Below are positions 1 to 57,964 of a DNA stretch of 57,964 bases, one piece after another. The DNA comes from Cochliopodium minus (Eukaryota > Discosea > Himatismenida > Cochliopodiidae): assembly GCA_024220525.1 (NCBI GenBank), contig JAMYWO010000253.1, positions 1 to 57,964 of the forward strand, written 5' to 3'. Every line of letters starts with the position of its first letter. The stretch's first letter is position 1. The position numbers were made by a program, and so were the translations under genes. The notes beneath the pieces were generated by a model that saw only the letters and a program-made list of their open reading frames with translations, did not search any database and was not told the origin of the DNA.

Positions 1-62
1 AATAAAAATAAAAATAAAAATAAAAATAAAAATAAAAATAAAAATAAAAATAAAAATAAAAA
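1..62. repeat. AAATA-type simple repeat in an intron
   Basis: About twelve tandem copies of AAATAA/AAAAT open the window and grade into irregular A-rich sequence up to about 170. It lies in the intron downstream of the last visible CCA-enzyme exon, so it is intronic low-complexity DNA. No gene is seen in 1-181. Confidence 0.75.
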
Positions 63-2161
63 TAAAATGAAAATAAATGTAAAAATAAAATGAAAAATAA
101 AAAAAAAATAATAAAAAAATCAATGAAAATAAATGTAAAAATAAAATAAAAAATGATAAAAAAATGATAAAAAAATCTAACCTAATTCGTCTGCTAGTTG
201 ACCTGCTATTTTTAAATAATTGACAAGGCCTTCCTCTATTTTAACCAACTTTTCGGAGAAATTAGGAGGAGAAGAATGTATGGTGTTTGCATATTTAAGA
301 GGAGACTTCATCAAGATTTTGGTTACATCTGACAAAGAAACAATACCCAAAACATTTTTTTTGTTATTAATGATAGGTATTATTCTTTGCTTTTTTCTAA
401 TTAATAAAACTAAAATAATGAAATAAAAAAATTGTCAAAAAGTAAATAAAATTTTTTTTCATTTTTTTTGGTTTTACTTTCTATTGCAGAATCCAACATA
501 CATCCAGGATCAAGGCATTTTATGTCTTCATTCATAACTTCAGTTATATTTAATTCTCCCAAACCGTGTTTAATGGCTCTTTCTACTTGTATTTTATCAA
601 CAAGGCCAACGCAAGCCTTCAAATTAGTTTTTTTATGATAAAAAAATTAAAAAAAACAAAAAATTAAATTAAAAAAATAAAAAGTAAAAAGAATTAGAAA
701 ATAAATCAAATTAAAAAAATATAAATCAAATTAAAAAAAAAATTAAAAAAAAAATTAAAAAAACATTAAAAATCTATTCACATTATTTTCGTCCACAACA
801 GGAACTTTTTTAGAAGGGGTAGTCAAAAACACCAAATTCATGGTTTCTTCAATTGTTTTGGTGTTGCTTATCACAATAGGGTTCTTGTTCATTATACTTT
901 CGAGAGTGACAGGTGGAGACAACTTTGTTTGGATGTGCGCAACTAGCTTCTCTTTCACTTCACTGAAAGTCAAGCTTTTAGCCTTTGCATATCCTTTTTG
1001 AAAAATGAAAAAAAATTAAAAAATTTAAATAAAAATCTAAAATTTAAAAATAAAAAATAATAAAAAATAAAAAATAAAAAATAAAAAATAAAAATAAAAA
1101 TTAAAAATAACAATTTTTTTTTTTTTACCTGACAATGCACTTCCTCCTCCATTTTCAAAATAAGACAATATAGAACCAATATTAAACACAAATTTGTTAG
1201 ATTTCCCAACAATGACAATAGAGTCTTCAAACTCCGCTATTGCGAAAACAATAGGAAAGTTTTTATCGTCCAAGAATCTTTGCACAACGGAAGAGAAATG
1301 AGGAATGTTCTTTTCAGACTTCACTTCAGCAATGTATATATTTTGTTCTTGTACTTGTATCAACATCGAGGTAGAGCATAATTGCTCGTAAGCCTCTTGT
1401 TGTTCATTTGAAAGGTTATTTATAATCATATCTGTTTGATGTCTCTGAGAAAATCTAAAATAAAAAAAAAAATTGAAAAAAGAAAAATTTAAATAAATAA
1501 AAAAAAATTAAAATATTTTAATAAAGTTTTTTATTTACCTCATAACAGAAGATAGATCCAAATCATAATTAGATTTTAAATAAGCAAATGCCAAAATGTC
1601 TTCTGTTTGTGTATTCGAAAATAGAAACCCTCCAGTGTCTTCATACAATCCTATCGCAATGATGGTTGCTTCATCCTTGGACAAGATCACATGATTCTCT
1701 TTTTTTTCGTTCAATCTTTTAATTTCTTCGATCAAGATTGAACAGCATGATCCTCTCACCTTTCTATTGATTTCTCCAACCAAATCTTTTTCTTTATTTT
1801 CAATTTTATTATTGTATATAATACTCTTTATTTTCTCTTCTTTTATATTCTTCAATATTTCTTCTCCAAGATGTTTTAAATTTTCTATCTTTGATGTATT
1901 TACAACCACCATATATTTTATATTTTCCAAAGGAAAATTATTAAGATGTGTTATCAGATTGAGATCTAAAATCTCTTTTTTTGCATTCACAAAATTCTGC
2001 AAACTCTCATCATTAGATCCAGGCCATAATATCACTGAATTCTTGTAGAGTTTGGAAGATGCAATAATAGATCCAAAAGCACCAGGATCTGCAATATCAT
2101 GGCAAGTGATAATGGTATTTATTTCTGATTTTAACTTTTTTTTTGAAGGTAAATTCTCCAT
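1..2161 (-). CDS. DHH-DHHA1-CBS-CBS protein, 5' part of a bacterial-type fused CCA-adding enzyme/poly(A) polymerase (partial)
   Basis: Five exons (2161-1539, 1454-1129, 993-782, 616-478, 409-182) give 509 codons with all phases closing; a donor follows the last exon, so the gene continues left of the window. Residues 1-210 are a DHH phosphoesterase-like domain (ITCHDIADPGAFGS near the start, then EATIIAIGLYEDTGGFLFS). Next comes a DHHA1-like segment ending in GGGSALSG. Two CBS domains follow (ESIMNKNPIVIS...VPVVDENN; then ERAIKHGLGELNITEVMN...IIPIINNKKNVLGIVSLSDV). The last visible residues, IAGQLADELG, match the linker that precedes the nucleotidyltransferase head in bacterial DHH-CBS-PolyA_pol proteins, which add or repair tRNA CCA ends. 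The catalytic head is therefore expected off the left edge but is not seen. The DHH motif itself is altered. The domain calls are firm; the CCA role is inferred from domain order. Confidence 0.8.
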
Positions 2162-2317
2162 TTTTTTTTTAAATTTTTTTTTTATTCACTGTTTGGAGAT
2201 GAATGAAATCCTCTTTAATTATTTCTGATAAATTTCCTCTAAAAATTTGATTTCTTATCTCACTCAATTCACAAAGGAAAACAAAAGAATACTCCTCAGT
2301 ATTTTAATGAGATATTT

Positions 2318-4559
2318 TTATTTATTGGTGCAAACTTTTTTATGATCAGGCCAATCCTTCTTCTGACAATCAATAGAACAATAGTAAGTAGCTTTACAAC
2401 GACTGCAAACCTTACCATCATTTTTGCCACAAACAGCACAACTAGTATCAACTTGGACTGAATAAAGTTTAAAAAAAAAAAATTAAGTTTTTAAAAAAAA
2501 AATCAAAAAAAAATAAAAAATTTACGTTTATTTGGGTTAACTTCAAACCTAATTTCCTCTCCCTTTTCGTTATAATGAGTGCAACCTATAAAAAGTAAAA
2601 TAGTAAAAAATAAATTGTTTGTGTTGTTTTTTTCTTTTTACCGATTGCAAGAGGTCCTTGAGTGAACATAACTACTTTTTGAGAAGCTTGAGAATAAAGA
2701 GTTTTGGTCTGTTCTTGGAAAGGCAGCTCTAACTTCTTGTGACACTTGATGGAACAAATGAAATAAAATGTGGTGTGAACTATTTATTTAAAAGAAAAAT
2801 CATTTAATTAAACAATTTAAAAAAAATAAATAGATAATTTATGTTTAAGATTTACCTTTGCAACCACAAGAAGGATTTGGTCTCTTTTGTTGATATCTTT
2901 TGTCACTACAATGTTCGGTGTGTCTTTGGTGAATCTCCAACATGACCAACCCTACTTTCAATTTACCAGTTTGTTTACCACAAGAAGCGCATATAATCTG
3001 CGAATGAGGAGATAAGGAAAAAACCAAAAAAAAAAAAAACAATTAAATTTGAAATTATGAAAATCAAGATATCAACGATTTCTTACGTCGCATCTGTCGG
3101 AAAGAGTTCTCATAATCCCTCTCTTTTCATGAATTCCATATTGAGTAAAAGAAGCACAGTGTTTACAACCAGAATCCAAACAAACAATATCCCTTCCAAA
3201 GTTTTGAGCGATATTGTTACGATAACTGTTTTGGAACCCAAAAATGGTGCTCCCTACTTTCATGTCCTCATTGGAAGGGAAGCATTGGAAGCAAACCCAT
3301 TCACTAGTATAAGGATTCACAAGAAATCTTTCTTTGTGCTTCTCGCAAACGGAAGTGAATCCTTTTTTTTGATTCTTTGGGAGATTCAAGGGCTCCTCGG
3401 TAGCTTCTTCGATGAGAGGGATGATTATAGCGCAGTAGGTCATTATTTGGACAAAAGAGGTGACTAATTGAGATCCATCATCGTTGAATTGCTTGCGGCA
3501 ATTATCGTGGTAGTTGATATAATAGTTAAGGAGAGAGATCAACTCTTTGGGTCTCTTTAATTCATCCTCTTCGTGATGATGATCATCTATCTTTTCGTGG
3601 GTTATTTCTCCCAACAAATTTGGGATGTGGAAGAGATGTGGTACGATGGATCTGAGTTGAGATTCTTCGATTTCATTCGTATCCTTTACAGAATCCATCA
3701 AATAAGTGATTCTCTGTTCCAATTTTTTTTTGGCAGTGTTATTCTTCTTTTGTTCATTCCACCAATCTTCAAATTTGGTTTTCTTTTGAGAATTACCTAT
3801 GAATAACTTCAATTTAGAAATATTGAGGAGAGTTGTGGTTGATAAATTATTCAAATTGAACATCAATGGTGGCTTTGCAGTATGTCCTTTTTGTTCTCCA
3901 TGTCCATGGCAAGGTTTACCATTGTGAGAATGTCCATGACTTTCTTGTTGTCCACCATGTGAATGCCCATGATCTCCTCCATGTGAGTGTCCATGATCAC
4001 CTCCTTGTGAATGAGAATGGCCATGATGATCATCTTCTTCATGATCATCATCGCATTCTTCTTCACCTCCATGTGAATGACCATGTCCTCCATGTGAATG
4101 AGAATGACCATGCTTTTCAATTTTATTTTCTTGTTGTCCTCCATGTGAATGTCCATGATTACCTCCATGTGAATGGGAATGGCCGTGATCATCTTCTTCA
4201 TGATCATCATCGCATTCTTCTTCACCTCCATGCGAATGACCATGTCCTTTTTGATTACCGTGAGAATGACCATGTTTTTCAATTTTATTTTCTTGTTGTC
4301 CTCCATGTGAATGTCCATGATTACCTCCATGTGAATGGGAATGACCATGATGATCATCTTCCTCCTCTTCTTCACCTCCATGTGAATGACCATGTCCTTG
4401 ATTTTGTTCTCCATGTCCATGGCATGGTTTTCCATTGTGAGAATGTCCATGATTTCTGTTTATATTTTGTTGGATATTCATAAAGCTTTGTCTATTTATG
4501 AATACCAAATTGATAGGGAATAATGATGATAAATCCTCTGTTATTTTTAAATTTTCCAT
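2318..4559 (-). CDS. Histidine-rich (HGHSHGG-repeat) MYND zinc-finger protein
   Basis: Five exons (4559-3087, 2997-2856, 2779-2642, 2585-2526, 2457-2318) give 650 aa. Residues about 33-225 are almost entirely His-Gly-Ser repeats (HGHSHGG) broken by acidic spacers such as [15 protein letters not shown], a composition suited to binding Zn, Ni or Cu. A helical, Cys-poor middle follows, then several Cys pairs (CEKH...[23 protein letters not shown]). The C-terminus is a MYND finger: [15 protein letters not shown], then [13 protein letters not shown] and KKVC. MYND fingers bind Zn and usually mediate protein contacts. There are no membrane segments, so this is not a ZnT/ZIP transporter despite the similar repeat. 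A cytosolic or nuclear metal buffer or chaperone is a guess. The start is the first ATG of the long exon and has an A-rich leader. Confidence 0.8.
3930..4450 (-). repeat. Coding minisatellite encoding HGHSHGG blocks
   Basis: Imperfect tandem units built on (antisense) CATGGACATTCACATGGAGG recur, along with a larger duplicated block containing the acidic [13 protein letters not shown] spacer and the [13 protein letters not shown] segment. At least two long, near-identical copies are visible (about 4060-4180 and 4190-4320). This is in-frame repeat expansion inside the His-rich gene. The same periodicity creates long open frames on the opposite strand and in other frames, which are not genes. 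Confidence 0.85.
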
Positions 4560-4805
4560 TTTATTTATATATTTTGGGTGTTGGTTGTTGAGTTTTTGTA
4601 TTTAATTATATTTCCTTTTGGTAGATGATAATCAATCAATTATATACTAATTATATTGAGAATATAGGGATCTATTTTGAAGAAGCAAGATTTTTTTTTT
4701 TTATTTTGAAAAGGAATAAAAATATTTAAAAAAAAAAAGGTTTGGTGTTCAAACACAAAGGAAGATCAATAATCATTTCTATAGTTCAGATATTCAAACT
4801 AGAAT

Positions 4806-6141
4806 ATGGATAATTTTAGTTCATTTTTAAAATCGAAAAATTTTGATATAAATGAAGAGAAATTGAATGATTTGATTGAAACAAACAAAATAAATGATAA
4901 AAATTCTTTGTATAATAAAATCCTTCAAACTGATTTCTTTCAAATTGGAAATAAAATAGAAGAATTAGAGCAAATAAACGATAAAAAGTTGAAATCTTTA
5001 AAAGGACCTTATGTTTTACAAATCATGAGATCAATGGATGTCTCACAACCATCATATCAACAATCTGAAAGTTCATCAAAGGTAACTGACTAATAATTCA
5101 CTCAATTTTTTCTAAATTTTATATTATATGATAGAGAATGCTTCAATTCACTTTATCAGATGGACATGTAAGGGTAATGGCAATAGAATTTGACAAGCTG
5201 AATATACCAAACAATATCACAAGAGGAAGCAAATTATTGTTAAAAAATTGCAGAGTGATAGGAGACATGATTTTATTGGAAAAGAATAATATAGAGTATT
5301 TGGGAGGATCAGTTCAAAGATTGGTAACAAAATAATTAATTTTTTGGAAATAAGGAATTATATTGGCTTATTTACAAAGGTCGATCTTGAAGAAGAAAAA
5401 TTAATAGCAGCCAAAAGAAGAACAAAATTGAAACCTCCTCCATTTTTACCTCTTGGACAATCCTCTTCATCATATCAATCAGATCCTCCTAAAAAAGAAA
5501 TCAAAAAAGATATCAAAGCAGAAATCTCCATCCCCAAACAAAATAATCCTCCAACAAACAATAATCAAACTGAAAAGAAAAAAATAACAATAGTGAAATC
5601 AGGAGAGAATAAAAAATCAAATGATTCTCACAATTCTCAGAAGAATGAAATCAAAATGGAACCAAAATCCTCTTCTTCTGTTGAGAATAATCAAAATAAG
5701 AATGTATCCATCTCTGATAATGAACCAAAAAAAAAGATCAGTGTTATCCGAGTCAACAAAGGTAATTCTGCTAATACTCTTTCCAATCCAAACACTCCTA
5801 ATTCCTCTAATTATGAAACCAATAAAAACACCTCTAATATTTCTAACAATAACAACAATTCCAATTCAAATTCCAATAAAATAGAGATTACCAAGGACAA
5901 AAACTCTAATAAACTTACAATAAACATCAACAAAAACAATAATACCACTATTAATAACATTTCTGTTGTTAATAACAACAATAATCAGAGTAATGTCGTA
6001 TCTGTCAAGATCCCCAACAATAACAATCTTCCTAATCAAAGTCAAAACAATGTTATTGTTAAAAGCAACAACACTGAAATTTTGGCACAACCAGAACAAA
6101 AAAAGAAAATAATAGTTATCAAAAAGAACCAACAAAAATAA
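4806..6141 (+). CDS. TDRD3/RMI1-like OB-fold protein with Asn-rich tail
   Basis: Three exons (4806-5081, 5135-5323, 5380-6141) give 407 aa. Residues about 35-175 match the DUF1767/OB-fold N-terminus of TDRD3 and RMI1: GPYVLQIMRSMDVS, then RMLQFTLSDGHVRVMAIEF, GSKLLLKNCRVI and EYLGGSVQRL, followed by the TDRD3-like PPPFLPLGQS. In animals TDRD3 and RMI1 use this fold to bind topoisomerase 3 in DNA or RNA decatenation. From about residue 180 the protein is Lys/Asn/Ser-rich low complexity (runs of Asn, NNNNLPNQSQN) ending in basic KKIIVIKKNQQK. No Tudor or UBA domain is visible, so it is either a reduced TDRD3 or an RMI1-like protein. The second intron was chosen because it restores the TDRD3 match and removes an in-frame stop. 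Confidence 0.78.
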
Positions 6142-6207
6142 AAAAAAAGAAAAAAAAAATTTTTTTGAAATAAATTATTTAGTTTTTTGATATTATTTTT
6201 CGAAATA

Positions 6208-7383
6208 TTACAAATTGTTTAACTTATTTTCAACAATTTGTACTTCTTGTGTTCTGTTTTGAGCTTTCAAGTGATCAAGATACAAAGTGTAAACTTTGGT
6301 TAACTCTTCTTTGAGTTTGGGTTGATAGTGATCCTCGTAGATGGATGTAATTTTGTTGAAAACTCCCTCTGAAAACATCCTGTTTTTAGTTGCGACATAC
6401 AACTTACAAAAGAGGAAGAGAGTTGGCCCTTTTTGGGTGGGAATAAGATCTGATATCTTTTCCAAGGATCCGAGAGATTTGTTGAGATTATCTTCCGCTT
6501 CAAGATATTCCTTTGATTCAATCAAAATAGATGCAAGGAGATTATGTATGGAAGAGATATTTTGATGAATGATGTTTATATTGTTATTTGATTCCAATAG
6601 TTTGGTGTAGGAATTCAAAGCTTTTTGAAGGTATTGTTTTGAAATTTCATTTTTGTTTTCTATTTTGGAATAGATCTCTCCTAATCTTTGATGGGCTATT
6701 GCCAAGTTGTATTCATTCTCGAATGTGTTTATCTTCTTTTCTATCTCTATTATTGTTTTGGATGCTTCTTCTGGATTCACATGTGATTGAAATGATGCCA
6801 AATCCAAAAGTGAGTCCAATACAGGATCTAATTTATTTGAATCTCCTCCATCTTTCTTATAAATATTTTCTTTGATTTTTGATTGGAGAATTTGAATAGC
6901 ATCTGTAAATGGGAGAATATATTTGTAAATAACTTTATATCTGTCATTATTGATATATTTTGTATTATTTTTACCTTTATAATTTGATTGTTTTGAATAA
7001 GAATAAATAAGATTATCGTACAAGAACAATTTCTCTTCTAATGTATTTTCTGATTGATTCTTGAATAATTTCTCGAGTAATTTGATTGCATTTGGATATT
7101 TTTCTTGTTTAATATAACAGTAAGAAATTTTACTGTTTATGTTTTGGGTTAATTTATGCTTTTCTCCGAATATTTGATTACATATTTGTTCAGTTCTGGA
7201 TAAATATGATAATGCCTCTTTATAATTTGATTTGGCAAGATATTTTTCTGATTCTTTCATTTCTTCAAGCTCGATTCCAAAATTATTTTCCAATTTTGGA
7301 GGTTCAACAATACTTACATAGAATCTTTTTGGGAATAAAGTTTTATTGGTTTTGAAGAAAGATTTATTTTTAAAAAACTTCAT
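6208..7383 (-). CDS. TPR-repeat protein, probably mitochondrial
   Basis: Single-exon gene, 391 aa. The first ~25 residues are basic, Phe/Ser/Thr-rich and free of acidic residues (MKFFKNKSFFKTNKTLF, PKRFYVS), which suggests a mitochondrial presequence. The rest is helical with TPR-like repeats of kinesin-light-chain/TTC19 type: YLAKSNYKEALSYLSRTEQI, YIKQEKYPNAIKLLEKLF, QRLGEIYSKIENK, HNLLASILIESKEYLEAEDN. TTC19 is a mitochondrial TPR protein acting on complex III, and this could be its counterpart, but the similarity is only general. It faces the ABC transporter gene head to head across about 270 bp of A/T-rich DNA. Confidence 0.7.
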   Translation of the reverse strand: MKFFKNKSFFKTNKTLFPKRFYVSIVEPPKLENNFGIELEEMKESEKYLAKSNYKEALSYLSRTEQICNQIFGEKHKLTQNINSKISYCYIKQEKYPNAIKLLEKLFKNQSENTLEEKLFLYDNLIYSYSKQSNYKGKNNTKYINNDRYKVIYKYILPFTDAIQILQSKIKENIYKKDGGDSNKLDPVLDSLLDLASFQSHVNPEEASKTIIEIEKKINTFENEYNLAIAHQRLGEIYSKIENKNEISKQYLQKALNSYTKLLESNNNINIIHQNISSIHNLLASILIESKEYLEAEDNLNKSLGSLEKISDLIPTQKGPTLFLFCKLYVATKNRMFSEGVFNKITSIYEDHYQPKLKEELTKVYTLYLDHLKAQNRTQEVQIVENKLNNL

Positions 7384-7650
7384 TTTTTTTTTAAGTTTTT
7401 AGGAGAATATGAAGAAAATTTAAAATAGAAAAGAATTGAATTGAGTTGGACTAGTTGTGCAGTCTCAAACAAAAAATGAGAATAAAACAGTGTTGGTTAA
7501 ATTTGAAATTTTAAAAATTGTGTATTGTTTCTAGTTGATACTTTGTTGAAATTTATCAATTTAGAAAGGGGAGATGGGACTTTTGATTCATTATGAAAAA
7601 TTGAAAATTTGAAATTTCTTAATAATAAAAAAAAAAAATCAATTTTGGAA

Positions 7651-10600
7651 ATGAGCAGCAGTATCAATCTAAGTGAGAAGAATTATGAAGATTATCTTCC
7701 TGTGATCAAAATAAACAATCAGAATAATAAGATTAGAAAGGAGATTATAGACAATGTATGATATTTTTGCTTTTTAACTATCATTAATTAAACTTTAACT
7801 TTACAGAAAATAGAAACACAATCAACATTAATGGTGGTATCTGCCATTTTCCTTCTCATATTTGATAATTTGGCAATATTTTTTTTGTGGAGTGTATTTG
7901 GGTTTCAATATTTGAAGAACCTTATCAATTTCTATGAGCAATCATTTGTAGATTATTCATTCTTTGCAAGCATGGTGGATGTAATATTAATTACACTAAC
8001 AAGATCTATCTTGTTGGGAATTTCGTAAAATAAAATTTATTTTTTTGTTATAAAAAATTTAATTAATCAAAAAAAATAAGATATTGGAAACTGAGAGATC
8101 ACTTTAGCAAATTCATTAAATTTTTGTTGATCTTTTTTCCATTGACGAGTATTGTGTTTTTATTTGTCAAGTTGGGATTTGTAATCGAAAAGTCAACAAA
8201 GAATGATCTTTTGTTCAAATCAAACATAACAATAATATCTGTATCCTTATTTTTATGTTTGATCGAGCTGATTCATGGAATGGTTACAATAAAAAGGGAT
8301 GGGTTGAAGTTCAAAAATAATTGGATATTAGATGACGAAGAGGAAGAAGAGGAAAACAAAGAAGGGAACAAAGATAAAGAGAAAATTGATAAGGAAAAAC
8401 AATACAGTTTAAATATCCAAGAGACTGATTCAGGAAAAAAAAAGGAAGAGGAGAAAAAGAAAGATGAAAATCCGAAAGCAAAGCATGCAAGTCTGAAAAG
8501 AGTTGCTATTTTGTTGATACCTGAAATTCCATTAGTACTTACTGGTAAGAAAGAAAAATTAAAAAGAGAAAAAAAGAAATCTAAATTAAATCAAAATATA
8601 AAAAGGAACTATTTCGATGATTATTTCATCAGTTGCTTATCTCATGATGCCAATTTTCTTTGGAGTGATAGTAAAGGTTATTTCATCAACACATAGTTAT
8701 GACCAGCTCCTTCATGCGATAGGTGCTCTTGCTATTATAGCTGTTGTGGGTTCTTTTTTCTCTTTTCTTGACACATGGGCTTTTGGATTGATAGGTGAAA
8801 GACTGGGTGCTAGACTCAAAATTAGATTGCTCTCTGTCATCACACAACAAGACATTTCTTTTTTTGACAGAAATAAAACGTAATTTTTAGTGTTATTTTA
8901 AACAAATTATTTTAATTTTATTTTTTATGTTAGTGGAGAACTTACAAATCGTTTATCTTCAGATACTCAAGGTAAAAAAAATGGAATAATATTTTTTTAG
9001 GAATAATGTTTACTTCAAAAATATTAGTTATTGAATCTGTTGCTTCTGAAAATATTACTTATTTTTTATCGTAAGAGAAATTTTTTCACTTCTCTCTTTT
9101 AAAAATCATAATAATGTTATCAGAAATCTTCTACAAATTATTGGTGGGGTGGTTGTTCTTTTTATTTTATCATGGAAATTAACTTTGGTCATGCTGAGTG
9201 TTATTCCTGTTTTAGCACTTGCTGCATCTTTTTACGGTTAATTTTTGGAATTAATAATATTTAAAATCTTAATTTTTTTTTTAGCGAGTTACCTTGAAAA
9301 GCTCAGCACAAAAATGCAAGAATTTCTTGCTCAATCAGGGTATGTTATAGTCAACTATTAAGCTAAAGTCTTAATATTTTAATTAGTGCTATTGCAGAAG
9401 AAATATTGAGTAACATAAGGTAAAAAAAAATTTAAAAATAAAAATAAAAAATCGGATTATCTTTTTAAATTTATTTTAGAACGGTTCGTTCATTTAGATA
9501 TGAATCTAAATCTCATTATGATTATTCCGTAAAAATCAACGAATCTTATGATGTTGGTAAGAAAATGGCAATTGCGTATGGGGGTTTTAATTTTGTATTT
9601 TCCATCTCTGGGTATTTTTCTATCATAATGATTTTGTATGTTGGAGGTAATTTTTTTTTTTGATCAAAAAACTAATTATTTGTAAAATAAAATAAAATAA
9701 AAAAGGAAAAATGGTTATTGACAATCATATGTCAGCGCAAACTCTTATCACCTTTATTTTATACACAATTACTTTGGCCTTTTCATTTGGTATTTTTTTT
9801 CAAAGTTAAAATAAGCTTTCTTTATGTTTACATTTCAAATAATTTGGCAGGTTTTGTTTCTTCTTTGTTTGGAGAATTTTTTCAAGCAGTGGGAGCAGCT
9901 GAAAGAATATTTCAAGTGAGAAGAGTTTTTTTGAAAAAGTTGTTATTTATTTATCAAATTATTAGTTGTTTGATAGAATACCTAAAATACCTTTGGAAGG
10001 AGGAAAGCAACTTGAAAATGTAAAAGGTATTCTTAAAGTTGAAAACACTTCTTTTGGTTACAAAAAAGACAAACATATTCTCAAAAACATTAATTTTGAG
10101 TGTTCCCCTGGGAAGGTTACAGCTTTAGTTGGGTAAAAACCCTTTTTTTTGATAAAAAATCTTAAACTTTTTTAATTAAGAAAATCTGGTTCTGGGTAAA
10201 ATTAATTTTTAATAATTAAATAAAAAATTAATAAAACTAAATTATTGTTTAGGAAATCTACTATAGTTTCCCTTATTTTGAGATTTTATGATTTGACAGA
10301 AGGAGAAGTAAAAATTGATGGTAACTTTCTTTGTTTCTTTTTAAAAAACCTCAAATAATTATTTGAAAAAAAAGACATAAATATCAAGGAACTAGGTTAA
10401 AAAAAAACTAATTAATTTTGTTGAGAATTTTCTTTTAATTTCATTGTTTAAAAAGATCCTACATGGTATAGATCCAAGATCGGATTTGTATCACAAGATC
10501 CTGTTTTGTTTGCTTCCACAATAAAAGAGAACATAATGTTTGGTTTGAAGAATCAAATAACAGAAGAAGACATGATAGAAGCTTCCAAAATGGCCAACGC

Positions 10601-11264
10601 TCATAATTTTATCACTGAGTTTCAAGATGGGCAAAAAAAAAAAAAATTTTTTTTGAAAAATAATTTTAATTCATTCAAAAAAAAAGATATGATACCGTTG
10701 TTGGAGAAAGAGGAATTAAATTATCTGGAGGTCAAAAACAAAGAATAGCCATTGCAAGAGGTTTTTTATAATTTATATGTAGTTCTATTTTTAACTAAAA
10801 TTCTATTTCCTCCAGCCATTGTTTTAAACCCAAAAATTTTGTTGTTGGATGAAGCTAGCAGTGCTTTGGACTCTGAATCAGAACATCTAGTTCATGAAGC
10901 AATAAACAGAGCTGTTAAAAACAGATCTGTAATAAAATATATTTTTTTTTATTAAAAAAAAAACCTTTAAAAATAAAACTTTAAAAAATAAAATAAAATT
11001 TCTTTGAAAAAGGTTCTGGTTATAGCTCACAGGTAATTAAAAATATCTTCTTTTTATTTTTTCTTTAATTCTTTTTTTTTTTGTAAATAAAAAAAAAGAC
11101 TTTCAACAATTAAACATGCAGATGAAATCTTGGTGATGGATAAAGGTGAAATTGTCGAAAGAGGAAAACATGACGAATTGTTGAAACAAGAGGGAATTTA
11201 CTTCAAATTGGTTCAAAGACAATTAACAAAAGAGAATGAAGGAAGTTTAATAGAATTTGATTGA
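7651..11264 (+). CDS. ABC transporter, B family half transporter (TAP/ABCB8-9-10 type)
   Basis: 21 exons add up to 834 aa with every phase closing. The N-terminal third has several hydrophobic helices and an acidic/basic linker (residues ~210-270, [20 protein letters not shown]). The transmembrane domain carries the family signature [20 protein letters not shown] followed by [19 protein letters not shown]. The nucleotide-binding domain has Walker A GKSGSGKST (split by a 15-nt exon at 10181-10195), a Q-loop region [11 protein letters not shown], signature LSGGQKQR, Walker [13 protein letters not shown] and the H-loop VLVIAHRLST. There is one TMD and one NBD, so it should work as a dimer, probably in lysosome, ER or mitochondrial membrane; the substrate is unknown. 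Small exons also lie at 10375-10395 (21 nt) and 11013-11032 (20 nt). Intron 8972-9000 is 29 nt, and intron 10631-10686 begins GC. Confidence 0.9.
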
Positions 11265-11299
11265 TTTAACGAAATAAACAAAAAAATTTTTTTTTATTT

Positions 11300-12457
11300 T
11301 TAATTTTTGTAATAAATTCTTCTTATTATGTCAGTCATTGAAGTGACAGCTATGATATTTCCTTTTTCTTTAATCCAGATTCTGTGAAAGCGATTTTTAA
11401 CAAGAGTGCTAAGCAACTCTTCAAAGGTGCTCGAAGGCTTCAAAGTAACCAACTTTAAAACTTTTCTGTCATCCAAAAAGCTAATAAATCAAAAAGATTG
11501 TTTTTGCTTGAAAATAAAATATTTTTTAAAAAAAAATCTCCGTACCATTTGATAGGAAGTGTTAAATCAACAAAACTTGTAGAATCCAATCCTCTAAGAT
11601 CACTCACGCTGAAATTGGCAACAGGATTCTTTTTTTCATCTACAATGATCACTGATGGAACTTTCTTGGTGAAGAGAATGTGGAGAACTTTGATTGTTGG
11701 TGTTTTTTCTTCGATGAAATTCACCACATCTTTATTCTCGATTTCAAGCTCCCTGATTGTCATTTTTGCAAGCTTTGGAAATTCTTTGATGTGAGAATGT
11801 ATGAAATTAATCAAGTTTGATTGAGTTAAAATATTCTCTACTTCATATTTATCATTTTCTTTTAACCTAAATCGATCACATAAAAAAGTTATTAATTTCT
11901 TTTTATTTTTCAAATTATTAATCAATAGGTTTCTTACAAAGGTACTCTGTGGAGACCTTGACCAAAAATGTCACATACATCACTGAGAAGTGATGTTTTT
12001 TTAAATATTGGTATACTTGGATTGTTTTTTGACAAATTGATTATTTCGTGAAGATTATTTTTTGATAATTCAAATCCGCTAAATGAAATCACCTATTTTT
12101 GAATCAAATTTAAATTATTTTCACTTTTTTTTCTTTATCTTTTCTTACTCTAAAATAATCCTCTTCCAAATCTTCTTCTGAAGGGTAGACAGATAATAAA
12201 TAGGTCATAATATCTATATAATCAACAAGTCCATTATATTCACCTTTATGATTGATTGATTATGTTTCTTTATACCAATAAAATCAAAATATTTTTTTTT
12301 TACCATTTTTGAATACTGGAGCACTTAATATTTTATTTTGTGAGAGTTTGGAAATTGCGTATTCAATAGTATCCAAAGAATCAAGAAAAATAATTTTTTG
12401 TGTTTTTAGAATTGTTTGAATCTGAGTATTTTTCAATAAATTTTGCAATCCCTCCAT
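11300..12457 (-). CDS. Four-CBS-domain protein, SNF4/AMPK-gamma-like
   Basis: Five exons (12457-12304, 12243-12149, 12092-11938, 11866-11546, 11480-11300) give 301 aa. Four CBS motifs follow in order: SLDTIEYAISKLSQNKILSA with GLVDYIDIMTYLL; DIFGQGLHRVPL with NILTQSNLINFIHSHI; TPTIKVLHILFTKKVPSVII with ANFSVSDLRGLD; and SSTFEELLSTLVKNRFHRIW with IIAVTSMTDIIRRI. The two HR(V/I) sites resemble the adenine-nucleotide sites of AMPK gamma and of plant CBSX/KINgamma proteins. There is no kinase or glycogen-binding domain, so it is either the gamma subunit of an AMPK complex or a stand-alone CBS regulator. Its tail converges on the ABC transporter gene, with 35 bp between the two stop codons. Confidence 0.78.
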
Positions 12458-12744
12458 ATTAGTTCTTTTTGTTTTAAATCTTCCTTTTTTTTTTATATTT
12501 TCTTTTTTGTTTTTCTTAAATTGTTTTTGAAAAGTGGAAATGAATTATATGGAATTTCAATTAAATTTCTTTTTTTATTCTTTTTTCCTTTTTTCAAATT
12601 TCTTTTAAAAATTAAAAATTAAAACTTTGTCGGAAAATACAATAATGATGCAAAGAAGATTTGATTCTTTTTATAAAAAATTAAAATAAGAGTTAAGAAA
12701 TCCACTCGAAATTATTTAACAAACTAAATTTTTTTACTCATTTA

Positions 12745-14651
12745 TTATTTTTTTTCAACAGGCAAAAATTTGTGAGAAGAAATTTTTTCTTTTGCAGGAT
12801 GATCACCACCAGTCGAAAAAGACAAAGGAATATCATGAGCCACATCAATAGAAGAAGCGGGAGAAAACCATTCCAAAAAACACCAAAAAATAAAACACAA
12901 AATGATTATGAAACAAATGATTTTGCCAGCGACCCTACCACAACGATAATAACATTTTAATTTTTGGAGTAATTGGTAATTGCTTCTTGCTTTTCTTGTC
13001 TTTGAAATTTTGTCGTAGATTTTCTCAGTTTTTTCAGCAATAATGTTCCAATGATACATTTTCTTCACTTTTTCGTGAATTTTTTGTCTGTCTGCATGTA
13101 TTTTAGTTAGTGATGAAAGCACTCCCTCATATAAATCTTCAGCGTTCGGCTTTGTTAAAGTTGCCAATGATTTTGGTAAAACCTCTATTTTCAAAAAAAA
13201 AAATATGATTAATTTAAATGAAAACAAATAAATAAATTCAAATTTTTTACCAGGTATTCCACCAACATTAGTACTATATTTTAATTTTAAAAGCTATTTT
13301 TTTATTTTTTATTTTTTATTTTTTTTATTTACCTCACAATGTACAATCCACAAGATGCTGCTTCTACAATCGCCATACAAAAAGCTTCAGTCAAAGAACA
13401 ATTTACAAAAATATCTCCTCTAACCAAAACGTCTCTCACATTGGCATGTTTCACTGCTCCCAACAACTCCACCTTATCAAACAACTGATGTTTTTCTACC
13501 ATCTCTTCTAATTGCAATCTCTTCGGACCATCACCTCCTTTAAAAAAAATTATTTTTTTATTTATTTTTGTTTATTTATTTTTATTTATTTTTATTTATT
13601 TTGTTTATTTTTTATTTTTCATTTTACCGATGATCCACCTACAATTTTCTATTTTGGCACATACTTTTGGGATTATATCTATCAATAAATCAAGACCCTT
13701 TCTGTAAGCCAATCTTCCAACATAAACAAAAGTAACTAAAAAAAATTTTTGAAAAAATTAAATTATTCCAAGAAAAGGTTTTTTTTTTTAAATACTTTTT
13801 TCTGGATAAGAAGATTGAGAAGGATCTGGGGTAAATAATGCTGGATCTATTGCATTTGGAATTACAGATACACGTGAAGGATCAATAGATGCTCTTAACA
13901 CGGTATTTTCTTTGCTTGTATGTGATACACAGACTACGTGGCTTATGTCTGACAATGCCCACTTCAAGATCTTGTTCATGTGTATGCTGCTTGCATCTGC
14001 GAATCCAAATAGAGAATGATCTGTGAAACATGTTGGGTAATTCATTATAGATCCCATCAACAAAGATTCTAATGCAAGAGTAGAAAAGGCCTATTTTTAT
14101 ATTATATTTAAAAATTTAAATTAATTTCACTGAAAAAAAAAAAAATTTTAGAACATGTTATTTACAGAATGACAATGTATGATATCCACTCTTTCTCTTA
14201 TCAATATATTTCTCACCAATGGCATTGTTGATATTATTGTTGGAAATGAACTTTCGTTGTACATAGGTAGTTGAGGAATGTAATATACTTTGAGACCATT
14301 TGTTGTGTATCTTATTCCTTTTCTATTTCCATAAGCATGTGTGATAATAATCACTTTATTTCCTCTTTTTTTTAAAAAAAATTATCTTTAAGATGAAATG
14401 TAATTATAAATCTCTTTTTTAAGGAGTTGTTTTGAGATGATTGATTATACAATCTTTCAATATAAACAATTTAAGTTGATTCCATATTTTCCAATTAATC
14501 AGAATTCTTTATCCTCTTTAATAATTTTTTGCCTTTTCATCAAACATTGTGATAATTGATACTGATGATTTTCTGCACCACCAAAATTTGGATAGAACAT
14601 ATCAGATATTAATGCTATTGTATGTTTCTTGGTTATAATTTCACTCTCCAT
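12745..14651 (-). CDS. pigA: Phosphatidylinositol N-acetylglucosaminyltransferase catalytic subunit PIG-A
   Basis: Seven exons (14651-14533, 14364-14166, 14090-13796, 13735-13628, 13537-13333, 13273-13251, 13184-12745) give 462 aa. It makes GlcNAc-PI, the first step of GPI-anchor synthesis, on the cytosolic face of the ER. Sequence landmarks are [20 protein letters not shown], then [74 protein letters not shown] and [16 protein letters not shown], followed by [14 protein letters not shown]-terminal membrane span ([15 protein letters not shown]) and the [11 protein letters not shown] motif follow. This is full family length (GT4 fold). The sixth exon is only 23 nt, and the first intron uses a GC donor (14532-14365): no GT donor fits, and the GC site restores the conserved junction [12 protein letters not shown]. 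Confidence 0.95.
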
Positions 14652-14706
14652 GATCAATTCCAATTTTTTTATTTATATTTCGTTGAAAATTAAAAAAAAA
14701 AGCAAA
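14652..14706. promoter_or_regulatory. 55-bp shared 5' region of pigA and tsc1
   Basis: Only 55 bp separate the ATG of pigA (minus) from the ATG of tsc1 (plus). The spacer is T-rich on one side and A-rich on the other. Both promoters and both 5' UTRs must therefore overlap each other or the neighbouring coding sequence. No TATA box or other named element can be assigned with confidence. Confidence 0.5.
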
Positions 14707-16886
14707 ATGGTAAAAGACGCTGAAAGAATATTCAAATCAATTCTTTCAGAATCTTTCAATGAAAAGCTTATATCATCCTTTGATGTAAAAGATCTTTCGA
14801 ATTGCGTTGATAAATTAAAAGTACTTGATAAATTGATGAGAAATGAGGGATATCTAAAAACATCAGGACAGATATCGATATATTATCAATATCTATCCAA
14901 AATAACAGACCTGTTATTATCATATAATGAATTACTACCTCATCTTGAAACACTAATCAAATTTTTGTTCCTTCATCTAAATAATGAGGAGAATGCAAAG
15001 GTGATCATTGATAACATCTCCAATGAAAAATATATTGTGATAAGAAATAAGATATTCAGAAGAGTAATCTTTCATTCCTTCTTCAATCAAAACACAGAGA
15101 CATATGCCCAAATATTAATAAAGTTTCAAGAAGCAACAAATGAAAATGCAGAAGTAAGATCAAAGTAGGATAATTAATTAGTCCCTTTGATTGATATTTA
15201 AATTCAAAATGTAGGTATTCTATGAAGATATCGAGAAATATCTGGGAGATAATCAAAAACTGAAGAAAATATCGTTCCTTCTATGCGAAATAGCAACAAA
15301 AGAAACAGCAAGAACCTACAAAATAAGCAAAACGAAAATAATAGAGTCATTAGTTAAAAGCAGCATCCAAAACCAAGAATTAGAAACTACAGTGTTGAGC
15401 ACCTACGCAATCCTCATGTTATTCGAAGTATGTATACAACAAATAGCATTAAACATAGAAGAAATGTTCATTCTTTTCAAACAATTATTACAATGGAACA
15501 TTTCAAAAAGTCATGAAATAATGTTCAACGAACCCGAAAAATGCTGCAAAATTTTCTTTGATAATTTGTACACAAACTTTCCCAACTATTTCATTCAATA
15601 TCTCCAGAAAAACTTTGTAGAAGATAGTTTGGAAAAAAAGAGAATAGAGTATTACTGTTTAAACGTCTCCTTGCATCCTTTCGTAGTGTTTCCCAACCCA
15701 ATGTACGAAATCAGCAATGAAAGATGGAAAAATAAAGAAGAAGCTATCCTCCCTTCCTTGTTGCTACACCAAAAAGAAATTTCCTTTCATCTCAAATCTC
15801 TTTATAAATTCAAAGAAAATTCAATAGTCAATACCTCTATTGAAAATTCTCCTCTATCTAATTCTCCTTCAAATTCTAATGAACACCTCGAACACCAATT
15901 ACTTTCTCTTCATTCTCAAATCTTAAACACTTTTCCTAACATCATAGACAATCAATCTATTAGTAAATGCATTGATGTACAAGTTCTCCGCTCCAAAATC
16001 TTTTTGCTTCAAAACGAAGTATTATTCCATAAATTCAACAATAAAAAAACTTTGCAACATCTTTCTTCTCAACACAACAATTTCATCCAATCTTTTGAAA
16101 ATCATTCTAATGTTAATGATTTGGAAAGTTTGGTAAAAGAAAAGAAACAAAAAATCAAAATGTTGAAACTTGACAAAGCTGAAATCGAAGAGAAGTTCAA
16201 GAATTATCAATCTTCTCAACAATCTTCTTTAGAGCAACTCAATGAGAAATTCTTGCAACTTTATGAGTCGACCAAAAATATGCAAAAGAAAGATGAAAAA
16301 ACAAAAGATAAAGAAAAAGAAGAACTAAGAAAGAAATTGAACAAGAAAGAAAAAGAGTATAAAATATTTTTTTTTATTTAATTAAATTTAAATTTTTTTT
16401 AATAAAAAAAAAAGAGTGCATGAATTAAAAACACAGATCAAAGATGCTTTACCAAGAATAAAAGAACAAAAAGCTTTCGAGAAAGAAAAGAGGATTTTGG
16501 AAGAACAAATAATGATGTGGTCTCATAAAAACTCTCAAGACCTCAAAGTCCTTCCAACCCAACTCGAGATAACGAAATATAACTTGGAAAATCAACAAAA
16601 CCTCGTTAAAAAATTGGAGAATCAAGTTAAACAATTAGTTGAAGAGCTACAAGATACTCATTTGGAATTTAACAAGTTGAATCTTAACAATACAAAACTT
16701 ATAAAAGAAAATGAACAATTGAAGTCTAATTTCATTTCTCAAAAAAAACTTCTCGAGTACCAAAATCAACTTAACTCACACAAAATAGAAATGGTAGAGA
16801 ACAAGTACAAAAATTTGAAGATATTGTTTGTTGGGTTAGAAAGGCAGTTCCTCAATTATGACAACAAATCACAAAAGAATAAATAA
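14707..16886 (+). CDS. tsc1: Hamartin (TSC1) homologue
   Basis: Three exons (14707-15153, 15215-16356, 16415-16886) give 686 aa. The N-terminal ~300 residues are a helical solenoid containing the hamartin core: LYTNFPNYFIQYLQKNF, then LHPFVVFPNP and a conserved RWKNKEEAI, aligning with the human LYGMFPCNFVSFL ... RIHPELVTG ... RRWKRLE segment. A Ser/Asn-rich linker leads to long C-terminal coiled coils (about residues 430-660, e.g. KKQKIKMLKLDKAEIEEKF and NLVKKLENQVKQLVEELQD). TSC1 with TSC2 is the GAP complex for Rheb that restrains TORC1; the coiled coil is where TSC2 and TBC1D7 bind. It is shorter than human hamartin (1164 aa) and typical of protists. No TSC2 gene is in this window. It shares a very short 5' spacer with pigA. 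Confidence 0.8.
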
Positions 16887-16947
16887 TAAAAAGAGAATTT
16901 TTTTTAAAGAGAATTTATTTAATAATTTAATTTTTTAATATTTTAAT

Positions 16948-17983
<1,036 letters not shown>

Positions 17984-18123
17984 TTTTTTTTTTTTTTTGA
18001 GAATAAGAATCTGATTTAAAAGTGATTAAAATTTCTTTAAAAGGATGAAAAGTTTGTTTTTAGTTTGAAAAACTTTAAAATATTAGAAAAAAAAAATTTT
18101 TTATTAACAAATTTTAAACGTTT

Positions 18124-19561
18124 TTAAATCGATTCGTATTCAAACAAAATGTTTTTAGCTTCTTTGTGACCTAACTCTTCAGCCTTTATCAAAAGTTGGA
18201 TAGCTTTTTTATCATTTCTTTTTACACCTTTTCCACTGGCATAAATAAGGGCGAGATTAAAAGTAGCGTTGCAATGATCTTTATCTGAAGCTCTTTGATA
18301 GAGTTGAATAGCCTTGTAAAAATCTTGTTGGACACCTCCCAATCCTTCTTCAAATATTTGAGCTACTTTATACATTGATTCCAAATGTCCAAGCTCTATT
18401 GCATTGAAATAAAATTCGAGAGGTAATTTGAAATCATAAAATCCTACTTATTTAATTTCATTAATTCAAAATAGACATTTTTTTTTTGTTTAACTTTTCA
18501 AACTTTTTTTTATAACTATTTTTTTCTTGTTCATTTTTTTACCATTAGTTGTGAAATGTTCTGCAATAACAAAATTAGTGTTTGAAAGTTCTTTTTCAGC
18601 GATTTGGGTTAAATGATCAATATCAATAATTTCGGTGGACAAACTCTTAACGTTGCTTATTGCCAAAATCAAACTATTGAGACTATCCAAGTGTCCCAAA
18701 TGAATTGCCCGTTTGAAAAATTCTACAGATCTATCAAGATTTTTCTCGATTTCACTTTCACCATTCAAATAAATATTAGCCAAATTATAAATGGAGTTGA
18801 TATCGTTCTTTTTGGCTGCTCTTTCGTAAAGTTCGATGCTTTTTTGGATATCTTTTTTGATTGGAGGATATTCTTTTTCTCCTATCTGATATATCTTTGC
18901 AAGTTCACTTGCAGCATAACTATTATCTTTTTCGACAGCTTCTTCCAAGTAGGTGATAGCTTTATGTATATCTTTATTTACTCCTAATCCCTTTTGATAG
19001 AATTGAGCAAGATAATATAAAGATTTTTTCTTCAGTTGAATAGGATTGGAATCATCGTTTAAGATTTCTGAGAATAATTCATGTGCTTTTTCATAATCAT
19101 TATTCATTTCCCAACCATAAAAAAATCTTAAAGCCTTTGCAAATTTATTTTTATCACTACAATATTTGGAGCAAATGTCATGTGCTAATTGATTATTTTC
19201 GAATCCCAGTATCCCCAATTTCAATAAACATCCCAATATCGAATTATTGACATCCATATACTCTCCCTCTAAATTATATTTAAAAGGGGTGGATGTTTAT
19301 ATTTGAAATAGAGGAAATATAAAGCTGAATAAGCAAAAATATAAATTTTAGGTGTTAATTTTAATTACCATTCTCTTTATTTTCAATCTTGATTGGGTAA
19401 TATTCACTGAAACTAAAGCTTGTGGAAGAATACTTTCTGATATTCCAATAATGATTGAGGGAAGGAAAATGCAAAGGAGATAATAATCCCTTGAATTTAA
19501 AATTGAAAGAAGAAGGGATAAAAAAGTTCCTCTTTGATCCAAATTTTTTTTCAAATTTCAT
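18124..19561 (-). CDS. Sel1-repeat protein with likely mitochondrial presequence
   Basis: Three exons (19561-19369, 19268-18543, 18446-18124) give 413 aa. Sel1-like repeats (36-residue helical pairs) cover residues ~110-410: YYLAQFYQKGLGVNKDIHKA, ASELAKIYQIGEKE, IYNLANIYLNGES, MYKVAQIFEEGLGGVQQDFY, FNLALIYASGKGVKRNDKKA. These are adaptor solenoids used in ER-associated degradation and in mitochondrial assembly factors. The first exon (MKFEKKFGSKRNFFIPSSF ... SSTSFSFSEYYP) is basic, aromatic and Ser-rich, and splices in frame into the repeat exon, which suggests mitochondrial import. A shorter start at 19257 (MDVNNS) is possible. No specific family member can be named. Confidence 0.75.
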
Positions 19562-19594
19562 TTTTATTATTCTTTAATTTTTTTTTATATTTTG

Positions 19595-20595
19595 TTACAA
19601 ATACTTTTTCCTCAATTTAAAAATCCAATCATTCAAAAAATCCATATGTTCAAAAGAATCAGGAATATCACAACCACCACTCTCCAATTTATTCAAAAGC
19701 TGGTTATAAACAAGTGTACAATCCTCAAAGAAAACCTCCTTGTCAACCAAACCAGATTTTACCTTTACCAAATAATCTCGTCGATCACCTTCAACAAAAG
19801 TAGAAGGTTCTAAACCATTAGAAATATCTTCCGCTTGATAAAGTAATCTCCTTATGTGATAAATTTTTTTGTTGTGTTCTAATCTCCTCTTTAGAAATTT
19901 TAATTGGTTTCCAACGTATGTTAGATAATAATTTAAACACTGTTTCGTCAAGAACCACTTTCTTTTGCTTTTCAACTCTAAAAATTCTCCGCTTTCATAC
20001 GCATACTTTTCTCCAAATTTTTCATTGTCGATATATAGACAGGCCAACACTTCGAAATTTCCTTTTGATAACAGTGAACAGAATTTTCCTATTTCATGTA
20101 CACTATTAATATTAATATGGGCTTAATATTTAAAGATTTTATTGTTATAATATTTGATGAATAGATTTAAAATTGTTTGATATATCATTTCACTTTGTTT
20201 CGTTTTTTATCATTCTTTATTATTCTTTATTTCTCTAATAAATAAAAAATTTACTTTATATCTGGCTTTTCATCATGATTATGTACTGCATATTTTAATC
20301 TTTCAGGCGGATGAATTTTGAATAATGTTTTGGTTGGTTCCACATACACCGATTTAAAATCTTCATCACTATATTTCTTATCTGAAAGATTCCATGCTGT
20401 GCTTCCTGTTATAAATGAAAACAATACAACACATCCCTGTATTTTTATCACTCTTTCAAGGAAGATGTCAATTACTTTCTTGCTATATAAGGATTTGTCA
20501 GATTTTTCAACTTCAATGAGCTCCATCATCAATCCTCCACAATTCTGACAAAATGGGTTCCCTTCATTTTTAAATTCATGCTTACATATCTCCAT
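19595..20595 (-). CDS. RlaP-type predicted nucleotidyltransferase with N-terminal zinc-ribbon-like motif
   Basis: Two exons (20595-20255, 20102-19595) give 282 aa. It belongs to the DNA-polymerase-beta-superfamily group of phage/bacterial RNA-repair nucleotidyltransferases (RlaP/COG3541, Pfam Nuc-transf). The signature is GSTAWNLSDKKYSDEDFKSV: the GS motif, then an acidic pair in SDEDFK where bacterial members have SDYDLRGV. NVHEIGKFCSLLSKGNFEVL, then the helical HIRRLLYQAEDISNG, correspond to conserved C-terminal blocks. Ahead of it stands a Cys/His motif, CKHEF...CQNCGG, resembling a small Zn ribbon and not usual in the family. The second carboxylate position is D-x-D-like, so the active site could be intact. 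Substrate and role in a eukaryote are unknown. Confidence 0.72.
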
Positions 20596-20743
20596 TTTTT
20601 TTAAAATTTTAGAAAGATTTCAAAAATTAAAATGAAATGCTCTTTGTTGAGTTATTATATCATCAATATCCCGAAATATTTTTACATCTCAAACAATTCA
20701 AAAAATAAAAAAAAAAATTGTTGAAGCATTTTTGATTTAAAAA

Positions 20744-21394
20744 ATGTCCACACCTGCAAGAAGAAGATTGATGAGAGATTTTAAAAGAATAACTAAAGAG
20801 CCTCCAGATGGAGTATCTGCAGCACCCAACGAAAATAATATTATGATGTGGCATGCTGTAATTTTTGGACCAGAAGAAACAACATGGGAAGGAGGTAAAT
20901 TAGATTGTTTTTTGAAAAATTATAGCAATTTATAAGAATATATTGACAACAAAATCTTTGTCTGAACAAATTTTATAAAATTAAATGCTTAAATATTCGT
21001 CTTTTATAACTGAAATATAATTCAATTTTCAAAACTAGGGACATTTAAATTATCAATGGAATTTACAGAAGAATATCCAAATAAAGCACCAAAAGTATTA
21101 TTTTTATCAGAAATGTTTCATCCAAATATTTATAAAGACGGGAGCATCTGTTTGGATATCCTCCAAAACAAATGGAGTCCAATATTTGATATCTCTGCGA
21201 TATTGACATCTATAAGATCACTCTTGCCAGATCCTAATCCTAATTCACCAGCCAATGCAGAGGCTGCTAGGTTATTTGTGGAAAATAAAAGGGAATACAA
21301 TAAAAAAGTTCAAGAAAAAGTTGAATTAAGTTGGCAAGGTGATGATGACGATGATTCTGATGGAGGTGATGATAATGGTGATGAAGATAATTGA
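20744..21394 (+). CDS. rad6: Ubiquitin-conjugating enzyme E2, RAD6/UBE2A-B type
   Basis: Two exons (20744-20894, 21039-21394) give 168 aa. [16 protein letters not shown] opens the protein exactly as in RAD6/UBE2A. The catalytic block is [20 protein letters not shown] with the active Cys in SICLD, then WSP and [22 protein letters not shown]6 with Rad18 or Bre1-type E3s ubiquitinates PCNA and histone H2B. The C-terminal tail is acidic ([17 protein letters not shown]), as in yeast Rad6 and unlike the short human forms. The divergent neighbour is the nucleotidyltransferase gene. Confidence 0.95.
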
Positions 21395-21559
21395 TAAGAT
21401 TAAATAAATTATCAAAAAAAAAAAAAAAAATTAAACATATTGTATCATACAATTTAAAAAACACAAAGATTTCTTTCAAAATTTCGTATTGGCGATTTAT
21501 AAACATTAATTTCATTCTTAGAAAAAAAAACAACACAATCCTTTTATAAATAAAAAACT

Positions 21560-23044
21560 TTATAAACAACCAGGACAGTTAAATAAGTTTTCGTGTATAA
21601 ACAAATCACAATCGATGCAAAAAGAAGAATTACATAAATCACATTCAAATCTATTTTTTTTGAGAATTTCTAAACAGGAGAAACATTTCAAATCTTCTCT
21701 TTCCACTTGATGCTCCAAAAACTTGTTGATTGGAAACAAATGGTGATAAGTACGGGCAAGATGAGGAGAAGAAATCAAAGATAAACCACAAATAACACAA
21801 TCAGTAGGAAGTTCACAATATTTGCTTTGACATTGAGGACAATAATAACCTCCTCTCTTTAACTCTTTGTGACTTTTCCAAAAAAATATTAAAAATATTA
21901 AATTTAAAGAATTTCTCTTTTACCAAACACATATGGAATAGTTTTCTTCGTTAGAATAAGCTGGGAAACCCATTTTCATTAAATAAACCAAATTGTTCTG
22001 GACCATTTGAGGGGGTGGTTGAATAAAAGTGAAAAGCAAAGATCGGAACCTGGAAATATCCATGGGAACGAAATATTTACCTTCAGTTTCTTCACAAATT
22101 TTTTTGCAGATGAAAACTTCAGATGACAAACTGATGATAGATGTTTTTATTTTGCTTTTTTTTAGTTTTTCTATTGTATCCAGAATTTCACCCGGATCAC
22201 AAGTGGAGATGCTTCCCGTAATAAATATGATTTCTCTTGTACCAAACTTTGGAATATTACTAAACAAAAAATTGTTTGTTTAAAGACAAAGATAAAAATT
22301 TTTTTTTGAATTTTCTAGAATTCAAATTTAATTTTCAAAAAAATATAAAGTCAAATTATAATTTGAATAGCTTTATCAAATTATATTCAAATGATATCCT
22401 TCATAACAACAATTTGAAATATATTTTAAAAAAGATTACTATAATGTTTTATGTGCGAGCTCTAGAGAATTTTGGAAAGAGATGGTACCTCTTCCCTTAT
22501 CCAGATTCTCCTTCAACGCTTGTATATGTTGCTTTGGATTGCCGCTCAACTCTGTGAGCCTCTCTGCAACTGCATCTCTGCTTATGATGACAGATAAATG
22601 GGATAATGGGTTCTGATCAAAGTAATCTGTGATGAATTCACTTGCTATCTCTTCTGTGACCTTCAATCTTGATGGATCAAAATCTTTCTCGTGCATTGAT
22701 ATAGATCCATCCACTATCAAGATCACATATCTTATCATCCCTCTTTTGATCTTCTCAAAATTGTATATTTCATGCAGATTTCTTGTTTTTATAAATTTAT
22801 ATTTAAAAATTTAAAGATTATTCAGTATATAAACCCTTATTCTCACCTTCTTCTTCTTATCTTTTCTTCAAATTCAAAATCTGGTATTTCTTTAGTTTCT
22901 TCATTTGTTAATCCTGTCCATATCTGCTCATATTTTTCCCATTTATATCCTCCTCCTTTTATTTGTTGATAAATCAAAAAATATATTGAGAAAAAGTAAA
23001 GTTAAATTGATACCATTATTATTGTTGTTGGTATCATCTTCCAT
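21560..23044 (-). CDS. gtf2h2: TFIIH core subunit p44/SSL1
   Basis: Five exons (23044-23014, 22955-22847, 22781-22440, 22259-21924, 21872-21560) give 376 aa. It is the TFIIH subunit that binds and activates the XPD helicase in transcription initiation and nucleotide excision repair. Landmarks: KRGMIRYVILIVDGSISM (VWA start), FDQNPLSHLSVIISRD, AERLTELSGNPKQHI, IPKFGTREIIFITGSISTCD, ISLSSEVFICKKICEETEGK, then the zinc region YYCPQCQSKYCELPTDCVIC, SSPHLARTYHHLFP, and the C-terminal C4/RING-like CFSCLEILKKNRFECDLC. Full length for the family. Confidence 0.95.
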
Positions 23045-23097
23045 TTTGAAAGAAATATGTGATGGATTTCAAAAATTAGATCTCAATTTTTTTTTTT

Positions 23098-23949
23098 TTA
23101 ATTATTATAAATAGTAAAACCAAACTGTTTGGAATATTTAGAAAGAACCTCTTTCGAGACTAACTCATTGGTCAAAAGAGATCTCAAAGACAATAGATAA
23201 ACCTTATTTTTGTAGAATTGAAGAGTGTGAGAAAAGGATTGTAAAAGAAAAGGGTCAACATTTTTCTTCTTTAGAACAGACTTTAAAATTTTATGTTCAT
23301 TTTGCTTCTCAAACCCATTAGAATTAGAAACTCTGATTTCATTGTCATAGAAATAAAAAGAAAGAATGTACTCTTCATCATTATAATCTATTTTTTCTTC
23401 ATCAAGGTCTATTCCGAGAAAAAGGCATCTCAATTTGTTTTTTTGAAAGTCTATAACTGTTCCCTTGGATTGTTTTTGAAACAAATTAGGTTGTAGATCA
23501 ATTTCTTTTTGTTGGTAGGAAAGGAGAATGAGTGATGAGCTTTGGAAGAGTTTTACATCTTTCATCTTTTTAGTTAGTAGTTCTTGTTTTCTTTTTTGTA
23601 ATGAGAAGAGTTTATCTTTTGAGTTGGTCCATTCTTTATTTCTTTGTAAAAAACCAGACAAATCTTCGCAATGTTTTTCTAATTCCACTTTTGTATAATA
23701 CTCTAATCCGTCGCACAAGGATAGACACTGGGCTATTTGAAAACTCAAAAATTTGCATAACTCAACATCTAAAGAATCTGAAAGATCTACAAAATTTACT
23801 TCTTCTAAAACTTTCTTTAACATTATTAAATCATTTTTCTGTAATCCTTTGACAATATTATCCCTATATTTTGTTCTTCTTAACGAAACTTTAAAAAAAT
23901 GTTTTTTATTCAAAAAAAAAACAGTATTTATTTTTCGTTTACCTGCCAT
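23098..23949 (-). CDS. Orphan protein, function not recognised
   Basis: Two exons (23949-23943, 23888-23098) give 265 aa. The first exon is 7 nt (ATG GCA G) and splices in phase to a long exon beginning SLRRTKYRDNIVKGLQKND. The only upstream continuation of the frame lacks an ATG, which supports this start. The protein is Leu/Lys-rich and helical, with a likely coiled coil around residues 90-130 (KDKLFSLQKRKQELLTKKM). There is no signal peptide, membrane span or zinc site. The 53-bp gap to p44 and the A/T-rich intron are typical of the region. I do not recognise the family. Confidence 0.6.
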   Translation of the reverse strand: MAGKRKINTVFFLNKKHFFKVSLRRTKYRDNIVKGLQKNDLIMLKKVLEEVNFVDLSDSLDVELCKFLSFQIAQCLSLCDGLEYYTKVELEKHCEDLSGFLQRNKEWTNSKDKLFSLQKRKQELLTKKMKDVKLFQSSSLILLSYQQKEIDLQPNLFQKQSKGTVIDFQKNKLRCLFLGIDLDEEKIDYNDEEYILSFYFYDNEIRVSNSNGFEKQNEHKILKSVLKKKNVDPFLLQSFSHTLQFYKNKVYLLSLRSLLTNELVSKEVLSKYSKQFGFTIYNN

Positions 23950-24102
23950 GTTATAAATTGAAGATAAAACTTTTAATACACAATTTCTTTTCACACTTTT
24001 TATAATGGGATTTGAATATTTTTGTTCTCTTTTAGAATAGTTTGATAACAATTGGTTATTAACCTTTATAAAAATGAATTAAGAACAAAAACAAAAAAAT
24101 AT

Positions 24103-24614
24103 TTATTTTGATACTTCATCTGGCAATCCCTTGTAAACGTCACTTACAAATCCTCGCTCAGGTTTTTCAGTTTTATCTGTTTGTTTTTAATCTTTTTTTA
24201 AAAAGAATTAATCATTTTTTTTTTACATGTTTTTTTATTAAAGTCTGTGTTTTCATTCAATTCAAAATTAGAAATAGAGAATAAATTTGCATCTATATCT
24301 TCCTTCTTTTTCTCTTTTGAAAATGTATCGCATTCATTATATCTTTATTTGTAAAGTCAATAAAATTTATAACGATGAATTTATTTTTGAATTTACTTTG
24401 GAAGAATATCCACTCTGTATAACACATCTTTATCAACACTATTATGAAATTATTTATATATTTTACTGATATTTTTCAACAAATATAAAAATAAACTTAC
24501 CTATCTATACTCCCACTTAATTGTTAATGAAATATATGGAATTTAAAGATATAATCAAGGTTCATTTGAATAAATTGTTTACTGTTCAAAAGAAGAAAGA
24601 ATATTAATCTCCAT
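24103..24614 (-). CDS. Small orphan protein, 78 aa, four exons
   Basis: Proposed exons are 24614-24583, 24515-24501 (15 nt), 24342-24227 and 24176-24103; all phases close and each junction has GT...AG. The protein starts MEINILSSFEHGSIDRYNEC, is charged and has no membrane segment. It ends TEKPERGFVSDVYKGLPDEV SK. The last exon has clearly coding-like composition. The model depends on a 15-nt micro-exon and is tentative; the family is not recognised. Confidence 0.4.
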
Positions 24615-24917
24615 TTTTTTTAATTTATCATTGAAATTGGTGAATCTATTTTTCATTGTCTCCAAATCGAATTGATGAGTGAAAAATCAAATTAAAATCC
24701 TTTGTTAGAAGGATGGAAAATAAAAATATTTTTTTAAATTTGATTTTAGGTTGAAATATTGTTTTTTATTTAATTTAAAAAAAAAATAAAGGTTTCTTAT
24801 TGTTCTTATAATCATCCTTTCAGATACATTGATAAATATTTTGAAATATAAGAATATCTATTGGAAAATCGATATATTTAAGAATAACGAATAAATAAAG
24901 CAAAAAGGATACGAAAA
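24615..24917. other. A/T-rich intergenic region, nothing recognised
   Basis: About 300 bp of A/T-rich DNA between two divergent genes. It must hold the promoters of the small orphan gene (minus) and the histidine kinase (plus). No coding exon, tRNA or repeat is seen. Confidence 0.5.
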
Positions 24918-27900
24918 ATGAGAAATTCAAACAATAGATATGATAGAAGAACCTCATTATTTCAACCAGCGAGCAAAGATCTATTGAATCAATCAATGAA
25001 ATTTGAACACGATGATCTCAACAAATTATTGGAGGAGACAGATGATGGGATACCTGAGGATGTTAAATTGCAAAGCTATGAAATTGAAGAATCTACGAGT
25101 GAAGCAAGATTTGAAGAAAATTCATCAACATCAGATTCAGAAAGTTCTGATAGTACAAGTTATGAAGATGAGGATGATGATGAATATCATACTTTGGAAA
25201 GACCATTATTTATATATAACGATTTGAGCACCAATAATAATAATTATACAAATTATTATAACTATTATAACAATCATATCAATCCCAACAAAATAGAACA
25301 TCCATCACCTAACAATAATAATAATAATAACAATGTGGAATCATCGAGTATGCCTCTAAAACCTAAACCAAAACCTCAGATGAGGATATTGAAGAAATTG
25401 GAAACCTACCATAATTTGGATGTGATTGAAGAAGAAGAGGAGAATGATGAAGAAAACTCACAAAATCTGAAATCAAATACACCCTTGATCAAATCCAAGG
25501 AAATTCCCCTGTTGAAGCAAAAACCGAATATAATCCCCAAATCAGAGAATCTGAGGCCAAAAGTGGAGATTCAACAACCAATTCAAAACCCAAATAAAAA
25601 TGCAAGCCCCTCATTGGATAGAATGAACAACAAAGTAGAAGGACCGAAGATCAAACTTAGATTGAAAGACAAACTTAATGAGGGTAGAAGATCTTCAAGC
25701 CCCGGCGACGTCCAAAGGTCTGATAGTTGGCAAAAGGGATTGACACAAAGCAGTTTGCCCAAGAAGGGAAAAGTTTCTACAGATTTCCAGGAACTTTTTG
25801 ATATGAACTTGAACTTGTTTTTGCCTCATGAACACAAGCCTCCTCATCCAAATGGTCCAGATCTTATGTAATTTATTTTTTCAATATTTTTATTCAAAAA
25901 AAAATATTTACTCGTTTTTATAAAAAAATTTCTTCAAATTCTTTTTTTGTTTATTTTATTGTATACTATTATTTACTCTCAAATTTTTTTTAAAAAAGGA
26001 TCACTGGTCTTTTTATTACTGATAATCAAGAATTGTCCGAAACGTTCACAGAGTTATTTCTAGAAAAGGGAGAATCAATAAGAATCATCAAAAAAATAAC
26101 AAAAAACATTTTGACGTACATCTGTTCAACTGAACTGTACAACTTGATCATCATAGATGAAGACACATTCCAATCAAGTGATTACTTTTTCGATTTTTTG
26201 TTCGATCTTAAAAAAGCAAACAAACATTTCATCATTACTACAACCAAAAACAGTTTTGAGCACAAAAAGAATTTGATACGTTCTGGTGCTCTCGAGTACT
26301 TCAAAAGCCCTGTGAAGAAAGAGAAGCTTGAACTCAAGTTGCATTCAATCAAATTGAGGATGCAACAAACAAAAGAAATCAACAAAATGATGTCAAGACA
26401 AAAATCTTATGGATGGTTCTTCAACTCCATAGAACACGCAATGGAAACAATAGGTACAAAATTTTTTCGTTTGCTTTATTTTTTATTTCTCTTTTATTTT
26501 TACTTTTTTATTTTCTACTTGTATTTTGATTTTTTTTACATTTTATTTTCTATTTTATTTTTATTTTTTTATTTTTTTATTTCCATTTTTTACTTTGTTA
26601 TTTTTTCATTAATTTTTATTTTCTATTTGATTATTTTTATTATATATTTTTTGTATTATTTTTTTTTTTATTTATTTATTTTCAAATTAATTTTATAAAT
26701 AAAGAAATATGGAGTTTTGGTGGACATATACAATACGTGAACGTAGCTCATCACTTTGTTTCAGGGTATTCAAGGTGGGAAGTGATAGGAACGAACATAT
26801 TCAGCTATTTCTGTTCATACGTAGACATAGAATACTTTGTCAAAACTGCATGGAAATCCCTCACCGGAAAAAACCCAACCACCTACAAAGGAGTGCTCCC
26901 TTTCAGAAGAAAAAACGGAGCAGTAAGTATCCAAGACATCACCATCAGTCCTTCCAAAAACTCTAACGGCACCGTCAAATATTTCACTGTTGTCAAAAGA
27001 GACATCACAGAACAAAAGAAGATAGAGGATAAATTGAGAATCGAATCGCAACAGGCAGTTGAAGCTTCTAACATGAAATCAAAGTTTTTGTCGCAAATGT
27101 CTCACGATATAAGAAATCCCATTTCAAGTAAAAGAAAAATATTTTTTATTTTTTTTAAATAATTATTATATTTTTTTTTATTTTATTTGGTTTTTTTTTT
27201 TTGTTTTTTAAAAATCTTTTAAAATTTTTTTTGTTATTTATTTTTTGTTATTTTTATTTTTTGTTATTTTTTTAAATTTATTTTTATTTTTTCATAAATG
27301 TTTTTTTTCTTAATAGATGTCATCATGCTCACTAATTTGCTTGTTGATTCTGATTTAAATGAACCGAACTCGATAAGAAAGGATCTGGGCCTAGTTTTGA
27401 AAACTGCAAAGAACTGTGAAGCACTTCTCAACGACATTTTAGATTTTTCAAAGATTGAAGCAGGAAAGATGGACGTGACTTTTAGCGACTTTGATCTCAG
27501 TAAATTTTTTTTTAAATTTTTTTTTTAAATTTTTTTTAAAATTTTTTCTTTAAACATTATTTTTTAAATATTTTTTAATTTATTCACACATTAATTTTTT
27601 ATATTTAAATTTTTTCTTTAGAAACAACCGTTGATGATGTTGTTGAAGGGTTTTACGTAAAACAAAAGAAAGGAGTATTTATAGTTGCATTTATTGATCC
27701 AAATATACCAACTTGGCTTGTAGGAGATCAAAACAGAATAACGCAAATATTAACCAATCTGGTTAGTAATGCCCTCAAGTTTACGGAGAAGGGAAGTGTG
27801 ATTGTGAGGGTTACTCCTACTGAAACCCCCACTGAAATTCTGTTCGAGGTGGAGGATTCTGGTATCGGTATCAAAGAGGAAAAAATACAAAAGTTGTTTC

Positions 27901-29864
27901 GTCCTTTCGTCCAAACACACGACAACACTTCTCAAAAAAATTATGGTGGAACAGGTTTAGGTAAAATAAAAATAAAAATATAAATTTTTTTTTTTTTTTT
28001 AAAATAGGATATGTCCAAAATTTTACAATAATTTAATTTTTATGACAAACAAATGTTGACTAAATTAATTTTTTAAAAAAGAAAAAATTATTTTTTTTCT
28101 TTTTATTATTTTTTTTTTCATTATAAATCTTCCTTTAAAACTATACATATTTTTAGGGTTGGCCATTTGTAAACAACTTGTTGATTTGATGGGAGGAAAG
28201 CTGGGAGTGAAGAGCGTATATGGTGAAGGAAGCACCTTCTGGTTTTCCCTTCCCCTCGCAGAGTCCAAGAACACCATCATCGAAAACATCCAAAGCATAG
28301 AACATTTCTCCAAGAGAATCATCGTCGTCGACGAAAATCCAAAGACAAAGGGGTTCATGGAGAAACAGTTGGATTATTTGAAAGTTGATTACAAAATTGT
28401 CGAAAACTTGGAAATTCTTAAATTGGAAATTTCTAATGCGGAGAAAGACGAAAATCCTTTTCATTTGTGTTTGATTGACATTGAGCATTACAAGACTGCC
28501 ATTCCTTTCGCTAGGGAGTACCACACCAAGCTCACCATCTATTTGATTGTCCCTTTTGTCGTGAAGAACATCGAGAGTGAGCTTAAAATCGATGGCATCT
28601 CAGGAATTATCACCAAGCCCATTCGTTATTCTCAGCTCTACACTTGTTTTTTTCGAATCTTCTCGAGAAGGTAAACTTTTTTTTCATTTTTAATTTTCGT
28701 TTTTTTATTTTTTCACTAATTTTCTTCATTTTTTACATATTTTTTGTTATTTTTCATTTTATTTGTTTTCTTCATCTTCATTTTCATAAATAAATTATAA
28801 AAAAAATTATTAATTCTCTTCATTTTTTAATTTTCGTTTTATTTTCCAATTTTCTTCACTTTTTTTGTTTTTTTTCATTTTTTTTTTTATTTGAATTTTT
28901 ATTTTTATTTTTTTATATTTTATTTTATTTTTTATTTGAATATTTATTTTTATTTATTTTTATATTTTTTTATTTTATTTTTTTATTTTTTCACCAATTT
29001 TCTTATTTTTAATTTATTTTTTATTTTATTTTATTTTTATTTTTAGGAGTGAAATGAGAAAATCGGGAAAGTTTGCGATCAAGTTTTTGCAGCAAGAGAA
29101 AAAAATCGAAAAAGTGAAAGAGAAGAAAATCGAAAAAGTAGAAACGACTCCAAGAGATCCCTCCATCAAAGAAGAACAACCTCAAATCCAATCCCCGACC
29201 CAAACTACCCAAACAGATCAAAAAGAGACGATAGATAATAATGTCCCTCACGTTCCCGACATTCTTGTGGTTGACGATAATAACATCAATCAGAAGATTT
29301 CCATGCGTTTTTTGACGAAGCTTAATTGCAAGGTCACTTTAAAGTCTAATGGACAAGAAGCTCTCGATGAAGTAAAGAAAAAAAGATATGATCTTATTTT
29401 CATGGGTAAATTTTATTTTAATTTAATTTATATTTTTATTTTATTGAATTAAATTATTTTAAATTTTATATTTTAAATTTTAATTAATTTATTTGAATTA
29501 TTTTATTTGAATTATTTTATTTTTTTAAACTTTTTTTTTTTTATTTAAATAATTTTATAAATTTTTTAGATTGCCAAATGCCTGTTCTTGATGGTTTTGA
29601 AGCCACCAAGCAGATCAGGCTTTGGGAAGCGGAGAATAAGAATTCCGGCATCAACACTCCCCCCAACGTCATTGTGGCTCTCACAGGAGGAGCCTATGAA
29701 GAAGATAAACAAAGATGTTTTTCTTGTGGTATGGATGATTATCTTTGTAAACCTGTCACTCATATTCTCTTACAGGATAAATTAAAGTAAATTATTTTTT
29801 TTTCAATTTTTTACTTATTTTTTTTATTTTTTCTTTCTTTAGGAAGTACAATGTTTTAAAATAA
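24918..29864 (+). CDS. Hybrid histidine kinase: receiver-like - PAS - HisKA - HATPase_c - degenerate receiver - receiver
   Basis: Nine exons (24918-25867, 25999-26453, 26705-27127, 27317-27499, 27622-27960, 28157-28670, 29047-29405, 29570-29786, 29843-29864) give 1153 aa. Order: acidic/Asn-rich region (1-317); receiver-like domain (~318-440: LFITDNQ, LIIIDED, FIITTTK, EYFKSPV); PAS (~455-585: [20 protein letters not shown], then KRDITEQKK); HisKA with phospho-acceptor His in [12 protein letters not shown]; HATPase_c (N box [12 protein letters not shown]1 VEDSGIGI, G2 GGTGLG); a degenerate receiver ([15 protein letters not shown], no Thr/Ser at the switch position, TKP); and a canonical receiver ([31 protein letters not shown]). 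There are no membrane spans, so it is a cytosolic sensor feeding a His-Asp relay. Introns are strongly T-rich; that at 28671-29046 is 376 nt. Confidence 0.92.
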
Positions 29865-29983
29865 ATCCCAAATTTCACTTTTCAAATCTTTTCTTTTTAT
29901 TTTTTTCCACGAATACTTTACTTTTAAAACATTTTGTTAAATTAAAAAAAAATTTTGAAAACAAAATAAAAAAGTTTTTTTTT

Positions 29984-31843
29984 TTAATATTTGTACAAAA
30001 TAGAGGAATAGGATTTCCTGTCTATCATTCTAACTATTTCGAAAACAATGTATTTTGGAAGTTTAAAATAGTTGAAATTTTTTTGTGTTACTTTAAGAGA
30101 AACCATCAAAGTAAAAACACAATTTTTAAACAAGTCTGAAAAATAGAAATGATTATGTGTTTCCCATCTAATATTTCCATCAATGTAGAGCTGAATCAAA
30201 AACTGTTCGGGATAAACTAATCTTACATCGGATTGATTACAAGAAAAGTATTTTAAAGAACTGTTCACTTTCAATGGATCCAAAAGATGTTTCAATCCTT
30301 CTTCAGTATTATCATTATTATTAAGATCAATCAATGTTAATGAATTATTTTTTGAAATCAAAGAAGAAATATGGAAGAATCCTTCATTTCCAATTTTATT
30401 TCTATTTAGATGAATTTCTTTAAGAGATGCATTTTTTATCAATGATTTACAAAGAAATTTCACTCCTAAATCGGTAATATTATTTTTGTTCAGGTTCAAT
30501 GATTTCAAAAATTTGTTGTATTCCAAAAATTCACAAAGAATTATCAGTGATTGGTCTTCTATTTCGTTGGAAGAAAGAACCAAATGTTTCAAAGTATAAT
30601 TTTGAGAAAGGGCGTCTTTTAAATAACCATAAGTTTCTAACCTAAACACACAAGAATCCAAATATAATTTTCTTAAAGAATCATTTTTTGTCAAAAAATT
30701 GGAAATGGTTTTCAAAGAATCAGTGATGCTGTTTTTGCTAATATTTAAAATTTTCAGTGTTTTATTACCTTCAATTCTATTCAATAAACAATCTAATACT
30801 TCGTTGGTTATATTAGATTCAAAATGAGAAATATTTAAATAAGTTAAAGAAACATTTTTTTTCAGAGAAAGAGACAAATCAACTATGCCATTCATTCCAA
30901 AATTATTTCTCGAAAGAATAAGGGATGAAAGAACCGTGTTGGTGGAAATAATTTGTGAGATAATCTTCATAGAATTATCATTTAAATTTGAAATTCTCAG
31001 ATCCAACATTTCTATTGTTTCATTTTCTTTAAATAAATCCAATAGTAAAAGAGATTTCTCCTCATTCATTTCATTTCTGCTCAAATCAATGGATTGGATT
31101 GATTTATTCTTTTTCAATGCTTCAGTCAATAATCTTAAAGAATTAAGAGAAATATTCAAAGAGTTTAAAGACAAATACTTCAATGAATTGTTAATGTTGA
31201 GACTATAACTCAAATATTTCATTCCCATCTCATCAAAATTATTATCTCCCAAATAAAGAGAACCCAAAGATGTATTGTGATTCAAAAGATTACAAAAATA
31301 TTTCAAAGATTCATTTCCCAATTCATTATCTGAAATATCCAGCTCCTCCAGTTTATTTTCCTCCAACAAAATCGTCAATTTTTTCAAACATTTGTGTGAC
31401 ATACCACTTTTATTGAGAGACAATTCCCTCAATGTTTTGTTCTCTTCAAAAACTTTACACAAATAATTCACTGCTGAATAAGTTAAAGGTTCGTTCGAGC
31501 TTATATCCAATGATACCAAACTTTTATTTTCATAAAGACATTTTGATAAATATTTAATCCCTTTTTCATCTATTTTATTGTTGCTTATATCCAACATTCT
31601 TATGTTGGTATTTTTAATTAGTGATCTCGAAAGTGATTTCAATTCTGATGATTCTATTTCGTTGGAGCTCAAATCTATTGCTATCAATGTCTTATTCTTT
31701 TTCAATATTATTGATAGATATTCTAGCTCTTCTTCGCATATTCCTAAATCATATCCTCTCAATTTCCTACTCATAGCCTTTTCCAAATTATTAAAAAGAG
31801 AAATTTTTTTATATTTGGATATTTTACTTGAAAATCTATCCAT
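29984..31843 (-). CDS. Leucine-rich repeat protein of the ribonuclease-inhibitor type
   Basis: Single exon, 619 aa, ending SYSSILYKY. Residues ~40-540 are about 18 repeats of roughly 28 residues following the RI/NLRC/RanGAP pattern: LIAIDLSSNEIESSELKSLS, IRMLDISNNKIDEKGIKYLS, LKSLNLNKNNITDLGVKFLC, LKEIHLNRNKIGNEGFFHIS. Such solenoids act as protein-binding scaffolds. There is no NACHT, F-box, kinase or membrane domain, and the C-terminal ~75 residues are not repeat-like. The start is the first ATG with an A/T-rich leader. Amoebae carry large families of these; the partner cannot be named. Confidence 0.85.
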   Translation of the reverse strand: MDRFSSKISKYKKISLFNNLEKAMSRKLRGYDLGICEEELEYLSIILKKNKTLIAIDLSSNEIESSELKSLSRSLIKNTNIRMLDISNNKIDEKGIKYLSKCLYENKSLVSLDISSNEPLTYSAVNYLCKVFEENKTLRELSLNKSGMSHKCLKKLTILLEENKLEELDISDNELGNESLKYFCNLLNHNTSLGSLYLGDNNFDEMGMKYLSYSLNINNSLKYLSLNSLNISLNSLRLLTEALKKNKSIQSIDLSRNEMNEEKSLLLLDLFKENETIEMLDLRISNLNDNSMKIISQIISTNTVLSSLILSRNNFGMNGIVDLSLSLKKNVSLTYLNISHFESNITNEVLDCLLNRIEGNKTLKILNISKNSITDSLKTISNFLTKNDSLRKLYLDSCVFRLETYGYLKDALSQNYTLKHLVLSSNEIEDQSLIILCEFLEYNKFLKSLNLNKNNITDLGVKFLCKSLIKNASLKEIHLNRNKIGNEGFFHISSLISKNNSLTLIDLNNNDNTEEGLKHLLDPLKVNSSLKYFSCNQSDVRLVYPEQFLIQLYIDGNIRWETHNHFYFSDLFKNCVFTLMVSLKVTQKNFNYFKLPKYIVFEIVRMIDRKSYSSILYKY

Positions 31844-32761
31844 TTAAATTGATTCCTTTCATTCAAATTAATCATTATTTGAATAAGATTTCCAATAAGA
31901 TATAAAGTTTTGATAAATCAAATATTTTTTTTATTTCAAAATGAAAGAAAATAAAAAAAAAATGAACAAAATTTTCAAAAATTGATATTTAAATTGGTTC
32001 CAAATATACATTTTCAAGATGTAATTTCCAAATAGAGCAAATTATTTTGAAATTGGAAAGCAATAATAATTATAAATGGCTTATTATAAAAATATAATAT
32101 ATCCACACCAAAATATAAAATATAATAACAATATTAAAACATAATTCAAAGCACTAAAAATAAAGATCAAAAAAAAAAAATTTGGTGAAATGTATACTGA
32201 CGGTCTCACTACAAATCATGACAAAGTATTTGTCGAATCATATCGTGAATGGGATGTCAGGGCTGACTGGGAACTCACAAGGAATTCAACCAGAAGATGA
32301 GTTTTCTGTAGAACTTTACGCTAGGAATCTTCATCCCATAAATGGATGTCCCAATGTTGCTAGAACGACTCAACTATGCATCAAGTGTTTAAAGAATTGA
32401 TAACTGCAAAGGAATCGCTCAGTTCTTATCTTCATTTTCCTTTCAAATTTTCCATTATGTTTTCCAAAAAAAAAAATTTTATTTATAAAAAGGGGATTAA
32501 TTTTTAATCCAAAAAACAAACAAGATTGAAAAATGGGAAATTTTAAAGAATACAATTGAATATCATCACCATTTGTATTCTGGATTTCAATAGAAGAATT
32601 ATTTAATCCAATTTGTATAAAAATAAGTAACAAAGAAAGATTTTAAATATTCTTTCAATTTTCACAAGATTTCTCCTGACATCCATCTATTTCTTTTTAA
32701 ACAGCCCAGTCATTTCCCAATATAAAAAAATAAAAAAAAAAAATAGAACTGTTAAAAAAAA
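31844..32761. other. 918-bp intergenic region containing a GC-rich block
   Basis: Flanks are extremely A/T-rich, with many oligo-A and oligo-T runs. The middle (about 32185-32440) is clearly richer in G+C than the flanks and most nearby exons, and is listed separately as a candidate RNA. The remaining parts hold no convincing exon. The region must also contain the promoters of the LRR gene (minus) and GMPPA (plus). Confidence 0.5.
32185..32440. ncRNA. Candidate structured non-coding RNA (strand uncertain)
   Basis: A GC-enriched island in an otherwise A/T intergenic region. Inverted repeats seen: CATCC/GGATG around 32334-32350, GGGATG (~32249) against CATCCC (~32334), and a bulged hairpin GATAACTG ... 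CAGTTCTTATC at about 32399-32431. The plus strand also has a 36-codon frame from ATG 32190 (MYTDGLTTNHDKVF...) and a different open frame to 32400, neither recognisable. I find no match to tRNA, U1-U6, SRP or RNase P consensus. It could instead be a short coding gene. Confidence 0.3.
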
Positions 32762-34468
32762 ATGAGTAAAGCAATCATTTTGATGTAACAAAATTTCACA
32801 ATTTCTGCTCCATAAATCAAAAATATGATTATATCACCTAATATTTACATCAAAATTATTAAATTTCTTTATATTTAATAAATATTAAAGGGGTGGTCCT
32901 TCAAGAGGAACTAGATTTAGACCATTATCTCTTGAAATTCCAAAACCTTTATTTCCAATAGCAGGTATTCCATTGGTGGAACATCATATCATTGCATGCA
33001 AAAAATTAGAAGATTTGAAAGAAATCATCTTGCTTGGATTTTATAAAGCAGAAGAAATGAAAGGTGAAATATAAATTATTTTTTTGTAATTCAGTATAAA
33101 TTTAATATAAAACAAAAAAATGTGACAGATTTTGTGGAATATATTATTAAAAAGCACCAAGTGAAGATTAGGTTTGATATATTTTTAATGCATTAAATTT
33201 GGGATATAACTTTAACAGAAAATTAATTGAAAATAACCAATATCAATAAAGTATAATTGTCATTTCCTATTAATACCTGAATATCCTTCTTTTGAAAGAA
33301 TGGGGATGCATAAATTAAAAAGAAAATTAAAATATCTTGAAAAATCAATATAGTTATTTAAACGAAGAAGTAAGATCTGGTACTGCAGGAGGTCTTTACG
33401 TGTTTAAAGACAGAATTTTAGAAGGAAACCCAGAATTCATCTTCATCTTACACTCTGACATCGTATGTACCTTTCCATTGCCAGAAATAAGAGAATATCA
33501 CCAAAAGCACGGACAATTCGCAACGATAATGGCTACTCGCGTTCCTAAAGAACATTCTTTACAATTTGGATGTTTGGTTTCTGATGAAAACAATAACGTC
33601 GCTCACTTTGCTGAAAAGCCTCACAGTTACATTAGTGATTTGATCAATACTGGAGTTTACTGTTTTTCTAAAGATATTATCACAGAGATAGAAAAAATCT
33701 ATAACAAATCTCAAAAGTAAATCTCTTTTCTTGAAATATTTTTTTAATTAACTTTTTTAATTCTTACAGTAGCACTGAGATGGGAACTTTGTATCATTCC
33801 ATGGATCAATTCTTTGTAGAATCCACTAACACACCTTACGTAAGACTTGAACAAGATGTTATTTTTCAACATGTTGGTACTGGAAAATTGAAAGCATTCA
33901 TCTATAAAGACTTTTGGAGACAAATCAAAAATGCAGGGTAATAATCCCTATTTTTGTTCAAAGAAATTCTTTTTTTGAACAAAATTTTTATAGGTCTGCA
34001 GTTTATTGCAATTCTTTGATCATAAGTGATTATGCAAAACATGACAACCAATTATTAGCAAAGAACGTAGAATACAAATTGGTCGGAAACAATGTAATCG
34101 ACAAAACTGCAGTGATCGATCCAAGCGCAAAGATCGGACCAAATGTGTTCATTGGGCCTAACGTCAAAATAGGAAAGGGAGTACGTATAAAAGAAAGTAT
34201 AGTTTTGACTTCTTCCGAAGTTAAAGATAATGCATGTCTCTTGTATTGCATCATTGGTTGGGAATGTGTCGTTGGTAATTGGACTAGAGTTGAAGGTATT
34301 TACAATCCTTCTCCTAAGCAGTCCTTGAGTCCTAACAGTGACAAGAGGGAGGGAATCACCATTTTTGGTAAGGGTGCCAGAGCTAAGCCTGAGATCATTG
34401 TCTATAATTGTATTGTTATGCCTCACAAGGATCTTGATCGTTCTTACAAAAATTCTATCTTGCTTTAA
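32762..34468 (+). CDS. gmppA: Mannose-1-phosphate guanylyltransferase regulatory subunit alpha (GMPPA)
   Basis: Six exons (32762-32784, 32891-33063, 33129-33171, 33354-33716, 33770-33937, 33994-34468) give 414 aa. The N-terminal nucleotidyltransferase domain starts [20 protein letters not shown] with [39 protein letters not shown] and [19 protein letters not shown] follow. The C-terminal left-handed beta helix has hexapeptide repeats ([20 protein letters not shown]) and ends [13 protein letters not shown], the alpha-type ending (human SFTNQIIL). In animals GMPPA senses GDP-mannose and restrains the catalytic GMPPB, which supplies GDP-mannose for N-glycans and GPI anchors. The first exon is 23 nt. 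Catalytic activity of this copy cannot be judged from sequence. Confidence 0.92.
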
Positions 34469-34795
34469 TTTATTATCACCCTCTTTTTAAAATTAAAATA
34501 TTCATATTAATTAATTTTATTTTTTCTCTGAATTCATTCCCTTTACAAATTCAAAAAAAAAATACCTTTATAATATTGATAATTCTATTGATTGATAATG
34601 ATGGATTCTCAAGAAATCTTTAATCTTCTTTATTAATTGAAAAATACAGTTTACTTTCTTCAAAGAAAAAAAAAAATGAATAATTTAAATTAAAAAAAAA
34701 AAAATTAAGTGAGAAAATAGATATTTCTCGAATAACACACTCATTAATATAAATTTTTTTTCTCTTTTTAAAAAGAAAACACTATAAATTCTCAA
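34469..34795. other. A/T-rich intergenic region, nothing recognised
   Basis: About 330 bp between two plus-strand genes, rich in oligo-A runs. It contains the 3' end of GMPPA and the promoter of the RasGEF gene. No exon or RNA gene is seen. Confidence 0.5.
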
Positions 34796-37700
34796 ATGAA
34801 AAGGTAAATTTAATATTTACTTTAAAAATTTTTTTTAGAATACTCAATTTTTTATTTTCTTTCCCTTTTCAATATATATACGATATATTATTCAGTTCAA
34901 AAAAAGAGATTGAGAAAAAATTGGATACATCAAATAAAAAAGATGAGTTGGAAGGAGATAAGAAGATAATGATACAAAATCCCTTATTTGGAATCAAAAA
35001 TAATAGGTTAGAAGAGATAACAAAAATATAAAAAAAAAATTTCAAAAAAAAATAAATTCAAAGTTTTAAACGTTTATAAATTATTCTCTTCATTCATGAA
35101 TATTAAGGATATGATAGAGGGATTAATAAATATTTATATTTAATGGCGGAGAAATTAATAATAATCTAAGATTCCATTCTTTATAATTTCTTTATTTATT
35201 TTCCGATTATTCTCGACTTGCATAAATTAAAGTGATAAATTTAAATATATTAAATTTAAATGTAAATTTGCCTATTATAAAGAAAAGAAATTGACAAATG
35301 TTAATCTCATTCAAAATTTAAATCTAATATTCTAATTAAATCACATATAATTTGAATATATTTGAAAAAAACATTATAATGATAATGAATTTAACAAATA
35401 TTATCCAATACATGATTCTTACAAACAATTTTTTGATGATTTACAGATTCAGATCTGCAAGTTCAAACAATATGGACGGATACATCAAGAAAAAAGACTC
35501 AAAAACACTAAAAACAGATTCTCCGATGCTAGAAAACAAAAAAGTGACAAAAAGCGAAATACAAAAGATAGAGAAGATGCTTCCACCCTCTCCCAACAAG
35601 AGCGCGTTGAGGGATAAATACAAAAACATAAAAAGTACAAGCACCAACTCGTTTATCTCCCATGCTAGTTTCTTCGATATCAACGAAGCCAAAGAAAATG
35701 GATCCAAAAAAGAAAAAATCGAAGAAGGTAATCCGAATAAAAACTTTAATTAAATAATTAGTAAAATAGAATTTCAATTTAATATCTTTTATTATTAAAT
35801 ATTTAAATTATTTTTTTTTTTTTATTTAAATAAATTGTGATCATTTTTTTTGATTTGATTTCTACAAAGACAATCTATTTAATTTTGTTTATTTTGTTTA
35901 TTACCATCATTATTTTTTTTTTTGTTCAATTTTTGCAACTAAAAAAAAATTTCAAAAAAACGAAAGACAACAAAGAAGATCATCAACAAAAAGAAACCAC
36001 CAAAAAACTTTGCATCAAAGAAAGGAAGCAAAAGAGACGCCATAGCGAACCGTTTTGGCATTCATGGAACTACCACGTCAACAGCAGCTTCAAAGTGAAA
36101 ATGCTCAGCAACAGCAAAGACGCCACGCCCCGAAAGAAAAAGTCTTCTTTGATTATGGACAGAGACTCTCCCATTATTACAGGGAGCAACAGTAGTACTA
36201 CTGCTGTCATGGTAGAGAAGAATGGGAAGAATTTGCTCATCGAGGTTTCTTTTTCCAAACTCATTGATTTTTGTGTTGGCGATGATTTGAATGGTAAACT
36301 TTAAATTTATTTTTTTTTATTTTGATATTTTTTATTTTTATCTTTTTAATTTATTTTCTTTCATTTTTAATTTAAATTTTATTTTGATTTTTATTTGATT
36401 TTATTTCGATTTTTTATTCGAAAAAATTTAAAAATTAAAAATTTTTTTTAGATAACGATTTTCTTTCGTGTTTTTTGTTGACCCACAAGTATTTCTCCAC
36501 TTCGATAGATGTCTTGGAAGAATTAGAAAGAAGATACTTCTCCATCGCATGGGTAGAAAATGAAGACCCTTCTCACAAAAATGTCATTGTCAAAAAATTG
36601 AGGTAAAAATTAATATAAAAAAAAATAAAAATAAAAATGAAAAAAAGAAATATTCAATATTAATATTTTAATTATTTTTTTTTTAATTAAAACATTTTTA
36701 AATTTTTTTAAATAATTTTTTTTTAATTAATAAAAAAAGAGTTATAAATGTATTGAAAAAATGGCTTGGGAGCGATTACTTGAAGTCGGATGTTATTGGG
36801 GACAAAGAGTTGGAGGAAAAGTTTGTTTCTCTCTTTGATAAAATCAAAGACGAGAGCAGTTTCTCCGAAAAGTGGGCTACTCGTCTCAAAGAAAGTTATG
36901 AAGCTCCCTTACATTATCATGAAGTTGGTAAGCAATCAAACAAAAAAAAAAACTTTTTTAAAAATATATTTTTAAATAATTATTATTTTTTTTTAATATT
37001 TTTTTTTTTAATTTTTTTTTAATTTTTAATTTCATTTTATTTTAGGCAAAGATGTTCCACCGCCGATCCTCCCAATCAACATCAACACCAAAGGACTAGA
37101 ATTTTGTGACGTGCATCCTTTGGAGATTGCTCGCCAACTTGCCCTCATAGAATTTAAACTGTTCGAGTCCATCAAACCTTGTGAATTCTTCAGGTGTGCC
37201 TGGAGCAAAAAAAATGGTCAAAAAATTTTATTTTTAATTTTTTATTAATTTTTTTTTAATTTGATATTTTATTTGATTGTATATTTTTAAATCTAGAACA
37301 TTTTATTATTAAAATTTCTTTATCAAATATTCTTTTATTGTCACATTTCAATTTTTTTTAAAATATTTTTTAAAATAGCACAAGAAACAGCACCAAATGT
37401 GATGGCCATGACGAAATTCTTCAACCAAGTATCATTCTGGCTGGCTACAGAAATCGTTCAAACACCCAACCTCGAAAAGAGAGTGGAGATCGTCACTCGT
37501 ATGATCCAACTGGGAGAGTATTCTCTTTCTCTCAACAATTACAATGGTCTCATGGAGATTTATTGTGCTTTAAGCATGTCTCCCATTTCTCGTTTGAAGG
37601 ACACTTGGTCTCTTGGTAAAAAAAAAAAAATTAAAAAAAAATTTTTATTCTTGTTATAAATTTCAATTTAATTTATAACTTATTTCAATTTTATTTTCAT

Positions 37701-38332
37701 TCTATTTTTTTCTGTTATTTTTATTTTCATTCTATTTTTTTTCTGTTATTTTTAGTTCCTGAATCATACATCCAAAAATACAATGGGTTCGCATACTTGC
37801 TCAAACAAAATCAAAACTACAAAAATTATAGAAGTATTGTTGAGGACGCGATGCCTCCACTGATTCCTTTTCAGGGTGTTTACCAAGCGGATCTCACCAT
37901 GTTCGCTGAAACCCCTGACTTCACAGAAAAAACAGGAAACATAAATTTTGAAAAAATGTACAAAATGGGGAAAGGTAAAAAACAAAAAAAAAAAAAAATT
38001 AAAAAAATTGAAATAAAAACTTTTTACACAAAGTTTATAAACAAATTGAGTTGTGCCAGTTGACACATTATGATCTCACTCCTGTCGCTTACATAGCAGA
38101 CTTTATTATGAATGGGGTGAATTCCTCGAAAAACAATGACGAACTTTACAAGCTCTCTTTAGAAATTGAGAACTCAAAGACCAACCCTTCTTCTAAATTG
38201 AAAAAAATCAGAAACAAAACTCGTTTTGGAAAGAAGGAGGTCGTTCCTGATTGGCTCAAAACTTTAAAAAGTAAAAACCCTTTGATGGATATTCTTGTGG
38301 AGAGAGCGATCAATGAAAAAAAGCTCAAATAA
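34796..38332 (+). CDS. Ras guanine-nucleotide exchange factor (RasGEF-N plus CDC25 domain)
   Basis: Ten exons give 682 aa, all phases closing: 34796-34803, 34839-35006, 35447-35727, 35967-36293, 36452-36602, 36740-36927, 37046-37216, 37379-37615, 37756-37974, 38034-38332. Residues 1-240 are Lys/Ser-rich and likely disordered. The RasGEF-N (REM) domain begins ATFSKLIDFC-like (SKLIDFCVGDDLNDNDFLSC, FLLTHKYFSTSIDVLEEL). The CDC25 catalytic domain starts FCDVHPLEIARQLALIEFKL, has NQVSFWLATEIVQTPNLEKR, NNYNGLMEIYCALSMSPISR, IPFQGVYQADLTMF and Y..IELCQLTHYDLTPV. It loads GTP onto a Ras-family GTPase at membranes. The first exon (8 nt) and 35-nt first intron are the weakest part of the model. The T-rich stretch before 35967 reads as a hydrophobic frame but fits an intron better. 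Confidence 0.87.
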
Positions 38333-38477
38333 AATGAAAAAAAAACACCTTTTTTTTTTTAATCTTTTTGTTAATAAATAAAAAAAAACTTCTTTTTAAA
38401 AAATAAGAATTACTTTTCTTTCAAAACATTTTTATTACAATGAAAATAAATAGAATATAAAAAAGAGGAATCAAAAA

Positions 38478-39441
38478 TCAAAATGAAAACTTTTCTGAAA
38501 GGCTCTCCTCTTTTTTGTTGGTGAATCTCTTTACAGTTTTTCCTTTTGCACTAAAAACCTTTACGTTTTGATTGACAGGATTGTTAATATTGGACTCTAT
38601 TACAATCTTTTCTTTTTCAGAAACTTGATTGATATAAGCAACGTTCAAAAGATTCAAAGAGCCAACAAGATATTTCATGAAATAAAACACAATCAAAGAG
38701 ACAATGAGTGTGAGTGTAACTGTAATTGTAGTGATGAGACTTGTTGGTTTGAAGAGTTTCACCTTTAATTCTTTGGAAGAAAACTCTAATATTTCGAACA
38801 ATTTAAAGTCATCAGTTCCTGAAGAATATGACAAAGAAGCCTTTGATAAAAATTTTTAAGTTTTAAAAAAAAAATACTTAATTTGGATCACTTATTATTT
38901 CAATATATGATTATTTATTATTTATCAATAGTTTCAATCGATTTTAAATAATTTTTTTTTTACAGTGATATTCGATAATCTTAGAATCTCTGTATCTTTT
39001 ATTGCATTTAATGGTATCTGTTGCAATATCAATGGATATTCCCATTCCAATTTGTTATTATCTTTTACTCTATTTTGTGGATAGAAGGCCAATTGTTTGA
39101 TTGGAAGATTTTTGAAGTTATTGGTCTCTTGGAAGGGTTTATCATATTTAGAATCTTTAAATTCGACATATATACTACAATCATTGGGTATTATTTCATT
39201 TGGGAACAAAATCTATTTGTGATATGAATATTTTTTTGAAAAACAAAGCTCTAATTAGGATCATTTTTACCTCTGCTTTGATTATCACTTTAATGGTTGC
39301 TTCTCTGGAAAGTGTTATTTCATCATTTTCGCTATATTTATCCACATTTATCTTTAATGAATTCAAATAATCGATTTCACATGCAAAGATAATATTCAAT
39401 AGCAAACAATAACAAAAAATGATTTGAAAGATGCTTTTCAT
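38478..39441 (-). CDS. Orphan type I membrane protein
   Basis: Three exons (39441-39271, 39212-38964, 38840-38478) give 260 aa, all in phase 0. A signal peptide is clear (MKSIFQIIFCYCLLLNIIFA, cleaved before CEIDYLNS). A lumenal or extracellular domain of about 145 residues follows, then one membrane span (ITTITVTLTLIVSLIVFYF). A basic, Ser-rich cytosolic tail of about 75 residues ends SLSEKFSF. Two lumenal Cys are visible. I do not recognise the family; an ER-translocation or glycosylation accessory protein is a guess from topology only. The gene is divergent from URM1 with 62 bp between start codons. Confidence 0.65.
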
Positions 39442-39503
39442 TTTTTTTTTTTAATTCAACTAAAAAATAAAAAAAATTGATTATCATTTTTCAAACTCAT
39501 CAA

Positions 39504-39921
39504 ATGAAAATCGAAATAGAATTAAGGTAATCTTCATTGTTCATAGGTTTTAAATTCAATTATTTCAGTGGAGGTTTAGAATTATTGTTTGACAAAAAAG
39601 ATCATTTCGATTTGGATTTCCCAGATCGTGAGACCATTCCCATCAAAGATCTCATTCTCTATGTAAGAGATAATTTATGTAAAGAAAGGAAAGATCTGTT
39701 CGTTTTGGAGAATAGTGTGTAAGATTATTTCAAATATATTTGACATCTTCTCATCATTTTCTCAATATTTTTTTTAATTTTTTTATTATATTTCGTTTTA
39801 TAGTCGCCCTGGAATCCTTGTTCTTATAAATGATTGTGATTGGGAATTGGAAGGTGGAATTAAATATGAAGTACAAAATAAAGATAAGATTGTATTCATT
39901 TCAACTTTACATGGAGGATAG
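39504..39921 (+). CDS. urm1: Ubiquitin-related modifier 1
   Basis: Three exons (39504-39526, 39569-39718, 39804-39921) give 96 aa. URM1 carries sulfur as a C-terminal thiocarboxylate for 2-thiolation of wobble uridine in Lys, Glu and Gln tRNAs, and can also be conjugated to proteins. Motifs: [10 protein letters not shown] near the start, then [39 protein letters not shown], and the exact C-terminal [10 protein letters not shown] ending in the functional Gly-Gly. Length is normal for the family. The first intron is only 42 nt. Confidence 0.96.
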
Positions 39922-40285
39922 ATAAAATCAAAGAAAAGAATAAAATAGTATTTGTGGATATTTTCAATTTTCTGTTAAAATTAAACTTAAAAAAAGTTTC
40001 TTTGCCTTCACTTTTTTTTTTTTGCTTTTGATATATTTGGAAAATAAATCATTGGAAAATTTTTTCACTTTTGTTGGATTGTTCATATAAGTCGTTATAA
40101 TAAAATCTCACTCCAATAAAGAAAAATCAATGGAAATATCAAAGAGAAAAAATTTAAAAATAAAAAAATAATTTATAAAAAATATAAAAAAAAAATTTTA
40201 ATATTTATAAACAGAGAAAAGGTTTGAAATACAAAAGAAAAATTAAAGAGTATATTCTAAATACATAACCCAAATTTATAGAATA
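39922..40285. other. A/T-rich intergenic region, nothing recognised
   Basis: About 360 bp, with an oligo-T run near 40013-40023 and A-rich DNA before the next start codon. It holds the URM1 3' end and the promoter for V-ATPase d. No coding or RNA feature seen. Confidence 0.5.
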
Positions 40286-41847
40286 ATGAATTATTCAGAA
40301 TCATTTCTCCCAGGTTCCTTGTTGACATTTAATGTCAATGATGGATTTCCAGAAGCAGTATTGAGAGGATATAGGTTAATATAAAAGAACAAACAAAAAA
40401 AAAATAGATATTTTATAAATAAAATTTTTAATATGCCTCTTATTTAAAAATATTATTCAATGAATGACAAAAATACTCAATAAATAAACTTTAGAAAAGG
40501 AATCATCAAAAAAGGAGATTATGGAATATTAAAACAATGTGAAACATTGGAAGGTAAAAAAGAAAAAATTTTTAATAAATGGAATATATAGATTAAAAAT
40601 TAAAGAATAAAAATATATATATATGATGAATCAAAAAAAATAAAAAAATATTTATGTGACATTTTTATTCTATGGAACAGATTTGAAAATGTTTCTTGTT
40701 AATAGCACTGATTATGGAGAGAACTTTCTCCAACATGAAGTAGGAACTATACATACAACTGCTATTGCAGAACATGCAACAAAAAAACTTGTAGATGAAT
40801 TTCAATATCTCAGAAAGAATTCAGTCGAACCATTAACCACATTTTTGGATTATATTACGTAAAATTAGAAAAAGATATATCAAAGATTTCACCATATAAA
40901 TTATTTTTACTCATTTAAACTTCTTATAGATATGGATATATGATCGACAACATTATATTACTTATAACTGGTACTCTCCATGATAGAGATCCTCATGAAC
41001 TCATCGAAAAATGCTCCCCTCTTGGATATTTCGAGGCTCTCGAGACAGTTACTGTTGCAGGAAGCATCAAAGAACTTTATGATATGATCATCATTGAAAC
41101 TCCACTTGGTAAAACAATCATAGTTTTAAATTCATCTTGTTTAACTTGTTTATACTCACAATAACAAAAACTAAACATAATTAACAATATACTCGTTAAT
41201 ATTATACCTTTTGATAACTAAAATCTTTTCATTTTCTTTAATTTAATCATATTTTTCAAAAAATAGCACCATATTTTAAACAAGCAAAATTGGAAGATAA
41301 AGATTTGAGTGAAAGAGATGTGGAAATAATCAGAAATACATTATATAAAGCATATCTCGAAGATTTTTATCAATTCTGCCAAACCTTGGGAGGGATCACC
41401 GCAGAGGTGATGACAGAGATCTTGAAATTTGAGGCAGATAGAAGATCCATCATCATCACCTTGAACTCCTTCGGAACAGAATTGGCATTGGATCAAAGAA
41501 AATACCTTTATCCTAGCTTTGGACATCTTTATCCTGAAGGTGTTGGTGCTCTTGAGACTGCAGAGAACTTGGAACAAGTTAAATTGGCAATCAGTCATAA
41601 CAATGTTTATAGTACTCTCCTTAGAGAAAGTGGTTTTGGTGGAGAAGATGATAAGACCCTTGATACTGCTTTCTATGAATATGAGGTCAAAATTAATATC
41701 CTCTCTTTCGAACAGCAATCTCATTATGGTGTTTACTATTCTTATTTAAAACTCAGGGAACAAGAGGTTCGTAATATTGTATGGATTGCCGAATGTATTG
41801 CCCAAGATAATAAAGAAAAGATCAATAATTACATCCCTATTTTCTAA
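40286..41847 (+). CDS. vatD: V-type ATPase V0 subunit d
   Basis: Five exons (40286-40374, 40495-40553, 40681-40858, 40930-41108, 41267-41847) give 361 aa. Subunit d caps the c-ring and couples the central stalk to the membrane rotor of the vacuolar proton pump. Landmarks: [118 protein letters not shown] and the near-invariant end [20 protein letters not shown] followed by YIPIF. Length and ending are those of the family. The N-terminus is a few residues longer than in animals. Confidence 0.97.
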
Positions 41848-42380
41848 TCGCTCCTAGGAATTTCCAAACCTTCTTATTTCTTATTATATTTTCCCCTTTA
41901 TCTATCACAAATAAAAGAAAAAAAAGTTTACTTATTAAAAAATTTTATATTTGTTTTACTATTACTCAACTATCATAACATTCCAACTATTTCTTTTTTT
42001 TTCAAATATATTTTCCATATTTTCTCAATTTTAAAAAAAATAACGGAAAAATTATTTCAAAATATAAAAAAAATTCGAAAAAGATTTCTCCAATGAAAAT
42101 ATAAGCGGATTGATGAACCAATGTTATCATAAATACAACTTGGCAGATAGTCCACTAGAATTTTTTATAGCAACCTATAACTCTCTAACAAAATTGATTC
42201 AAAAGAAAATTGTTATAAATTGTCATGTCGATTAAAGGTGTAAATTGTTTGAAAAAGAAGATATAAAATATTAATAAATTATAAAATTAAATAACTACGG
42301 TTTAATTACCAAAAATAAAAAAAAACCTGTTTGAAAAGTAAAAGTTTTATTGTTTGAACATTTTTATTTATAAGCTTGAA
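41848..42380. other. 533-bp intergenic region between convergent genes, nothing firm
   Basis: Downstream of both V-ATPase d and GGPP synthase. Mostly A/T-rich; 42090-42240 is slightly richer in G+C (ends near GTCATGTCGATTAAAGGTG) but has no open frame or recognisable RNA motif. Both 3' ends must lie here. Confidence 0.5.
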
Positions 42381-44052
42381 TTAAATAACATCAGAAGAAA
42401 GTTGGAGAGTAACAGGTGTCAAAGACTCTGTCTTTTTAGGTTTAGTAAGTTTAACAGATCCAACGAGTTGGGACATAATAACAGAAAGTTCCCCATTACC
42501 CCTTTTGAATAAATTTAGTGAATAAAACTTTTATTTAATTTTTTTTTTTACCCAAATTCTTCTACAGTTGTAACTATTTCTTCATACAGCTTTTCTACCC
42601 TGTTTAAAGTATATTCAAAAGAACCAGCTGTTTCTAAAAATTTACAAGCGTATTCTTTAAGAGGAATGCTGGTAGTTCTTTGCTTGATAATGTCTTTTAT
42701 TTTTTAAAATTGTTTAAAAATATGATTTTATATTTAATCTTTTACTTATTAATCTGTTGTCTGTCGGGTTAGTTCTTATACCATGAATGATAGGAAAAGA
42801 AAATTTTCCTTCAGTGATATCCTCACAAAAACTTTTGTTTTCTGCATACTTTTCAAAGATTAAAATTAAAAATATATTAAATGAAAATAAGTTTAAACTA
42901 TAATTTTTTACTTCGTCAGATTGAAGATTCATGTAATCATCTTGGATTTGAAAAAGCAATCCCATTTTGTTAACAAGAGGAACATAATCACTAAGAAAAA
43001 AAAAAACATTAATTAAAGGTAATAATAAAGTTTTAGTTTACGTTTTGTTTTCGGAGAATGCTTGCATCACCTTTACTGCGAGTCTAAACAAACCTCCGGT
43101 CTCTGAAATTTTTTTTTTTCAAAATTGATTAGTCAAAATAAAAGAAACGATATTTATCATATTAGTTTTTAAAATAAAATAATAGAATTTATATATTTTT
43201 TTACTGTCAATAACCATCTTTTCATATTCTTCAATGGTTGGACAATGCAAACTATCTCTCCACCAAATATCGAAACCTTGTCCTTTGTGCAACAAGATCA
43301 TTTCTTCTAGGAATGCCTCTGTTGCTTTAGGGTTTTTGAGCTTGTGTATGATATCCAAAGATTTGAAATAAATATAGTTTGCACTGTTCAAACAATTTGG
43401 TATTCCATAAACTGTTTTATTCAATTTGAGTGAAATTAATGAATGTCTTTTTTTTTAGATTTTATTTGAAAAAAGATTGATTTTTTTACCTTTGTGAGCT
43501 GTTGGTATTCCTCTTCTCAATTCACTGTTGTCTTCAATATCATCGATTCTATTTTCAAAAAAAAAAAAATTTTTTTTAAATTTTTATTAAATGCTTAATT
43601 TAGGTGAAATCCTATTTTTAGAAAAGTATTTTTTTCCAAATGTAAATTTTTTTTTTAATTTTTTTACAGAAGACTTGATGTGTGAAGCATTTGCACTATT
43701 TCTTTTATTTCTTCTTTTATTTGTGATGGAATTTTCAGCCATTTGTCGAATGCATCTATCAATTTGCTTCTTATTTGTTTTCCTTTCACTTGCAAAAGAT
43801 AACAGTATGGTTCGATCAAAACCTATATTTGTTTTTTTTTTTCAAATTTCAATTAATTGAAGAGGATGATTAATTAATTATTTCGAAATGGGTGTTTATA
43901 TCGTATTAAATTACAATATGATCATTTTCAATAAAGGTATTGTTTTATTATTTAAGGAGAATATAATTATAACTAAAAATTTTGAAATATAAAAGAATTT
44001 ATAGTCTCACATTTTCATTTCCGTATTCTGGTTTAGATAAAGTATTTTCCAT
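42381..44052 (-). CDS. ggps1: Geranylgeranyl diphosphate synthase, type III (GGPS1-like)
   Basis: Nine exons (44052-44011, 43822-43668, 43548-43490, 43411-43205, 43102-43042, 42990-42912, 42848-42746, 42693-42552, 42501-42381) give 322 aa. It joins FPP and IPP to GGPP for protein prenylation, ubiquinone and dolichol routes. Landmarks: [40 protein letters not shown] with the first Asp-rich motif [50 protein letters not shown], the second motif [11 protein letters not shown], and [20 protein letters not shown] ([12 protein letters not shown] is diagnostic of GGPS1 rather than FPP synthase). The C-terminus lacks a peroxisomal or CaaX signal. It works downstream of the IDI gene in the same window. 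Confidence 0.95.
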
Positions 44053-44271
44053 TCTATTATATTAAAGTTTTAAAGATTATAATTACTTTTTTTTTTTATT
44101 TTTTTATTTTTTCCTTTTTAAAATCTCTACATAAAAAAAAAAGAACCTTTAAAATTCACTTTAATCATTTCAAAGATATATAGTTGATCGATTCACAAAA
44201 TCCTTAATCTGTTTCTATATCTTATTCTTCAAGCAGTTCTGAAGAATATTTTTTTTAATTTTTATAAAAAA

Positions 44272-47200
44272 ATGCACAAATACAAAAAATTGATTTGCAA
44301 CCCTCACTTTTCAACTAATCTTCATTCTTATCCAAAGTTTTTGTTTTTGAGAAATTTAAAGGAAAAAAATTTATTGAAATCAAAATATTTTACCATCAAT
44401 TTTTATCAAACAAATAAAATAAAATTCATGGATAATAATAACAACGATAAAAAGGTAAAATAATTGAATGGATACTTTTGTTTTTCTCCCCCAATTTTTA
44501 CTTAAAAATACTTTGAAATAAAAGAACATACCCAAGAAAAAAGGTTCAAAATATTTTTTTTTTGATTATTCAAAAGGATTTACAATCTTTATACTCATAT
44601 ATCATTATCAATTTAAATCTAATACTCTTTTATTTCACAATTATCAAAAAAAAAAAAAGATTTGTCTGGACCAATGGCAACTGGATATGATCCAGTTCAA
44701 GTAGAAAAAGATTGGTATAATTGGTGGAATGATAAAGGATATTTCACTGTAGATAATAAAAGTGAGAATAAAAGAGGGAAATTCGTTATGGTAAGATATT
44801 TTATTAAATAAATTTTCATTATTGTATAAAGATGACACCATATATCAGTATAAAAAAAAAAATAAATAAGAAAGATGGTTGATTAATATTAATTTTGTAG
44901 GTCATACCTCCACCTAATGTTACAGGATCATTGCACATTGGACATGCATTGACAATCTCCGTCGAAGATTCAGTCACAAGATGGCACAGAATGTGTGGAA
45001 GAGATGCATTGTGGATCCCAGGAACAGATCACGCAGGTATCGCAACCCAAGTAGTCGTAGAAAAGAAATTAAAGAAAGAAGAGAACAAATCAAGATACGA
45101 TTACGGAAGAGAAGAATTCATCAAAAGAGTTTGGCAATGGAAAGAAGTTTATGGAAACAGAATCACCGATCAAATCAGAAGAATGGGAGCTAGTGTTGAT
45201 TGGTCCAGAGAATGTTTCACCATGGACCAAAAGCTCTCCAAGGCGGTCACTGAAGCTTTCGTCAGAATGGTCGAAAAGAAGAAGATCTACAGGGCTACCA
45301 GACTCGTCAACTGGAGTTGTGCTTTGCAATCTGCTATTAGTAACATCGAAGTAGAATACGTTGAACTCGACAAAAGAAAAAAATTGGATGTTCCTGGCTA
45401 CAGTGAAGGTAAAAAAATGTTCATCCCGTTCCATGATATTTTTCTTTTAATCATTTATTATTTATAAATTATCTTTAGACCATTCTTCTTTTAATTTTAT
45501 TTTACATTTTTTCTTTTCCGCTTGAAGGTGTTGTTTTTGGAGGTATCACTTCTTTTGCTTACAAGGTCAAGGGTTCTGATGAAGAGATCGTTGTTGCGAC
45601 TACCCGTCCTGAAACAATGTTGGGAGATACTGCTGTTGCTGTCCATCCTGATGACAAGAGATACACTCATTTGATTGGTAAGGAGTTGATCCATCCTTTC
45701 ATTGAAGGTAGAAGAATCATCGTTGTTGCAGATAAGGATTTGGTAGACATGACTTTTGGTACTGGTGCAGTTAAAGGTATTTTTTTTTATTCTGAAATAT
45801 GTATTTATTTCTTGATTACTTTATATTAACTATTTTTTTTTTAAATAATTTATAGTCACACCTGCTCATGATCCTAATGATTTTGAATGCGGTAAAAGAA
45901 ACAAATTAGAGTTTATCAACATTTTGACAGATGATGGTCGCATCAATGAGAACGGAGGAAAATTCCAAGGGATGAAGAGATTTGACGCAAGAATCGAAGT
46001 TATCAAGGGATTGAAAGAGTTAAAGCTCTTCAAGGAGACCAAGGACAACAAAATGAGCATCGGTATTTGCTCCAGATCTAAGGATATCATTGAGCCTCTT
46101 CTTAAACCTCAGTGGTATGTTGACTTGAGAGAGCCTGCAAAGAGATCCATTGAAGCTTTCAACAATGGTGACTTGAAGATCTACCCTAACTCCCTCAGCT
46201 CTGATTGGAATCGTTGGTTGGAAAAAACGGATGATTGGTGTATTTCAAGACAATTATGGGTAAATTCAAAACAATTTGTTTAAATATTTTTCTTTATTTT
46301 TTAATTGTATTTTATTTTTTGTTTAGTTGTCTTATTTTTTTTATTGTTTAGTTTTAAACTATTATAAATATTTTTTCATTTTTTTAATTTAGCTTTTTTT
46401 TATTAAACTAACATCATTTTATTTAGTGGGGTCATCGTATTCCAGCTTACTTGATCTGGCCTAAGGACCAAAATAAACCAAACTCTGAGAACATCGATAA
46501 CTGGTTTATTGCTAGAACCAGAGAAGAAGCAGTTCAAAACGCAATCAAAAAGCTTAACAAGAAAGAAGAAGAGTTGATCATCGAACAAGACGAAGATGTT
46601 TTGGACACATGGTTCTCTAGTGGTTTGTTTCCTTTTTCTGTCTTTGGATGGCCTGAAAACACTCAAGATTTGAAATCCTTTTATCCTGGTTTTCTTTTAG
46701 GTATAAAAATTTTCATCGATTTTTTCTTTTTATTTTAATCCATTATTTCATTTTTATACCTATAAACTCTTTTTTTTTCATTAACCAATAAAATTTATTT
46801 TTTATCTCATTTTAATTTATTATTCCTATTTTATTTGATTTTATTTAATAGATTTTTAATCTTTTATTTATTTTTATATTTTTTGAATAGAAACTGGAAG
46901 AGATATCCTCTTTTTCTGGGTCGCAAGAATGGTCATGATGGGATTGGAGTTGACCGATCAACTTCCTTTCAAAGAAGTTTTCTTGCACGCCATGGTTAGA
47001 GACGCAAGTGGAAGAAAAATGAGCAAATCTCTTGGTAAAAAATTTTTTTACACATGTTTAACATTAATTCTTTTTTTTAAATTTTTTAATTTTTTAAAAT
47101 TTCTTGGAATATCATTTAATTAAGTTTTAATTTATAATATTCAAAAAATTTATAATTTTTTTTAAAAAGGTAATGTTGTTGATCCTATCGACGTCATTGA

Positions 47201-48904
47201 AGGAATCACCTTGGAGAATATGCAAAAGCAACTCCACAACTCCAACTTGCCAGAAGAAGAGTTGAAGAAAGCTCTCGAAGACCAAAAGAAGAACTTTAAG
47301 GATGGAATCAAGCAATGTGGTACTGACGCTTTGAGATTCTCTCTTTGTGATTACACTTCTCACGGTAGAGACATCAACTTGGACGTTCCTGTGATCGAGT
47401 CTTACAGAAATTGGTGTAACAAGTTATGGAACGTCACCAAATTTGCGTAAAATTTTTTTTTTTGAAACTTTTTTATTTTTTTAAAAATACATTTTTCTTT
47501 TTAATTTTTAAAACATTTTTTATATTTTTAATTAATTTTTATTATTTTTATTTTATTATTTTTATTTTTATTTTAAACATTTTTTTTCTTCAATTAAAGA
47601 TTGGGAGTTTTGGGAGAAAACTTCAAGCCAAACAAGACCATCGAAACATCCCCTCACCTCATCGATCAATGGATTTTGTCTCGCCTCTCCATCGCTGCCA
47701 AACTCACCAACAAGGCCTTCAAAACTTACTCCTTCTCCGTTGGTACTCGTACTCTTTACAACTTTTGGATGAATGAGCTCTGTGATGTTTACATTGAGGT
47801 AAATCAAAAAAAAAAATATTTATTCAATTATTTTTTAATTATTTTTAATAATTTTAAATTCAATTATTTTAATCATTTTTCAATTATTTTTTAAATTATT
47901 TTTAATTATTTTAGGCTATCAAACCGATCGTATATGGTAAGTTAGGAGTTGATAAATTGACTGAAGAAGAGAACAAAAACAGACAAACTACCCTCCAAAC
48001 CTTGTACACTTGTTTAGAAGTTGGTTTAAAGGTAACAAAAATAATTTTTTGAATGTTTCATAAACAATTTTTTTATTTTTTTAATTTTTAAAGTTACTCC
48101 ACCCTTTCATGCCTTATGTTACCGAAGAATTGTACCAACGTCTTCCTCAAAGGGAAGGAGCATTCGAAAGTATCATGATTTCTCCTTATCCCCAAGTAAT
48201 TATTAATTATTTCTATTTTTTCGAAAATATTTATTTATTTTTTATTTTTAAAGATTTTACAATCAAACATCAATGAATTGTGCGAAGTTGAAGACAGTAT
48301 TGAAGGAGACTCTTCCAACTCTACATTCTACAACGCAACTATCGAAAAGGAGTTCGAATACATCGAAAGAATTAACAAAGAAATCAGATCTGCAAAGTCC
48401 ATGTACATGAAAGGAAATATCAAAAAACAAGGTAAAAAAGAAACTTTTTTTTAATTTTTTATTTTTATTTTATTACATTTTATTTTAATAGATCCTCGTG
48501 TATTTGTTCGTATCACAAACACTGATCAATTCAACGTTTTCAAGAAATTCAAGAGCTTTTCCAACACCCTCGTTTGGTGTTCTGACATCAACTTGCTCTC
48601 CAACGAAGAAGATCCAGAAGGAAGCAGTTTGACCATTGTTGATGAACACACCAAAGTTTATGTAGAATTGTCTCAATTAGGTTTGGACTATGGTGTTGAG
48701 ATACAAAGATTAGAATCCACTTTGAAAAAATTACAAGTTGAATCAAAGAGACTCACTCAAAAGATGCAAGGAAAGCAATACACTGAAAAGGTTCCTCAAG
48801 AAGTTCAAGAACAAGATTCTAAGAGAAAAATCTCTTTGGAGGGTGAGGAGAAGATGATCATTTCTGGTATTGAGCAATTCAAAAAGTTGTTGAACAAGAA
48901 ATAA
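44272..48904 (+). CDS. valS: Valyl-tRNA synthetase, likely mitochondrial and cytosolic
   Basis: Fourteen exons, first 44272-44454, then 44525-44543 (19 nt), 44660-44790, 44901-45408, 45528-45776 and so on, last 48492-48904. Class I synthetase for Val-tRNA(Val). Class I motif [14 protein letters not shown] (HIGH), editing domain [25 protein letters not shown] in [31 protein letters not shown] and anticodon-binding domain; the C-terminal coiled coil has [19 protein letters not shown]. The first 51 residues ([20 protein letters not shown] ... [14 protein letters not shown]) are basic, Ser/Thr/Asn-rich and acid-poor, like a mitochondrial presequence. A second in-frame ATG at 44428 (MDNNNNDKK) would give a cytosolic form, as known for yeast VAS1. 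The 19-nt exon encodes NIPKKK and is needed to reach the conserved [12 protein letters not shown] in frame. Confidence 0.96.
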
Positions 48905-48950
48905 TAAATACATAAAAATTAAAAAAAAATTTATTTAAATTTTTTTGTTT

Positions 48951-51395
48951 TTAGTTTTTCTTTCTTTCAAAAAATAATAGATAGGGTTGATCTAGTAATA
49001 CATCCTCACCATAAACATTTCCAACTTTACTATCATTAAAATGGAACCATTCTTCGGCTTGTTGATTGTACCCATAACAACTATAGTGTCCTTTTTCAAT
49101 ATTTATTCCATGATGAACAATAATAGAATCTAATTCATAAACATCTTCTTTCTTCTTTGTATAATCTGAAAAATCAAACTCCATAAAATCTAAAAAAGAA
49201 AAGAAAAATTGAAAATAATAAAAGAGTATAAAAAAATTTTTTACCAGTCACTATAGTATCAACTTTTTTTAAACCTGTCTCAACAAAACAGAATCTTTTT
49301 AGTGTTATAACTAGAATTTCAGGGAGAGAATGAAGAACCATCTTTTTGGTGGCTTTAACTTTTTTCTGGCATTTCTCACAAAAATCTTTTATAAGAAAAT
49401 AACATTTAAAATAATAAAATAATTTAAAGAAGATTTTACATCCATCAGAAAGATCTTCTTCCTTCAGAAAAGAATCAAAACATTCTTTCAAGGTACATTC
49501 TAATTGAGTAGCCTTTGAATTTCTTGTTCTCCTTTTAGCGACAGATTGTTTTGGAATTTCAACAGATAAATCTTTTTAATGAAAATTTATTGAAAAGAAA
49601 TTTCCATTATTTTTTTTTTTACCATAAAATTTTTCATTTCTTGAAGAAATGTATCCACAAGTAGAACAAATCACTTGGGATTGTGTTTCACCTTGCAAGA
49701 GGAGAGGAATGATGGTGTTGTCATCTACCTTCAAATTATTGTTCGAGATAGTGTTGATTGATAATTTCTTTTGGAGTTCATAGTCCATTTTGTCAATCAA
49801 GAACTGGTAAAACTCTAAAACATCGTTTTGTTTATATCCTCGAAAATTTGGTCCTATTTTCTTTTGAAATATAATTTAATAATTTAAATTTAAAGATAAA
49901 AAATATTAAAAATGTTTACCCAAATGGTATCCAACATATTGAAGGGTGTGAGTATGGAGTAGTTCCCTTTCCAGATCACCCTGAGAAGTTTGTGAAGTTC
50001 GTGGCAAACAGATATCTCATCAAAATCGAAACTCACTCTTTCTGTGATCAATTTTAAACAATCCATTGTATTTCTCCTTTCTAAAAATTTCTTTTTTTAA
50101 AAATTTATTTTATTATTTTCAATTATTTATGAAATATTTTTAAATATTTTAAATTTTTACATCGTTATACTTCATTTTTTTGTCAGATGGGATAAGTTGA
50201 TCTATCAAATAATTTTTGAGAGCAGGAATATTAGAGAAAGCCTGAATTACAGAATTCATGTAACATGTGTTCCCCAAATTTCTTTTTTAAAATTAAATGA
50301 TTTAAAATTTGTTTTTTTTTTTATTATAACCTTAAACCAGTCTTTCCAGGTATAAGTTCTGTTTTTCTTAGTGTTGGATTCAAGTCTCTTTTGTTGGGAG
50401 TGAATGGGATTTTCTTTCCGGGAGTGAATCCATCACTGTTTGTTTTCTTCAACCTGGAAGAAACTTTCTTGAGTTTTGGTGTGGTATCTTCTAATAAAAT
50501 AATTTAAAAAATAAATTTAAATTAAAATTAATGAAAAAATCCAAAAAAAAAATTTGTTATTGAAAAAAAACTACCAATATCATTTTTATCATCAACATTA
50601 TCATCTATTGTTACACTCTTTTTTACTTCCCTTTTATTATTTTTGTTTGCCATTTCCCTCCACGTTTCGAAATAAAAGATGAGTTTTTTGTGCTTCCATA
50701 TGTTGATGTAGGTTTGGAGGAGATCTATTTTGTTAAAGTTTTCCTCATTCTTTTTTTCTTTAGGAAGCTCTTCCAGCATCGACAGTGTCATTTTAATATT
50801 TCTGTATTCTTCAAGATAACTTTCTATCACATCATTTGAATTATCTGCTTCAGTTTCATGAGTTAAACTATGAAATTAATTGATAAATCAAAGTTTGATT
50901 CTTTTTTTTTAAATAATGATATTGTATATCTTATTATCTATCCTCTAAAATGAAATTTTATTTTTTACCAATACACTATCTCTTTATCATCATCGCTTAT
51001 TTCGAGAATCAATGGATGTTTCGTTTTATTATAATGTACAAGGGTATGATCCTTTTGAAAATAATAATTTTGATGTTTTAAAATTTCTTTCTTAAAATAA
51101 ATTTGAAGGAGGATAACTCACCTTATCAGTATTGCAATTTATTTCACCACATGTGAGACATATAAAGATATTATCTGTTTATAAATGAGTGCAAAAAAAA
51201 AAATATTATTTATATTTGGATATAATGAGTAATTGAGAATATACCTGTTGTATGACATCTACAACAATTCCATTCTGAAGGAGAATTCAAGATTGTCTGC
51301 ACTTTATTGTTCATTTCAGGGAGATGATTGCATTTTTGGGAAGATAATTTTTTCTTCTTCTTCTTATCTATTGATTCATCCTTTCTCTTTTTCAT
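48951..51395 (-). CDS. Ubiquitin-specific protease, USP44/USP49/USP3-like
   Basis: A multi-exon gene starting MKKRKDESIDKKKKKK. The N-terminal zf-UBP finger has CNHLPEM, CCRC, DNIFICLTCGEINCNTDK, DHTLVHYNKTKHPLILEI. A helical linker (KHKKLIFYFETWREMANKNN) and a basic Ser/Pro region follow. The USP catalytic domain has the Cys box NLGNTCYMNSVIQAFSN (~50220-50330), QNDVLEFYQFLIDKM, zinc pairs ICSTCGY and FCEKCQKK, LPEILVITLKRFCF, and the His box IIVHHGINIEKGHYSCYGYN, then WFHFNDSKV and PYLLFFERK. Both catalytic residues are present, so it should be an active deubiquitinase. The HHG...GHY layout is closest to USP44/49, which act on histone H2B and mitotic targets; RAD6, the H2B-ubiquitinating E2, is in the same window. 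Exact intron edges in 49500-50530 are approximate. Confidence 0.88.
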
Positions 51396-51499
51396 TTTTT
51401 TTTAATTTTGCCAAAATTTTTTTTTTTCATTTTTATTTTAAATTTAAATTTTAATTAATTACAAGTAATATTTTTGTTTGAAAAGCAATAAATTTTTAT

Positions 51500-53277
51500 T
51501 TAATTATTCTTTTTAGAATCAATCTTTTTGTATGAAACAAAACAAGGATCAACGGTTCTTCCCACAGCACCCATTTGAGTCTCCAAAATCTTGGGAGTAG
51601 TAAAGTCAGGAGTCAAATCCAATTTGTCAATGATATGAGAGATTATGATCTTTGAAGAAATAGTAGCAAATTTCTTACCAGGACAGTGATGGACAGCAAA
51701 TCCGAATGCAGAAACGGAGTAATCTGCACCTTGAATAAACCCTTTGATCTTTCCATTCTCATAATGTTCTTCTGGTGCGAATTTACTTGCGTTAGGTAGG
51801 ATTGATTCGTCTACGTTGAGACAAGACAAAAGAGTTGCAATGTAATATCCTGGAACGATTTTATATTTTCCTGATATTTGTTTAAAATATTGGATAAAAT
51901 TAAGTTAAACAAATATTTCTTTCAAAAATGAAATTTACCAATATTTACTGGGTTCATAACTAAGCGGAGAGTGAGAGATTGTTGAGCTAGGCGAATACTT
52001 TCGTTGAAACATTGATCCAAGAGTTCCATTTTCTTCAAAGAGTTTTCGCAAGTCCAGTCTTCATAAACTTCTTTCAATTCATTGATATTGTCCCTTATCC
52101 TGTTAAAATAAGAAGGATATTGAATGAGGTTGATAATCGTCCAAGAAATAGCAGCATATAAGTTTGCTTGGGAGGCCATATGCAAAACGAGAATGTCGAT
52201 GGTAGATTGTAAAAATTGTTTCTCTACAGGTAAATCTTTATATTCTTGTAACAAAGCTTCAATGAAATCTCCTTTTGTTACATTCTTCTTTCTTCTTTCT
52301 TCCACTATATTTCTTATTATTTTTACCATATTGTAAAGAGCTTCTCTTTCTTTACTTCTTTTGTTTAAGATAGAGGAAAAGAGGGAGGACATGTCCTTGA
52401 AGCCTTGTTCTGGATCTATCGCATTAAAGTTGGAAACCAGTTCGTTAAATGTCTTTTCGTTTGCTGCTTCGTCTCCTATCCAATAATTGAATCCCACTTT
52501 GTGTACAATAGATTTCAAGAAAGCAAAGATTTCAAATTTACCAGTTTCAGCTATTAAAATTTGATTTACAAATTTAAATTTAAATTGAATTAAAAAATAA
52601 TTTTTTTCTTTTTTTTTTTTTTGAATTTTTTACGTAGATTGGCTATCTCATTTTGAATTGTTTTGTCAAATGAACTCGAGAACTCTTTTTGTGATTTTAA
52701 TACAACTAATACAGTTTTCATTGTCCCTGAAAGAATCTCCTCTGGCACCTTGTATCCCAAAAATCCTCTGGTTGCCTCATTAAAGGATGCATCTTTCTCT
52801 GGAACCTTATAAAATTCGATCAATTCTTCTTTGGAGAAGACAAAGAACATCTTGACTCCAAAAGCATGTAATAGGAAGATATCTCCGTGTATTTTTCTTT
52901 GTTCATTTAAAAATTTGGTTGGATTTTTAACAAAATCTAATCCTGCTCCTAAGAATGGTATATTTCCTTTAACTATTGGTGGTTGTATTCCCTCTGGTTC
53001 ACCTATAAATGAATAAATGCATTAAGAGAAAAATTAGCCTAATTTCTTGATTATAAATATTATTTTTGATTATGTCAATTATTTCTATGATCATTATGGA
53101 TTGATGTTGATTTTTATTTTTTTGAAACGATTATATAAATTTATTTTCACTTTTAAAACAAGGAAATTTAGGGAAATTAATCTTACTAGTTTTCATCTTC
53201 TTTTTACACCAAAATACAACATAAATCACAAATGTGGCTATAGTTACAAGCAAAAATAAGAAAATTTCGAAGAGCAT
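51500..53277 (-). CDS. Cytochrome P450, CYP7/CYP8/CYP39-clan-like
   Basis: Four exons (53277-53187, 53002-52634, 52550-51939, 51870-51500) give 480 aa. An N-terminal membrane anchor (MLFEIFLFLLLVTIATFVIY) precedes IQPPIVKGNIPFLGAGLDFV and FLNEQRKIHGDIFLLHAFG. The K-helix ExxR is in FNESIRLAQQ, and the heme loop is SAFGFAVHHCPGKKFA with the Cys ligand. The I-helix reads LVLHMASQANLYAAISW: the usual acid-Thr oxygen-activation pair is absent and the segment matches the SQAN motif of CYP7A1. CYP7/8/39 act on sterols and eicosanoids. The heme motif is complete, so the enzyme should be functional. ER membrane; the substrate is unknown, a sterol being a reasonable inference. Confidence 0.9.
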
Positions 53278-53431
53278 TTCAAAATTTTTCTTTTTTTTTT
53301 TTATTTTTTTATGAGTTTGAAGGATAATTATTTGGGATTAAAAGATTAAATAGGAAATGATTGTGAATCATTAGATGAAATGAGTCGAACCATTTTAATT
53401 GTTTGAAATAAAGAAAATTTTGAAAAAAAAA

Positions 53432-55348
53432 ATGGAGCTCTTTTTGTTGTATACTTCGATATTTTTGGATTCACTATCAGTATCATTCATCATATCTATA
53501 TTTGGGCCAATATTCAAAAGGTAAAAAAATATTTAACCATCTTCCTTCTAAATCAAATAACGATCAAAAAAAAAAATAACAATAAATCAAATGTAATCAG
53601 ATTGAATCTTGATCCAATAACATATGGGATAATAAGGTAATATATTTAGACTTGAATAATTATATCTCAAGTTATATAACTTAAATACTCAAAAGGGGAA
53701 TATATGCATTTAATCAGGTGGTATTTTCTCCCATCATAGGAAGATTAAGTGATAAATATGGAAGAAAAACATTTCTTTTATTGAGTTTTTTGGGATGTGG
53801 GATAGGATATTTCATCTTCACCAATTTCGAATCACTCTATTTGATAATCATCTCAAGAATCATCTTAGGAGCAATCAAACAATCATTCACCATTTGTAAC
53901 ACATGGATAGGTATAAAAAAAATATTTTTGTTCTCAAGAAGATTAAATCTTTTTGTTAAAGGTGATCTTTGTACTAATGACAAAGACAAACAAATATCAT
54001 TTGGGAGAATAAGGTTTGAAATTTTATTTATTGATTTCTTCAAACTTACTGTTTAATTTGTAGGACTGTGGTAACTTTTCAACCCAACTCAATTCTTAAT
54101 TTAATTCATTTTTTAGATTGGTTTAGGATTTATAGTAGGTAAATATTAGGTTTTTAATTTATAATATCAGAACTTTTTTGATATAGGTCCTTTTATTGTT
54201 GGATGGATCTTACCATACACAGGATTTAAAGGTACATTTAGATGATAAAAATACACTTTTTTTATTTATTAAATTGTTTTTTTTTTTAGGAATTGGGTTA
54301 CTTTCTCTTATTGTGTATTCCATTGGTATTTTTAAAAAAAATATTTTTAAAAACTTTTTTTTATCAATTTTTTAGCCTTTTTAATTGTATTCTTTGGAAT
54401 GAAGAATGATGTTTCACATAAACCTAAAAAAGAAGAAAAAAATCAATCAACATCAATTTTGGGAGTATTTACAAATCAACTTAAATTGGTGTCTACACTA
54501 TTGAAGAAAGAAAATGTGGGACATTTATTGATTGTAAAATTTTTCTTTCACTTTAGTATGGGTAATATAATTTTCAAAAAGTAACAACACTAGACATGTC
54601 CAAATGTTACAACTTTGTTAGCGGATATAAAATTTTTACTAACATAATTTAAACTGTTGTAATATTTTGGATATCCTCAGAACAACACAAATTTATTTTG
54701 AATTTTTATTTATATTAGTAATGGGAAGAGAACAATTTGCGGATTTTATGCAAATGAGATATGGATTGGATCCTAGCAATATAGCTTATATTCTTTCTTA
54801 TTCTGGTGCAGTAGTGGCAATAAGTGGGGTTACAATAAACTTTGTTGCCAATCTTTTCCAAAACAAAAAAGTTTACATAACAGTATTAGGTAAAATAAGA
54901 TTTAAAATTATTTTAAAGAAGAAAAAAATTATCTTTCTTTTTTCAAAGGTTCCATTATGATCGTTTTTCAACTGATCATGTCTTTTGGATCAAACATTTA
55001 TGTTTATTTAGTTTTGATGTTTTTCAGATCTGTTTGCCATATTTCCTTGTCTACTTTCATCATGAGCATTTTTGTCTCCAAGTTGGACAAAGACAAAGGT
55101 TTTGGAAACGGAATTAGTGGAACAATAAACTCTGTAGCAGAAATGGGGTGTCCTTTGTTTGCAGGTGTCTTGTAAGATAAATAAACAAAGTTGTAAATTT
55201 TTGTTTTTAATTGATTGTTTTTAAATTTAGGATCAAGCTTTTGGGACTGGCTGCTCCTCAATTTATTTCTGTCATTTTTCTTTTGGTTTCATTTATCATT
55301 TTATTGAGAAAACAAGATGTTTTTAAATCTACCGAAAAAGTAGAGTAA
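53432..55348 (+). CDS. Major facilitator superfamily transporter (MFSD9/TetA-like)
   Basis: Many exons: 53432-53520, 53601-53636, 53696-53910, 53962-54013, 54064-54070 (7 nt), 54117-54138, then others to 55348. Twelve-helix layout. The loop 2-3 MFS motif is GRLSDKYGRKTFLLLSF. Helix pieces include YFIFTNFESLYLIIISRIIL, GLGFIVGPFIVGWILPYTGF and IVFQLIMSFGSNIYVYLVLM. Mid-loop is basic (KNDVSHKPKKEEKNQS). The C-terminal half has ISGTINSVAEMGCPLFAGVL and ends LLRKQDVFKSTEKVE. Drug/H+ antiporter-like (TetA-related MFSD9/10/14 type); the substrate is unknown. The 7-nt exon (ACT GTG with a split Arg codon) is needed: joining the flanking exons directly gives an immediate stop. Confidence 0.85.
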
Positions 55349-55503
55349 AAATTTGTATTAAATATAAAAATTTAAATTATTTCATAAACGCCTATTCAAT
55401 TGTGTATTTTTTGAATGAATAATTGGTTGAGGAAGAGGAATTTCAAAAAAAAATAATTAAAAAAAATTGATTGAGAAAGAAAATAAAAATATACATCATC
55501 ACT

Positions 55504-56546
55504 ATGCTTGATATTCTTCCAAAACCTTTGATAAAGAAGATATTCTCAAATATTGAAGATATAAAGGATATTTTCTATTGCACCCTTATCAATAAAGAAT
55601 TATCCAAATTATTCGAAGACAATGATTTTCATACCAAAATCATCATCTCAATCAAGCCAGAGGATGTTGAATTTTATCTGAATATGAATGCATTTATCAG
55701 ATTTTTGAGAAGATTCAAAAATTTGCAGGAAATGAATTTTGAGAGCAAAGAAAAGCAAGATAATTGTGTTTTGTTTTGTAATTGTAAGGTTGATCAAAAT
55801 CTATCTATCAATTATCTTTTGTTGTCTCATTTTTGCACGTTGAGCGATTTGAAAATGATAAAGATTTTGTCCAAAACGATAATTAATTTCCAACAAGTGA
55901 GAATAAATGGAAATACTTTGATTCACAATGTATCAAGGTATAAAAAATTATTTTTTTGCCATTTTATATTTTTGTTTTTTTTCAACGGAGTTTATTTTTT
56001 CCTTTTCAATAAAAATATAACGAGGAATTGATGTGGCCATTAAATGTTTTTTTTTTAAAAAAATCACCATTTAATCATCTTATTTAGAGGTATAAAGAAT
56101 GTCAAACACAAAGAATTTATTGAAATGGTGCAATATTTGATGGAAAAAGATTGCAATCCAAATGAAAGGAATTTGGCAACATCTGGTTCATTAACTCCAT
56201 TATCTCTTTGTTTGGTAAAGATTATATATAATCTTATTTAAAATAAAGAAAAAAAAATTATTTTTATTTATTTATTTATATTATTTTATTTATTATATAT
56301 ATCTTTTAAAAAACTAAGAATACAGCTATATTTGATTCAAACAGATCTCCCAATAATCTGAATCAAAATTTGATAGATTTAATCGTTTTTCTATCAAAAG
56401 TTACAAAGTTAGATGAAGAAACCACTTCCAATCCACTTTTGTACAAGATTCCACTAACTTACAAAGAATGCTTTGAAAGGTTGTTGAATTCTATGAAGAG
56501 TGAAGAACAGAAACTTCAAATAATATCCATTTTACAACAAAATTAA
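55504..56546 (+). CDS. F-box/ankyrin-repeat-like protein
   Basis: Three exons (55504-55937, 56088-56214, 56319-56546). The N-terminus, LPKPLIKKIFSNIEDIKDIF followed by CTLINKELSKLFEDN, fits an F-box-like motif. Two ankyrin-like units follow: NGNTLIHNVSRGIKN with EFIEMVQYLMEKDCNPNERN, and SLTPLSLCLNTAIFDSN with LIDLIVFLSKVTK. The C-terminal ~45 residues are charged and helical. F-box proteins are SCF E3 ligase receptors; ankyrin repeats would bind the substrate. About 262 aa. The F-box call is moderate; the ankyrin call rests on spacing and the TLIH/TPL motifs. Confidence 0.6.
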
Positions 56547-57005
56547 ACCCGCTTTTCATCACTTTAAATTTTATTTCAATACAATAGAAGTGAAAACCAA
56601 AATAGATTATCAAAAGAGATTTTAAATTTTTTATTTTATTAATTAAATAATATTTATTTTAACTGAAATTTAATATTGCAAAATATCTTTTTTTTTTTAT
56701 TCCCTCTCAATAATTTTTATAATGGACCTTTTCAAATGAATTAATGCTTGATTTTAAAGTCAATAGATTAATATTAATTATTTTTTTCAATTAGTAAAAT
56801 AAACTATTTTAATTTTAGTTTTCTTCTGTTTTTATGGAAAAATTTAAAAATAATATAATATTAAAATAACTTTTAAATAAAAAAAAAAAAAAAGAGAATT
56901 TGGTTCTTGTGAGAGATTTTGAAAGAATATAAATTCTATTAAATCAGTGGTCGCAATTTTGTTTCAATTGTTCAAATATCTTAAAAAAACAAAAATTTAA
57001 AGATA
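56547..57005. other. 459-bp A/T-rich intergenic region, nothing recognised
   Basis: Extremely A/T-rich with an oligo-A run just before 56895. It contains the promoter of the last gene. A slightly less A/T-rich stretch at 56890-56960 probably is its 5' leader. Confidence 0.5.
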
Positions 57006-57964
57006 ATGAGGGGTGGAATTTTATGTTTAATAGTTGTGATGATGCTTTCATTGTTGGTATTTGGATTGACTGTTGAAAGGATCGAATTTAGAAATAAAGC
57101 ATCAAGATTGGGATTGGGGGAAACTGTAGAGTAAAAAAATCATTCAAAATCATCTTATTGTGAAAATATAATAAATTATAAATGCTTATTAATGAATTAT
57201 TTTGAATCAAAATGTTAAGAGTATCCATAACATATCTATCCTTTATTTAATAAACTAAACAATTATTTAATTCTTCATACTTTCCACAAACATAGTATGT
57301 ATTTATTCGACATATACTTTGATTCAAAAGTATATTTGGTCAATCAAGCAACAAAGAATATAATCCCTTACAATAATTTTGAATTTGACTGGGATATTTT
57401 CAATACAAGCAATCCAGAAGGATCTATACCCATTTGTATGGGAAAATCATATTATCTCTGTCCTAGACTTCCTATTGGTAAGTTAAATAATTGAAATTAT
57501 AGATGTTCACACTCTTTTTTCATTAACAATATTTATTGAAGGATTATTGAATTTGGCAGGGATTTTTAGTTTGAATTGTGGTGGAATACAAATCCCATCA
57601 CTTCCAGAGCAAGGCAATATCATTAGTTATACAGAGGGTAATATTTCTGTGAAATATTAATTAAAAGATTCAACATTATTATTAATATTTTTAATACATT
57701 CTTCACTTAAAATTTTAGGTTATGGTAATATTTCACATTTAAAATGAAAATATTAACCTTTCTTTTGAACTTTGTTGAAAATTCGATTATTTGCTAAAAT
57801 AGGTGGAAACAACCTTGGTAAAAAACAAATTTTTCTTTTTTAACCTTAAATTTATACACTAAATTAACCTTTATTAATATACCTTTACAGATTTCTTGAT
57901 ACCTTTTCCACCCACAAGTGATCCAATAAAGACATTCGGTACTTATTTTGACATTATTTTAACA
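57006..57964 (+). CDS. Secretory-pathway or type II membrane protein, 5' part, family unknown (partial)
   Basis: Exons 57006-57130, 57296-57477, 57560-57637, then possible micro-exons 57719-57724 (6 nt) and 57803-57817 (15 nt), then 57891-57938; a further donor follows, so the gene runs off the right edge. The first residues, GGILCLIVVMMLSLLVFGL, are a signal peptide or anchor. The rest is aromatic and Pro/Cys-containing (YFDSKVYLVNQATKNIIPY, IPICMGKSYYLCPRLPIG, FSLNCGGIQIPSLPEQGN), consistent with a lumenal or extracellular domain. All phases close, with or without the 6-nt exon. I do not recognise the family. Confidence 0.5.

Follow-up and report, generated by a model that had tools for sequence, protein, structure and literature searches.

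A gene at the left end of the contig

The window analysed here is the whole of contig C253 (57,964 nt), from an assembly of 44.65 Mb in 598 contigs. At its left end lies a gene on the minus strand that starts at position 2161 and heads towards base 1. When spliced at GT..AG boundaries its five exons encode 509 amino acids plus one base, and the gene is incomplete at the contig end. All of the gene models discussed (i.e. this gene, its paralogue and the head exons described below) were built manually. The features are as follows.

1539..2161, minus strand: exon 1, start codon and degenerate DHH domain (amino acids 1-207), from the NF041569 match and an AlphaFold model
1455..1538, minus strand: intron 1 (GTAAAT..AG)
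1129..1454, minus strand: exon 2, remainder of DHH and most of DHHA1, from alignments
994..1128, minus strand: intron 2, position and phase common to the window gene and the paralogue, from alignment
782..993, minus strand: exon 3, end of DHHA1 and first CBS domain, from Pfam and alignment
617..781, minus strand: intron 3 (donor GTGAAT), position and phase common to the window gene and the paralogue
478..616, minus strand: exon 4, inter-CBS linker and start of the second CBS domain, from Pfam and alignment
410..477, minus strand: intron 4, position and phase common to the window gene and the paralogue
182..409, minus strand: exon 5, second CBS domain and pre-head stretch, ending IAGQLADELG in phase 1
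1..181, minus strand: putative open intron (donor GTTAGA), leaving the contig within a (TTTTTA)n tract

The protein is matched by the NCBIfam model NF041569 (A-adding tRNA nucleotidyltransferase) with E 1.9e-33, residues 17-468 aligning with model positions 3-428. This bears out the relation to a bacterial family of fused tRNA 3′-end enzymes that was proposed in the earlier note. The scores of the window part (510 amino acids, 115.8 bits) and the paralogue (257.7 bits) lie far below the NCBI cut-off of 1440 bits, as does that of the sole bacterial homologue scanned (L019, 890.9 bits). Pfam recognizes CBS domains in two stretches (PF00571, E 3e-14). It gives no match to DHH or DHHA1 in this protein at E ≤ 0.1, the DHH domain being too degenerate. 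An AlphaFold model of exon 1, calculated with an alignment of the window exon and 38 of the 65 usable bacterial rows, adopts the DHH fold with confidence (pLDDT 90.3, pTM 0.88). Its best matches in the PDB are to GdpP, DhhP, the TM1595 phosphodiesterase and NrnA; the entries 5xt3, 9r7o and 8iu7 match with TMq of 0.74, 0.70 and 0.61. The order DHH, DHHA1 and two CBS domains is thus as first described. The linkers also resemble those of the family as claimed, both between the CBS domains (ERAIKHGLGE, compared with e.g. EKATFHGLGH in homologue L044) and before the expected head (GQLADELG, compared with e.g. GKVADELG in L032). The introns agree with the assignment as a nuclear gene. Four of the five that were counted earlier are complete, but the fifth is just putative and is open at the contig end.

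Some other features of the window were observed in passing. A frame of 495 amino acids (3072-4559, minus strand) with the extensive repeat [16 protein letters not shown] looks metal-binding; the exons downstream of it terminate in a MYND-like Cys/His motif (by eye). A frame of 619 amino acids (29984-31843, minus strand) contains leucine-rich repeats, again judged by eye. There is a RasGEF domain at 37123-37958. This is a large family, with 171 matches at E ≤ 0.01 in the genome (one search; 217 candidates, of which 150 were scored).

The active site of the DHH domain

The protein was aligned with bacterial homologues. These were drawn from the best 80 of at least 536 relatives, of which 71 have an ORF bearing the head motif and 68 are longer than 700 amino acids. 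The 68 were used. Four elements of the DHH and DHHA1 active site are altered in the window gene.

2081..2089, minus strand: DHH motif I, D-P-G in place of the bacterial D-F-D (alignment with the 68 bacterial homologues)
1898..1900, minus strand: DHH motif II, Asp to Asn (N88), so that VDT becomes VNT; D in 66/68 bacteria
1805..1813, minus strand: DHH signature, D-H-H to N-N-K; D, H and H each in 67/68 bacteria
1139..1141, minus strand: GGGH motif of DHHA1, invariant His to Ser (S313); H in 68/68 bacteria

The set therefore reads DPG, N, NNK and GGGS, with one Asp retained (in EDTG). An intact DHH site is ruled out by the alignment, and judging from these substitutions the site appears to be catalytically dead, which the earlier note did not foresee.

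A paralogue on contig C53

A single search of the whole assembly with the window protein found just two DHH-CBS loci, i.e. the window gene and a paralogue at ~8.9-11.7 kb of contig C53. Manual splicing of the latter gave ten exons encoding DHH, DHHA1, two CBS domains and a nucleotidyltransferase head. One exon comprises only 16 bases (L014 3698-3713); it is needed for the frame, and reads VDTFDG with its neighbours. Pfam matches are found for DHH (2e-14), CBS (7.4e-11) and PolyA_pol (2.2e-7), with DHHA1 below the cut-off (22 compared with 25.9 bits), and NF041569 matches with E 2.5e-76. The 12 C-terminal residues, which derive from T-rich sequence, were removed for the alignment with bacteria and were retained for the alignment with the window protein and for Pfam.

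In terms of its motifs the paralogue is the mirror image of the window gene, a second feature that had not been anticipated. It has preserved the motifs of DHH (DFD, VDT, DHH and DDTG, with GGAGH for GGGGH), and those of the head have been lost, GG.VRD having become GEVAID, DxD FIE and RRDFTIN RKDFSVH. As modelled the head ends before the DPTR..R..RF motif; the sequence downstream is partly N, and further exons are possible. Note that neither the degraded DHH site of the window gene nor its mirror image in the paralogue depends upon the connection to the second head on C53 that is considered below. The same applies to the domain content, the family assignment and the introns that the two genes have in common.

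Nucleotidyltransferase heads in the genome

A search for PF01743 gave five matches at E ≤ 0.001 in three loci of the genome, located on C53, C386 and C155; the degenerate head of the paralogue is not among them. The C53 head lies at ~59.3 kb, some ~46 kb from the paralogue in the scaffold. It is encoded by two exons (L017 3829-4074 and 4271-4501) separated by one intron, and carries the motifs GGFVRD, DID and RRDFSIN (GG.VRD, DxD and RRDFTIN in the family). Its best matches in the PDB are 3h37 (E 3.1e-49) and 1vfg (E 4.7e-42), which we take to be the enzymes of T. maritima and Aquifex respectively. Bacterial contamination is ruled out, since introns are present in this head as well as in the window gene and its paralogue, and an HSP90-like frame (by eye) is found near the head.

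The genes on C386 and C155 are two further tRNA nucleotidyltransferase-like genes. The window gene is thus not the sole candidate for a tRNA 3′-end enzyme. They were rejected as the source of the missing head, as one exon of each is nearest in the PDB to 9kma and to the cca1/cca2 entries 9ns2 and 9ns4, all of which are presumably eukaryotic.

Origin of the gene pair

The window gene and the paralogue are sisters in trees calculated for the whole length and for the N-terminal half (SH-aLRT 99 and 100). Three introns are common to the two copies, at positions 316/310 (window/paralogue; phase 1), 387/378 (phase 0) and 433/424 (phase 1). Taken with the sister relationship, this indicates that the duplication probably occurred inside the eukaryote, in a gene that already bore introns.

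Identity between the C53 head and the 80 best bacterial loci is 50-58%. A transfer from bacteria to this eukaryote is likely, in line with the earlier suggestion, but the trees do not support any donor group. In both of them the eukaryotic pair forms a long branch outside the 68 sampled bacterial rows; these were quick searches with a midpoint root, and both eukaryotic rows were flagged for odd composition in the whole-length tree. This placement speaks for an alternative in which the family was vertically inherited or is widespread in eukaryotes, making a transfer into this lineage needless. We consider this improbable, given the identity of the head to the bacterial loci and the fact that its best structural matches are bacterial. 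Moreover, the words CBS and DHH are absent from the accessible portions of two papers on eukaryotic tRNA nucleotidyltransferases (PMC7014341 and PMC7432833). DHH-DHHA1 domains are noted in tRNA nucleotidyltransferases in the accessible part of PMC12709177. No report of a DHH-DHHA1-CBS-CBS-nucleotidyltransferase family in a eukaryote was found in searches of the open-access literature.

Probable connection of the window gene to the C53 head

The earlier note expected a head in the next exons of the gene. One has been found that fits in phase and length, but it lies on another contig and the join is inferred. The phase-1 end of exon 5 meets the phase-1 acceptor of the C53 head, and the joined protein has 20 residues over the junction, the number also seen in the paralogue and in 68/68 bacteria. 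It aligns collinearly with L044 over residues 17-668, with 34.6% identity (E 8.8e-127). The frame of the head has no upstream Met, and an upstream exon is therefore required. In C53 as deposited the head is placed after another gene, and sits to the right of a single n in the scaffold. The same repeat unit, (TTTTTA)n, occurs in the same sense at both broken ends, with 66 bases at the end of the window and 72 bases to the right of the n. The piece on the other side of the n ends in a different repeat, with a unit of 7 bases on the other strand, (TAAAAAA)n. Tracts of (TTTTTA)n with at least five copies number five in the 107 kb examined (one fixed pattern, both strands), including those at the two broken ends. 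Most likely the C53 head belongs to the window gene, and C53 would then be misjoined at the n.

By eye, the gene to the left of the gap (L017 2600-3591) resembles a RasGEF_N gene that breaks off before the domain responsible for catalysis (RasGEF), and this would be consistent with a misjoin. No clear continuation of it was present at three contig starts, in a genome with the many RasGEF matches noted above.

The last exon of the window gene ends GAATTAG|GTTAGA, so that either GTTAGA serves as a donor or the protein stops at ..ADELG. The donor is unusual, and in the unspliced frame a TAG codon follows GGT at that very point. The paralogue uses a donor that has T at +3 (GTTAAA) in an intron whose position is common to both genes. 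The sequence behind exon 5 is 76% T, compared with 63-66% in three introns of the window gene and 44% in the fourth, 20-67% in the introns of the paralogue, and 33% downstream of the neighbouring gene. However, the 145 bases behind the last exon of the paralogue are also 76% T; composition therefore cannot decide whether the open intron is real, and T-richness was dropped as proof of it.

If the gene truly ended at IAGQLADELG it would encode a headless DHH/CBS pseudo-enzyme that is either regulatory or the product of a dying gene, and the C53 head would come from another gene. The in-frame stop codon, the dead DHH site, the T-rich sequence behind the paralogue as well, and the lack of contact between C53 and C253 as assembled would all be consistent with this. 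Against it, the protein would end at a point where, in 68/68 bacteria, VGGFVRD or a near variant follows after only a few residues. It would also leave the C53 head without the upstream exon that it needs, when the only other DHH-CBS locus found in the one search has a head of its own. The common repeat unit at the broken ends also speaks against it. We therefore think a headless protein rather unlikely, and adopt the joined form in what follows.

Bacterial members of the family have an RNA-binding tail following the head, and this was sought for both copies. The PF12627 tail profile gave a single sub-threshold match in the genome, in the C155 gene (E 0.048), and none of the NF041569 matches extended past model position 658 of 880. 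One bacterial tail used as query found nothing in the genome, in a search made without a positive control, and no fitting tail exon was seen by eye behind the C53 head. The tail is weakly conserved, and searching for it exon by exon has little sensitivity. The tail alignment comprised 14 of the 68 bacterial rows. Behind the head and a T-rich (TTTTTTA)n tract there is an exon without a start codon (L017 4500-5440) that is zinc-ribbon/BRCT-like by eye. It is in a non-fitting phase, so the assembly may be faulty there too; alternatively, the exon may belong to an unusual fusion.

Reciprocal loss of conserved residues

The extent of degeneration was compared by counting the alignment columns conserved in ≥95% of the 68 bacteria that are retained in each copy. 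For DHH and DHHA1 together the window gene keeps 19/29 and the paralogue 26/29 (15/22 and 20/22 in DHH; 4/7 and 6/7 in DHHA1). Both keep 4/5 in the CBS domains. In the head (residues 510-649) the window gene with the C53 head keeps 41/41, a figure that depends on the join, and the paralogue 18/41. Comparison of the head with the N-terminal half by Fisher's test gave p 5e-5 and 1e-4 for the two copies. The bacterial loci had been picked by two head patterns plus similarity to the C53 head, so the head count is favoured, and it was therefore repeated without the columns of the search patterns. The joined protein then keeps 29/29 and the paralogue 14/29, with p 8e-4 and 1e-3 relative to the N-terminal half. 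In residues 650-668, which are absent from the paralogue, the joined protein keeps 7/8 (the exception being A to C). When columns conserved at the 90% level are counted along the whole alignment, it retains 87/124 and the paralogue 62/124; the tail, absent from both, accounts for 13 of the 124.

The terminal branches of the trees reverse between the N-terminal half and the whole length, in agreement with the reciprocal loss of columns. For the N-terminal half the branch of the window gene is the longer (1.45, compared with 0.88 for the paralogue), and for the whole length that of the paralogue (1.84, compared with 1.07).

That both copies are simply decaying, as pseudogenes of a redundant acquired gene whose complementary pattern arose by chance, seems very doubtful: two other tRNA nucleotidyltransferase-like genes are present, the paralogue head is degenerate and apparently truncated and the tail was found for neither copy, but every modelled exon of the two genes has an open frame, exon 1 still yields a confident DHH model, and the losses follow domains, with the head columns complete in one copy (with or without those of the search patterns) and nearly all of those of DHH/DHHA1 kept in the other.

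A proposed division of activities

In the bacterial fused protein a CBS pair is combined with two enzymes, a nanoRNase-like phosphoesterase and an RNA 3′-nucleotidyltransferase. We propose, with reasonable confidence, that a bifunctional enzyme of this kind was transferred and then split between two genes by reciprocal degeneration. The ancestor would have been a bacterial DHH-DHHA1-CBS-CBS-nucleotidyltransferase protein of the A-adding tRNA nucleotidyltransferase family, the window gene being the 5′ part of a descendant nuclear gene. The acquired gene would have gained introns and then been duplicated. One copy (i.e. the window gene with the C53 head exons) would have kept the RNA 3′-nucleotidyltransferase and lost phosphoesterase catalysis, its dead DHH part perhaps serving as a scaffold. 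In the other (the C53 paralogue) the phosphoesterase would have persisted, and the nucleotidyltransferase would have been lost but for a relic head. Substrates and catalysis, like any regulation, are inferred here. The two other tRNA nucleotidyltransferase-like genes would let the pair specialize.

The CBS pair is retained in both copies, and might sense nucleotides or pair the two proteins. CBS modules often dimerize, and the two proteins may therefore associate. A stronger version, in which they function only as an obligate heteromer paired via their CBS modules, each supplying the active site lost by the other, is in our view a long shot. Were it true, the cell would have a bacterial two-in-one RNA 3′-end enzyme (trimming or clean-up together with nucleotide addition) beside ordinary CCA enzymes.

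Functions are commonly shared out between gene duplicates, but it is to our knowledge rare for opposite copies of one fused, apparently acquired enzyme to lose different catalytic domains while most of both proteins persists. We know of no explanation for why tRNA 3′-end synthesis is fused in bacteria to a nanoRNase-like domain together with a CBS pair. Evolution appears here to have separated the two activities, and the role of the bacterial fusion thereby becomes testable.

Comparison with known systems

The closest relatives are the NF041569 proteins of Thermodesulfobacteriota, Nitrospirota, Bacillota and others (cf. 1vfg), with which the genes have in common the order DHH-DHHA1-CBS-CBS-head, the linkers and a collinear alignment. 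They differ from the bacterial members in having introns, a dead DHH site in one copy and a dead head in the other, and in that the C-terminal tail was not found. The solved structure closest to the C53 head is that of the CCA-adding enzyme of Thermotoga maritima, which bears Nrn and CBS domains (3h37). That enzyme is one bifunctional bacterial protein, whereas here there are two genes, whose nucleotide specificity is not readable from the sequence. According to the accessible part of PMC8208693, its Nrn and CBS parts are dispensable for CCA addition.

S. pombe and Salpingoeca rosetta have paired CC- and A-adding enzymes, as described in the accessible part of PMC7014341. To the extent covered there, the present pair would be similar in that tRNA nucleotidyltransferases of eukaryotes have subfunctionalized, whether following duplication or transfer. 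In those organisms, however, the CCA reaction is divided, whereas here it is two enzyme domains of one fused protein that appear to have been divided. Finally, the pair resembles gene fission by duplication and partial degeneration, so far as the available portions of that literature describe it, in the complementary loss that follows duplication. Unlike the fissions described there, both copies here retain the greater part of the polypeptide, what is lost being mainly active-site residues, although the paralogue is apparently shortened as well.
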